From assembly GCA_946415785.1 (NCBI GenBank), contig CAMKTV010000006.1, positions 1 to 47,548 of the forward strand: a stretch of 47,548 nucleotides of DNA. Reading direction: 5' to 3'. The notes beneath the pieces were generated by a model. The model saw only the letters and a program-made list of their open reading frames with translations, was not told where the DNA came from and searched no databases. This document shows, one piece after another, positions 1 through 47,548 of this stretch (position 1 is the stretch's first letter; the number at the start of each line of letters is the position of its first letter). This DNA comes from an uncultured Solobacterium sp. Its GTDB lineage: Bacteria; Bacillota_I; Bacilli_A; Erysipelotrichales; Erysipelotrichaceae. The position numbers and the translations under genes were made by a program.

Positions 1-311
1 TAGAAGAAATATATCAGATGTCTGATGTATATTTCTTTCCTACACATTCAATAGATTATGTGATCTCATTACCTTTATCAGTGATGGAAGCTTTAGCATG
101 TGGAACATCAGTAGTAGCTTACAAAGATTTTGAAAATCTAAAAGATATTCCGGCTAAAGAAGGAAGTATCTTATTAATTAATAATAAAGATGAATTAAAA
201 GATACGATTAATAAAGCATCTAATAATAAAAACAATTCAAGTTATCTAATAAATGAAAAGACTTGGGAAGAAGTAACATCAGAAGTAATTGATTATATAA
301 AGAAGAAATAA
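1..311 (+). CDS. Glycosyltransferase (GT-B, family 1-like), C-terminal fragment
   Basis: The frame is open to the left edge (codons from base 3: E-E-I-Y-Q-M-S-D), so this is the 3' end of a gene that begins outside the window; the ATG at 18 is internal. The visible part matches the donor-nucleotide-binding end of GT-B transferases: a Y-F-F-P-T segment, then P-L-S-V-M-E-A-L-A-C-G-T, where the Glu and the small-residue turn normally hold the sugar nucleotide, followed by a terminal helix. It ends one base before the next gene in a tightly packed polysaccharide cluster, so it probably adds one sugar of the surface-glycan repeat at the cytosolic membrane face. Donor and linkage cannot be read from this fragment. 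Confidence 0.8.
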   Translation, partial: EEIYQMSDVYFFPTHSIDYVISLPLSVMEALACGTSVVAYKDFENLKDIPAKEGSILLINNKDELKDTINKASNNKNNSSYLINEKTWEEVTSEVIDYIKKK

Positions 312-312
312 T

Positions 313-984
313 ATGAAACCCGCAATGATTAGTTTTATGGGCTTAGATGGCTCAGGAAAATCTACAAGTATTGAATATGCTTATGAACAATTAAAAGAAA
401 GAGGCTATAAAGTCAAGATTGTTCGTGCAGCCTATGTAGTAGTTTTTATGAGAGGTCTAATTAAACTTGGAAAAAAGATTCTGATGAAAAAAGACAGTGA
501 TCCATTTAAGGGTGACTATAAAAAATATTTAGAGAATATGCGCGCTCAAGCAAAGAAAGGTGGCGTCTATAAAATCTTTTCTATGCTTACGACATTAGAA
601 TTTAAATTACAGATTTTCTTTAAGATTCGTCTTAAAAGATTTTTTGGAACAACTCTTTTAGTTGATCGTTATATTTATGATAATATCGTAACCTATGCAG
701 CAAATCTGGGTCTTGGTGAAGATTATATGGAAAAGACGATGAAGACAAAATGGAAACATGCGCCTTTACCTGATCTTATTATCTATATCAAGACACCAGT
801 TGAAGTATGCCTGTCAAGAAAAGATGATATTCCTGATCCTTTATATCTTGAAATAAGAAAGCCATTATATGAAAAAGTAGCCGATATGTATAATGCAGTA
901 ACAATATCAGGTAATCAAGATAAACAAAAAATGTTAGATGAAGTAATGGACGCCGTAAATAAGGTATTAAAAAATGATAAATAA
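313..984 (+). CDS. Thymidylate-kinase-like P-loop kinase of the polysaccharide cluster
   Basis: The protein has 223 aa with a clear Walker A loop G-L-D-G-S-G-K-S-T at residues 10-18, a D-R-Y motif near residue 118 (LLVDRYIYDN) and a basic helical middle. The fold is that of dTMP kinase, but the thymidine-binding R-E-P-G-G motif is absent. A genuine tmk is present at 39767, so this is not the housekeeping enzyme. TMK-like kinases are found in sugar and glycan clusters, where the substrate is usually unknown. Its stop overlaps the following phosphodiesterase gene by 11 bases, which implies translational coupling and a shared task. No good SD precedes the ATG; termination of the upstream gene one base away probably feeds ribosomes to it. 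Confidence 0.75.
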   Translation: MKPAMISFMGLDGSGKSTSIEYAYEQLKERGYKVKIVRAAYVVVFMRGLIKLGKKILMKKDSDPFKGDYKKYLENMRAQAKKGGVYKIFSMLTTLEFKLQIFFKIRLKRFFGTTLLVDRYIYDNIVTYAANLGLGEDYMEKTMKTKWKHAPLPDLIIYIKTPVEVCLSRKDDIPDPLYLEIRKPLYEKVADMYNAVTISGNQDKQKMLDEVMDAVNKVLKNDK

Positions 985-2428
985 ATTAATTATCTTAGGA
1001 ATTGATGGAATGGATATCGACGTAGTAGTTCGTTATCAAGATGAACTACCTGCTCTTTATGGTTTGTACCAAAAAAATAATTTCCCTCATTTAAGATCTG
1101 TCTTCCCAGCTGATACAACACCAGCCTGGACAACAATCTATACTGGGCTAGATCCTTCAAAACACGGCATCATTAATTTTGTGAATGTAGGTGCTAAGAA
1201 TAATACCTATAAGCCACTAATATTTGATGACTCTGCTTTTAAAGACAAAGTCTTTTGGGATGTCTTAAATAAAAAAGGGTTATCGTGTGCTGTTATCTTA
1301 CCAATGAATATTAAAGAAGGTTGGGATATAAATGGTTTAATGATTACCCGTCCTTATGAAGGAAAGATAAGAGTATATCCAAAAGAAAAAGAAAAACTAT
1401 ATAATCCTCGTTATGATATTTTGGGCACTGAAGGTAAATTCACATCAGAAAAAGATTTGCCTAAACTTAAAGAAGAATTCTTTAACAAAGTAAATGAAGA
1501 AATACGTCTTACAAGACTCGCATTAGAAAATGAAGATGTCGATGTTTTATTTTCATACTTCTCTACAACTGATGGTATCCAACATGATTTCTGGAGACAT
1601 TGTGATCCAAATCATCCAGAATATCCTGGACCAAATATCCATGATGATGTCATTAAAGATATGTACAAAAAAATGGATGGGTTTGTTAAGGAAGTAATAG
1701 ACAAATATCCAGATACACCTTTATTAATTATGAGCGATCATGGACATGGGGCAAGACCTGTCTATACAGTAAGAATAAATGAATTATTAAAACGTGGTGG
1801 CTATTTAGTTCCTAAAGGAAATAGTGAAAAGCCATCTTCAAAAAAGAAAATCAAGAAATCAATCAAAAAGATATTAATCGGTAGTGTTAAAGCTATTGGT
1901 ATGCCAAAGTGGGCAATGAAATTAGCGAAGAAATTTCCAATGTGGAAAAGCTTATTCGCATCTAGTGCTGATTTTGATTGGGAAAAGACAAGAGCCTATC
2001 TTAGTGATTTAAGTGCTCTTAAAAATTATAGTTATGGTGGCATCAGATTAAATGAAAATGTCAAAGATAAAGATGCTTTAGCTGATGAAATCATTGAATA
2101 TCTAAAACCAATTAAAATTGAAGGTGAAGATAAAAATCTTTTTGAATGGATTGTAAGAACTAATACTTTCTATCATGGAGAATATCTGAACAAATATCCT
2201 GAAATCATCTATCAGATGGATGAAAGATGGGGTGGTGAATGGGAACTTGGCCAAAATGTATTTGAGAAAGGTGGTTTCATGTATATGATGTCACCTGGTG
2301 GACACAGATGGCGCAGTGCAATTTTATTTACCAATAACATAAAACTTAATAAGACTGATTACGAGATGACTGATATCTATAACATAATCATGGATGAATT
2401 AAACATTAAGGAAACAGATGACAAATAA
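974..2428 (+). CDS. Alkaline-phosphatase-superfamily phosphodiesterase/phosphotransferase
   Basis: This 484-aa protein has type I phosphodiesterase/nucleotide pyrophosphatase features. The first metal Asp lies in L-G-I-D-G-M-D (D11). A nucleophilic Thr lies in D-T-T-P-A-W-T (T48 or T49), metal ligands in S-D-H-G-H-G (D255, H256, H258), and a further His in P-G-G-H-R-W near residue 440. There is no signal peptide, but a basic stretch around residues 285-320 could lie on the membrane. Related proteins in glycan loci hydrolyse or transfer phosphoryl-linked groups; the substrate here is unknown. It overlaps the kinase-like gene by 11 bases and the acyltransferase by 11 bases, so the three form a coupled block. 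An AAGG sequence sits before the ATG. Confidence 0.8.
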   Translation: MINKLIILGIDGMDIDVVVRYQDELPALYGLYQKNNFPHLRSVFPADTTPAWTTIYTGLDPSKHGIINFVNVGAKNNTYKPLIFDDSAFKDKVFWDVLNKKGLSCAVILPMNIKEGWDINGLMITRPYEGKIRVYPKEKEKLYNPRYDILGTEGKFTSEKDLPKLKEEFFNKVNEEIRLTRLALENEDVDVLFSYFSTTDGIQHDFWRHCDPNHPEYPGPNIHDDVIKDMYKKMDGFVKEVIDKYPDTPLLIMSDHGHGARPVYTVRINELLKRGGYLVPKGNSEKPSSKKKIKKSIKKILIGSVKAIGMPKWAMKLAKKFPMWKSLFASSADFDWEKTRAYLSDLSALKNYSYGGIRLNENVKDKDALADEIIEYLKPIKIEGEDKNLFEWIVRTNTFYHGEYLNKYPEIIYQMDERWGGEWELGQNVFEKGGFMYMMSPGGHRWRSAILFTNNIKLNKTDYEMTDIYNIIMDELNIKETDDK

Positions 2429-3391
2429 ACGAAACATTTCTTTTGATATAGCTAAAGGTATTGGTATCATCCTGGTTGTCTTTGGACATGTGATGTCACC
2501 AGTTATGGAAGGAAATAAAGTGATGGAAAGTATTTATCATTCACTTTATATTTTTCATATGCCATTATTTTTCTTGTTGTCTGGTTTAGTATCATTACGC
2601 TTAATAAAACAAGAAAAATCTAAAGTTGAATTATTAAAAGATCGTGTAATCAGATTGATGATTCCTTATTTTGTCTGGGCAATCATCTATTCAATCATGA
2701 AGATTGTGATGAAAGATCAGGTTCGCTTTCAATATGATTATTCACCTTGGACAATCTTAGTTGGCAATAATCCTGCAGGACAGCTTTGGTTTTTATATGT
2801 CCTGTTTATTTGTTCAGTAATTGCGATATTTTTAGTTAATGAAAAAATATAAAATGGTGGGCATTAGGAACTGGCATCATCAGTTTACTTGCACCAATTA
2901 TTCCAATGGATATTGGCTTTCCTGGCATCTATTTATATTTTTCTTTATATCAGATAGGCTTCTTTTTTATTGGCTTATATTTTGCACAAAAAGGATTTAC
3001 TTTCTCTAACGGAATAATTGCCTTAGTATGTGCATTATTCTATGCTGGCTATATATCTTTATGTCTAATAGGACATGAATTATTATTGTTGATGTTTATT
3101 GCCGGCTTTAGTGCAATATATGTTTTAATGTATCTGTGTGAAAAATTAGAAAAGATTAAATTCTCTGATAAGATTGCCTGGCTTGGTAGAAATTCAATGA
3201 ATATTTATATCTTACACGCACCAATATTGGTTGTAGGCAGGGCAGTATTAAAAAGATATCTGATATCAATTCCTTGGTTATATGTATTTGTTTTAAGCAT
3301 TGGTGCTATCATAATTGCGTTATTAGTATCAAATCTTATTATTAAGAAAATCAAGATTTTAAATTTATTATTATTCGGGGCAAAGAAATAG
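2418..3391 (+). pseudogene. Membrane O-acyltransferase (acyltransferase 3 type), frameshifted
   Basis: Two reading frames together make one integral membrane acyltransferase of about 323 aa. The first (2418-2852) starts N-I-S-F-D-I-A-K-G-I-G-I-I-L-V-V-F-G-H, the conserved N-terminal helix with its His, and has I-F-H-M-P-L-F-F-L-L-S-G. The second frame reads K-W-W-A-L-G-T-G from about 2850 and continues with transmembrane helices to 3391. The break is at the A6 run 2842-2847: one additional A would join the frames as N-E-K-N-I-K-W-W. Such proteins acetylate sugars of surface glycans. The break may be a real loss of function, a phase-variable tract, transcriptional slippage or a sequencing error. 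The start overlaps the phosphodiesterase stop by 11 bases. Confidence 0.8.
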
Positions 3392-4531
3392 ATGACTAAA
3401 AAAAGAATATTAGTTTGGGAAACATTAGGAACCATCTTTGGTGGACAGAAGATGACACTTACGATATTGGATATGCTTAAAGACCAATATGAATTCTGTT
3501 GTCTGGTGCCTAAAGAAGGCTTGCTTTCTAAAGAATTAAAAAAGAGAAATATTCAATATGTCATCATGGGTGATCAGTCATTACCAACTGGTGTAAAGAG
3601 TAAGCTGATTATCTTCCGTTATGGATGGATGTCACTTAAGAATATTTTTAAGTCATTAAAAATAATTCGTAAATTTAAACCAGATATTTTATATAGCCCT
3701 GGCCCTGCTGCTTTGCCATGGAGCGCAATTTGTGGAAGCCTTTCAAGAAAACCAGTTGTATGGCATCTTCATCATGTTTTCTTAGATGGTGCAACAAAGA
3801 AATTACTAAACATCTGTGGAAAATTTAAAAGTGTTAAAAAAATAATTGCCGTATCAAGTTGTGTTGGACAGCAGATTAAAAATGTCGCAAAAGAAAAAGT
3901 AGCTGTTCTTTATAATCCAGTAGATGTTTTAAAATACGCCAATGGTAATAGTGAAGAAGCAAATGTTCCTAATTATGATGCAAAACAATTAAAAGAAAAA
4001 TTAGTAATAGGACATGTAGCACTTATTCAGGAATCTAAAAAACAATTATTTGTCTTAAATGTTATAAAAGCCTTAAAAGATAAGAATAAAGATGTATTAG
4101 GTTTATTCATAGGTGACGTGAGAGAAGAAGAATATTATTTAGAATTAAAAGATAAAGTTAAGGAATATGATTTAGAGAATGAAGTCTTATTCTTAGGAAG
4201 AAGAGATGATGTTCCTAATTTATTAAAGACTATTGATGTATTATTGATACCTTCTTTTGAAGGCTTACCATTAGCAGGCCTAGAAGCATCGGCAGCTGGT
4301 GTACCAGTTTGTGCATGTGATGTTGGTGGTGCACAAGAATTATCACAAGTAAGTGGCAACGGTCTATGTTTTAAAGAAGACGATGTCAATGACGCATTAA
4401 AGACAATTGAAGAAATATTAAATAATAAAGAAGAGATTATTGAAAAAGGAAAAGCCTTCGTAATGGAAATGACTAATGAAAATTATATGAAGGCTATTGA
4501 AGATTTATTTAAAGGTATAATCAATGACTAA
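3392..4531 (+). CDS. Glycosyltransferase family 4-like (GT-B)
   Basis: This 379-aa cytosolic GT-B enzyme has an N-terminal acceptor domain carrying F-G-G-Q-K-M-T near residue 16 and H-L-H-H-V-F near 128, a typical linker V-L-Y-N-P-V-D near 174, and a C-terminal donor domain with P-S-F-E-G-L-P-L-A-G-L-E-A-S (E-x7-E type signature, about residues 287-300) followed by V-G-G-A-Q-E. The length is normal for family 4. Its ATG follows the acyltransferase stop directly, and its 3' end overlaps the next glycosyltransferase by 8 bases. It most likely transfers one sugar to the undecaprenyl-linked repeat unit. Donor and acceptor are not predictable from sequence alone. Confidence 0.85.
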   Translation: MTKKRILVWETLGTIFGGQKMTLTILDMLKDQYEFCCLVPKEGLLSKELKKRNIQYVIMGDQSLPTGVKSKLIIFRYGWMSLKNIFKSLKIIRKFKPDILYSPGPAALPWSAICGSLSRKPVVWHLHHVFLDGATKKLLNICGKFKSVKKIIAVSSCVGQQIKNVAKEKVAVLYNPVDVLKYANGNSEEANVPNYDAKQLKEKLVIGHVALIQESKKQLFVLNVIKALKDKNKDVLGLFIGDVREEEYYLELKDKVKEYDLENEVLFLGRRDDVPNLLKTIDVLLIPSFEGLPLAGLEASAAGVPVCACDVGGAQELSQVSGNGLCFKEDDVNDALKTIEEILNNKEEIIEKGKAFVMEMTNENYMKAIEDLFKGIIND

Positions 4532-5627
4532 AAGAAATGCATATATTATCACTAACGCAATGACGCCTTTAAATAAATCAGGAGAAGTGACCTTAAGTAA
4601 ATTCGTTCGTGTTATTAAAGATAATTATGAAAAGGTAATAATTGTAGGTGGCAATGTATCAATTGAAAAAGATTTAGCTGACATAACAATTGAAACATAT
4701 GGCTTCAATAAAGCAGGTAATAAATTATCAAAAATAAAAGACATGTTTTCACTACAAAGAAAAATGTCTTCATATATCAAAAACAATGTAGAAGAAAAAG
4801 ATCATGTCTTCTTTTGGTTAGGCGATAAAATGCTTATGCCGTTTTTTGCCAGCAAAAAGAAAACAAAACATGTTGCATATTTTGTATATGGCAATCCTGC
4901 GCTAGATAATAATCAAAGTTTATTTTCAAGAGTTTCTACAAGATTAATTGAATATATGGCAAATCACTCTAACAGATTATTTGTGGAAACAAAATCTGTA
5001 AGAGAAAGCTGGGGCAAACAACTTAAAAAAGATGCTGACATAATTCATCTTTATGTAGATAACATCAGTTTTAATTCGACTAAAAACAGAGAAAACAGGA
5101 TAGGCATGTTATCAAGATTGGCGAGTTCTAAACATGTTTTAGAAATCATTGAAGCATTCCATGAAATTCATAAAACATATCCTGATTATAAATTAGATTT
5201 AATTGGTTCAGGTGTTCGAGAAGAAGAATGTAAGCAGTTAATTAAAAAATTAAATGCACAAGATTATATAACTGTTTATGGTTGGCAAGATGCAAACAAT
5301 ATAAATAACATTTCTAATAAATGGAAATGGAATATTTTAGTAACTGATTATGAAGGTTTACCAAATTCATTAATTGAAATGATGGGCAAAGGTATTCCAA
5401 CTATCGCTACAATGGTAGGTGGCATTAAAGATATTTTAAAAGATACAGAAAATGGTATTGCCTTAAAAGGAACAGGTATTAAAGATATTATGGAAGGCAT
5501 AGAAAGAGCGTTTAATATAAATGATTATGAAGAATGCTGTGAAAATGCCTATAAGATTATTAATGATGAATATTCATTAGAAGCTGCAAAACAAAGAGCC
5601 TTTAATGAATTATCTGATTGGGATTAA
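4524..5627 (+). CDS. Glycosyltransferase (GT-B family 1/4-like)
   Basis: The protein has 367 aa. The N-terminal half is less conserved; the C-terminal donor-binding half begins near R-I-G-M-L-S-R-L-A-S-S-K-H and contains D-Y-E-G-L-P-N-S-L-I-E-M-M-G-K-G-I-P (about residues 274-291) and M-V-G-G-I-K-D. These are the standard GT-B signatures. Translation is coupled to the preceding glycosyltransferase by an 8-base overlap. It is one of the sugar-adding steps of the cluster, acting at the inner face of the membrane before the flippase encoded downstream. Confidence 0.82.
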   Translation: MTKRNAYIITNAMTPLNKSGEVTLSKFVRVIKDNYEKVIIVGGNVSIEKDLADITIETYGFNKAGNKLSKIKDMFSLQRKMSSYIKNNVEEKDHVFFWLGDKMLMPFFASKKKTKHVAYFVYGNPALDNNQSLFSRVSTRLIEYMANHSNRLFVETKSVRESWGKQLKKDADIIHLYVDNISFNSTKNRENRIGMLSRLASSKHVLEIIEAFHEIHKTYPDYKLDLIGSGVREEECKQLIKKLNAQDYITVYGWQDANNINNISNKWKWNILVTDYEGLPNSLIEMMGKGIPTIATMVGGIKDILKDTENGIALKGTGIKDIMEGIERAFNINDYEECCENAYKIINDEYSLEAAKQRAFNELSDWD

Positions 5628-5642
5628 ATAAGGAATAAATAG

Positions 5643-6962
5643 ATGATTTGGCTTTGGATATCAATCGCAATTATTCTTTCTTTATTGTTTTTAATAAAGA
5701 AAAAGATTGCTGTTGAAAATTTAATATGGGTATTATTACCAGTTGATATGTATGGTTTTGATATAGGATTTACCTTAAAACCATACATGCTTTTTTCTGT
5801 TTTTTTATTTATTAAATTATTATTAAAAAAAGATAAAAAAGTATTTGTTGGTAATGGCAGTGTATTCTTATTTTGGATATTGTGTCCATTAATAATCGTT
5901 TTGTCTTTATTTAATGGTGGCAATATGACATCAGTGATGGCCTCAATGATGTTTTTTGCGGTTTTTATATGCGCAATCATATACGCATCAGTTGCCTTTG
6001 ATTCATATAAACAGATACCAGATGTTCTTATAGCTACTTCGATTGGCTTTGGAATTGTCTTTATTATTGCCTATATAATGACAACTTCTGGCAATATCTT
6101 AGATGGTTTCTTTACAACAGATCGTATGATGCCTGGTATTGTCATGAGATTTAATAACTATCAAGAAAACGAATTATTCTCAGTAATGAGATTAAGAGGT
6201 TTCTTCCTAGATCCTAATGTTGTGGTAGGTACATTTCTAGCACCAGTTGTAATCAATATAATAAATATTATTTGTAAAAAAGTTAAATTAATTAATATCA
6301 TATCTTTAATTATTTCTTTAACTTGTATCGTTATGACCAATTCAAGAATGTCATTTGTGATTGGTATCTTGACCGTTATTATATCGATTAGAATTGCTGT
6401 AAATGGTATGGTCAGTCCTAATAAAAAGGCAATAAAAATGTGGTTGGCATTTATAGTTGTAATTATTGTCTTTGTATTAATAATAAGTGGTGTTGCGGTT
6501 GATTTAATTAGCAGCTATATTAATTCATTTAAGCGTGCCGGTCTGACAGATACAAATGGCCGACTAACAATTTGGATTGCCTCATTTAAGGCGTGGATAA
6601 AAAACGGCTTAGTTTCTGGTATAGGCTTTGGACAGGTAAAATATTTCAATAATATTGGTAGAGAATGTCACAATAACTGGTTAGAATGGTTAGTTAGCTG
6701 TGGGCTATTCTTAGGATTAATTATTGATATATCATTCTTTAGTCAGGCATTTATCGCCATCAAGAATCGATTAAAAGAATATTCACAAGATATGCTTGTA
6801 TATAATGGCGTCATGTTTGGTTTAATCGGCACCATGCTTGGACTATTTACAGTTGATAATATTACCAACAGCTATCTAATTTTCTATTTAGTCACAATGA
6901 ATATGATTCTTATTAAGAATAAAAAAGAAGAAACAAAAAAAGACTTGGAAAAGAATATCTAA
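5643..6962 (+). CDS. Wzy-like O-antigen/capsule polymerase (O-antigen ligase family)
   Basis: This 439-aa protein has about 10-12 hydrophobic segments. The central and late extracytoplasmic loops carry the family features: R-L-R-G-F-F-L-D-P-N near residue 185, N-G-R-L-T-I-W near 304, and G-I-G-F-G-Q with E-C-H-N-N-W-L-E-W near 325-348, which resembles the catalytic loop of the Wzy/WaaL superfamily. It would polymerise lipid-linked repeat units on the outer face of the membrane. It lies directly before a flippase gene, the usual Wzx/Wzy pair. An AAGGA element lies upstream of the ATG. Confidence 0.82.
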   Translation: MIWLWISIAIILSLLFLIKKKIAVENLIWVLLPVDMYGFDIGFTLKPYMLFSVFLFIKLLLKKDKKVFVGNGSVFLFWILCPLIIVLSLFNGGNMTSVMASMMFFAVFICAIIYASVAFDSYKQIPDVLIATSIGFGIVFIIAYIMTTSGNILDGFFTTDRMMPGIVMRFNNYQENELFSVMRLRGFFLDPNVVVGTFLAPVVINIINIICKKVKLINIISLIISLTCIVMTNSRMSFVIGILTVIISIRIAVNGMVSPNKKAIKMWLAFIVVIIVFVLIISGVAVDLISSYINSFKRAGLTDTNGRLTIWIASFKAWIKNGLVSGIGFGQVKYFNNIGRECHNNWLEWLVSCGLFLGLIIDISFFSQAFIAIKNRLKEYSQDMLVYNGVMFGLIGTMLGLFTVDNITNSYLIFYLVTMNMILIKNKKEETKKDLEKNI

Positions 6963-6964
6963 TA

Positions 6965-8428
6965 ATGAAGTTATTAAAAGGACACTCAGGAGATTCTATA
7001 TTATTAGCCATCGTTAAGGCATTTACGACAATCAGCGGCATTATAAGCACGATGATTGTTTCTCATGCCTTAAGTTTGGAATTATATGGAACTTATCAAC
7101 AGACAGCCTTAATTGTTACAACGGCTACCAGCCTTTGTGCTCTAGGCTTAGTTGATGCCATAAATTATTTTTATAATCGAAGTCAAGATAAAGAAGTAAA
7201 AGAAAAGTATGTAAATACTGTAATTGGTTTTCAATGTATTGCGGGACTTTTTGCGGCAATCTTAATTGTTTTATTATCTACTAAATTAATTTCTTATTTT
7301 GATAATAATTTATTAAAAGGTTTCTTTATCTTAATTGCCTTTAGACCATTATTCGCAAATCTTAATATTTCTTTACAACACCTTCAGGTATCAATTGGTA
7401 GAGCCAAAGCTGTCGCAGCCAGAAATGCTATCTTTGCGACATTAAGGTTGATATCATTCGCTATTGCTGCTTATGTTTTACAAGACATCAGAATCATTTT
7501 AATTTCATTTTTAGCTTTTGAAGTTTTAATGACTTTCTATTTTACAATCACTTTCAAGAAATATCAGTTTAAGATTAGACCATATCTAATCAATTGGAAG
7601 ATGACTAAAGAAATATTAATCTATAGTATTCCAATGGGCATCTATGTTCTTACAAATTCATTTAATAGAGATATTGATAAGATGCTTATTGGTGGTTGGT
7701 TTTCAACCGATCAGTTCGCTATCTATTCAAATTGCGCAACACCTTTACCGTTCGATATTATCTCTTTAGCTTTCTTAACAGTGTTAGTTCCAATCCTAAC
7801 AAAATATTTTGGTGAAAAAGATTATGAATCAGGACAAAAATTATTTAAGAATTATTTAAGAATCGGTTATTATACAGCGTTTACATTCACGTGTGTTTCA
7901 ATGATACTTGCTAAACAGATGATCTTATTCTTATATGGAGATAAATATCTAAGTGGTAAAACAGTATTTATTCTTTATACTATAGTGGATATGATTAAAT
8001 TTGCGAACATGTCGATTGTTTTAGCGGCTTGTGGAAAGACTAAGACACTCATGTATTGTTCAATCGGTGCTTTATTAAGTAATGTAGTTTTAAATATTGT
8101 CTTCTATAAGTTGTGGGGCTTTATCGGTCCAGCAATCGCAACAGTAGTAATCACAATATTATTGACATATTTATTAGCGAAGATGAGTGCCAAAAACCTC
8201 CAAATCAAAGTTTATCAATTAATTGATTGGAAAGAATTTGGGGTATTTGTTCTTGAATTATTAGCTATGGTACCTGTTTGTTTATTCTTATGTAGATGGT
8301 TAGATAGTTTAGAATTACATTACATATGGATAATCATAATAGTTGGATTATTATATGTAGGCACATTGTTACTTATTAATAGAAAGAAAATCTTTAAGGC
8401 AATGGATGAAATAAATTCATTACATTGA
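6965..8428 (+). CDS. Wzx-like polysaccharide flippase (MOP superfamily)
   Basis: This 487-aa protein has about 14 transmembrane helices and the Wzx/RfbX layout: an N-terminal helix with G-D-S-I-L-L-A-I-V-K-A-F, a charged loop F-N-R-D-I-D-K-M-L-I-G-G near residues 233-244 that is very typical of the family, and a C-terminal polysaccharide-biosynthesis domain. It would move the undecaprenyl-diphosphate-linked repeat across the membrane for the polymerase encoded immediately upstream. It is the last gene of the rightward cluster and is followed by a strong terminator. Confidence 0.88.
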   Translation: MKLLKGHSGDSILLAIVKAFTTISGIISTMIVSHALSLELYGTYQQTALIVTTATSLCALGLVDAINYFYNRSQDKEVKEKYVNTVIGFQCIAGLFAAILIVLLSTKLISYFDNNLLKGFFILIAFRPLFANLNISLQHLQVSIGRAKAVAARNAIFATLRLISFAIAAYVLQDIRIILISFLAFEVLMTFYFTITFKKYQFKIRPYLINWKMTKEILIYSIPMGIYVLTNSFNRDIDKMLIGGWFSTDQFAIYSNCATPLPFDIISLAFLTVLVPILTKYFGEKDYESGQKLFKNYLRIGYYTAFTFTCVSMILAKQMILFLYGDKYLSGKTVFILYTIVDMIKFANMSIVLAACGKTKTLMYCSIGALLSNVVLNIVFYKLWGFIGPAIATVVITILLTYLLAKMSAKNLQIKVYQLIDWKEFGVFVLELLAMVPVCLFLCRWLDSLELHYIWIIIIVGLLYVGTLLLINRKKIFKAMDEINSLH

Positions 8429-8453
8429 AAGTATTAAAAGAAATAATATAAAT

Positions 8454-8480
8454 GGGGTATGAATTTTCATACCCCTTTTT
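8454..8480. terminator. Terminator of the polysaccharide cluster
   Basis: A perfect inverted repeat GGGGTATGAA / TTCATACCCC (8454-8475) is followed by TTTTT (8476-8480). It lies 25 bases after the flippase stop and 16 bases before the stop of the opposing gene, so it may serve both strands. Confidence 0.9.
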
Positions 8481-8496
8481 GTGTTTATAAGATAAA

Positions 8497-9951
8497 TTAT
8501 TTTTTCACAATCATTTTCGGTTGTAGTTTATTCAAACATAAAGAAACAACAACGCACATAATAATGAAGTTGGTTGGATTGCCACTATTAACTAAAGATT
8601 GTCCAAAGTATGCGAACAAAGGACAGAAATATAATAAGAATTCGTTGTTTTTTAGGTTTTTAAAATAATGAATAATAAACTGAATGATTATTGAGAAATA
8701 TGTTAAGAGACCTAACCACCCATAAGTGAATGCTAATTGAATTGGCTCACTATGAGTAGATAAGAATGTTGCGCCTAGTTCCTCATTAATTGCGTAATAA
8801 TAAAGCCCCTGCATTTCAGGACCAACACCAATTAACTTTTGTTCAAAAGGTAAGTATCTATTGAAGATTTCATTGGTTTCTTTCCATAACCTTAATCTAT
8901 TGTTTCCCCAATAGAAATTAAAATTGTTATATGCATTTAATAAATCAACAATTAAATAAATTAAAGAACTAATCAAGGCCATTTCAACAATGATCAAAAT
9001 AATATTTCTATATAAAGGCTTAAAATTAATTTTCTTGCCTAGAAGTACACAAACAATTCCTACTATGATAAATAGAACTGCCAAATATTTATTGTTCACT
9101 ATAAAAGCAGTAATGGATTCTAAACTAGCACATTTATCTTGAAACATTGGCAAGTACTTAATTGACAAGCAAGTAACTCCAAAAGGAATCAACAACAAAG
9201 CAAGTTTTTGGAAATTATTGCTATAAAGAATTTCTTTTGGGCAAGACGCTATCAGATAAAAACATATTCCTAAATATATGGCATCGCTGTTACATAAGAG
9301 TATATTAGAAACTGCCAAGCATGTAACTATACTATATAGCGCTCTCAATTTGGAATTATTTTCATTAGATGCTTTTTTATAAAAAATAGGAAGAAGCAAA
9401 CATAAGTATCCTACCATCCAATTCACATTTCCTATTGTTGAGATATATGAAAAATATTGTTCATGATAAATTCCATCATGAAGATGAAGGACATCTATTT
9501 TCATACTATGTAAAATTCCTAACGAGAATATAAAGATGTTAGTGATTGATAAAATAATGAAAAATGATTCTTCATCAATATTATTTGATGAATAATAAAT
9601 GATTATTAAAGTTGCAGCTAAAATAGCGAAAGATCCAATGCCCCATCCTTTGTTTCCCCAGAAAGAATCTAAAAAGTTTTGGGAATAATATGAAGATATT
9701 AAACCAATGATAGAAAAAACGATAAGCGAAACTATAATACCATTTATTCTTTTATTATCATCTTTTCTTTTTAATAGACTTATTAAAAAGACCGATATTA
9801 AAACAATAATCAAACAAATACGAAGCGTTTTTGCTTTTGTCCGAACTAAGTCAAAATATCGGTTATGCAGATACAACGGGACAATAGTAACTAACAACAA
9901 TAACACTAAAGTGTTTAACGCTCTAATTGTTTTTTTAGAAGTTAACCTCAT
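8497..9951 (-). CDS. Second Wzy/O-antigen ligase-like membrane protein
   Basis: This 484-aa protein has at least 10 hydrophobic helices and a long outer loop late in the chain. That loop holds W-G-N-N-R-L-R-L-W-K-E near residue 346, G-V-G-P-E-M-Q-G-L near 375 and S-T-H-S-E-P-I-Q-L-A near 400. The H-S-E and W-G-N-x-R-x-x-x-W features are typical of O-antigen ligases and polymerases. It is transcribed against the main cluster and divergently from the LRR protein. Its ATG has no SD; a hexamer TAGAAT lies exactly 6 bases before it with TTCACA 17 bases further up, predicting a leaderless mRNA. It may polymerise or attach a glycan, possibly one different from that made by the rightward cluster. Confidence 0.75.
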   Translation of the reverse strand: MRLTSKKTIRALNTLVLLLLVTIVPLYLHNRYFDLVRTKAKTLRICLIIVLISVFLISLLKRKDDNKRINGIIVSLIVFSIIGLISSYYSQNFLDSFWGNKGWGIGSFAILAATLIIIYYSSNNIDEESFFIILSITNIFIFSLGILHSMKIDVLHLHDGIYHEQYFSYISTIGNVNWMVGYLCLLLPIFYKKASNENNSKLRALYSIVTCLAVSNILLCNSDAIYLGICFYLIASCPKEILYSNNFQKLALLLIPFGVTCLSIKYLPMFQDKCASLESITAFIVNNKYLAVLFIIVGIVCVLLGKKINFKPLYRNIILIIVEMALISSLIYLIVDLLNAYNNFNFYWGNNRLRLWKETNEIFNRYLPFEQKLIGVGPEMQGLYYYAINEELGATFLSTHSEPIQLAFTYGWLGLLTYFSIIIQFIIHYFKNLKNNEFLLYFCPLFAYFGQSLVNSGNPTNFIIMCVVVSLCLNKLQPKMIVKK

Positions 9952-9957
9952 AAAATA

Positions 9958-9986
9958 ATTCTACATTAGTTTATGTTTTGTGTGAA
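9958..9986 (-). promoter_or_regulatory. Promoter of the second Wzy-like gene, leaderless type
   Basis: Read on the minus strand: TTCACA (9981-9986), 17-base spacer, TAGAAT (9958-9963), then 6 bases and the ATG. Both hexamers match consensus at 5 of 6 positions. The +1 would be the A of the start codon. Confidence 0.6.
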
Positions 9987-10011
9987 TGGAATGGCTGTCA
10001 TTAAAAATGTA

Positions 10012-10040
10012 TAGACTGAAAAAAGATAAAATTATATAAT
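10012..10040 (+). promoter_or_regulatory. Promoter of the LRR protein gene
   Basis: TAGACT (10012-10017), 17-base spacer, TATAAT (10035-10040). The predicted +1 near 10047 gives a short leader containing the GAGG at 10054-10057. Confidence 0.55.
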
Positions 10041-10065
10041 TTTGAATAATTATGAGGTTGTTAGC

Positions 10066-12843
10066 ATGAAAAAGTTAGTGAAAATATTTTTAGAAGTCAT
10101 TTGTTTAATAACAATAATGAGCACAAACGTATCTGCAGCTCATGGCGGTTATATAAAGGTTGGCGACACAAATGTTTATGGAACAACAGGACAGGAATGT
10201 TTTTACGAAGGGCACATATCGACATATGATGCTTTTTCCGAGACGATTCTTCGTTACCCAACGCTATCTAATCTTAAAAAGATAAGCGCCATTAATGATA
10301 AGTTGCCTAGTTCTGATGACTATGATTTGTTGATGGAGAATGAAAATTTTTATGTAATCAAAGTCAACAATTTTTATAGTTATCTTGGTTTTGACGTATA
10401 TAACGACGACATTAAAGAAGGAACACTTGTTTATGCTGCAACTTATTCAATTTCAACAGAAAAATGGGAATTAATAAATGCATATCAATATGACTATTAT
10501 TATTCAACAGCTAGTTTTCAATTAGAAAACGAAGCCAATGTAATTCTTATTTATGCAATTCCTAGAACGCAAAATGGTGCAAGACCTGATGCTACTGGTA
10601 ACGCAAGTGGTGATGCAAGTGGTGATGCAAGTGGTGATGCATCTGGAGATGCTTCCGGGAATGCTAGCGGTGATGCCTCAGGTAGCGCAACTTATTTCTT
10701 TGCAAATAGCGACCTCAATAATTGTAAAGATACGGGAAGTGATCGAAACATAAAATGGTACCAATATAAAGATGGAACGTTATTAGTAAAGGGCGATGGC
10801 GACATGCCTATGTATAATAATGGGTACTATTTTTTACGCTCTCCATTCTATTGGCTGGAAAGAGATATTAATAGTTTAATAGTTGATAGTTCTATCACAT
10901 CGGTTGGTATTGGTGCTTTTGCGAATTGTACTCATTTAACATCAGCAATACTTGGCGATCAAGTTGCATCTATATATGAATGTGCATTTGATGGTTGCTA
11001 TAATTTGAATTCAATTTCAATATTTGGAGATGTAACGTTTATTGACGATACAGCTTTTAACAATTGCTCAAATTTGACTATTTATTCTATTAACAATTCT
11101 TATATAAACGATTATTGCGAAAGAAATAACATCAATCATAAAGAATTAAGCGAGAGAAGCATATCAATTGTTGAACCTATAAAGAAGCAGTATTCAAACG
11201 ATTTCATGGAGTTAGATTTAACGGGCCTAACTGTAAAACTAGTATACGGGAATGGTGACTATGAGGTTCAAAAAACTATAAATGATGGATACACAATTGA
11301 TTATTTTGCTCCTGGCTATTATGATTATGGCAAATATGAAATAACTGTTGTATATAATAATCTTTCTCAAACATTTGGAATATATATGTTACCGACAGAT
11401 TATTATTTAACAGCCTATGATATTGTTGATGGTTTTGAAGCGTTCTTATATGAAGATGGAACTTTGATTGTTTTTGGAAGCGGAGCTCTTCCTGATGATT
11501 TTGTTAGCATTTTAGATAATAAGCACAATTGGGATTATCGCAAGAGAATCAAATCTATCTATATTGATGATTCAATCGTTTCTATAGGTTCGTTTGCATT
11601 CTCGAGTTGCCCAAATTTGAGTTATATAAAAACTCCTAATAGTTTAATAACGGTCGGCACTTATGCTTTTGCATATTGTGAAAAATTATATTATGCAGAT
11701 TTTTATGGCAACGAATTAAAGAGCATATCTTCATATGCATTTTATGGCTGCGACAATTTGAACTATGCATATCTTCCAAACAGCGTAACATTTATTGGGG
11801 CTGGTGCCTTTACTTACACAAATTTAGAAAATGAAGAAATTAAGGAGTGCAATTTAAATGTAACAATTTACTCAACAAATAACGGTTATGTTGAAAGGTA
11901 CTGTATTGAAAATGGTTTTGAATATTACGAATTGGGCAACAAAATAAGTTACAAAACAGTGTCGGGAACTTTACTAGCAAACGGAACAATTAATCTAGAT
12001 ATAAAACTTGGATTTGATTCTTTTGCAGATGCTGAAGATGTTTACATTACTATTAACGAAGAGCGAATTGAACTTTCTGATTTGGATGTAAATGATGGGA
12101 TTTATACAATTTCAACACCAGAGGTGAGTCCTAAAAATTTAAATGATTCATTTTCTATTAGAATATATGATAAAAATGACAATCCACTTGCAAACAAAAT
12201 TGAAATATCTATTACAGATTATATTTATAGTTTGATTAATTTAAATAGTACAAGTGATGAAGCAAAAACATTCTACAAATCTTTATTAAATTATGCATCA
12301 TATGCTCAACAGTTGTTTAATCATAATGTGAATAATTTAGCTAATGATTCTTTATCTATTGAAGATAAGAATGTTGAAGCGATCTCTTATTCTGATGTTT
12401 ATGGATTTAAACCGATTATTTTAGGAAATACTGATGGAATTTCAGCTTATGGACAAACATTAACATTAAGTAACGAAACAAGTTATAGAGTATATTTCAA
12501 ACTAGATTACGGTCATAACATCAATGAGTATGATTTCTTTATTGATGGAGAAAGCGTAACACCAATTAAGTATTCTTATAACATGTGCTATGTGAATACT
12601 GAAAAGTATGCTGCACCAGATTTAGGAATTAATCATATTGTATCTGTTGTTCATAAAGAAAATGGTGGTAATTTGCATGTCGATAATTCCGTGTTATCTT
12701 ATGCGGAAATCGTTTTGAGAAATGAACCAGAAACTGAAAGTGATCTTAAATTAACTAAAGCTATGAAAGCCATGTACCTTTACTTTAAGAACGCAAATAT
12801 TCTTCTTGGAAGAGAAGATGTGATTCCTATCAAACCATATTAA
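10066..12843 (+). CDS. Secreted BspA-like leucine-rich-repeat protein with GDAS linker
   Basis: The start at ATG 10066 was chosen because GAGG lies 8 bases upstream and the protein then opens with a classic signal peptide (MKKLVKIFLEV, hydrophobic core, A-x-A-like site near residue 26). It has 925 aa. The order is: a unique N-terminal region; a low-complexity linker of GDAS/GNAS units (about residues 178-208); a first BspA-type LRR_5 block (I-T-S-V-G-I-G-A-F-A-N-C type repeats, about 275-365); a bacterial Ig-like segment (about 365-450); a second LRR_5 block (about 475-630); and a beta-rich then helical C-terminal domain. There is no LPxTG or other obvious anchor, so it may be released or bound non-covalently. 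BspA-like proteins often bind host or bacterial surfaces. Leu and Gly codons look more mixed than in the housekeeping genes. Confidence 0.8.
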   Translation: MKKLVKIFLEVICLITIMSTNVSAAHGGYIKVGDTNVYGTTGQECFYEGHISTYDAFSETILRYPTLSNLKKISAINDKLPSSDDYDLLMENENFYVIKVNNFYSYLGFDVYNDDIKEGTLVYAATYSISTEKWELINAYQYDYYYSTASFQLENEANVILIYAIPRTQNGARPDATGNASGDASGDASGDASGDASGNASGDASGSATYFFANSDLNNCKDTGSDRNIKWYQYKDGTLLVKGDGDMPMYNNGYYFLRSPFYWLERDINSLIVDSSITSVGIGAFANCTHLTSAILGDQVASIYECAFDGCYNLNSISIFGDVTFIDDTAFNNCSNLTIYSINNSYINDYCERNNINHKELSERSISIVEPIKKQYSNDFMELDLTGLTVKLVYGNGDYEVQKTINDGYTIDYFAPGYYDYGKYEITVVYNNLSQTFGIYMLPTDYYLTAYDIVDGFEAFLYEDGTLIVFGSGALPDDFVSILDNKHNWDYRKRIKSIYIDDSIVSIGSFAFSSCPNLSYIKTPNSLITVGTYAFAYCEKLYYADFYGNELKSISSYAFYGCDNLNYAYLPNSVTFIGAGAFTYTNLENEEIKECNLNVTIYSTNNGYVERYCIENGFEYYELGNKISYKTVSGTLLANGTINLDIKLGFDSFADAEDVYITINEERIELSDLDVNDGIYTISTPEVSPKNLNDSFSIRIYDKNDNPLANKIEISITDYIYSLINLNSTSDEAKTFYKSLLNYASYAQQLFNHNVNNLANDSLSIEDKNVEAISYSDVYGFKPIILGNTDGISAYGQTLTLSNETSYRVYFKLDYGHNINEYDFFIDGESVTPIKYSYNMCYVNTEKYAAPDLGINHIVSVVHKENGGNLHVDNSVLSYAEIVLRNEPETESDLKLTKAMKAMYLYFKNANILLGREDVIPIKPY
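10597..10689 (+). repeat. Tandem 12-bp coding repeat (GDAS/GNAS units)
   Basis: Seven and three-quarter units of Gly-Asp/Asn-Ala-Ser lie in frame within the LRR protein gene. The first units are nearly identical at DNA level (GGTGATGCAAGT), while later units use other synonymous codons (GCATCTGGAGATGCTTCC). The array may therefore expand or contract by slippage, but is conserved as protein. Confidence 0.9.
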
Positions 12844-12857
12844 AGTTTTAAAAAGAG

Positions 12858-12885
12858 AACAGGATATCGATTATGATATCCTGTT
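12858..12885. terminator. Bidirectional terminator between the LRR gene and addA
   Basis: An 11-bp perfect stem AACAGGATATC / GATATCCTGTT has a 6-base loop. T-rich sequence follows on the plus strand and CTCTTTTT on the minus strand. It serves the two convergent genes. Confidence 0.88.
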
Positions 12886-15800
12886 TTAGTTTATATCAAT
12901 GTGATATATTAACGCGTCTTCTGCATCTTTACCAATCAATTGTTTAGTCGCTTCCATATAAGCATCTAATTGATTTCTATAGTGTTTGTCTAAACCTACA
13001 TCTGTTTTATTTGTCTTCCAATCTATTATGTGCAGTTTTCCATCAACTTCATATATTAAGTCGATAATGCCATTCCATAATTTATTATCTTTTGTTTTAT
13101 ATGTGAAAGGAACTTCTGTATAAACGTTGTCGGCTTTAAATAATATTGGAAGGATATTTGAAGCAGCTCCATTTATCTGTTTAAAGCCACCACTATTCAT
13201 CACGTCGTATACCTTCCCTAACATTAATCTGAAATCATTTAGATATTCTTCAAAGCCTGTAACCATTTCATCATTTAACACGAATTCAATTAATTCATCA
13301 CGTACACATTGATTTTTAGAATTAATGATAACTTCCATTAATCTATGAACCATGGTACCTGAAACAGTAGCTAACGAATCACCGCTACTTTCATATAATT
13401 GTTTTTGTGTTTTTTCATCTATCTCTTCTATTTCATCCATCTGATTATCATCTATGACTTTACTAGGATTGAATAGTTTAATCTTTGATTTTTCTAATGT
13501 ATCTTTATTTTCATCAAAAACATTTTTAGATAAAAGATTGTAATCAGTAATTTTAGGTTTCTTTTCTTTAGCTGAATCAGTCGCTAATAAAGTTTTAATA
13601 TCAGTCAATTTTTTATATGATCCTTCTAATAAGTCATACCAAGGATTTGATTGAGCCAGACCAGTTTTAGTTAATTTATTGGCGATGATTAAAACATTCT
13701 TAGCTCTTGTTGCGCCCACATATTGAAGACGTTTGTTTTCAGCATCAGTACATTCGTTTTCTATTTCACCATGAGGATCTTTGTATTTATCAGTTTCAAT
13801 AATTGTTATATATCCATCAGAGACTTTAAATAGATAACCTTTATTGCCTGTATCTAATCTTTCTAATCTAAAGTCACCAGGTTTTTTATTCTTTTTAGGA
13901 TGTACCAATATAACAACAGCTTTCTCTAAGCCTTTTACTTTATGTAAATTAGCGATATGAACTTTATTTAAATTTCTTTCAAGTCCTGGACATCTTTCCT
14001 GATTGTTACTTTCATATAATAATTTTTCAAAGAAAGTTATCGCATCATTATGAGTTATTATTTCTTTACTATTTTCTTTTTCTTTTAATAACTCCAAGGC
14101 AAAATAAACATATTCCATATTTTCTGTGCCCTGTTTTTTGAATGCTTCAACATTATTAATTATCTTTGTGAATAAAGAAGATGATGTTAATACTTTAGCT
14201 TCTTTCGCATATTGATTTAATAATCTTAAAGCGTATTTTAATTCTTCAGAGATATTTAAATCTGTTACATCATTTAAGACATTAAAATAATAACCATTCT
14301 TTTTAGCTTCCGTTATATCTTTTTCTTTTATATTAAATAAACCAGATTTTAAGGAAGCATATAAATAGCGATTATCACTAGGATTACTTACAGCAGCGAA
14401 GAAATTCATGAAAGATTTAAATGCTTTAGATTCTTCAAAATTGATATTTCCTTCTACAAAACAAGGAATTCCACTATTTCTAAATTCTTTTGTATATTTT
14501 GGAATACAACCTTTTGTAGGAGTGATAATCATAAAATCATCCCACTTTATTCTTCTTTTAACGATTTCTATATTTCCGTTTTTATCTTTTCTTTTGTCTA
14601 ATATCTGATATTTATCATTATCATATAATTTAAGAATGATATCTTTAACTTCAGCTTGATCATCAGTATTTTCAGCATCATATTTATATACACCAGAAAA
14701 TGTTTTGATGTCTTCTTTTATATCATTAGGCATTGGTTCAAATTTAGCCTGATTATCACTTTCTATTAACAGATCTTCGAAGGTGTTATTAAACCAATCT
14801 TTTAAATCAGAAGTAGATCTGAAATTCTTATATAAATGTAATACTTCACCAACTGGCTGTTTAAACATCTTTTCAACATTTAAATATGATGCGACATCTG
14901 CATTTTTAAAACGATAGATTGATTGTTTAGGGTCACCGACAATAAATAATGAACCTTTATGAGGAATACAATCTTTCCAGTTTGGTTTAATATCTTCAGC
15001 AGCCAGATAGAAGAATATTTCAGCCTGGATTGGATCAGTATCCTGGAATTCATCAATTAAGAAATATTTATGCCTTTCATATATGTGCTTAATTAATTTG
15101 CCACCATTAACCGCATCTTTTCTTAAGGTATCTCTTAAATAGATTAAGTAATCATTAAAAGTTAAAAATCCCTGTTTTCTTAATTTTTCTAATATTCTTG
15201 GTTTTGCGTCATTAGCCAGATTTAAAGTTATCGCATATTGGCGGTCCATTAATTCTTTAAATATTAAAAGCAATTTTTCTTTATTTAATTCATAATGATG
15301 AGATCTACCCTGATGTTCCACAAAATAATCGATGCCTTCTTCTAAAGCATTTCTTACCAAGGCATCATTGAAGAGCCTGAAATCTTTTTTACCGAATGTC
15401 TGTTTATAGGCGAATAAGATATTAGAAATATTATCTTCCCAAGAATCATAAAAATAAGATGAATAATTATTGAAATTTTCTCTTAATACTTTGGCGTTGT
15501 CTTCATTTGAAGAAGATATGAAATTAGGATTATCTTTTAAGACTTTTACGATTTTTCTTACTGTTTTTATTTCATCTTCATATTCTGTATCAGTATCTAC
15601 TTTTATGTAAGGAGGGACTACCATTTCACAATCTCTATGTCTTAACAATGAATTAAGTGTTAAAACAAAAGCATCTTCTGGGAAACGATGGAAACGCATG
15701 AATTCTTTAGCTTCTTCCGTTAAATCGTCATTATAATAACCATTTAAGATATTGGCATATTCTTTCTTATATAATTCATTGGCCGTTTCTTCATCAATAA

Positions 15801-16185
15801 TTGTGGAATCAGAAGGTATTAATCCTTCATTTGGATGTTCAGACATTATCATATTACAAAAGGCATCGATAGTGCCCATGAAGGCTAAGTCAATGTTTTG
15901 TAAGGCATGAACATATCTGTCTTTATATTCAGTATCTTTTAATGATTCTTCAATCAATTTATTTTGAAATCTTTCATAGAATTCATTGGCTGCAGCTTTG
16001 GTAAAAGTGATGGCTGAGATATGAGAGATATCTTTTCCTTCTTCAATTAGTTTAACCATTCTTGAAACTAAGGCTGTTGTTTTACCAGAACCGGCACCAG
16101 CTTCCACAAAATAATTTTCATTGATATTAGAAGTTATTTTCTTGCGAGAGCTTTCATCAATTTTAATTTGTTTATCAAATTCCAT
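12886..16185 (-). CDS. addA: AddA-like ATP-dependent helicase/nuclease subunit A
   Basis: This 1099-aa UvrD-type helicase carries a C-terminal RecB-family nuclease. Walker A A-G-A-G-S-G-K-T-T is at residues 29-37. Walker B D-E-F-Q-D-T-D-P is near 378 and G-D-P-K-Q-S-I-Y-R-F near 413. Motif VI Y-V-G-A-T-R-A-K is near 822. The nuclease residues lie in G-I-I-D-L-I-Y-E (about 1040) and I-D-W-K-T-N-K (about 1058). With AddB it processes double-strand DNA ends for RecA loading. It is somewhat shorter than typical AddA (about 1200 aa). Its ATG overlaps the addB stop (TAATG), preceded by GGAGGG, so the two are made together. Confidence 0.9.
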   Translation of the reverse strand: MEFDKQIKIDESSRKKITSNINENYFVEAGAGSGKTTALVSRMVKLIEEGKDISHISAITFTKAAANEFYERFQNKLIEESLKDTEYKDRYVHALQNIDLAFMGTIDAFCNMIMSEHPNEGLIPSDSTIIDEETANELYKKEYANILNGYYNDDLTEEAKEFMRFHRFPEDAFVLTLNSLLRHRDCEMVVPPYIKVDTDTEYEDEIKTVRKIVKVLKDNPNFISSSNEDNAKVLRENFNNYSSYFYDSWEDNISNILFAYKQTFGKKDFRLFNDALVRNALEEGIDYFVEHQGRSHHYELNKEKLLLIFKELMDRQYAITLNLANDAKPRILEKLRKQGFLTFNDYLIYLRDTLRKDAVNGGKLIKHIYERHKYFLIDEFQDTDPIQAEIFFYLAAEDIKPNWKDCIPHKGSLFIVGDPKQSIYRFKNADVASYLNVEKMFKQPVGEVLHLYKNFRSTSDLKDWFNNTFEDLLIESDNQAKFEPMPNDIKEDIKTFSGVYKYDAENTDDQAEVKDIILKLYDNDKYQILDKRKDKNGNIEIVKRRIKWDDFMIITPTKGCIPKYTKEFRNSGIPCFVEGNINFEESKAFKSFMNFFAAVSNPSDNRYLYASLKSGLFNIKEKDITEAKKNGYYFNVLNDVTDLNISEELKYALRLLNQYAKEAKVLTSSSLFTKIINNVEAFKKQGTENMEYVYFALELLKEKENSKEIITHNDAITFFEKLLYESNNQERCPGLERNLNKVHIANLHKVKGLEKAVVILVHPKKNKKPGDFRLERLDTGNKGYLFKVSDGYITIIETDKYKDPHGEIENECTDAENKRLQYVGATRAKNVLIIANKLTKTGLAQSNPWYDLLEGSYKKLTDIKTLLATDSAKEKKPKITDYNLLSKNVFDENKDTLEKSKIKLFNPSKVIDDNQMDEIEEIDEKTQKQLYESSGDSLATVSGTMVHRLMEVIINSKNQCVRDELIEFVLNDEMVTGFEEYLNDFRLMLGKVYDVMNSGGFKQINGAASNILPILFKADNVYTEVPFTYKTKDNKLWNGIIDLIYEVDGKLHIIDWKTNKTDVGLDKHYRNQLDAYMEATKQLIGKDAEDALIYHIDIN

Positions 16186-18710
16186 TATTCGCCCTCCATC
16201 TTTTCTTCTTTTCCTTTTCCACAGATCTTCTCTAATTTACAATAACGACAATTTCTTTGATCGCCAGTTAAAGGGAAGTCACCTGTATCTAAGGCATTTT
16301 TAATTTCTTGTAACTTTTCTTTTAGTCTATTTTTGATAGGTTCATCAAAGTCACATTTGATAGTTCTGACATTACGTAAATAACGATATTCACAAGATTC
16401 AACTTCTTTATTGTTTTGATTTTCATAGATATAGGCATACAGTAAAACTTGGAAACAGGTATCTACATCATTGTCATGATTTTTAACTGATTTATAGGTC
16501 TTATAATCAATAATCTGGTATTTGCCATTTTCAAGTTCTTCAATTCTATCAACTATACCACCAAAAGTTAAACCCGTTATTGGATCTATATATGGTCCAA
16601 GATTTGCTTCAGAGGCAACAACTTTATTTCCTGGATTATTCTTATATCCTGTTTCGGCCATCTTTAAGAAATCATTTTTTATTTTTTCCATATTTTTAGT
16701 ATGAACCGGATTACGCTTTTTGAAATATTTATTAAATTTATATTCTGCATTTTCCATAAATGTTTCTTTTGACCAGCTTGGATTATCACCATAATCTTGC
16801 ATACATTCATGAATCAAACTACCTTCATCATTATCAGGTATTAAGACAAAAGGATCATTGTCAGCTGGTTCTTCAATACCAAGAATCTTCGCAAGATAAA
16901 AGTGTCGTGGGCAGGCAAAGAAAACATCAGCTGCACTTGGACTAATTGATCTATTAAGAATAGAGCTAGTGTAAATTTCTTGTGTTTTTTCTCCGGCAAC
17001 AATTGTGTTTCCTTTTATATATGCTTCACCAATATTTTTAAGTCTAGAAATATTTTCCAAGAAGTAACGACATTGTTCGCCAGTTGCGTCTTTTAAATTA
17101 TCTGTAGTGACATTATCGCCATTTTCTTTTTTATATATTTCAAATACTAATGATGAAGGATTCTCTTTCTTTAATTCACTTAAGTTATATCCAGAATATG
17201 AAACATGAATCCTAGAGTCGCATGAAGAAGCGTTATCTAAAACATCCATTAATAATTTTTTGTTATTCATGATCTTATTTTTAGAATTCTTAACATTTTC
17301 TTCATTAAAACGTTCTAGATCAGAATCTAAAAGCAGATAATTTTCATTAGGTGAACCTGGGAAAACTTTCGCATTTAATCCACAGATAAAGATATGTTTT
17401 CTAATGGTAGCTAAAGCACCATTGAGATTTGTGATATGAATAGTATTTGGTTTTGATAATTCTTTAAAGATTCTTTTATCTAACAAATAATTAATGACAT
17501 CACTTAATGTTCCATTTGGTATATTAGAGAAATAATCATTTAAATAATCACCTATTATCTTAATAGCTTTATATTCAAAATCTGGTGAATTTATTTTGGT
17601 GTAGGTCTTAATTAAATATTCATAGCCCTGATACAATTCATTGCAGGCCTTTTCAATTAATGGATAAGTTTTCTTTTCATCATCACTATTTAAAGAATTT
17701 TTATAATCTGATAATTTATTATCTTTATTAACATTTATACGAAGATTACCAATGGTATTAATAATTTCAGCTTTTTCTTTATGATTTAATTTTGTATCAC
17801 TGACATTTACCCAGAATTTATCAGTATCAAATTCTTCTGCATTTATTAAAGCATTTAAACTATCAATGCCATTAAAGCCATCATTCCACCTATCTAATAA
17901 AACCAATAATTTAAAAGCATTCGCATAAGTTATATCTAAACCAGTACCAAAACTCATTGGTAAATTATATGTTTCTTTATAAGCTAAGAATTGATTTATA
18001 TATGATGGATCAATTAAGACAATTAGGGCATCTTCATAGGCAATCTTTTCTTTAGCGATATAAGCTAAAATATGTTCAACTTCATTTATGGCACCATAGG
18101 CGTCTGTATATGTTGTATCAGAAAGTTTTTTATATTTTATTCCTGCAAAGTCTCTAATCTTAATAGGTTTAATTCTTTGACCAGAAACAGTTTTTAATAA
18201 TTCTTCTTCTAATGGCTCAAGTGGTGTTTCTTCAAAGACAATAAATTCTGCATCTATTTGTTTAGCATTTTTAATCGCATAATTAATAATGCCTACTGAA
18301 TCAATATAATTGTTGTCTTTTAAATACTCAAGATATTTATGATAAACATCTAAAATGGCATTATTCTTTTCTTTAAATTCACCATCCTTAAATACTTCAT
18401 TCATCTTTTTTTCTTCATTGCCTCTTGTAAGCATTCTGGCATAATTTAAAGAATTGGCGATATTTTTTGCGTCTTCAAATGTATTGCCTTCAAAATAAGG
18501 AACATTTTTTAATAGATTATAAATAATACCTTCCTGTTTAAAAGAAGAAATAGGCGTTTCTTTAATAATCTTGCCACTTCTGATTAAAACTTCTTTCGCT
18601 AATTTTATAGAATCAAAGATATGGACATTAAAAGAGCCTTTATCTTTAAGTGCTAAAGATCTTAACAATTCTCGCTCATTTATATTACTTAATATTATTT
18701 TTTCTTTCAT
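16185..18710 (-). CDS. addB: AddB/RexB-like nuclease subunit with Fe-S cysteines
   Basis: The protein has 841 aa, markedly shorter than Bacillus AddB (about 1150). The C-terminal PD-(D/E)xK nuclease is visible: I-I-D-Y-K-T-Y-K near residue 735 and Q-V-L-L-Y-A-Y following. The four cysteines expected for the AddB [4Fe-4S] staple are present: one in F-F-A-C-P-R-H-F (about 598) and C-x2-C-x5-C near 816-825. The N-terminus lacks a Walker A motif, as in RexB. Its place immediately before addA with a one-base overlap supports the AddAB/RexAB assignment. The upstream sequence has only a weak SD. Confidence 0.82.
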   Translation of the reverse strand: MKEKIILSNINERELLRSLALKDKGSFNVHIFDSIKLAKEVLIRSGKIIKETPISSFKQEGIIYNLLKNVPYFEGNTFEDAKNIANSLNYARMLTRGNEEKKMNEVFKDGEFKEKNNAILDVYHKYLEYLKDNNYIDSVGIINYAIKNAKQIDAEFIVFEETPLEPLEEELLKTVSGQRIKPIKIRDFAGIKYKKLSDTTYTDAYGAINEVEHILAYIAKEKIAYEDALIVLIDPSYINQFLAYKETYNLPMSFGTGLDITYANAFKLLVLLDRWNDGFNGIDSLNALINAEEFDTDKFWVNVSDTKLNHKEKAEIINTIGNLRINVNKDNKLSDYKNSLNSDDEKKTYPLIEKACNELYQGYEYLIKTYTKINSPDFEYKAIKIIGDYLNDYFSNIPNGTLSDVINYLLDKRIFKELSKPNTIHITNLNGALATIRKHIFICGLNAKVFPGSPNENYLLLDSDLERFNEENVKNSKNKIMNNKKLLMDVLDNASSCDSRIHVSYSGYNLSELKKENPSSLVFEIYKKENGDNVTTDNLKDATGEQCRYFLENISRLKNIGEAYIKGNTIVAGEKTQEIYTSSILNRSISPSAADVFFACPRHFYLAKILGIEEPADNDPFVLIPDNDEGSLIHECMQDYGDNPSWSKETFMENAEYKFNKYFKKRNPVHTKNMEKIKNDFLKMAETGYKNNPGNKVVASEANLGPYIDPITGLTFGGIVDRIEELENGKYQIIDYKTYKSVKNHDNDVDTCFQVLLYAYIYENQNNKEVESCEYRYLRNVRTIKCDFDEPIKNRLKEKLQEIKNALDTGDFPLTGDQRNCRYCKLEKICGKGKEEKMEGE

Positions 18711-18823
18711 TATTATCTTAGTCTTTCTGCCTTAATAATATCATTTCATTTATATCAATTAAACTAACAGGGAAACGATTGTATAACCTGTCATATTTTT
18801 TGTCTTTTTAATGTCATTTTTCA

Positions 18824-18851
18824 TTGACCACCTATATTTAAAAAATATAAA
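18824..18851 (+). promoter_or_regulatory. Promoter of the mgtE leader
   Basis: TTGACC (18824-18829), 16-base spacer, TATAAA (18846-18851). The predicted +1 near 18858 places the AGGAGG of the leader ORF (18862-18867) almost at the 5' end of the RNA. Confidence 0.65.
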
Positions 18852-18876
18852 ATTAAAGCGCAGGAGGAAAACATTT

Positions 18877-18948
18877 ATGGATGTTCATTTATGTGAAAAT
18901 TCTTATACTACCGATTTAGATGAGCACCCGAATGTTGCGCTCATTTAA
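18877..18948 (+). CDS. Leader peptide ORF (23 codons) upstream of mgtE
   Basis: The ORF starts at ATG 18877 with a perfect AGGAGG (18862-18867) 9 bases upstream and ends at TAA 18946-18948, 24 bases before the mgtE start. Residues 1-12 include His4, Cys6 and Glu7; residues 13-18 read D-L-D-E-H-P, an acidic cluster followed by proline. Known Mg2+ leader peptides such as enterobacterial MgtL contain acidic/Pro motifs that destabilise ribosomes when Mg2+ is low, so a comparable role is plausible. No homology to MgtL is claimed. The last third of the ORF lies inside a long hairpin. Evidence is the SD, spacing, position and structure; expression is untested. Confidence 0.6.
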   Translation: MDVHLCENSYTTDLDEHPNVALI

Positions 18949-18972
18949 ATCGTCTTTAAAAGGAGGAAGACG
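18912..18972 (+). promoter_or_regulatory. Two overlapping hairpins in the mgtE leader (putative attenuator)
   Basis: Hairpin 1 pairs CGATTTAGATGAGC (18912-18925) with GCTCATTTAAATCG (18939-18952), 14 pairs with one G-U, covering the end and stop codon of the leader ORF. Hairpin 2 pairs CGTCTT (18951-18956) with AAGACG (18967-18972) and puts the mgtE AGGAGG (18961-18966) in its loop, directly before the ATG. The two share the bases CG at 18951-18952 and would compete. A ribosome ending at the leader stop would open both. There is no U-tract, so control of translation, or of Rho access, is more likely than intrinsic termination. Confidence 0.6.
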
Positions 18973-20307
18973 ATGAAAGAAAAAATCATAGAATACTTAG
19001 CTAATGAAGACTTTAAGGAATTAAAAAGTTTTTTAAGTGATGCCAACGAAGCAGATATAGCAGAATGTTTGGATGAATTAGACAAGAATGATCAGGCCGT
19101 TGTCTTTAGATTATTAAAGAAAGATGAAGCAACTGACATTTTTGCGAGAATGGATCCAGATACTCAAGAAAACTTAATTGAGACATTGAGTGATAAAGAA
19201 ATTGCCAGCATCATTTCAAAGATGTACATCGATGATGCGGTTGATTTGATTGATGAATTGCCCGCAAATCTTGTAACAAGAGTATTAGATAACTCTTCAG
19301 TCACAAAAAGACAGGCTATCAATGAAATGCTGAAATATCCAGAAGATTCTGCTGGATCAATTATGACAACTGAGTATGCTCAACTAGATGAAGATGATAC
19401 TGTTGAAGATGCTTTCGATAAAATCAGAAGAAAAGGTGTCAATAAAGAAACTATCTATACCATCTATGTAACTGATAGTGGTGATAGACATTTAGTCGGT
19501 GTTACATCTGCTAAAGATTTATTGTTGGCAGATCCTAAGACTAAGATAAAAGACATCATGGAAGAAAATGTCATTTCAGTAACTACTAATGAAGATAAGG
19601 AAGAAGTTGCGAAGATGTTCGATAAATATGACTTCTTAGCTATGCCAGTAGTTGATTCTGAAAATCGATTAGTTGGAATCGTCACAATCGACGATGCCAT
19701 GGATGTCATGTCAGAAGAGAATGAAGAAGACTTCGAAAAGATGGCTGCTATGGCGCCTTCTGAAGAAGACTATATGAAAGAATCAGTTTTCTCTCAATAT
19801 AAGAATAGAATTGTCTGGTTATTAGTCTTAATGTTAAGTTCAATCGTAACAGGAAAGATTATTACAGGCTATGAGAACGCTTTTGAAGCATTGCCAATTC
19901 TGGTTTCATTTATTCCAATGATTATGGATACTGGTGGTAACTGTGGCTCACAGGCTTCTACCATGGTCATAAGAGCATTAGCTACTGATGAAGTAGAACC
20001 TAAAGATATATTAAAAGTATGGTGGAAAGAAATAAGAATTGCGATGTTAGTTGGTGGAACATTGGCAATAGTTAATGGTGTAAGAATATTTATTCAATAT
20101 CATGATTTACCATTATCAATTGTTATAGGTATTACTTTACTATTTACCGCAATGTTGGCAAAATCTCTTGGATGCATTCTTCCAATATTGGCCAAAGCCT
20201 TAAAACTAGATCCGGCATATATGGCATCACCAATGATTACAACAATGGTTGATGCATGTAGCTTAGTCATCTTCTTCAATGTTGCCTTGATGTTGATGAA
20301 TATATAA
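18973..20307 (+). CDS. mgtE: Magnesium transporter MgtE
   Basis: The protein has 444 aa with the full MgtE architecture. There is an N-terminal superhelical domain (about 1-130, D-L-I-D-E-L-P and similar acidic repeats) and a CBS-domain pair (about 135-255, including T-I-Y-V-T-D and M-P-V-V-D-S). A plug helix follows, then five transmembrane helices (about 280-444) with the ion-pathway signature M-D-T-G-G-N-C-G-S-Q-A-S. MgtE is a homodimeric Mg2+ channel whose cytosolic domains close it when Mg2+ is high. An AGGAGG lies 6 bases before the ATG, inside the loop of a leader hairpin. The gene is monocistronic, ending at a terminator. The leader with its own small ORF suggests Mg2+-responsive translation control. 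Confidence 0.95.
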   Translation: MKEKIIEYLANEDFKELKSFLSDANEADIAECLDELDKNDQAVVFRLLKKDEATDIFARMDPDTQENLIETLSDKEIASIISKMYIDDAVDLIDELPANLVTRVLDNSSVTKRQAINEMLKYPEDSAGSIMTTEYAQLDEDDTVEDAFDKIRRKGVNKETIYTIYVTDSGDRHLVGVTSAKDLLLADPKTKIKDIMEENVISVTTNEDKEEVAKMFDKYDFLAMPVVDSENRLVGIVTIDDAMDVMSEENEEDFEKMAAMAPSEEDYMKESVFSQYKNRIVWLLVLMLSSIVTGKIITGYENAFEALPILVSFIPMIMDTGGNCGSQASTMVIRALATDEVEPKDILKVWWKEIRIAMLVGGTLAIVNGVRIFIQYHDLPLSIVIGITLLFTAMLAKSLGCILPILAKALKLDPAYMASPMITTMVDACSLVIFFNVALMLMNI

Positions 20308-20323
20308 AGTGTATTAAAAAATG

Positions 20324-20349
20324 AGCTATCTAGAAAAGATAGCTTTTTT
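20324..20349 (+). terminator. Terminator of mgtE
   Basis: AGCTATCT / AGATAGCT stem of 8 bp with a 5-base loop, followed by six T residues (20344-20349). Confidence 0.9.
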
Positions 20350-20350
20350 G

Positions 20351-20379
20351 TTGACATAGCATAATACAGATAATACAAT
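20351..20379 (+). promoter_or_regulatory. Promoter of the GntR-ABC operon
   Basis: TTGACA (20351-20356), 17-base spacer, TACAAT (20374-20379). The -35 is perfect. The spacer end, -10 and start site lie inside four tandem 9-bp repeats. Confidence 0.85.
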
Positions 20380-20398
20380 TAATACAGATAATACAGAT
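20363..20398 (+). repeat. Four tandem 9-bp repeats, probable operator of the GntR regulator
   Basis: The units are AATACAGAT, AATACAATT, AATACAGAT, AATACAGAT, end to end from 20363 to 20398. They overlap the -10 and the predicted +1 (about 20386) and end one base before the SD. This is a likely site for autorepression by the YtrA-type regulator encoded next. YtrA-family operators are usually inverted repeats, so a direct-repeat operator would be unusual. Confidence 0.6.
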
Positions 20399-20410
20399 AG
20401 GAGGTAAATG

Positions 20411-20785
20411 ATGTTTCTTATAAACTTACAGGGAAAAGATTCTATCTATGAACAGATCCGTAGTCAGATAGAGAAGTTTATCAAAGCAGGCATCTTAAAA
20501 CCTAATGATAAACTACCTTCGGTAAGAAACATGGCTCTTGAATTAGGCATTAACCCTAATACAGTCATGAAAGCTTATCAGGAATTAGAAAAGAACGGAT
20601 ATATTTATACTTTAAACAAAAAAGGCGTTTTTGTTTCATCAAAACTTGAAAACAAAGATATAAAACTGATTGATGAAGCTAAAAACATGCTTAAGACTTT
20701 AAAGGAAGAAGGATTCAGCAAGAATGAATTAGTTGATATCCTAACAGACTTATACAAGGAGGAAGATAATGTTAATAATCAATAA
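20411..20785 (+). CDS. GntR-family regulator, YtrA subfamily
   Basis: The protein has about 124 aa: a winged helix-turn-helix (I-Y-E-Q-I-R-S-Q-I-E near the start, L-P-S-V-R-N-M-A-L-E-L-G-I-N-P-N-T-V central) with only a short helical tail, which defines the YtrA group. Two ATGs are adjacent (20408 and 20411); the second is 6 bases from AGGAGG (20399-20404) and is preferred. Its 3' end overlaps the ABC ATPase gene by 17 bases. YtrA proteins repress their own ABC operon and are typically relieved by cell-envelope-active compounds; the inducer here is unknown. Confidence 0.9.
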   Translation: MFLINLQGKDSIYEQIRSQIEKFIKAGILKPNDKLPSVRNMALELGINPNTVMKAYQELEKNGYIYTLNKKGVFVSSKLENKDIKLIDEAKNMLKTLKEEGFSKNELVDILTDLYKEEDNVNNQ

Positions 20786-21644
20786 TGTTACCAAGGGCTT
20801 TGAAAACAAAGAAGTGTTAAAAGGCATTAATCTGGAAATAACTGATGGTTCAATATTTGGATTAGTTGGCATTAATGGCGCAGGTAAATCAACACTATTA
20901 AGATGTATCTGTGGAATTTATGAATGTGAAGATGGAAACATTACTTTTAATGATGTTGATACCTATGCTGATGAAATAATCAGAAAAGACATCTTCTTTG
21001 TCAATGATGATCCATATTATTCATTAGCTTCAAATCTAAAAAGCTTAAAAGAATTTTATACTTCATTTTATGATTTAGATGAAGAAGCATATCAGAAGTA
21101 TTTAAAATTATTTGGTTTAGATGAAAACAAGCAGATCAGTTCATTCTCAAAAGGAATGAAAAGACAGGCGCTATTATTGTTTGCGTTAGCGATTAAACCA
21201 AAACTGTTACTTTTAGATGAAGCATTTGATGGATTAGATCCAATTGTCAGACACAATCTTAAAAAAGCATTATATGAATTCATTGAAGAGAATCATTCAA
21301 CAATCATCATTTCTTCTCATAATTTAAAAGAATTAGAAGACATTTGTGATTCTTATGGAATTTTGGAAGATGGTAAGATTGAAACTTATGGTGATCTACT
21401 AGAATCTAAACAATATATCAATAAATATCAGGTTGCATTTAAAGATGCTGTTGATGAATCAATTTTTGATGAATTTGAATTATTACATAAGAGTAGAGAA
21501 GGCTCTGTTTATAATTTAGTAATTAAAGGCAATAAAGAAGAAGTTGTTAAGAAACTAAATAAATATGAGCCAATCTTATTAGATACTTTAAATGTAAACT
21601 TTGAAGAATTGTTTATTTATGAACATGAAGGAGGTAAGAAATAA
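20769..21644 (+). CDS. ABC transporter ATP-binding protein (YtrB-like)
   Basis: The protein has 291 aa. Walker A G-I-N-G-A-G-K-S-T is at residues 34-42, the signature S-F-S-K-G-M-K-R-Q near 121, Walker B L-L-L-D-E-A-F-D-G-L-D-P near 143, and the switch His in S-S-H-N near 179. A C-terminal extension of about 80 residues follows. It overlaps the regulator gene (17 bases), and its last base is the first base of the permease gene. It should energise the membrane protein encoded next. Such exporters are linked to envelope stress or peptide antibiotic resistance. Confidence 0.9.
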   Translation: MLIINNVTKGFENKEVLKGINLEITDGSIFGLVGINGAGKSTLLRCICGIYECEDGNITFNDVDTYADEIIRKDIFFVNDDPYYSLASNLKSLKEFYTSFYDLDEEAYQKYLKLFGLDENKQISSFSKGMKRQALLLFALAIKPKLLLLDEAFDGLDPIVRHNLKKALYEFIEENHSTIIISSHNLKELEDICDSYGILEDGKIETYGDLLESKQYINKYQVAFKDAVDESIFDEFELLHKSREGSVYNLVIKGNKEEVVKKLNKYEPILLDTLNVNFEELFIYEHEGGKK

Positions 21645-23107
21645 TGTTTAGTATGGAATATTTTAATTATTTATTAAAATCCAAGAAATATTTATTAATC
21701 TTCATCTTTCTTATTACTTTATTAAATATCTTCGCTAACAGAAAAGTAGGTGATACATTAGCAGTTGAAGGAGTACTTGCCTTAATCTTGTGTTATGTAT
21801 TACCTGTCTATTTCTTCTATTATGTACATGATAAAAAAGCTGTTGATTCATATTATTCAATACCTGTTTCTAGAAATGCAATTGTAACTACAGGTATAAT
21901 CTTTACAATCGCTTCAATCTTTTTACCATTATTATTAACGTTTATTATTTATGCGATTAAAACTCCGCTTTATATAGTTTCTACATTATATTATTGCTTC
22001 ATGATATTAGTTATAGTGGCAACACTAGTAATCTTTAATACTACAATCTATCTAATCGCAAATAATGTCTTTGATGGTGTTGTAATGATTGGTGCCTATA
22101 CAGTATTACCATTAGTGATTTGGATTATGACTAATTATCTGATGACAACCTATGTTGCAGGCAATTCATATTATGATTTAACATTTGCATCATATTTATC
22201 ACCAGTTTATTTATCAGTCTATTCTTTTGTCGAACTATTTGATAAAGAATGTATGTTTGGCTATTTAATCACATTATTAATCTATCTGGTAGTATTCACT
22301 ACATTATTATTAGTTGGTTATAAAAGACGTGATGTATCTAGAGTTAATACACCTTCAAGTAAATTCTTTGCCTATCCATTAGTAATATATATTTATGTCT
22401 TTATTTCAATGTTTACAATTGCGACAGGCAATAATTTTGAATACAACGGTGTCTTTGATTTCTTAAAGAATAATTTCATTCTTTATGTCTTATTGTTTGT
22501 AGCTTTTGTGGCAGCACATTTTGTCTATAAAAGAAAATTATATTTATCATATAAATTGCCATTATTCTTTATCATTGCGATGGTTATTAGTTTAGCGTTC
22601 ACAAGTATCTTTAAGATTAATGAAGGCTTTGGCTTATCACAGAATTATAAGACAGGTGAATTCATGCGTTATAACTATAATATCTGGAATCAGGATGATA
22701 AAGAAATATTAGATTTGATAAATGAACATGATGATGAACATTCTTATCAGTATTCTATCTTTATTGAAGCTGTAAATTTTGATACAAATAGCCGCAATAA
22801 AAAGATTAAAAGTGAATACAAGAAAGAAACAATTGATTATCTAGAAAGCATCCGTCAGGAAGGCATCAGTTATTTCTATCATGGACCTAGAGAATCAAAT
22901 TCTTCATTATCAGTAGATACTTATGATAATAAGAATTATTATTCATACTATTATTCATTAGAAAGTGATATAAGTTTAGAAACATTGATTATGCTAGCAC
23001 AAGATGAAAATGTATCAATTGTCATATCACCTGATAATGGATTCTCATATTATCTACTACCAGATGGAAGTCTTAGTATTAATAATTATTTGACAATAAC
23101 CTATTAA
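21644..23107 (+). CDS. ABC transporter permease of the GntR-regulated operon
   Basis: This 487-aa membrane protein has about ten helices: a cluster of six in residues 15-225, another four between about 245 and 325, then an extracytoplasmic C-terminal part of roughly 160 residues rich in Asn, Ser and Tyr. The motif D-S-Y-Y-S-I-P-V-S-R near residue 67 is typical of permeases in YtrA-type operons. The large C-terminal domain could be the sensor or substrate-contacting part. Substrate unknown. The gene carries the -35 element of the T-box transcript at its 3' end. Confidence 0.8.
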   Translation: MFSMEYFNYLLKSKKYLLIFIFLITLLNIFANRKVGDTLAVEGVLALILCYVLPVYFFYYVHDKKAVDSYYSIPVSRNAIVTTGIIFTIASIFLPLLLTFIIYAIKTPLYIVSTLYYCFMILVIVATLVIFNTTIYLIANNVFDGVVMIGAYTVLPLVIWIMTNYLMTTYVAGNSYYDLTFASYLSPVYLSVYSFVELFDKECMFGYLITLLIYLVVFTTLLLVGYKRRDVSRVNTPSSKFFAYPLVIYIYVFISMFTIATGNNFEYNGVFDFLKNNFILYVLLFVAFVAAHFVYKRKLYLSYKLPLFFIIAMVISLAFTSIFKINEGFGLSQNYKTGEFMRYNYNIWNQDDKEILDLINEHDDEHSYQYSIFIEAVNFDTNSRNKKIKSEYKKETIDYLESIRQEGISYFYHGPRESNSSLSVDTYDNKNYYSYYYSLESDISLETLIMLAQDENVSIVISPDNGFSYYLLPDGSLSINNYLTITY

Positions 23108-23119
23108 AAAAGTTAATAT
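23090..23119 (+). promoter_or_regulatory. Promoter of the T-box/metNIQ transcript
   Basis: TTGACA (23090-23095), 18-base spacer, TAATAT (23114-23119), predicted +1 near 23126. The -35 overlaps the last codons of the upstream permease gene. Confidence 0.65.
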
Positions 23120-23125
23120 ATCTTT

Positions 23126-23355
23126 AATAACAAAGAAAAGAAGAGTACTTTAAAGGAAACTTATAGAGAGTCCTGCTTGGTGGAAAGGGACAGCGAAGTT
23201 TAAAGGAAGATGGTCTTGGAGTTGATGATGCGGTGAGTTTCGTCCGGAGTGCACACGTTATAGTGCTAGAGCATGATGGTGCTTGAAGAAGGTGTAGAAA
23301 TACACGAATTAAGGTGGTAACACGTTTAATAGACGTCCTTATGGGCGTCTTTTTT
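23126..23355 (+). ncRNA. T-box riboswitch, candidate methionine specifier
   Basis: The ordered T-box elements are visible. The stem I distal AG bulge and loop are AGAGAGTCCTGCTTGG then TGGAAAGGGAC (about 23165-23191). AAACTT pairs with AAGTTT (about 23157-23202). An ATG at 23210-23212 stands where the specifier codon is expected and is followed by a purine. Stem III is GTGTA-GAAA-TACAC (23292-23305). The T-box is AAGGTGGTAACACG (23311-23324). Its TGGT would pair with an NCCA end preceded by A73, fitting tRNA-Met. The terminator is GACGTCC-TTAT-GGGCGTC (23332-23349) with six T residues. Uncharged tRNA-Met would stabilise the antiterminator and switch on metNIQ. The T-box differs from the common GGTGGNACCGCG at two positions. 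Confidence 0.88.
23332..23355 (+). terminator. Regulated terminator of the T-box
   Basis: GACGTCC / GGGCGTC, 7 bp with one G-U pair and a TTAT loop, then six T residues. Its 5' arm follows the T-box sequence closely enough for an alternative antiterminator. Confidence 0.85.
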
Positions 23356-23373
23356 GTTTAAAAGGAGGTAGGC

Positions 23374-24384
23374 ATGATTTCAATAATTAATGTTTCTAAG
23401 ACATTTAAAGGAAAGAATGATGTTAGTGCTGTAAAAAATGTGAGCTTAGAAATAAAAGATAAAGAAATATTTGGCATCGTTGGTTATTCTGGTGCTGGTA
23501 AGTCTACACTCATTAGACTTGTCAATCAGTTAGAAAAGGCTGATAGTGGCCAGATCTTAATTGATGGTGTTGATATTTGCGAATTAAAAGGTGAAGCTTT
23601 AAGAAAACAAAGACAGGAAATAGGCATGATATTCCAGCACTTCAATCTGTTATGGTCAAAAACAGTTTTAGAGAATATCATGTTTCCACTTGTCTTAAAA
23701 GGTCTTCCTAAAAAAGAAAGAGAAGAAGAAGCTATTAAGATGGCTAAAGAAGTAGGACTAGAAGATAAATTAGATGTTTATCCTAGCACCTTGTCTGGTG
23801 GGCAGAAACAAAGAGTTGCGATAGCTAGAGCTCTAGTATTAAATCCAAAAATATTATTATGTGATGAAGCAACTTCAGCACTTGATCCTAAGACTACAGA
23901 AGAGATTCTTGAATTATTAAAGAAAATAAATAAAGAATATGGCTTAACAATTCTGATGATTTCTCATCAGATGGAAACGATTCAAAAGATATGTCATAAA
24001 CTAGCAGTCATGGCTGATGGTAAGATTGTTGAACAGGGAAGTGTTGATGATATCTTCGCTAATCCAACAGATCCATTAACTAAAGAACTAATCCAGACAG
24101 TTGATACTGGTGTTGATGTGAATAAACTATCGATTGAATTAAAAGATAAATATCCACAGGGACATTTATTAAGAATTACTTTCTCTGATAAAACTTCAGA
24201 AAAACCAATTCTTTATAGCATCGCCTTAAAATTAAACATTCCGATTAATATCGTATCGGCAAATTTAAAGATGACACAGGCTGGTTCACTTGGAGTAATT
24301 TATATTCATATTGAAGAAAAGAAAGATATTGGGCCATTCTTGGCAGAACTGGAATTACAGGGATTGAAAGTGGAGGTGGTGTAG
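23374..24384 (+). CDS. metN: Methionine ABC transporter ATP-binding protein MetN
   Basis: The protein has 336 aa. Walker A G-Y-S-G-A-G-K-S-T is at residues 37-45, the Q-loop in M-I-F-Q-H-F-N-L-L, the signature L-S-G-G-Q-K-Q-R near 141, Walker B L-L-C-D-E-A-T-S-A-L-D-P near 162, and the C-terminal NIL domain from about 255, which in MetN binds methionine and inhibits transport. AGGAGG lies just before the ATG. It is the first gene after the T-box and abuts metI. Together with MetI and MetQ it imports D/L-methionine. Confidence 0.95.
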   Translation: MISIINVSKTFKGKNDVSAVKNVSLEIKDKEIFGIVGYSGAGKSTLIRLVNQLEKADSGQILIDGVDICELKGEALRKQRQEIGMIFQHFNLLWSKTVLENIMFPLVLKGLPKKEREEEAIKMAKEVGLEDKLDVYPSTLSGGQKQRVAIARALVLNPKILLCDEATSALDPKTTEEILELLKKINKEYGLTILMISHQMETIQKICHKLAVMADGKIVEQGSVDDIFANPTDPLTKELIQTVDTGVDVNKLSIELKDKYPQGHLLRITFSDKTSEKPILYSIALKLNIPINIVSANLKMTQAGSLGVIYIHIEEKKDIGPFLAELELQGLKVEVV

Positions 24385-25053
24385 ATGTTAGGACTATTAA
24401 CTAAATTAAAAGAGCCACTTATTGAAACATTGTTGTTAACTTTTGTTCCACTAATAATTTCAGTAATATTAGGATTTCTATTTGGCACATTAGTATTTAT
24501 CAGTAGTGATTCAGGTATTATTGATACATCAAATAACTGGGGCTTAAAAATATTAAATAAGATTAGTAATGCGATCATAAATATCTTTAGATCTGTTCCA
24601 TATCTGATTATTCTTATCTGGTTACTTCCAATTACTAAATTATTGGTTGGCAGAATCCTTGGCTGGCAGGCAGCTATCCCATCACTTGTGGTAAGTGCTA
24701 CACCATTCTATGCCAGAATGACAGTCATTGCCTTTAGTGAAGTAAACAAAGGAACAATCGAAGCCAGCAAAGCACTTGGTGCCAACAACTTCGAGATAAT
24801 CTTTAAAGTCTTACTTCCAGAAAGTAAGCCAGCATTATTATCAAGTATTGTTGTTACAGCGATTAATCTGATTTCATATAGTGCAATGGCTGGGGCAATT
24901 GGTGCAGGAGGCTTAGGATATGAGGCATATCAATATGGCCTTATAAGAGAGAATCCGCCATTAATGTATATGGCAACACTCTTGATTGTATTATTAGTAT
25001 TTATTATTCAATTCGTTGGAGATTTAATTGTAAGAAAAGTGGATAAAAGATAG
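24385..25053 (+). CDS. metI: Methionine ABC transporter permease MetI
   Basis: This 222-aa permease has five or six helices and the MetI features: R-S-V-P-Y-L-I-L near residue 73 and the cytoplasmic EAA loop E-A-S-K-A-L-G-A-N near 128-136, which contacts MetN. The final G-A-I-G-A-G-G-L-G-Y segment is also characteristic. The start codon follows the metN stop directly, with GGAGGTGG inside the end of metN as SD. Confidence 0.94.
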   Translation: MLGLLTKLKEPLIETLLLTFVPLIISVILGFLFGTLVFISSDSGIIDTSNNWGLKILNKISNAIINIFRSVPYLIILIWLLPITKLLVGRILGWQAAIPSLVVSATPFYARMTVIAFSEVNKGTIEASKALGANNFEIIFKVLLPESKPALLSSIVVTAINLISYSAMAGAIGAGGLGYEAYQYGLIRENPPLMYMATLLIVLLVFIIQFVGDLIVRKVDKR

Positions 25054-25065
25054 GAGGACAAACAT

Positions 25066-25875
25066 ATGAAAAAATTATTAGTTATTTTATTTGCTTTAGT
25101 ATTATTAACTGCATGTGGCGGTAATAAGAAGAATGATGAAAATGTCATCGTTGTCGCATGTACAGCTGAGCCACACGCAACAATCCTTGAAGAAGCCAGT
25201 CCATTGTTAGCTGAAAAAGGTTATGAATTAAAGATAGAAATATTGGATGATTATTATATCTTCAATAGTGCACTTGATAGTGGTGATATTGATGCCAACT
25301 ATTTCCAACATATTCCTTTCTTTAATAATGAAGTTGCAGAAAAAGGATATGACATCGCTAATGCAGGTGGTGTACATATTGAACCATTTGGCTTCTATTC
25401 AAACAGATATTCTAGTGTTGAAGAGATTGCAGATGGAGATACAGTAATTATTTCTAATTCTGTTTCTGATCATGGAAGAATCTTATCTATTCTTGAAGAT
25501 GCTGGCTTAATTAAATTAAAAGATGGTGTTGGTGCATTAGATGCAACTCTAGAAGATATAGTTGAAAATCCTAAGAACTTACAGTTCATTGAAGTTAAAC
25601 CAGAATTATTAACAAATTCATATAAATATGATGAAGGTGCTTTAGTTGCGATTAATGGTAACTACGCAATTGGTTATGGCTTAAATCCTACAAAAGATGC
25701 GCTAATTCTAGAATCAGCTGGACAAGATAATCCATATGTAAATATCGTAGCTTGTAGAAGTGCTGATTTAGGCAGTGCAAAGATTAATGCTTTAGTAGAA
25801 GTATTACAATCTAAGCAGATTAAAGATTTCATCTTAAATAAATATTCAGATGGTTCTGTAATTCCTGTTGAATAA
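25066..25875 (+). CDS. metQ: Methionine-binding lipoprotein MetQ
   Basis: The protein has 269 aa with a lipoprotein signal ending in the lipobox L-T-A-C (Cys17), so it is tethered to the outer face of the membrane. The mature NlpA-family domain shows D-D-Y-Y-I-F-N-S-A-L, D-A-N-Y-F-Q-H-I-P-F-F-N (ligand region) and G-Y-G-L-N-P. It delivers methionine to MetNI. AGGAGG lies just upstream of the ATG. It is the last gene of the T-box-controlled operon. Confidence 0.94.
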   Translation: MKKLLVILFALVLLTACGGNKKNDENVIVVACTAEPHATILEEASPLLAEKGYELKIEILDDYYIFNSALDSGDIDANYFQHIPFFNNEVAEKGYDIANAGGVHIEPFGFYSNRYSSVEEIADGDTVIISNSVSDHGRILSILEDAGLIKLKDGVGALDATLEDIVENPKNLQFIEVKPELLTNSYKYDEGALVAINGNYAIGYGLNPTKDALILESAGQDNPYVNIVACRSADLGSAKINALVEVLQSKQIKDFILNKYSDGSVIPVE

Positions 25876-25894
25876 TAAAATAAAACAAGACAAT

Positions 25895-25931
25895 AAAAAA
25901 CGATGAATGCCTCAAATATTCATCGTTTTTT
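25895..25931. terminator. Bidirectional terminator after metQ
   Basis: AAAAAACGATGAAT (25895-25908) pairs perfectly with ATTCATCGTTTTTT (25918-25931) around a 9-base loop. A-rich and T-rich flanks let it work for both metQ and the convergent gene at 25941. Confidence 0.92.
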
Positions 25932-25940
25932 ATTTAGTAA

Positions 25941-26456
25941 TTATTGGTCTTTCTTTGTTTTGTCTAAAGTGCTCTTAATTAAGTCTAATCCTTTACTAGC
26001 TAATTTAAGAACGGCTAATTCTGCTTTATTTATCTTTAGCTGTGTTTCTGGGCTCTTGTAGAATTTCACAACTGAATCTTTAAGATCTAAGACAAATTTA
26101 GATGCATTAGATACATTTTCGTTATCTAGGAATTTTTCCATTGATAATTTTTCTACATCTTTTTCCTCATCTGGAACGATTTCTTCAAATTTCTTAAAGG
26201 CATAATCTCTAGCTTTTAGACATTTTTCTTCTACTCTTTTTAAGAAGTCATCAAGTTCATCTACACCTTCAATTTTGTCCATAGCGCCTTTTAATTTAAA
26301 GGCTGCTTCATTAATGACATCAATCGTCTTATTCGCAATTGCCTCTACTTTACTGGCAGCTTCACCGTCTGTTAAAGATAGCTTTTCTTCTGCTTTATTT
26401 TTAATATCATTTGTGATGTCTTGCATCTTCTTTATTGTTTCACTAAAATGGCTCAT
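25941..26456 (-). CDS. Hypothetical helical cytosolic protein
   Basis: I do not recognise a family. The start was set at the internal Met (codon 26454-26456), because GGAGG lies 5 bases before it on the minus strand and overlaps the longer ORF's first ATG. This gives 171 aa beginning M-S-H-F-S-E-T-I-K-K-M. The sequence is almost wholly helical, rich in Lys, Glu, Asp and Ala, with no Trp, no signal peptide and no membrane segment. Its heptad-like pattern suggests coiled coils or an amphipathic bundle. It is divergent from the XpaC-like/AAA module, with 53 bases between starts, so the two may share regulation. Confidence 0.7.
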   Translation of the reverse strand: MSHFSETIKKMQDITNDIKNKAEEKLSLTDGEAASKVEAIANKTIDVINEAAFKLKGAMDKIEGVDELDDFLKRVEEKCLKARDYAFKKFEEIVPDEEKDVEKLSMEKFLDNENVSNASKFVLDLKDSVVKFYKSPETQLKINKAELAVLKLASKGLDLIKSTLDKTKKDQ

Positions 26457-26496
26457 AAGCACCTCCATAATAATTATAACTCATTAAAAATTATTG

Positions 26497-26502
26497 TATA
26501 AT
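26497..26502 (+). promoter_or_regulatory. -10 element of the XpaC-like gene, near-leaderless
   Basis: TATAAT is preceded by TG and lies 7 bases before the ATG at 26510. No SD is present. The +1 would be at 26509 or 26510. Confidence 0.55.
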
Positions 26503-26509
26503 TTGTTAT

Positions 26510-27496
26510 ATGAGAAGAAGAAAAGCAGGTGGTGGGTTAAGCCTAATTATTTTTTTGATTATAGCTATTGCATATAGTGGATTTTACGATGTATTAGCTA
26601 GTCTTTTTGTAATGGGCGTATTCGTCGCATTATTTGCCTTTTTAATATTTGCCTTGGCTAAAGCTAATTCTAATACAAATAAAAGTGTTCCTAACCAGAC
26701 TGTTAATATTAGACGCACAATTAAAGATAACAGTGTAAGAACTAATGCCAATTCAGTATCAAGAGTAAGTAAGATATCTACTGGTGATTTAAATAAAATT
26801 GATAATAAATTAGAAAAATATTTTAAGAATAATATTACTTTACCAATAGTTGAAGGAATATCTTTAACTACGCAATCAGGAAAATATACAAGTGTTGATC
26901 AATTATATCTGACATATAAAGATGAAAAGATTACAAAACTTGGTGATTTTAAAGATACCTATATTGCTGTCTATGAAAGAATCCTGGAATTATTATTAGT
27001 CTTCTATGATAAGAGTGAAGAAGTAATCAAAGCAGAAGTTGAAACACCAAAACCTCAACCTAAAAAGAAGACTGTTATTAATACAGCAGAAAAATATATT
27101 GATAAGATTGATGCTTTAAATAAAGAAATACCACATGAAGAAATAACTAATGGCTTATATCAAACATGTGATTTATTAAAACAGATTGATGTCTTAAAAC
27201 AATCAAAGAGTGATGAAGATAAAGTTAAGAAACTGTATGCTTATTATTTGCCTATTCTTATTGATGTTTTAGAAAAATATAAGAACCTTCAAGATGCACC
27301 AAGTGAGGGTGATGAACTTAAAAAATGTGAAGCTCAACTTATCAAGACCATCGTATTAATCAATGAAGCTTTAAAGACTATCTGTGCTTCTATGCAAGAA
27401 GATGATTATATGAATATCAATGCAGATATCAGCACACTTCAAAGTCTATTACAGAAAGATGGCTTTGGTGAGAATCCTTTTAAGGAGAAAAAATAG
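26510..27496 (+). CDS. XpaC-like membrane protein (halogen-hydrolase family PF10112-like)
   Basis: The protein has 328 aa. A basic N-terminus (M-R-R-R-K) is followed by two hydrophobic segments (about 8-26 and 30-50), then an extended polar linker and a helical C-terminal domain. The stretch L-Y-A-Y-Y-L-P-I-L-I-D-V-L-E-K-Y near residues 242-257 and the following helices resemble XpaC of Bacillus. Despite the family name, its biochemical role is unclear; XpaC usually neighbours TelA, which is absent here. It heads a three-gene unit with an unknown protein and an AAA ATPase. Its start has a TATAAT 7 bases upstream and no SD. Confidence 0.65.
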   Translation: MRRRKAGGGLSLIIFLIIAIAYSGFYDVLASLFVMGVFVALFAFLIFALAKANSNTNKSVPNQTVNIRRTIKDNSVRTNANSVSRVSKISTGDLNKIDNKLEKYFKNNITLPIVEGISLTTQSGKYTSVDQLYLTYKDEKITKLGDFKDTYIAVYERILELLLVFYDKSEEVIKAEVETPKPQPKKKTVINTAEKYIDKIDALNKEIPHEEITNGLYQTCDLLKQIDVLKQSKSDEDKVKKLYAYYLPILIDVLEKYKNLQDAPSEGDELKKCEAQLIKTIVLINEALKTICASMQEDDYMNINADISTLQSLLQKDGFGENPFKEKK

Positions 27497-28078
27497 ATGG
27501 AAGAAAAAGACATATATAAGATAGTTGAAGAATTAGAAAAGAATAAAGCTTCTAATAATACAAAGATAGATAGTCTCTATGGTCTTTTAGATGAAGTTAA
27601 AAAGGAAAATAAAGTAGAAGTTGTAAAAAAACCAAATCTACAATTTGAAGAAATGGAAGTACCTCAGGAAGAAGAGCCTAAACCAAAGATGACTTCTTTA
27701 AGGGACTTCAAAGATAAAGTTAAGCCAATAAGAAGACCTTCAATTCCTACTAAAATATTAGAATTTGATAAGCGTTCTGGATGCTTCATTAATATCTTAC
27801 AGGCTGTTGATTATGGTGATAATAATGCTGATTATGTGGATGGACATAAAGCAGCATTGGAAAAATATTATATGATTGCTTCATCTAATCCAAAAGACTT
27901 CTATGTTGTAGAAGGAAGAGTTAATGATGAAATTAAGGCCTATAAAGTTGGCAGCAGTGCTGATAATTATTCTAAAGGATATCGTGATGGATTAAACTTT
28001 GTTGCCAAGGCATTAGAGAATTCAAAATTATTATTGAGCAGAAAAATAAATGAAATATTATTAAAAGAGTTAAGCTAA
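27497..28078 (+). CDS. Unknown protein between XpaC-like and AAA genes
   Basis: The protein has 193 aa and is not recognised. Residues 1-45 look like a coiled coil, 45-90 a Pro/Glu/Lys linker, and 95-193 a compact domain containing R-S-G-C-F-I-N-I-L and Y-S-K-G-Y-R-D-G-L-N-F. There is no signal or membrane segment. AAGGAG lies upstream of its ATG, which follows the XpaC-like stop directly, and its last base is the first base of the AAA gene's ATG (TAATG). Position suggests an adaptor or subunit linking the membrane protein and the ATPase; this is inference. Confidence 0.65.
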   Translation: MEEKDIYKIVEELEKNKASNNTKIDSLYGLLDEVKKENKVEVVKKPNLQFEEMEVPQEEEPKPKMTSLRDFKDKVKPIRRPSIPTKILEFDKRSGCFINILQAVDYGDNNADYVDGHKAALEKYYMIASSNPKDFYVVEGRVNDEIKAYKVGSSADNYSKGYRDGLNFVAKALENSKLLLSRKINEILLKELS

Positions 28079-30060
28079 TGAAAAAAGAAGAAAGAGAAAA
28101 ACTGATTGAAGAAGTATTAAGCAAGAAACGTGATTACGGTTCTATTTATAATGAATCAATAAGCGCAATTAAGGCAACTGAAAAAGAATTAAATCGAATG
28201 CTGGAAGAAAATAAAAAAGGTATTGATGATCTTTTAAAAGGAACTGACTATAGTGATGATTATTTAAAATCATTAAAGAATAAAATGGAAAATGATTTTG
28301 ATGTGAAGATTGATGTTCCAGAAAAGATAGTTTTAGGAAAAGAATCAAAACAGGTTTTTGATTTAATTGAAAAAGAATTAAAAGAGAATATTATTGGTCA
28401 AGATGAAGCATGTGAAAAAATAACCATGGCTTTTAGAAGGCCTTATATAACTGGCAGTGATCCTAAAAAGATAAGAAATTCAATTATTGTCTATGGAACT
28501 AACGGAACAGGACGTCATCAATTAGTTAACACAATCACCCAATTATTAAAGAAGAATGGTTTGACTGTTTCTAATGAAGTTTATGTATTAGATATGAAGA
28601 GATATCAGTCTTCTACCCAAGAAATATTATTCTTACAAGATTTATATGTTGCCTTAGTAGGCAAAAATCCTGTAATCCTAATTGAGAATTTTAAAGAAGC
28701 ATCGCCAATCTTTAATCGTATGCTTACTGAATTAGTATTAGAAGGTAAATGTTTATTAAATCAAAGATATACTTTTGCGAATAATCAGCTTCAAGAAGCT
28801 ACTGCCAAATTAAGTAAAGATGTCATTGACCATTTAGATGGAAATGATAAGACATTAGTATTTGTATCAGAAACTAATCCAACTAAATTAATGGATATTT
28901 TCGGTAAATCATTTATTGAAAAAATAGAAGATAAGATACAGACAGCTAAATTTTCTTTAGAAGCATTAGATAAGATTATTGAACAGTTACTAAAAGATCT
29001 AGAAGTTAAAAGTGAAACACAATTTGAATTAGATTTAATAATTGATGATTCTTTAAAACAATATCTTAAAGAGAATTATGAACCAGATGATGGTATTGAT
29101 TCTTTAACACCTATTATTAATAAGATATATAATTGCTTAGTTAATATTTCTTTAAAGAATGATAATCTAAAGAATTTAACTTTAATATATGAAGAAAAGA
29201 TTAAAGCCAAATTTGGTGAAGAAGTTATTGATTTAGATATCGTTGATGATGAATCAGCTGAAAGAAAAGAAATACAGGCTGAATTAGATGAAATTGTTGG
29301 GCTTGAAAGTGTCAAAGAATATTTATTATCTCTTGAAAATAATATGAAGATAATCCAGATTAGGAAACAAAGAGGATTAAAAGTAACTGAAGTTTCTAAG
29401 CATATGATATTTACTGGTAATCCTGGTACTGGTAAGACAACTATCGCTCGTATTGTTTCAAGAATGATGAAAGCTGCTGGCATCTTAAAACAAGGGCAAT
29501 TAGTAGAAGTCACTAGAGCAGATCTCGTAGGTAAGTATGTAGGTCATACTGCTCCACTTACAATGAATGTGATTAATAGTGCCTTAGGTGGTGTCTTATT
29601 TATTGATGAAGCATATTCATTATATAGAGGTAAAGATGATTCATTCGGTTTAGAAGCAATCGATACAATCGTAAAAGGAATGGAAGATCATCGTGATGAT
29701 TTGATTGTTATCTTGGCAGGATATACAAAAGAAATGGCTGAATTCTTAACTGCGAATTCAGGTTTAAAGAGTAGATTTGCGAACATCATTCAATTCGATG
29801 ATTATACAGGTGAAGAGATGATGAAGATTGCGAAATCTATCGCCAAGAGTAAGGGCTATTATCTAAATGAAGATTGTGATAAACCATTACAGGAATATTT
29901 CACTATCATTCAAGCGAAAGGTGATCCAAATAGTGGTAATGGTCGTTTAGCGAGAAATAAGGTCGAAGAAGCAATCTTGAAACAGGCTAAACGTATCTTA
30001 AATAATCCTGATGATGATATTAATGAATTAAGATTTGAAGATTTTAATTTAAGTGAATAA
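28078..30060 (+). CDS. Tandem AAA+ ATPase: degenerate ClpB-like domain plus CbbX/SpoVK-type domain
   Basis: The protein has 660 aa. Residues 1-90 are helical. The first AAA domain starts at N-I-I-G-Q-D-E-A (about 100) as in Clp ATPases. Its P-loop reads G-T-N-G-T-G-R-H (about 141-148), without the catalytic Lys, and its Walker B position reads I-L-I-E-N-F (about 200), without D-E. The second domain is intact: Walker A G-N-P-G-T-G-K-T-T (447-455), pore region near G-K-Y-V-G-H, Walker B V-L-F-I-D-E-A-Y (506-513), Arg finger in L-K-S-R-F (about 563), sensor 2 G-N-G-R-L-A-R-N (about 622-629). CbbX/SpoVK-type motors remodel protein complexes. The target is unknown, possibly its two operon partners. 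Confidence 0.85.
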   Translation: MKKEEREKLIEEVLSKKRDYGSIYNESISAIKATEKELNRMLEENKKGIDDLLKGTDYSDDYLKSLKNKMENDFDVKIDVPEKIVLGKESKQVFDLIEKELKENIIGQDEACEKITMAFRRPYITGSDPKKIRNSIIVYGTNGTGRHQLVNTITQLLKKNGLTVSNEVYVLDMKRYQSSTQEILFLQDLYVALVGKNPVILIENFKEASPIFNRMLTELVLEGKCLLNQRYTFANNQLQEATAKLSKDVIDHLDGNDKTLVFVSETNPTKLMDIFGKSFIEKIEDKIQTAKFSLEALDKIIEQLLKDLEVKSETQFELDLIIDDSLKQYLKENYEPDDGIDSLTPIINKIYNCLVNISLKNDNLKNLTLIYEEKIKAKFGEEVIDLDIVDDESAERKEIQAELDEIVGLESVKEYLLSLENNMKIIQIRKQRGLKVTEVSKHMIFTGNPGTGKTTIARIVSRMMKAAGILKQGQLVEVTRADLVGKYVGHTAPLTMNVINSALGGVLFIDEAYSLYRGKDDSFGLEAIDTIVKGMEDHRDDLIVILAGYTKEMAEFLTANSGLKSRFANIIQFDDYTGEEMMKIAKSIAKSKGYYLNEDCDKPLQEYFTIIQAKGDPNSGNGRLARNKVEEAILKQAKRILNNPDDDINELRFEDFNLSE

Positions 30061-30081
30061 TTTTAAAAATAAAAGAATTTT

Positions 30082-30119
30082 AAAAAATAATTATGGTGTC
30101 TAAACATAATTATTTTTTT
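30082..30119 (+). terminator. Terminator after the AAA gene
   Basis: AAAAAATAATTATG (30082-30095) pairs with CATAATTATTTTTT (30105-30118) around a 9-base loop, ending in a run of T. It separates the AAA module from mnmE. Confidence 0.85.
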
Positions 30120-30141
30120 CTAGGTTATAAATAAATAGATG

Positions 30142-30147
30142 TAAAAT
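30142..30147 (+). promoter_or_regulatory. -10 element of mnmE, leaderless type
   Basis: TAAAAT lies exactly 6 bases before the mnmE ATG, and no SD is visible. The +1 would coincide with the start codon. The -35 match is weak. Confidence 0.5.
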
Positions 30148-30153
30148 AGTAGT

Positions 30154-31464
30154 ATGTTAAATGACACAATAGTTGCGATATCAACTGCTTTAAAAGATGG
30201 TGCTATATCTATTGTTCGCATGTCTGGCGAAGATAGTTTTGAAATAATTAAAAATATCTCTGATTTAAAGGAAATTACAGCCAATACAATAAAATATGCA
30301 CATATTTATGAAAACGGCGAAATCATTGATGAAGTATTATTGTCATGTTTTAAAGGACCTAAATCATATACCAGAGAAGATATGGTAGAGATAAATTGTC
30401 ATGGTGGCATTTATGTAACAAGACAAATATTGAATCTATTACTTTCAAAAGGATGTCGTTTAGCGGAAGCTGGTGAATTTTCTAAAAGAGCTTATCTTAA
30501 TGGCAGAATCGATTTAACGAAGGCTGAATCAATTAATGATTTAATTAATGCCACAAATTCCTTACAGGCAAAAAGTGCCATTAAAGGAATTGATGGTTCA
30601 ATAGAAAAATTATTAAATCCAATCATGGATGAGATGAGAGATATCATTGCGATGATTGAAGTTAATATTGATTATCCTGAATATGATGATATTAAAGTTA
30701 TGACTAATGAAAATATTAAACCACATATTAATTCATGGATAAAATCAATGGAAGAAATGATTGATAAGGCATTAAGATTTAGAGTAGTCAAAGACGGCCT
30801 AAAGACGGTTATTGTTGGTAAACCAAATGTCGGTAAATCTTCTTTATTAAATGCTTTGATTGAAAAGGATAAAGCCATTGTCACTGATATCGCAGGTACC
30901 ACAAGAGATTTAGTTGAAGGTAAAGTTAATCTAAAAAATATCACATTAGATTTAATTGATACAGCAGGTATTAGGGATAGTGAAGATAAAATTGAAAAGA
31001 TCGGTATTGAAAAATCTAGACAGGCATTAGATGAAGCTGATTTAGTTATTCTGGTTATTGATGCCACAAATGAAAATAAAGAAGATGAAGAACTATTAGA
31101 ATTAACGAAAAATAAAAAACGCATCGTTGTCTACAATAAAGCTGATTTAAATAAAAAAGGTGATATCAGTATTTGTGCTAAAGATAAGGAGATATCTAAT
31201 TTAGTTAAGGTCATTGAAGAAATGTATAAAGATGATGTTACTTTAGTCGATGAAGATATCTTAAATAATGAAAGGCAGATATCTTTAATGAAGAAAGCTT
31301 TAAATGAATTATTAGAAATGAATAAACAGATAGATGAAACATCGTTAGATGTCATCATGTTGAACCTGGAAGAAAGTTATCATTATCTATGTGAAATATT
31401 AGGAAAGGAATACCAAGAGGATCTAATCGATAATATGTTTAGAAACTTTTGTCTTGGAAAATAA
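30154..31464 (+). CDS. mnmE: tRNA-modification GTPase MnmE
   Basis: The protein has 436 aa. The N-terminal folate-binding domain begins at the usual point (D-T-I-V-A-I-S-T). The G domain has G1 G-K-P-N-V-G-K-S-S (223-231), G2 around A-G-T-T-R-D, G3 D-T-A-G and G4 N-K-A-D, and the C-terminus is F-C-L-G-K, matching the CIGK motif whose Cys is required. With MnmG it makes the cmnm5 group on U34 of several tRNAs. It starts the transcript mnmE-tatD and overlaps tatD by TAATG. The canonical protein start coincides with the predicted transcript start. Confidence 0.95.
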   Translation: MLNDTIVAISTALKDGAISIVRMSGEDSFEIIKNISDLKEITANTIKYAHIYENGEIIDEVLLSCFKGPKSYTREDMVEINCHGGIYVTRQILNLLLSKGCRLAEAGEFSKRAYLNGRIDLTKAESINDLINATNSLQAKSAIKGIDGSIEKLLNPIMDEMRDIIAMIEVNIDYPEYDDIKVMTNENIKPHINSWIKSMEEMIDKALRFRVVKDGLKTVIVGKPNVGKSSLLNALIEKDKAIVTDIAGTTRDLVEGKVNLKNITLDLIDTAGIRDSEDKIEKIGIEKSRQALDEADLVILVIDATNENKEDEELLELTKNKKRIVVYNKADLNKKGDISICAKDKEISNLVKVIEEMYKDDVTLVDEDILNNERQISLMKKALNELLEMNKQIDETSLDVIMLNLEESYHYLCEILGKEYQEDLIDNMFRNFCLGK

Positions 31465-32210
31465 TGAATTATTTAGATAGTCATTGTCATATTAATGATG
31501 AAACTTACAATGAAGGTTTAGATGCAGTTTTAGATAATATGCTTAATAATAAAGTCACTAAAGCGATGATAGTTTGTGTTACTTTAGATGATTATTATAG
31601 AACATTAAAGATTAAAAAAGATGGCATCAGTTTTAAAAAAGCCATTGGCGTCTATCCTGAATATACAAATATGTCAGAAAATGAGTTTTCAAAATATCTG
31701 GAATTAATGAAAGAAGTTGATGCGATTGGTGAAATCGGTTTAGATTATCACTGGTATCCAGAAACAAAGGATAAACAAAAAGAATTATTTATAAGACAGA
31801 TTAAGATTGCCAATGAATTAAATAAACCAATCATTGTTCATGCACGTGAAGCAATGAATGATTGTTACGAAATATTAAAACAATATCGCACTAAAGGAGT
31901 GTTACATTGTTATAGTGGTTCTAGTGAATTAGCGAAAGAATTTGTGAAGTTAGGTTATTATATTTCAATTGCTGGGCCGGTTACCTGGAAAAATGCTAAG
32001 GAGCCATTAGAAGTCGTTAAGAATGTTCCATTAGATAGATTACTAATTGAAACTGATAGCCCATATTTAACACCTGAGCCAAATCGAGGCAAAAGAAACG
32101 AACCAACTAATGTCATCTATGTTGCGAAAAGAATTGCCAATGAATTAAATATTGATGAAGAAATCTTGCTTAAACAAATAAATGAAAATTATGATGCCTT
32201 ACTTGGCTAG
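31464..32210 (+). CDS. tatD: TatD-family metal-dependent deoxyribonuclease
   Basis: The start is at ATG 31464, overlapping the mnmE stop, because the protein then opens directly with Y-L-D-S-H-C-H, the metal-binding H-x-H (His7, His9). The 248-aa TIM-barrel protein has the other ligands in G-E-I-G-L-D-Y (Glu90), V-H-A-R-E (His126), H-C-Y-S-G (His148) and E-T-D-S-P-Y-L (Asp198). TatD enzymes are 3'-5' exonucleases acting on damaged or degraded DNA, and some members are D-aminoacyl-tRNA deacylase-like. An upstream TTG would add five residues but has no support. Confidence 0.93.
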   Translation: MNYLDSHCHINDETYNEGLDAVLDNMLNNKVTKAMIVCVTLDDYYRTLKIKKDGISFKKAIGVYPEYTNMSENEFSKYLELMKEVDAIGEIGLDYHWYPETKDKQKELFIRQIKIANELNKPIIVHAREAMNDCYEILKQYRTKGVLHCYSGSSELAKEFVKLGYYISIAGPVTWKNAKEPLEVVKNVPLDRLLIETDSPYLTPEPNRGKRNEPTNVIYVAKRIANELNIDEEILLKQINENYDALLG

Positions 32211-32212
32211 TA

Positions 32213-32234
32213 TATAATTAAATAGATTAAGGGG
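32213..32234 (+). promoter_or_regulatory. Internal promoter and SD before the 32242 gene
   Basis: TATAAT (32213-32218) lies just after the tatD stop; AAGGGG (32229-32234) lies 7 bases before the ATG. This allows separate expression of the pth-mfd part of the operon. Confidence 0.5.
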
Positions 32235-32241
32235 TACATTT

Positions 32242-33048
32242 ATGAATTCAACATTTTTATTAATTATGATTGCGATTGTAATGTTTATGCTTTTAAATAA
32301 TATGCGCAAGGCAAAAGAATTAAAAAAAGATGGTGGTTATGTTGATGCATATATGAAGGTATTAAAAGGTGATGAAGATGCAACCGATAATCTTAATGCC
32401 TATATTTTAAAAGAAACAGACCCATCTACTAAGAATAGAGCCTTAATAGTTAAAGCCTATACTGATGTTCTTAATGGATTAGACACAAAAGCTACAATTG
32501 ATGAAATTAATTTTGATGAAGTTTTCTTAGTTAATGGTGCTTATGTAAAAGAAAAACTGATTAAAATATCAGATAGTTTTGTCTGGTTAGTATTATTGTT
32601 ATCTAAACTAAAAGATGATAATAAACCATTAATGGATGAACTTTATAATAAAATCTATAAGGCTGAATTTGAAAACCATGTTGAATTCAATGTCTTCAAA
32701 TGTGCCTATGAAATCTTTTCTGATAAAGAAGAAAAAGATTATAATTTCTTGAAAGTATTATTAGCTGGCGAATATGGCAGTTATATTTATGACAAGGCAT
32801 TAATTGGTGTCTTTAAGAAATTTGCTGCGGCACTATTAATTTATGCAGGTGAAGAATTACCAGAAGAAGATGAAATGATGCTTAAAGATTTTGCGGCAAC
32901 TCAAGTCGGTAATAAATTATTAGGAAATTTAAATCTATTAGATAAATATCTTGAGAAAAAGGAAGAAGAAACAGTTGAAGAAAAAACTGAAGAAGAAGTT
33001 AAAGAAATTCCAGAAGAAATAAAAGAAGAAGAAAATAAAGAAGAATGA
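32242..33048 (+). CDS. Hypothetical membrane-anchored protein with Glu-rich tail
   Basis: This 268-aa protein is not recognised as a named family. Residues 4-20 form a single membrane anchor, followed by a helical cytosolic domain with repeat-like helices and, from about 230, a highly acidic tail of Glu and Lys. AAGGGG precedes the ATG and the 3' end overlaps pth by 4 bases (ATGA). The anchor-plus-helical-repeat layout suggests a scaffold at the membrane; no function is claimed. Confidence 0.7.
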   Translation: MNSTFLLIMIAIVMFMLLNNMRKAKELKKDGGYVDAYMKVLKGDEDATDNLNAYILKETDPSTKNRALIVKAYTDVLNGLDTKATIDEINFDEVFLVNGAYVKEKLIKISDSFVWLVLLLSKLKDDNKPLMDELYNKIYKAEFENHVEFNVFKCAYEIFSDKEEKDYNFLKVLLAGEYGSYIYDKALIGVFKKFAAALLIYAGEELPEEDEMMLKDFAATQVGNKLLGNLNLLDKYLEKKEEETVEEKTEEEVKEIPEEIKEEENKEE

Positions 33049-33602
33049 GAATAATTGTAGGCTTAGGTAATCCAGGAAAGAAATATGAGAAGACTAGACA
33101 TAATACTGGCTTTTTAGTTATGGATGAAGTCATAAAGAAACTTGAGATTGAATTAGACAAAGAAAAATTTGAAGCCATCTATACAATTTATAAACACAAA
33201 GGAGAAAAGATTTATTTTGTGAAGCCTTTGACTTATATGAACAATTCAGGACTTGCTGTATCAGCTTTGATGAATTATTATAAGTTATCAACAGAAGATT
33301 TATTAGTTGTCTATGATGATTTAGATTTGCCAGTAGGTAAGATTCGTTTGCGTGAAAGTGGAAGCTGTGGTGGCCAAAATGGTATGCGCAGCATTATTGA
33401 TTTACTAGGCACAAACGAAATAAAAAGAATCAGAGTTGGTATCGGCAATGATAAATTAATTCCTACTGTTGATTATGTTTTAGGTAAAGTTTTACCTGAA
33501 GATAAAAAAGCATATAAAGAAGCACTTAAAAAAGCTAGCGAGGCAATCATCTATTATTTAGATAATGATTTTTCTAAGACAATGAGTGAATATAATAAAT
33601 GA
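33045..33602 (+). CDS. pth: Peptidyl-tRNA hydrolase
   Basis: The protein has 185 aa, the normal length. It opens with V-G-L-G-N-P-G and T-R-H-N-T-G-F (Asn9, catalytic His19), then L-T-Y-M-N-N-S-G and Y-D-D-L-D-L-P-V-G-K-I-R-L-R with the catalytic Asp. The G-G-Q-N-G-M-R segment replaces the more usual G-G-H-N-G-L. It frees tRNA from peptidyl-tRNA dropped by ribosomes. It overlaps both neighbours by ATGA. The pth-mfd pair is a common Firmicutes arrangement. Confidence 0.95.
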   Translation: MRIIVGLGNPGKKYEKTRHNTGFLVMDEVIKKLEIELDKEKFEAIYTIYKHKGEKIYFVKPLTYMNNSGLAVSALMNYYKLSTEDLLVVYDDLDLPVGKIRLRESGSCGGQNGMRSIIDLLGTNEIKRIRVGIGNDKLIPTVDYVLGKVLPEDKKAYKEALKKASEAIIYYLDNDFSKTMSEYNK

Positions 33603-36600
33603 AATATTTAAATCTATTAAATAAAGTTGAAGATGTATTGATAAAGAAGGATGACAACTTCTTCTTTTTAACTTATAACAGTTTAATAGAAGAAGCTCTA
33701 AAAATTGTTTTTAAGACAAAGAACAGCGATAAACCAATTATTGTGATTAAAGAAAACAATTATATGGCCAATCGTTTGAAAGATATTTTATGTTCATATT
33801 TTGAAAATGATGAATTAGTTAGCTACTTGCCAGAAGAATCTTTAAGAGCTGAAGAGATTGCCTCTTCATTTGAGAATAGAGCTGAAAGATTGTTGGCGTT
33901 ATATAAGATAATTAACAGTGACAAAATTAAAGTTATTATCACTTCTCCATATGGCTATATTCGTCATTTGCCAGAAAAAGAAGTATTAAAAGAAAGCATC
34001 ATTCATCTTAAAAAAGATGATGTCATTGATAAAGAAGAATTACTTAAAAAGCTTTTTCAATTAGGCTATGAAAAGGTATCCCATGTTGAGACACCAATGA
34101 CCTTCGCAAGCAGAGGCTTCATTGTGGATCTATATAGTGTCAATTATGATAAACCAATCAGAATTGAATTCTTTGATGATGTGATTGATTCAATAAGATT
34201 ATTTGATATTAATGATCAGAGAACTTTAAAAGAAATAGATGAAGTTGATATCTGTTTTGCGAAAGATGTTTTCTTTTCTGATGATGAAAAAGAATACTTA
34301 AAGAATAATGTTGAAGCCATATCAGGTGAGATTGAAATAAGTCTTGAATATATTGAGAAAGATGTGTATCAACAATCACAATATTTCTATTATGCATATT
34401 TTAAAAAGGAACATCTTCATGATTATTTAGATGCTTATGTCTATGAAAGCGATGATAAGAAAATTCATGAACATCTAAAAATATTAAGTGATGAAACCAT
34501 AGCTTATATTCAAGAGATGTATGAAGTTAAAAGACTGCCATTAAAGTTTTATGTCTATGGCGATTTTAATCGTTTGTTGCCTGCTAGAAATGTAATCAAA
34601 GGCGAAGCCTTTAAAGAAGCGTTCTCTAAAATCAGTGAAGTTGATTTACCTTTAGGTAACATTGATTATTTAATGGGCTTAATAGATAAAGAAAATGCCA
34701 AGCATAAACTAATTGTCTTACAGGATAAAGAAGCCAGTGAAGTAATAAATTCTTTAAATAAATTGAATATCCCTTATTCTATTTTTGAAGATGAACTTAA
34801 AGAAGGAATTAATTTCTTATATGGCGATATTTATGGTGGCTTTGTATTAAAAGATTTAGATTTAACTGTTTATACAAATAATGAATTATATAAACAAAGA
34901 AAGACTCATGGCCGTTTCTTCTCTAAATATGCTGAGGCCAGAACCCTCAATTCTTATGAAGAATTAAACAGAGGTGATTATGTTGTACATGATCAATATG
35001 GAATTGGCCAATATGTATCAATAGAAACTAAAAAGATTAATGGTATCGCTTTAGATTATTTAAGAATCATCTTTAAAGGTAATGAAGAATTGCTGGTACC
35101 TTTATCACAATTCTCTTTAGTGCGTAAATATGTTTCAAAAGATGGCGTTATTCCTAAACTAAATCGTTTAGGTTCTAAAGAATGGAGTGAAACTAAAAAG
35201 AGGGTTGCGGAAAATGTTGACCAGATTGCAGAGACACTTATTGCCTTATATGCGAAACGTAATGAAGAAATAGGTTTTGCGTTTAGCGAAGACAACGAAC
35301 TTCAGAAAGAATTTGAAGATGATTTTATTTATGAATTAACTGATGATCAAATAACAGCTATTCAAGAAGTTAAAGCTGATATGGAAAGTAAAAAACCAAT
35401 GGATCGTTTACTATGTGGTGATGTTGGTTTTGGAAAAACAGAAATTGCCTTAAGAGCAGCCTTTAAAGCTGTCAATGATGATAAACAGGTTGCTTATTTA
35501 TGTCCAACAACAATTCTTTCTTTACAACATTACAATACTTTCAAAACACGTTTAGAAAAATATCCTGTAAGAGTTGAACTCTTGAATAGATTTGTGTCTG
35601 ATAAAAAAGTTAAAGAAATTCTTAATGATTTAAAATTAGGAAAAGTTGATATCATCATTGGAACGCATCGTTTATTATCAAAAGATGTTAAATTTAAAGA
35701 TTTAGGTCTATTAATTATTGATGAAGAACAGCGTTTTGGGGTTGAACATAAAGAAATGATTAAGACAATGAAAGAATCAATTGATGTCTTATCACTTAGC
35801 GCAACACCAATCCCAAGGACTTTACAGATGTCATTAATTGGTATTAGAGGTTTATCAACTCTTGATACGCCACCTTTAAACCGTTATCCTGTTTTGACAT
35901 ATGTCGTACAGAAAAATGAAAATCTGATTAAAGAAGTTATCATGAGAGAACTTGAAAGAAAGGGACAGGTCTTTTTCTTATATAACAATACTGAAACAAT
36001 ACATCGTGTTGCCAACAAGATTTCTAAAGATATTCCTTATGCGAAAGTTGAAGTTGTACATGGCAAGATGAGTGCAGATGAAATTGAAGATGTCATGTAT
36101 CGTTTCTATAATGGTGAAATCAATGTCTTAGTTTGTACAACAATAGTAGAAACTGGACTGGACGTACCAAATGCCAATACCATTATTATTGATAATGCAC
36201 AAAACTTTGGCTTATCACAACTTTATCAGATTAAAGGCCGAGTTGGCAGAAGTGATAGAGTAGCTTATGCCTATTTACTGATACCTGAAGGTAAAGAATT
36301 AAGTGAAGTTTCAAATAAACGTCTAGAAGCTATTAAGGAATTTGCTTCACTTGGAAGCGGTTATAAGATTGCGATGCGTGATTTAACAATCAGAGGTGCT
36401 GGTGATTTACTTGGTCAGCAGCAGTCAGGCTTTATTGATAATGTCGGTTTAGATCTGTATTTATCAATGTTAAATAGAGCCATCAAGATTAAGAAAGGTG
36501 AAGAAGTAGAAGAAGAAAAAGAAAAAGTCAGAGTCAACATACCTCTTGAATCATATATTCCAGAACAGTTCTCTAATAATGATTATGAAAAATTAAATCT

Positions 36601-36979
36601 ATATCATGAATTAGATAAGATTGATAATAAAAATGATTTGTTAGATTTCTATTTAAAGATTCAGGATGAATATGGACATCTTCCTAAAGAAATCGAAGCT
36701 CTGTTTAATAAAAAGAAACTTGAATTATTAATAAATCTTAATTCAATTGATAGAATCATCGTTAAGGATGGTATCTTTAGAATTATTTTAAGTGAAGAAT
36801 ATTCTGATAATATTGATGGCTTAAAATTGTTTGAATTCTGTAATAATCTATCTAGAGATATTAAGATCAGTTATCATGCGAACAAATTAGAATTAAGTAT
36901 TGTAAAGGAAAGTAGTGGCATTGATAAAATCATGCAGCTGGTAGATAATTTAGATAAACTAAGAAAAGATGCGAATTGA
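33599..36979 (+). CDS. mfd: Transcription-repair coupling factor Mfd
   Basis: The protein has 1126 aa. The N-terminal UvrB-like region (about 1-330) carries G-F-I-V-D-L-Y. The RNA polymerase-interacting CarD-like domain begins near G-D-Y-V-V-H-D-Q-Y-G-I-G-Q-Y (about 459). The SF2 motor has C-G-D-V-G-F-G-K-T-E (about 606), D-E-E-Q-R-F-G (about 708) and L-S-A-T-P-I-P-R-T (about 734), with the TRG motif downstream. The C-terminal domain lies from about 980. It pushes stalled RNA polymerase off lesions and recruits UvrA. It is coupled to pth by ATGA and overlaps rqcP by 11 bases. Confidence 0.95.
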   Translation: MKYLNLLNKVEDVLIKKDDNFFFLTYNSLIEEALKIVFKTKNSDKPIIVIKENNYMANRLKDILCSYFENDELVSYLPEESLRAEEIASSFENRAERLLALYKIINSDKIKVIITSPYGYIRHLPEKEVLKESIIHLKKDDVIDKEELLKKLFQLGYEKVSHVETPMTFASRGFIVDLYSVNYDKPIRIEFFDDVIDSIRLFDINDQRTLKEIDEVDICFAKDVFFSDDEKEYLKNNVEAISGEIEISLEYIEKDVYQQSQYFYYAYFKKEHLHDYLDAYVYESDDKKIHEHLKILSDETIAYIQEMYEVKRLPLKFYVYGDFNRLLPARNVIKGEAFKEAFSKISEVDLPLGNIDYLMGLIDKENAKHKLIVLQDKEASEVINSLNKLNIPYSIFEDELKEGINFLYGDIYGGFVLKDLDLTVYTNNELYKQRKTHGRFFSKYAEARTLNSYEELNRGDYVVHDQYGIGQYVSIETKKINGIALDYLRIIFKGNEELLVPLSQFSLVRKYVSKDGVIPKLNRLGSKEWSETKKRVAENVDQIAETLIALYAKRNEEIGFAFSEDNELQKEFEDDFIYELTDDQITAIQEVKADMESKKPMDRLLCGDVGFGKTEIALRAAFKAVNDDKQVAYLCPTTILSLQHYNTFKTRLEKYPVRVELLNRFVSDKKVKEILNDLKLGKVDIIIGTHRLLSKDVKFKDLGLLIIDEEQRFGVEHKEMIKTMKESIDVLSLSATPIPRTLQMSLIGIRGLSTLDTPPLNRYPVLTYVVQKNENLIKEVIMRELERKGQVFFLYNNTETIHRVANKISKDIPYAKVEVVHGKMSADEIEDVMYRFYNGEINVLVCTTIVETGLDVPNANTIIIDNAQNFGLSQLYQIKGRVGRSDRVAYAYLLIPEGKELSEVSNKRLEAIKEFASLGSGYKIAMRDLTIRGAGDLLGQQQSGFIDNVGLDLYLSMLNRAIKIKKGEEVEEEKEKVRVNIPLESYIPEQFSNNDYEKLNLYHELDKIDNKNDLLDFYLKIQDEYGHLPKEIEALFNKKKLELLINLNSIDRIIVKDGIFRIILSEEYSDNIDGLKLFEFCNNLSRDIKISYHANKLELSIVKESSGIDKIMQLVDNLDKLRKDAN

Positions 36980-37232
36980 TAAATATTTAAAAGTAGCGCG
37001 TATATTAAAAAGGCGACCAGTCGCTAAGGAATTAGCTCTTAATGAGCGTCTTTTTATCAATGATAAAATGGCCAAGGCCAGCAGTGAAATAAAAGTTGGT
37101 GACATCATTAAAATTGAATTTGGACATCGCACAATTAAATTTAAAGTGTTAGAAGTTAAAGAAAATGCTTCTAAACAAGAAGCCCTTGAGATGTATGAGG
37201 TTGTTGAAGAAACAAAGAGTAATGAGGTATAA
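36969..37232 (+). CDS. rqcP: S4-domain protein RqcP (Hsp15-like)
   Basis: The protein has 87 aa and is almost entirely one S4 RNA-binding domain: M-R-I-D-K-Y-L-K-V-A-R-I-L-K-R-R, then a linker and V-G-D-I-I-K-I-E-F. RqcP/YabO binds obstructed 50S subunits and drives Ala-tail synthesis with RqcH. In Bacillus it also sits between mfd-like genes and divIC, which this context reproduces. It overlaps mfd by 11 bases. Confidence 0.9.
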   Translation: MRIDKYLKVARILKRRPVAKELALNERLFINDKMAKASSEIKVGDIIKIEFGHRTIKFKVLEVKENASKQEALEMYEVVEETKSNEV

Positions 37233-37233
37233 T
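37204..37233 (+). promoter_or_regulatory. Promoter of divIC, leaderless type
   Basis: TTGAAG (37204-37209), 18-base spacer, TATAAT (37228-37233), then exactly 6 bases to the ATG at 37240. It lies inside the end of rqcP. Confidence 0.55.
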
Positions 37234-37239
37234 TAGCCC

Positions 37240-37557
37240 ATGACGCAAAAAAAGAAAGTCAGAAGATTAAATAAGAAACTTAAAAGTAAAATTATCTCGA
37301 TTTTTTTGATTGTGATTGCGATAGTTATTTCAATAAGAGTTTCTAAACAGGTTCATCATTTCTATACATTAACCAAACAGGCTAAATTAGTAGAAGCTGA
37401 ACTGATAAAGCTTCAAGATGAGAATGCGGCATTATATACAACGAAGAATAAATTAGAAGATCCTAATTATGTCACAACCTTTGCCAGAGGAGAATATATG
37501 TTCTCTAAAGGTGATGAGAAAGTCTTCTATTTACCTTCAAATGATGATAATGATTAA
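37240..37557 (+). CDS. divIC: Septum formation protein DivIC (FtsB-like)
   Basis: The protein has 105 aa. It has a basic cytoplasmic N-terminus (R-R-L-N-K-K-L-K-S-K), one membrane helix (about 19-37), and an extracytoplasmic coiled coil (A-K-L-V-E-A-E-L-I-K-L-Q-D-E-N) followed by the conserved D-P-N-Y-V-T-T-F-A-R-G-E-Y segment. DivIC with FtsL and DivIB forms the divisome core complex. Its location after rqcP matches Bacillus. No SD is properly spaced; a TATAAT 6 bases upstream suggests its own leaderless transcript. Confidence 0.88.
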   Translation: MTQKKKVRRLNKKLKSKIISIFLIVIAIVISIRVSKQVHHFYTLTKQAKLVEAELIKLQDENAALYTTKNKLEDPNYVTTFARGEYMFSKGDEKVFYLPSNDDND

Positions 37558-37582
37558 GCTTCTCAAAAAAGAGAAGTTTTTT
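37556..37582 (+). terminator. Terminator after divIC
   Basis: CTTCTC (37559-37564), loop AAAAAA, GAGAAG (37571-37576), then six T residues; A-T pairs extend the stem. Confidence 0.8.
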
Positions 37583-37614
37583 ATAGGAATTTTAGATTTT
37601 TTTGGTAACAATAA

Positions 37615-37620
37615 TATAGA
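37615..37620 (+). promoter_or_regulatory. -10 element of the nudix-rsmI operon
   Basis: TATAGA lies 6 bases before the ATG at 37627, with TTTAGA at 37591-37596 as a weak -35. A GAGGG at 37619-37623 could instead act as an SD, so leaderless initiation is less certain here. Confidence 0.4.
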
Positions 37621-37626
37621 GGGACA

Positions 37627-38160
37627 ATGGAAAAGAGATTAAACAGAAAAGTTATATATCAGGGGAAAATACTCGATTTATGTGTTGATGATATTCAGAT
37701 AGATGATGGCGCAAAAGCATTTAGAGAAGTTGTCTTACATAATGGGGGTGTTTGTATAGCCTTAAAGGATTTAAGTGACAACAAATATTTTTTAGTTAAA
37801 CAATATCGTTATGTTCAAGATAAAGAGATGTTAGAATTCTGTGCAGGCAAGATTGAAAAAGGTGAAGATGTCGATATAGCGATAATAAGAGAAGCTAAAG
37901 AAGAACTTGGCTATGATGTATTAAATCTTAAGAAAATGGGCCAGATTATTCCTACATGTGCCTATACAAGTGAAAAGATTCATTTGTATTATGGAGAAAA
38001 AGGTGAATATGTAGGTCAGGAATTTGATGATGATGAAAGATTATCTATTTATAAATACAGTTTTAAAGAAATAAAAGAGATGATTAAAGAAGGAATAATT
38101 GATGACGCTAAAACAATTGCCTTAATGTATCATATAGAAATGGAAGGTTTAGATGTCTAA
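37627..38160 (+). CDS. Nudix hydrolase, ADP-ribose pyrophosphatase-like
   Basis: The protein has 177 aa. The Nudix box is complete: G-K-I-E-K-G-E, seven residues, R-E-A-K-E-E-L-G-Y, with the metal-binding Glu pair. The preceding V-K-Q-Y-R and E-F-C-A-G are typical of the ADP-ribose/NDP-sugar subfamily (NudF-like). It probably hydrolyses ADP-ribose or a similar nucleoside diphosphate derivative. It begins a long operon and overlaps the next gene by 8 bases. Confidence 0.9.
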   Translation: MEKRLNRKVIYQGKILDLCVDDIQIDDGAKAFREVVLHNGGVCIALKDLSDNKYFLVKQYRYVQDKEMLEFCAGKIEKGEDVDIAIIREAKEELGYDVLNLKKMGQIIPTCAYTSEKIHLYYGEKGEYVGQEFDDDERLSIYKYSFKEIKEMIKEGIIDDAKTIALMYHIEMEGLDV

Positions 38161-38953
38161 TTTTGATGAATTAGTTGAAGAAGTATCGGCGCTTGTGGAT
38201 ATAAAAGAAATTGAAGAACACTTCGATAACTTTTTTATAGCTGCCAATTTCCCATATTACGAGATAGATGGTGACGCAAACGAAGAAGAAAAGAAGGCCA
38301 TCTTTAGAATGTTTAATGATGATGACACTATTTTAAATAGAGCTTTAGATGTTTTAGATGATTATCCATTATGTGTAGAAGCTAATTATGTCTGTTTACG
38401 TTTAAATGATGAAACAAGACAGGATTCTAGATTTAACGCCTTATATTCAAAGAATTATGAATATGAAGACTATACAAGTTATTCAAAAAAAGCTTATATC
38501 ATGGTTCTTAGAATGTATGCGACTTTTTTAACTGGTATACAGAATTTCACAAAGGCAATTAAAATCTATAATAAAATCCTTTCTTTAAAAAAGGAAAGAG
38601 ATGATGAAATCATTTATCGTTTAGGCTGTCTATATGGCTTAACTGAAAATGCGCAAGCTTTCTATGATTTATATCAAAAAGAAGATTTTAACAGAATAGA
38701 AGACTATTTATTATTATTGGTTGTCTTATTAAAACACGAAGACGAATTAAAGGCTCAAGAAGTGTTCGCTGATTTTCTTCATAAATATAAATATGTTGAC
38801 TATATTGATCACATCTGGGATTTAGAAGGAAACGATGATCCTGAAGCAGTTGTATTTCAAGATTGTGTTGAAGCCTGTTTTACAGATCTGCTTTCAATCC
38901 CTTATTTCTTTTCTTGGTGTGCAAATAATAAAGAGAGGAGTTATCGTTCATGA
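38153..38953 (+). CDS. Hypothetical TPR-like helical protein
   Basis: The protein has 266 aa and is not recognised as a named family. It is acidic, cytosolic and helical. The segment T-K-A-I-K-I-Y-N-K-I-L-S-L near residue 140 and repeated helix pairs resemble tetratricopeptide units, which would make it an adaptor. It overlaps the nudix gene by 8 bases and queT by 4 bases, so it is co-translated with both. Confidence 0.65.
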   Translation: MSNFDELVEEVSALVDIKEIEEHFDNFFIAANFPYYEIDGDANEEEKKAIFRMFNDDDTILNRALDVLDDYPLCVEANYVCLRLNDETRQDSRFNALYSKNYEYEDYTSYSKKAYIMVLRMYATFLTGIQNFTKAIKIYNKILSLKKERDDEIIYRLGCLYGLTENAQAFYDLYQKEDFNRIEDYLLLLVVLLKHEDELKAQEVFADFLHKYKYVDYIDHIWDLEGNDDPEAVVFQDCVEACFTDLLSIPYFFSWCANNKERSYRS

Positions 38954-39459
38954 ACAGCAGAAAGGTTGCTTTATATAGTATAGTAATTGGCGCATATGTA
39001 GCCATAAGTATTGCCCTAGGAGCTTTTTCCTTTGGTATGATTCAGGTAAGAATCGCTGAAGTATTTGTCTTATTATGTTTAATTAAACTAGAATATACAA
39101 TTCCTTTGACTGTAGCGTGCCTTGTGACTAATATCATAGGCATCAGTATGGGAATTAATTTCCCATTAGATTTTATCTTTGGTACATTAGCTACACTTCT
39201 TTCATGTCTAACTGCCTATTATTTTAGAAATAAATTGTGGCTTAATTTACCAATACTATCATTATTAATGCCTTGTATATTTAATGGCATCATCATTGGT
39301 TTAGAGATTGCTTATTATGGTGAAGTATTTAATTTCGCGACATTTGCCTTAAATGGTGCCTTTGTATTTTTAGGTGAATTTATTTCTTGTGTTATTTTAG
39401 GATGTCTATTATATAAACCATTTTTAAGCATCTATCATAAGTTTATGCAAGAAGATTAA
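38950..39459 (+). CDS. queT: QueT-family transporter (queuosine precursor ECF S component)
   Basis: This 169-aa protein has five or six helices and QueT features: Q-V-R-I-A-E-V-F-V-L near residue 32, L-V-T-N-I-I-G near 55 and D-F-I-F-G-T-L-A-T-L-L-S near 72. It would capture a queuosine precursor such as preQ1 or queuine for an energy-coupling factor transporter whose ATPases are encoded elsewhere. AGAGGAG lies before the ATG. No preQ1 riboswitch is possible upstream, because the gene overlaps its neighbour. Confidence 0.85.
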   Translation: MNSRKVALYSIVIGAYVAISIALGAFSFGMIQVRIAEVFVLLCLIKLEYTIPLTVACLVTNIIGISMGINFPLDFIFGTLATLLSCLTAYYFRNKLWLNLPILSLLMPCIFNGIIIGLEIAYYGEVFNFATFALNGAFVFLGEFISCVILGCLLYKPFLSIYHKFMQED

Positions 39460-39464
39460 TTGGG

Positions 39465-39470
39465 TATAAT
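39465..39470 (+). promoter_or_regulatory. -10 element of the 39477 gene, leaderless type
   Basis: TATAAT lies exactly 6 bases before the ATG at 39477 and no SD is present. This would drive tmk-holB-ricT-rsmI from inside the operon. Confidence 0.55.
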
Positions 39471-39476
39471 TGAATT

Positions 39477-39767
39477 ATGGATATTGATATTAAAGAATTA
39501 GAAAATATTAAAACTGAATTAGATAGTCTTGATGAAAATGAAGTTGTTTTTATCAAGGAAGGACAAGAAGACAAATATGTCATTATGCCTATAGGACAAT
39601 ATGAATTTATTAATGAAATCTTAAGTCCAAATCAGAATGCACCAAAAGTAAAAGTAATCAATGCGTCAAACATTGAATTGACTTATGATGAATATGAAAA
39701 TGTTAAAAGAGAAATAAATGAAATAATTGAGAAAACGTTTAAACCTAAACCGGAGAAATTGAACTAA
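39477..39767 (+). CDS. Small hypothetical protein upstream of tmk
   Basis: The protein has 96 aa and is not firmly recognised. The middle, V-V-F-I-K-E-G-Q-E-D-K-Y-V-I-M-P-I-G-Q-Y-E-F, recalls the beta strands and YxF end of Phd/YefM antitoxins, but no toxin gene follows and the C-terminus is only a charged helix. The last base of its stop codon is the first base of tmk's ATG (TAATG). A TATAAT sits 6 bases before its SD-less ATG, so it may be the leading gene of a leaderless transcript. Confidence 0.6.
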   Translation: MDIDIKELENIKTELDSLDENEVVFIKEGQEDKYVIMPIGQYEFINEILSPNQNAPKVKVINASNIELTYDEYENVKREINEIIEKTFKPKPEKLN

Positions 39768-40390
39768 TGTCAAAAGGATATTTTATTGTATTAGAAGGAC
39801 CTGATGGTTCTGGCAAGAGCACAGTTTGCGATATTGTTTGCGAGAAACTAATTAATGAGGGCTATCAAATTGTTCATACCAGAGAACCTGGTGGTATTGA
39901 AATAGCTGAAGAAATAAGAAACATCATTCTTGATCCAAAAAATACAGCCATGGATGCTAAGACCGAAGCATTATTATATGCCGCAAGCCGTCGCCAACAT
40001 CTAGTAGAAAAGGTTGTACCAGCTAAAAAGGAAGGCAAGATTGTAATCTGTGAACGTTTTGTCTATTCTTCTTTAGCATATCAGGGATATGGCAGAAGGC
40101 TTGGCTTTGATGATATTTTAAAAATCAACGAATTTGCGATTGGTGAAGATTATCCTGATATGACTATTTATTTAGACATCAATGAAGAAGAAGGTCTTAA
40201 AAGAATTGAAAAGCGTACTTTTAAAGATCGTTTAGATAAAGAATCTCTAGATTTTCATCATCTAGTTAATGAAGGCTATAAAGCTGTATTAGAAAGATTT
40301 AAAGACACAAAAGTCGTTGATGCTTCTAAAACAATTGATGAAGTAGTTAATGAAGTATATAAGATAATAATTGATTTAATTCATGATTAA
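39767..40390 (+). CDS. tmk: Thymidylate kinase
   Basis: The protein has 207 aa, the usual length. P-loop G-P-D-G-S-G-K-S-T is at 11-19. T-R-E-P-G-G near 37 is the dTMP-binding motif, and R-F-V-Y-S-S-L-A-Y-Q-G near 92 is the D/E-R-Y/F motif. It phosphorylates dTMP to dTDP. It is followed, with an 8-base overlap, by holB, then ricT and rsmI, the standard Firmicutes order, which distinguishes it from the TMK-like gene at 313. Confidence 0.95.
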   Translation: MSKGYFIVLEGPDGSGKSTVCDIVCEKLINEGYQIVHTREPGGIEIAEEIRNIILDPKNTAMDAKTEALLYAASRRQHLVEKVVPAKKEGKIVICERFVYSSLAYQGYGRRLGFDDILKINEFAIGEDYPDMTIYLDINEEEGLKRIEKRTFKDRLDKESLDFHHLVNEGYKAVLERFKDTKVVDASKTIDEVVNEVYKIIIDLIHD

Positions 40391-41333
40391 AGAAATATTA
40401 AAAGAAAAAGAAACTGTGGCCTATCTTAGTTTAAGAAATGATTTAAAGAATCATCATTTAGCCCACAGTTATTTATTATATGGAGAATTAAATCCTTTAA
40501 AGAAGGATGCGGCTTTCTTATTAGCTCAAAGCATCATTGAAGGAAAAGATGATTTCGCCTGTGAAGAATGTAATACATGCAAAAGAATTAAGAATAATGA
40601 ATATTTTGATGTCTTTTATATTGATGGGCACGCTTCATTAATTAAGAAAGACCAAATTGAATATCTGATGAAAGAATTATCTAAAACAGCATTAGAAGAA
40701 GCCAACAAGAAAGTATATATTATTGATAACATCAATAACGCAACTTCTAAAGTATTGAACATGATTCTTAAATTCATGGAAGAACCTCATGGACAGGACA
40801 TCTATGGTATTTTTATCTCTGATAATATTGATACCTTATTAGAAACAATTGTTTCAAGATGTCAAAAGATTCCTTTTATGACAAGAGATTTTTCATTCTT
40901 AATAAAAGAATATGAAAATAGAGACTTTGATTATATTGATGCCTATTTGATAAGCAACATTAAACATGAATTATTAGATATTAATACTGATAATTACAAC
41001 TTAGGAAAAGAATTTGTCTATAAGACAATTGATAATTTAAACAATATAAAATACATTCCGATATTATATTCAAGAGAATTCTTTAACATTATTCCTAAAG
41101 AAGCAGTTAAAGAAGTGACAGATTATTATTTAGATATCTTTATTCAGATATTAGAAGATGCTTTAAATGATAGAAAAACAGATGATGAAGAATATGATTA
41201 TTATATTGATCTTTTAAAACAAAATGATATTTCAAAATTATTAAATATCTTCTTAGATGCCAAGAATAAAACAAATATTCCTGTAAACAGAGGACTCTTG
41301 TTTGACCAAATTGCAGCTAAGATAATATTATAA
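40383..41333 (+). CDS. holB: DNA polymerase III delta' subunit HolB
   Basis: The protein has 316 aa. It has the AAA+ clamp-loader fold without a functional P-loop (L-L-Y-G-E-L-N-P-L-K), as expected for delta'. A zinc-binding cysteine group C-E-E-C-N-T-C-K is near residue 60. I-D-N-I-N-N-A-T-S-K-V-L-N-M-I-L-K-F-M-E-E-P near 117-137 is the diagnostic region. C-terminal helices pack in the clamp-loader ring. It overlaps tmk by 8 bases. Confidence 0.92.
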   Translation: MIKEILKEKETVAYLSLRNDLKNHHLAHSYLLYGELNPLKKDAAFLLAQSIIEGKDDFACEECNTCKRIKNNEYFDVFYIDGHASLIKKDQIEYLMKELSKTALEEANKKVYIIDNINNATSKVLNMILKFMEEPHGQDIYGIFISDNIDTLLETIVSRCQKIPFMTRDFSFLIKEYENRDFDYIDAYLISNIKHELLDINTDNYNLGKEFVYKTIDNLNNIKYIPILYSREFFNIIPKEAVKEVTDYYLDIFIQILEDALNDRKTDDEEYDYYIDLLKQNDISKLLNIFLDAKNKTNIPVNRGLLFDQIAAKIIL

Positions 41334-41347
41334 AGTGGGAGTTTATT

Positions 41348-42217
41348 ATGAGTGAAATTATTAAATATTTATCGGTAAGATTTCAAACTACCAATAAGAC
41401 ATATACGTTTTATACAAATGATTTGTCAATCAAAAAAGATGATGCTGTTGTAGTAGAAACTCAGCGTGGTGTTGAATATGCGAAAGTCATCACTGAACCT
41501 TTTGACCATCCAAATGTTGATTTTGAAATAAAACCAATCATCAGAAAAGCTAATCAAAATGATGAGGAACAGTTCTTACAGAATCAAAGAGATTGTTTAG
41601 CAGCCAAAGATATTTGCCAAGAAGAAGCAGACAATTTAAATCTAGGCATGAATATCTTATCAGCTGAATATACATTAGACAGGACTAAAATAACTTTTAT
41701 TTATGTCGCAGATGATCGCGTAGATTTTAGAGAATTATTAAAAGTATTAGCATCTATATTCAGATGTCGTATTGATTTAAGACAAGTTGGCACAAGAGAT
41801 AAAGCGAAGATGGTGTCTGGTATTGGCCAATGTGGAAGACAACTATGTTGTGCTAAATACATTTCTGATTTTGATCGTATTTCAATCAATATGGCAAAGA
41901 ATCAGCTGTTGGCATTAAACATTCAAAAACTGTCAGGACAGTGTGGCAATTTAATGTGCTGCTTAAAATATGAAGATGAAGCATATAAGGACTTAAGAAA
42001 AGATTTGCCAAAGATTAATTCTTTTGTGGAATATGATGGTGAAAAATATCGTATCACTTCAATGAATGTCATTGCCAGAACATGTAAATTAGAAAATCAT
42101 GAACATGCGATATTTATTACATTAGATGATCTGGTTAAATATGGCAAGTATCAGATTGGAAACAATAAAGAAGAAGATATTGAAGATAAGGAAATAAATA
42201 ATCTTGAAGAAATCTAA
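41348..42217 (+). CDS. ricT: RicT/YaaT, PSP1-domain protein
   Basis: The protein has 289 aa. The PSP1 core follows an N-terminal strand region. The cysteine motifs G-Q-C-G-R-Q-L-C-C-A-K-Y and G-Q-C-G-N-L-M-C-C-L-K-Y near 158-213 are diagnostic. In Bacillus, RicT (YaaT) forms a complex with RicA and RicF that binds Fe-S clusters, is needed for RNase Y-dependent mRNA maturation and affects Spo0A phosphorelay. It is encoded between holB and rsmI as in related genomes. GGGAG precedes the ATG. Confidence 0.93.
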   Translation: MSEIIKYLSVRFQTTNKTYTFYTNDLSIKKDDAVVVETQRGVEYAKVITEPFDHPNVDFEIKPIIRKANQNDEEQFLQNQRDCLAAKDICQEEADNLNLGMNILSAEYTLDRTKITFIYVADDRVDFRELLKVLASIFRCRIDLRQVGTRDKAKMVSGIGQCGRQLCCAKYISDFDRISINMAKNQLLALNIQKLSGQCGNLMCCLKYEDEAYKDLRKDLPKINSFVEYDGEKYRITSMNVIARTCKLENHEHAIFITLDDLVKYGKYQIGNNKEEDIEDKEINNLEEI

Positions 42218-43022
42218 GCTATATCTTGTCGCAACTCCGATTGGGAATCTAAATGAAATATCTAAGCGTGCCTTAGATGTTTTAAATATGGTCGATGTGA
42301 TAGCTTGCGAAGATACAAGAAATACCTTAAAACTTTTAACTCACTTTGATATTCACACGAAGATGATTTCTTATCACAATTTCAATGAAGAAATTAAGAC
42401 AAAAGAAATCATTGATTTATTAAAAGACGATAAAAATGTAGCCTTGGTATCAGATGCTGGCTATCCATTAATAAGTGATCCAGGATATGAATTAGTTAAT
42501 GAAGTCATAAATGAAGGATTTGAAATCACAACTATATCGGGACCTAATGCCGCATTAAATGCCTTAGTCGCAAGTGGTCTTGATAATAAGCATTTTATGT
42601 TTTATGGATTTTTAAATTCAAAACCATCACAGGCTAAAAAAGAATTAGAGGCCCTAAAAGATTTTCCATATACAATCATCTTTTATGAAGCACCACATCG
42701 TATCAATAAGACATTAAATATTGTCTTAGAAGTATTAGGTGATAGAAGAGCTGTAATTGCCAGAGAACTTACTAAAATACATGAAGAATTTATCAGAGAT
42801 AATTTAAGTGAATTAATTAAATTAGAGAATCTTAAAGGTGAAATTGTCTTACTTATAGAAGGCAAAAAACAAACAGAAGAAATTGATTATGATGAAGTAG
42901 AAAAAGAATTAAAATCATTAATTGATAAAGGTGAATCTATTAAAGAAGCAGTTAATAAGATATCAATAAAATATAAAGCAAACAAAAACAGATTGAAAGA
43001 TATGATATATGATAAACACTAA
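42204..43022 (+). CDS. rsmI: 16S rRNA (cytidine-1402-2'-O)-methyltransferase RsmI
   Basis: The protein has 272 aa. V-A-T-P-I-G-N-L (9-16) and A-C-E-D-T-R-N-T mark the SAM-binding N-terminus, and L-V-S-D-A-G-Y-P-L-I-S-D-P-G and I-S-G-P-N-A-A-L the conserved core. It methylates C1402 at the decoding centre. The likely start is TTG 42204, placing the conserved region correctly; it overlaps ricT by 14 bases. It is last in the operon, and its stop overlaps the stop of the convergent Crp gene by 3 bases. Confidence 0.95.
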   Translation: MKKSKLYLVATPIGNLNEISKRALDVLNMVDVIACEDTRNTLKLLTHFDIHTKMISYHNFNEEIKTKEIIDLLKDDKNVALVSDAGYPLISDPGYELVNEVINEGFEITTISGPNAALNALVASGLDNKHFMFYGFLNSKPSQAKKELEALKDFPYTIIFYEAPHRINKTLNIVLEVLGDRRAVIARELTKIHEEFIRDNLSELIKLENLKGEIVLLIEGKKQTEEIDYDEVEKELKSLIDKGESIKEAVNKISIKYKANKNRLKDMIYDKH

Positions 43023-43047
43023 ATTAAAATTAGTGTTTTATTTTTTC
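43014..43047. terminator. Terminator shared by rsmI and the Crp-family gene
   Basis: AAACACTAA (43014-43022) pairs with TTAGTGTTT (43030-43038) around a 7-base loop. T-rich sequence to 43047 serves rsmI. The stem contains both stop codons. Confidence 0.8.
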
Positions 43048-43600
43048 TTTGAATGATTTTCTTTTTGATTAATAAACTGATAGTTCTGGATAGTGTTTCT
43101 CTTTGAAGGTTTAATAGATTAGCTAAATCATTGATTGTCTTATATTCATATTGACCATCATTTTCTTCTAAAAAGAAGACTAATCTTTCTGTTGCGCCAT
43201 TTAATGATAATAATTTAATCTTGGAATTTAATTCTTTACCAAAATCAGATTGAATTTTTAAATAATTTAATAAGAATTCTTTATTCTGATTTAATATTTT
43301 TAATAAATCATTTTTATCTAAATAGGCAATTAAACAATCTTCTAGGGCAATAACATCACCTTTATAGAAAGGACTAGAAGAAAATAAAAGATTATTGCCA
43401 AATATCTGATTTATATGAAGCACATTAAATATTAGTTCATTGCCTAGTGTTGAATATGCCGCAATCTTAATTGATCCTTTAATGATGATACCAATCTTCG
43501 TACATTTCTCATCCTGATAAAAAAGATATGAATTTTCTTTATATTCTTCATATTTTAAAAGAGTTTTTTCATTTTTAGTTAATAAATCTAAAATATTCAT
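43019..43600 (-). CDS. Crp/Fnr-family transcriptional regulator
   Basis: The protein has 193 aa, slightly short for the family. Residues 1-115 form the cyclic-nucleotide-binding-type beta roll (G-I-I-I-K-G-S-I-K-I). A dimerisation helix follows, then a winged helix (about 140-193). Its recognition helix Q-R-E-T-L-S-R contains the R-E-x3-R pattern by which E. coli Crp reads TGTGA. The four cysteines of Fnr are absent, and the cAMP-binding residues of Crp are not evident, so the signal is unknown. The SD-less ATG lies 2 bases from an 18-bp TGTGA-N6-TCACA palindrome, implying autoregulation and control of the divergent lipoprotein gene. Confidence 0.88.
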   Translation of the reverse strand: MNILDLLTKNEKTLLKYEEYKENSYLFYQDEKCTKIGIIIKGSIKIAAYSTLGNELIFNVLHINQIFGNNLLFSSSPFYKGDVIALEDCLIAYLDKNDLLKILNQNKEFLLNYLKIQSDFGKELNSKIKLLSLNGATERLVFFLEENDGQYEYKTINDLANLLNLQRETLSRTISLLIKKKIIQRKNKTLILI

Positions 43601-43601
43601 A

Positions 43602-43619
43602 ATGTGATTTAAATCACAT
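43602..43619. promoter_or_regulatory. Crp-type operator palindrome
   Basis: ATGTGATTTAAATCACAT is a perfect 18-bp palindrome containing TGTGA-N6-TCACA, the site expected from the regulator's R-E-T-L-S-R helix. Its centre (43610.5) is -41.5 relative to the +1 predicted at 43652 for the lipoprotein gene, the class II activator position. On the minus strand it covers the +1 predicted from TATAAT (43623-43628), which would give autorepression. Confidence 0.8.
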
Positions 43620-43639
43620 ATTATTATATCTTATTTATT

Positions 43640-43645
43640 TATAAT
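43640..43645 (+). promoter_or_regulatory. -10 element of the lipoprotein gene
   Basis: TATAAT with no recognisable -35; the palindrome occupies that place, as at activator-dependent promoters. The +1 near 43652 would start the RNA at the GGGAGG SD, a very short leader. A TATTAT at 43622-43627 is an alternative. Confidence 0.5.
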
Positions 43646-43664
43646 TATTGCGGGAGGAAGATAA

Positions 43665-44570
43665 ATGAAAAAGATTTTTATATTAGTATTAATGGTTTTA
43701 TGTTTAGTTGGCTGTAGTGGCACAAAGAATGAAGAAGTAGTAAATGAATCACTTAGCTTAAGTATTGTTTCACCAAGTGGAGCACCATCACTTTCTTTAT
43801 TAGATTATATTGATGATGAAAATATGAGTATTGATATCGTTGATGGTTCAGATGTTTTACAGGCAGAATTTTCAAATGGTAATGTTGATGTGATTATTGC
43901 GCCAATTAATCTAGGTGCTAAACTTTCAAAAGCGACAGGTAATTATAAATTAGCTGCCATCCTTACATGGGGTAATCTTCATTTGGTATCAACTGTAAGT
44001 ATTGAAGAAGCAAGTGAAAAACCAGTAGCTGCCTTTGGTCAAGCTGCTGTTCCTGGCAAAGTATTAGGATATTTAAGTGATGAATTAGGTGCCTTTGAAT
44101 TTGAATGGTTCAATGCGGTAAATGAAGCAAGTGCCGCCTTACTTGCAGGAGAATATGTTTCAGCTGTTTTAGCAGAACCGGTTCTTACAATGACTAAGGC
44201 TAAAAGTGAAGTAGCTTTAAATGAACTAATGGATATTCAGGAATTATATAAAGAAAAAACAGGTTATAGTTCTTATCCACAAGCTGCATTATTTGTAAAT
44301 GTTAAGACATTAGAAAATGAAGAAGGTGTCAAAGAATTCTTAAATAAGATTGAAGCATCTATCTCTTTATACAACAGTGATAATGAAGCATTAAGTAAGA
44401 GAATTGATGAAGTAGATTTAAGTGTAATGGGCTTTGGGAATCCTGATCTAATCAAGAAGGCTTATTCAAAGATGGCTCTTGAATATAAAGCGGCTTCATC
44501 AGTTAAAGAAGAAATTAAAACTTTCCTTAATTTATTTGAAATTGAATTAGATGAATCAATCATCTACTAA
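43665..44570 (+). CDS. Substrate-binding lipoprotein of an ABC transporter (NitT/TauT-like), orphan
   Basis: The protein has 301 aa. The lipoprotein signal has lipobox L-V-G-C (Cys17). The mature part is a periplasmic-binding fold of the SsuA/THI5-like type: S-P-S-G-A-P-S near the start, G-N-V-D-V-I-I-A-P near 85, L-T-W-G-N-L-H-L-V near 105, and G-E-Y-V-S-A-V-L-A-E-P near 164. Ligands in this family include sulfonates, nitrate, pyrimidines and riboflavin-like compounds; none is indicated. No permease or ATPase gene is adjacent. GGGAGG lies 7 bases before the ATG. It is divergent from, and probably controlled by, the Crp-family gene. Confidence 0.82.
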   Translation: MKKIFILVLMVLCLVGCSGTKNEEVVNESLSLSIVSPSGAPSLSLLDYIDDENMSIDIVDGSDVLQAEFSNGNVDVIIAPINLGAKLSKATGNYKLAAILTWGNLHLVSTVSIEEASEKPVAAFGQAAVPGKVLGYLSDELGAFEFEWFNAVNEASAALLAGEYVSAVLAEPVLTMTKAKSEVALNELMDIQELYKEKTGYSSYPQAALFVNVKTLENEEGVKEFLNKIEASISLYNSDNEALSKRIDEVDLSVMGFGNPDLIKKAYSKMALEYKAASSVKEEIKTFLNLFEIELDESIIY

Positions 44571-44593
44571 TAAAAAATAAACAATTTAGATAT

Positions 44594-44624
44594 AAGGCAT
44601 TGCGCTAAGCGTGATGCCTTTTAT
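44594..44624 (+). terminator. Terminator after the lipoprotein gene
   Basis: AAGGCAT / ATGCCTT extended by T-G, G-T and CGC/GCG pairs to 12 bp with a TAA loop, followed by TTTT-rich sequence. Confidence 0.85.
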
Positions 44625-44635
44625 TATGCATTTTA

Positions 44636-44644
44636 TGATAAACT
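44636..44644 (+). promoter_or_regulatory. Extended -10 of murD, leaderless type
   Basis: TGATAAACT: TGN followed by hexamer TAAACT (44639-44644), exactly 6 bases before the SD-less ATG at 44651. Confidence 0.5.
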
Positions 44645-44650
44645 TTAAGT

Positions 44651-45958
44651 ATGGAAAAAGTATTAGTTATTGGCTGCGCTAAAAGCGGATATTGGGTAAG
44701 CAAATTACTTAACAAAAAAGGATATGATGTTTCTATTACCGACTTAAGACCTTTACAGGAAAAGAAGGAATTAGAAGATTTAGGTATTAAAGTCTATGAT
44801 GGTGGACATCCTTGTGAATTAAAGAATAAAGACTGGGCTTTTGTGGTAAAGAATCCAGGCATTCCTTATTCTAATGTTTTTGTACAATATTTTGTACAAA
44901 ATGATATTCCGATTTATACAGAAATAGAAATTGCTTTAAGATACCCAATCGCATATGATGTGGCAGCCGTTACAGGAACTAATGGTAAGACAACAGTTAC
45001 TACTCTTTTATATGAAATCTTAAAAGAAAATACGATTGCCTATCCTTGTGGAAACATAGGCACTGCTTTATCAGAAGTAGTCTATGGACACGAAAACGAA
45101 AGTGCTAATATCGCTTTAGAAATAAGTGCCTTTCAATTATTAGGTGCACCTACATTCCATCCAGAAGTAGCTGTAATAACTAATCTGACTCCAGATCATC
45201 TGGATTATTTTGATTCTTTACAGGATTATTATGATGCAAAGAATTTAATATATAAAAATATGGAAGGTGACAATGACTGGTTTTTAAGAAATATTGATGA
45301 TGAAACAATCATGAAAAATATTAAAGATATTAAATGTAGAGTTGTTGATTATTCATTAGAAAAACCAGCTGATTTAATGTTGGATGGTGATAACGTCACA
45401 TTATTTGGGGAAATATTATTCAATCGCAAAGATTTAAAGATTATCGGTCGCCATAACTTACAAAACGCCATGGTTGCTGCTGCAATGGCATATAAATTAG
45501 ATGCTAAAAAAGAAAGTATCAGAAAAGTAATCTCTACATTTGAAGGTGTAGAACATCGAATTGAATTTGTAGATGAAATAGATGGTGTATCATATTATAA
45601 CGATTCAAAAGGAACAAACGTAGACAGTACAATCACTGCCTTAAAAGCTTTTGAAAAACCAGTAATCCTTTTGGCAGGAGGTCACGATAAACATACTGGC
45701 TTTGAAGAATTAAAAGAATATACAGATAAGATTAAAAAACTGATTACTTTTGGGGAAACAAAAGAAGAATTAGCGAAGTTAAAAGAAGACTCTATTATCT
45801 GTGAAACAATGGATGAAGCTTTAAATGTAGCACATGATTTAGCCGTTAAAGATGATGTAGTGTTATTATCACCTGCATGTTCAAGCTATGACCAATTCAA
45901 GAATTTTGAAGAAAGAGGAGTCATCTTTAAACAACTGGTAAGGAAATTTAATAAATAA
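44651..45958 (+). CDS. murD: UDP-N-acetylmuramoyl-L-alanine:D-glutamate ligase MurD
   Basis: The protein has 435 aa. The N-terminal UDP-binding domain begins V-L-V-I-G-C-A-K-S-G. The central ATPase has T-G-T-N-G-K-T-T (about 109-116), E-I-S-A-F-Q-L and N-L-T-P-D-H-L-D. The C-terminal ligase domain has N-D-S-K-G-T-N and L-A-G-G-H-D-K. It adds D-Glu to UDP-MurNAc-L-Ala in the cytosol. Its last base is the first base of murI, which supplies D-Glu. No SD; an extended -10 6 bases upstream suggests a leaderless transcript. Confidence 0.95.
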   Translation: MEKVLVIGCAKSGYWVSKLLNKKGYDVSITDLRPLQEKKELEDLGIKVYDGGHPCELKNKDWAFVVKNPGIPYSNVFVQYFVQNDIPIYTEIEIALRYPIAYDVAAVTGTNGKTTVTTLLYEILKENTIAYPCGNIGTALSEVVYGHENESANIALEISAFQLLGAPTFHPEVAVITNLTPDHLDYFDSLQDYYDAKNLIYKNMEGDNDWFLRNIDDETIMKNIKDIKCRVVDYSLEKPADLMLDGDNVTLFGEILFNRKDLKIIGRHNLQNAMVAAAMAYKLDAKKESIRKVISTFEGVEHRIEFVDEIDGVSYYNDSKGTNVDSTITALKAFEKPVILLAGGHDKHTGFEELKEYTDKIKKLITFGETKEELAKLKEDSIICETMDEALNVAHDLAVKDDVVLLSPACSSYDQFKNFEERGVIFKQLVRKFNK

Positions 45959-46701
45959 TGATCTTAGGTTTATTTGATAGTGGGCTGGGTGGATTAACAG
46001 TCTTAAAAGAAATCATTAATAAATGTGCATATGAGAAAATCATTTATTTAGGTGATACAAAAAGACTTCCTTATGGGGAAAAAAGTAAAGAAGAACTTTT
46101 AGATATTGCGAAAGATAATATTGATTTTTTGATTTCAAAAAATGTTGATGAGATAGTAGTCGCATGTGGGACAGTTAGTTCTAATGTCTTAGAAGATCTT
46201 AAAAAGATATATGATATAAAAATCATTGGTATTATTGATGTCTTATGTAAAGGTGCTATCAAAGAAACAAAGAATAATAAGATAGGTGTCATTGCGACAT
46301 CTTCAACAATTTCTACGCACATCTTTAAAGATAAATTAGATAATTATGAAGTATATGAAATGGCTTGTCCATTATTTACTCCTTTAATAGAAAAAGGAAT
46401 GATTGACAGTAAAGAAATGGATGAAGCTATTGATTCATATTTGAAGCCATTAAAAGAAAAAGAAATTGATACATTGATATTTGGCTGTACCCATTATCCT
46501 TTATTAAAAGAAAAGATTAAGAAATATTTTGATTATCCGATTAATTTAATAAATGCGGGTGAATATATCTTAGATGAATTAGAAAACAAGGAAATAAAAA
46601 ATTCTCTTCTTGAATTCTATACATCAGGCAATGAAAAAGAATTTGAAGAGAATAGTAAGAGATTCTTAGATATTGATATTGATGCAATGAAAAAAGAATA
46701 A
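45958..46701 (+). CDS. murI: Glutamate racemase MurI
   Basis: The protein has 247 aa. D-S-G-L-G-G (Asp7, Ser8) and Y-L-G-D-T-K-R-L-P-Y-G mark the N-terminal half. The two catalytic cysteines are in V-V-A-C-G-T-V-S-S-N (about 69) and F-G-C-T-H-Y-P-L-L (about 177). The first Cys motif differs from the usual C-N-T-A: the Asn is Gly. It converts L-Glu to D-Glu for the MurD encoded directly upstream (one-base overlap). It is the last gene before a strong terminator. Confidence 0.92.
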   Translation: MILGLFDSGLGGLTVLKEIINKCAYEKIIYLGDTKRLPYGEKSKEELLDIAKDNIDFLISKNVDEIVVACGTVSSNVLEDLKKIYDIKIIGIIDVLCKGAIKETKNNKIGVIATSSTISTHIFKDKLDNYEVYEMACPLFTPLIEKGMIDSKEMDEAIDSYLKPLKEKEIDTLIFGCTHYPLLKEKIKKYFDYPINLINAGEYILDELENKEIKNSLLEFYTSGNEKEFEENSKRFLDIDIDAMKKE

Positions 46702-46719
46702 TTAGTAATTATTCTTTTT
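46691..46719. terminator. Terminator after murI
   Basis: AAAAAGAATAATTA (46691-46704) and TAATTATTCTTTTT (46706-46719) form a perfect 14-bp inverted repeat around one base. The murI stop codon lies inside. Symmetry makes it usable from both strands. Confidence 0.88.
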
Positions 46720-46800
46720 AAATTCTTTGTGTAAGATATTTACGCCTAATAACAGACATATCTGTCCTAACAGATTAATTATCTCTGCTACCCAGTTCAT
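46702..46800 (-). CDS. Candidate small hydrophobic peptide ORF (32 aa)
   Basis: An ATG at 46798-46800 opens 32 codons with a hydrophobic core (I-N-L-L-G-Q-I-C-L-L-L-G-V) and a basic end (H-K-E-F-K-K-N-N-Y), the look of a single-span small membrane protein or type I toxin-like peptide. The AGG about 6 bases upstream is a weak SD, and the last codons fall in the murI terminator stem. It lies in a 211-base gap with nothing else obvious. Could be chance. Confidence 0.3.
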   Translation of the reverse strand: MNWVAEIINLLGQICLLLGVNILHKEFKKNNY

Positions 46801-46912
46801 ATAAGCCTGAGCGAAATCTTTAGAATTTATAGAGCAAGAATTTGAATAAGCGTATTTAGGAATTTAATCTTACAATAACCTTTATCATTAAAAATACAAG
46901 TTAATAAAAATA

Positions 46913-47548
46913 TCAGATAATCTTATCATCACTATTTTTTAATTTATCTATAACAGGCTTTAACAGTTTAGAATCAACAAACCTATTAATCATTGTAATC
47001 TTATTGCCAGTATCTTTAATAGAAGATCCTAAATGATACGCTGTTTCATCTTTAGTGTTGTAGTCAATAATAATGAATCTGTCATGTATTAAATCATTAG
47101 TTTTCTTAAAAGATAGTTTTATCTTAGGATATTCTTTATAGAAGTCAGTTAATTCATTATGAGATAAGTGTTTGTGCTTGTTGTCGGTATAGATTGTTAT
47201 TTTGATGTTTTCTTTTATATCTCTTAAATGTTCAATAGTTTTAATGCCTATATAATCATCAATGATAATGATATTTTTCTTTGCTTTATTAAATATCTTC
47301 TTATAAGCTAAATCAGCCTTAAATGGCTGTCCATCAAGTATAAGTAATTCTTCCTGTTTCTTATCATCAAATATCTTAATAAAAGTATTTAGTTGATTAT
47401 GAGTAACCATCTGTCTTCTTATATCATCTATAGCATCACTATTCTCATATGTTTTAATAGCTATCTCATTAAACTTATCAATTGGTGGATATTCCATCTT
47501 TGATACAATATAGTCTTTCATAGACTTAAACAGTCTTATTAATGCCTT
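46913..47548 (-). CDS. ORF6N/RhuM-like protein, C-terminal part (gene continues off the right edge)
   Basis: The frame has no stop up to the window end (upstream codons read K-A-L-I-R-L-F-K-S before the Met at 47521), so the 5' part lies outside. What is seen is a helical linker followed by L-I-L-D-G-Q-P-F-K-A-D-L-A-Y, I-I-I-D-D-Y-I-G-I-K-T-I-E, I-T-I-Y-T-D-N and H-D-R-F-I-I-I-D, ending with H-L-G-S-S-I-K-D-T-G. This PLD-like C-terminal domain is the one commonly attached to ORF6N/RhuM-type DNA-binding domains of phage and virulence-associated proteins. The single H-x6-D in place of a full HKD motif suggests binding rather than cleavage. Confidence 0.65.
   Translation of the reverse strand, partial: KALIRLFKSMKDYIVSKMEYPPIDKFNEIAIKTYENSDAIDDIRRQMVTHNQLNTFIKIFDDKKQEELLILDGQPFKADLAYKKIFNKAKKNIIIIDDYIGIKTIEHLRDIKENIKITIYTDNKHKHLSHNELTDFYKEYPKIKLSFKKTNDLIHDRFIIIDYNTKDETAYHLGSSIKDTGNKITMINRFVDSKLLKPVIDKLKNSDDKII

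Follow-up and report, generated by a model that had tools for sequence, protein, structure and literature searches.

A putative Mg2+-responsive leader-peptide attenuator upstream of mgtE in an uncultured Solobacterium, and early acidic/Pro leader ORFs before Mg2+ transporter genes in its relatives

Short leader ORFs precede Mg2+ transporter genes in a few enterobacterial systems. In Salmonella, mgtQ is an 8-aa ORF with an AGGAGG, Asp2 and Glu5 that controls mgtB translation through alternative stem-loops (1:2 and 3:4 versus 2:3), and changing the mgtQ start codon, the stems or the acidic codons alters mgtB expression, according to the excerpted text of PMC8092293. For MgtL, the excerpt of PMC11282234 describes ribosomes that drop off at EPDP in low Mg2+ and thereby raise transporter expression, and this drop-off model is repeated in the excerpt of PMC12421838. 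A leader ORF with few Pro or acidic residues, corL, is placed before corA of E. coli and Salmonella in the excerpt of PMC11552253. The M-box study excerpted in PMC12810186 concerns a mycobacterial riboswitch controlling a small ORF, and this excerpt mentions no Mg2+-sensing leader peptide. In a literature search over titles and opening lines of abstracts, mostly of open-access journals, no paper described acidic/Pro leader ORFs before mgtE or before Bacillota corA.

The DNA analyzed here is a stretch of 47,548 nucleotides from an uncultured Solobacterium sp., hereafter called the window. The leader sits between a divergent PDDEXK_1 nuclease-domain gene and mgtE, and the coordinates are collected in Table 1. 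By sequence the regulated gene is a Mg2+ importer, a TIGR00400 equivalog. No CorA match, and no MgtA-type match at E 1e-100, was found in the window's assembly (1.37 Mb, 87.9% complete); mgtE is thus the sole importer of these three families found there.

Table 1. Features of the mgtE leader region, in positions of the window.
Feature	Position	Strand	Basis
PDDEXK_1 nuclease-domain gene	16185..18710	-	domain match
promoter-like site TTGACC-N18-TAAAAT	18824..18853	+	10/12 consensus matches; similar element in L003, L004
leader-ORF SD AGGAGG	18862..18867	+	perfect SD; an SD precedes the leader ORF in all 8 genus members
segment 1, around leader start	18870..18891	+	pairs with segment 2 in ribosome-free RNA
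leader ORF, 23 codons, MDVHLCENSYTTDLDEHPNVALI*	18877..18948	+	homologous ORF in 7 genus relatives, codons 1-18 indel-free
codons 2-7 (DVHLCE), proposed sensing stretch	18880..18897	+	Asp2/Leu5/Cys6 kept; lower opening energies with ribosome here
segment 2, encodes most of DLDEHPNV	18912..18936	+	pairs with segment 1 or segment 3
segment 3	18939..18957	+	pairs with segment 2 (18939-18952) or segment 4 (18949-18957)
mgtE SD AAGGAGG	18960..18966	+	in loop and closing pair of hairpin 3:4
segment 4, into mgtE start codon	18966..18974	+	pairs with segment 3
mgtE, Mg2+ transporter (MgtE_N, CBS, MgtE domains)	18973..20307	+	TIGR00400 equivalog, 487.9 bits (cut-off 232.75)
intrinsic-terminator-like hairpin downstream of mgtE	20323..20345	+	terminator call

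The original prediction had placed a promoter at 18824-18851. A promoter-like site was confirmed, but its end was corrected to 18853. A sigma-70-like match carries no significance by itself where the DNA is so AT-rich (24 found versus 25.1 expected). The element TTGACC-N18-TA(A/C)AAT was found in L003 and L004 at nearly equal distance upstream of the leader SD. The mgtE transcript probably starts at about 18860, just upstream of the leader SD. The AGGAGG and the following ORF, with DLDEHP as residues 13-18 of the peptide MDVHLCENSYTTDLDEHPNVALI, were confirmed as described. The start of the window peptide has a single acid, with Glu7 in addition, and Pro is absent there.

No M-box (RF00380) was found at gathering in the whole window, nor at E up to 5 in 18600-19100, in agreement with the original prediction, which had recognised no M-box elements. 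Similarly, no Rfam family reached its gathering score over the leader. A match to SSRC34_1 (RF02526; E 0.39, 24.1 bits against a gathering score of 64) was absent from a shorter-stretch search and was set aside as chance; its reference locus in S. pyogenes adjoins a mannose PTS gene and is unrelated. An sR52 snoRNA match was likewise regarded as chance.

Two competing hairpins had been predicted around the end of the leader ORF and the mgtE ribosome-binding site (RBS). The 14-bp hairpin over the ORF end was reproduced as 2:3 (18912-18925/18939-18952, including one G-U pair). In the second hairpin, 3:4 (18949-18957/18966-18974), the loop contains most of the mgtE SD, as proposed, and the stem extends over the first two bases of the mgtE AUG; the overlap with 2:3 is four bases (18949-18952), not two. 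The letters involved in this overlap are CGAT in segment 2, ATCG in segment 3 and CGAT in segment 4. A third pairing, 1:2 (18870-18891 with 18917-18936), had been missed and is the main element of the unconstrained fold. The ribosome-free minimum-energy fold combines 1:2 and 3:4. The leader folds at -31.8 kcal/mol (z -3.45), and 0 of 200 shuffles were as low; for the stretch with hairpin 2:3 alone the z was -4.10 (1 of 200 shuffles), and for hairpin 3:4 it was -2.66 (2 of 200). In the window, formation of 2:3 can leave 6 bp of 3:4 in place, with the SD in their loop.

This arrangement can be compared with the described systems, each as given in the excerpted text of its source. Like mgtQ-mgtB, it has a short ORF with AGGAGG, Asp2 and a further early acid, the choice between 1:2/3:4 and 2:3, a 3:4 hairpin occluding the transporter RBS, and, as predicted here, control at the translation level (PMC8092293). 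However, mgtQ has 8 aa and is an internal part of the mgtCBRU operon, where it acts on mgtB (PMC8092293), whereas the leader here has 23 codons, seems to open a transcript of its own and precedes the unrelated MgtE family in Bacillota. Early acidic/Pro residues are shared with mgtL-mgtA, and the MSPEPE of CorA leaders in relatives (see below) is similar to EPDP; the output of mgtL is Rho-dependent transcription termination (PMC11282234), whereas here the RBS is predicted to be sequestered, or in a few relatives an intrinsic terminator to form. The likeness to mgtQ and mgtL described here is one of architecture and early residues, and the peptides are very short. The corL-corA system also has a leader ORF and two exclusive structures, with corL translation inversely related to corA expression, but it is Rho-dependent with few Pro/acidic residues (PMC11552253), while the CorA leaders here begin MSPEPE. 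In B. subtilis an MgtE-type transporter is under M-box (ykoK, RF00380) control (PMC12810186), but the M-box is a ligand-binding RNA and is absent from the window. Finally, in the mgtE motif RNA the SD and AUG of mgtE are also built into an RNA structure; in the excerpt it is reported as a riboswitch candidate in Thioalkalivibrio only, with no mention of a leader ORF (PMC11109978). By analogy, the window appears to follow the logic of mgtQ, in a different phylum and transporter family.

Conservation was measured in the genus. Some match to the mgtE query was present in 35 of 36 genomes, and a close mgtE (E 1e-170 or better) in 9. Eight of these 9, with MgtE 62-88% identical to that of the window, have a leader ORF of the MD[VD][HP]LC[NE] type (L001, L003, L004, L005, L032, L034, L035 and L036). 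A different acidic leader ORF, MEVPDHLRC, is present in the ninth (L033). In the alignment of the 8, no indel falls within codons 1-18; indels occur in the 5' end and after codon 18. Asp2, Leu5 and Cys6 are present in all 8, each with a synonymous change in one, and codons 8-12 are free to vary. A genus-wide search for MDVHLC-type matches at the DNA level returned 10, of which 7 lie before mgtE. The other 3, GMD[VL]HLCKPVDP or GIDVHLCKPVDP, lie inside sensor-kinase/response-regulator genes and were judged to be coincidence. The SD-preceded short ORF is thus conserved together with the gene that it would regulate, as in leader-peptide attenuators generally.

The pairings are conserved as well. 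RNAalifold returned 1:2 and 3:4 from a structure-blind alignment, and in 6 of the 24 pairs both partners had changed. Since the structure was derived from the same alignment as the covariation test, which favours that structure, the following values are to be read accordingly: 95.8% of cells pair on it versus 33.5-49.7% with partners slid, the covariation score was matched by 0 of 500 shuffles and the both-sided pair count by 2 of 500. One of the five covariation measures, further pair types, was no better than shuffles (233 of 500 reach the real value). In per-sequence folds, both sides changed at 10 of 25 (1:2), 9 of 21 (2:3) and 7 of 13 (3:4) positions; since such folds contain standard pairs by construction, what counts is that the positions are shared. 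At the overlap of 2:3 and 3:4, L035 has GACAA, TTTGTC and GACAAA, and L036 is alike; the letters of segments 2, 3 and 4 all differ from the window, which indicates that the three segments changed together. The original prediction had named lack of conservation of the ORF or stems near mgtE in relatives as evidence against it. Both are kept beside mgtE, so this conservation half of the objection does not hold.

The opening energy of the mgtE SD-to-AUG stretch was computed for each leader codon by equilibrium folding with an assumed ribosome footprint of 31 nt. In all 8 genus members, blocking the first codons gave 2:3 and a ribosome on codon 18 gave 3:4. Opening cost 2.3-5.8 kcal/mol when the P site was on codons 1-5 and 8.3-14.3 kcal/mol when it was on codons 9-16. 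Codon 6 remained low in seven members (3.6-5.9 kcal/mol) and was already at 7.9 in L034. In the window the step lies between codon 7 (4.0) and codon 8 (8.9 kcal/mol), so the conserved MDVHLC ends about where the open state ends. The ribosome-free leader is only partly closed (4.2-7.7 kcal/mol), and in L004 and L034 it is hardly above the early-codon state. From about codons 20-22 the energy drops again in all 8; a pause near the stop codon would therefore open mgtE likewise. The difference between mid (10, 13, 16) and early (2, 4, 6) codons was 5.1-8.8 kcal/mol. Shuffling of the stretch between the two RBSs gave mean differences of -0.7 to -1.4, and the real value was reached by 0 of 60 shuffles in each of the 8. 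In the fold model, a ribosome on codons 1-5 favours 2:3 with a more open mgtE site, and a ribosome on codons 8-17 prevents 2:3 and the site closes. The computed folds thus provide alternative RNA structures that depend on ribosome position, as expected of an attenuator.

To look beyond the genus, 222 mgtE upstream regions were collected, of which 199 were kept and 171 were non-redundant. The set is mostly Bacillota, with Synergistaceae, Synergistales, Spirochaetaceae and Treponema contigs also in its named part; the named loci are the best 80 of 585, and the order set comprises 60 chosen stretches among the matches listed, plus returned loci. The mgtE starts were set from SD and tblastn, not from annotation. 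A leader picker that took the ORF of 7-50 codons with the best SD, whatever its peptide, returned an ORF in 100 of the 171 regions and none in 71. Asp or Glu stood at residue 2 in 45 of the 100 picks, versus 3 of 38 from reverse-complemented upstreams and 109 of 1264 from shuffles (20 rounds); the other 55 picks have no acid there. The frequency was 23 of 51 picks from 94 whole-genome loci and 22 of 49 picks from 77 named-contig loci. The acid codons were mixed (GAT 18, GAC 15, GAA 11, GAG 1), so selection appears to act on the residue. Leader starts seen before mgtE include MDERPRS, MEIPDN, MDEIPKS, MDDKPGG, MDNPGG, MDGRSR, MDAGSS and MDDGST. Three Clostridia records from a plasmid collection (L351-L353) had no such leader ORF by the picker, with L351 read from the match start rather than an annotated start.

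The ribosome-position profile was also computed for 33 leaders with acid at residue 2 outside the genus, namely those passing the length and SD filters among the first 50 of 61 such loci. Their mean mid-minus-early difference was 2.4 kcal/mol versus -0.7 in shuffles; 22 beat all 12 of their shuffles and 11 did not, and the difference was negative in 6 (lowest in L111, -3.8). Terminators between leader ORF and mgtE were called in 20 of 68 acid-2 loci versus 18 of 340 shuffles, with the loci picked by preference for acid. Among 12 terminator-bearing leaders, the terminator was disfavoured by early ribosomes and favoured by later ones in 4 (L016, L024, L025 and, weakly and on codons 1-2 only, L017), with the same sign as at the RBS. 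In the other 8 it shifts by about 0.25 or less with ribosome position, so that the model gave no sign of a switch there, and a terminator-type output was set aside for these leaders. An M-box lies upstream of mgtE in 5 of the 60 relatives scanned. It occurs together with an acid-2 leader ORF in L009, L090, L094 and L125; in L014 its companion is MCTDPDGN, an overlapping ORF that may be a leader but was passed over by the picker. Among 20 mgtE loci chosen as having no convincing leader ORF, no M-box was found, so their mgtE may be under some third control or none.

CorA is unrelated to MgtE. CorA, MgtA-type, SHMT and TrkH loci from the same family or order were analyzed with the same picker, leaving out loci with in-frame stops (L251 for CorA; L311 and L315 for TrkH). 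The CorA set, which was not made non-redundant, gave 29 picks from 45 usable loci of 46. None has an acid at residue 2; however, 19 of the 29 have at least three Asp, Glu or Pro in residues 2-8, and 16 of these 19 start with MSP[DE]P or MMSPDP. All four Pro codons are used at position 3 of the 16 MSP-starting leaders. For the MgtA-type ATPases (12 usable loci, 11 picks), acid at residue 2 was found in 6 picks and at least three such residues in 5. The controls were low, at 2 and 1 of 13 picks for SHMT (30 usable loci) and 0 and 0 of 12 picks for TrkH (28 usable loci). On the same count of at least three, mgtE had 16 of 100 versus 32 of 637 in shuffled mgtE upstreams. In 18 of 19 CorA leaders, which were chosen for the motif and profiled with no shuffle control, opening the corA site took at least 3 kcal/mol less at codon 5 than at the costliest of codons 9-19; the remaining leader, L244, had a difference of 2.8 kcal/mol. 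Since the two transporter families are unrelated, the CorA leaders seem to be a second, independent instance of this design within the order. Early acidic/Pro leader ORFs thus recur before MgtE, CorA and MgtA-type genes in the relatives.

The conserved ORF, the conserved alternative pairings and the codon-dependent switch in the fold model are results of computation. We consider it probable that the leader is a Mg2+-responsive attenuator of mgtE translation similar to Salmonella mgtQ/mgtB, acting through ribosome instability on early acidic/Pro codons. In such an attenuator, the mgtE transcript would begin just upstream of a translated leader ORF. With no ribosome, 1:2 and 3:4 would be paired and the mgtE RBS partly closed. 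Well-initiating ribosomes would stall on or drop off the first five to seven codons (M-D-V-H-L-C) and occupy segment 1, and the free segment 2 would capture segment 3. Formation of 2:3 would break most of the sequestering 3:4 hairpin and open mgtE. Ribosomes advancing to codons 8-17 would prevent 2:3, and 3:4 would form and close mgtE. The signal would be low Mg2+: ribosomes would lose stability when the start of the nascent chain is acidic (and, in relatives, contains Pro), as with MgtL/MgtQ. Translation of the leader ORF, destabilisation by its early codons, Mg2+ as the signal and low Mg2+ as the on state are what we infer from these results.

The original prediction placed the sensing at DLDEHP, with slow or failing translation of codons 13-18 choosing the hairpin and raising mgtE translation. 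The motif is fairly conserved in the genus as [DSN][LI]D[EG][HY][PS], mostly acidic with Pro. However, it takes replacements (Asp13 to Ser/Asn, Leu14 to Ile, Glu16 or Gly16, His17 to Tyr, Pro18 to Ser), and it was seen in no leader outside the genus, where acid at residue 2 and early Asp/Glu/Pro recur instead. These codons also form segment 2, and pausing on them would be expected to shut mgtE: a ribosome on codons 13-18 stops 2:3 and leaves 6.8-14.0 kcal/mol to open the site, with the site closed in 8 of 8 on codons 13-17. Sensing at DLDEHP is thus very improbable, and the fold model makes the N-terminal codons the more likely sensor. Early acidic residues, as needed for ribosome destabilisation, are Asp2 and Glu7 in the window, with Asp2 in 8 of 8, a weaker stretch than EPDP. 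The pairing of segment 1 also constrains the N-terminal codons. The same attenuator could respond to another signal that holds the ribosome on codons 2-7: MD[VD][HP]LC might stall it as a specific nascent chain, or decoding might be slow there, for example with little charged Cys or His tRNA. The invariant Leu5 and Cys6, each synonymously changed in one of the 8, hint at such a more specific nascent-chain effect, and PLC-like strings occur in some other mgtE leaders (e.g. L191, L192 and the L040 paralogue leader). Against this, many mgtE leader starts have no Cys, His or Leu (MDERPRS, MEIPDN, MDEIPKS, MDDKPGG), nor does the MSPEPE of CorA, and the common trait of the Mg2+ transporter leaders is early acid/Pro. 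This alternative is rather unlikely, though still a serious competitor with more weight than sensing at DLDEHP.

Hairpin 2:3 followed by TCTTT could instead be an intrinsic terminator, in which case an early-delayed ribosome would end transcription and lower mgtE. A T-rich tract does follow 2:3, and terminator-like calls were made at 2:3 in L034 and L036. In the window, however, the tail reads TCTTTAAAA and drew no terminator call, the T-rich bases pair with the purine-rich SD side in 3:4 where both-sided changes were counted, and the sign is wrong for an importer. The separate post-leader terminators of L016, L024, L025 and weakly L017, which early ribosomes disfavour, also argue against it, and we give a 2:3 terminator only a small chance. 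An RNA-only element, either a Mg2+-responsive fold or a thermosensor with the ORF untranslated, would fit the strong conserved structure. It is the least probable reading given the conserved SD, start codon and frame, codons 1-18 free of indels, early residues that recur at the amino-acid level across unrelated sequences, and a leader that matches no Rfam family at gathering. The Mg2+-responsive attenuator remains the preferred reading, and the original prediction is partly supported: its leader ORF with competing hairpins around the mgtE RBS, and its acidic leader peptide like those of enterobacterial Mg2+ transporters, are borne out.

The model makes a sharp prediction, that a ribosome held on codons 1-5 leaves mgtE more open and one held on codons 8-17 leaves it closed. 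The CorA parallel would offer an independent second system for the generality of early acidic/Pro Mg2+ sensing. We lean slightly towards the broader view that in Bacillota the fragility of ribosomes on early acidic/Pro codons serves as a general gauge of intracellular Mg2+, and that such leaders, with hairpins wired so that the first seven or so codons open the gene, arose before the unrelated MgtE, CorA and MgtA-type families as an alternative or addition to the M-box. If true, this would suggest a control route for mgtE genes that have no M-box, and would carry Mg2+ sensing by nascent chain and ribosome destabilisation beyond a few enterobacterial leaders, into another phylum and a major transporter family.

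Upstream of mgtE in related genomes, the leader ORFs were found in several arrangements. A tandem of an M-box riboswitch and an acid-2 leader ORF precedes mgtE at four loci (L009, L090, L094, and L125), and at L125 a Clostridiales-1 RNA (RF01699) lies between the two elements. At locus L014, an ORF carrying an SD and beginning with MCTDPDGN, which contains an early Asp-Pro-Asp, is located downstream of the M-box and overlaps the mgtE start. The mgtE start is also overlapped by leader ORFs, MFYKDNDVPEPS and similar, at L145, L146, L148, L149, L152, and L114; this overlap suggests translational coupling with mgtE.

Leader ORFs of 16-27 codons were also found upstream of corA within the order (L227, L232, L233, L240, L241, L244, L336, and L339-L350), and most of them start with MSPEP or MSPDP. 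In the fold model, their codon profile resembles that of the mgtE leaders. Leader ORFs upstream of MgtA-type ATPase genes (L293, L294, L297-L300, L302, and L303) carry early acidic residues, and their starts are MDLDSSSS, MSTGDPKP, MDEGPKPE, MMDAENGD, MDSDSHER, MEDSPHC, MDDYLS, and MESGCS. A short ORF of the pattern M[LQ]xELC recurs upstream of TrkH-family genes at five loci (L316, L322, L324, L326, and L328), about 70-90 nt from the K+ transporter start.

Other elements were located within the window. The ORF pair preceded by the T-box leader presumably encodes an ABC transporter. The strong promoter-like site is directly upstream of a regulator ORF, which we take to be GntR-like, and ABC transporter genes. 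The repeated TAATACAG units overlapping this site are possibly an autoregulatory operator.

Coordinates of the features described
Feature	Sequence	Position	Detail
T-box leader (RF00230)	window	23124-23343	100.9 bits
ORF pair after T-box	window	23374-25053	
Promoter-like site	window	20351-20407	11/12 matches
MCTDPDGN ORF	L014	from 1431
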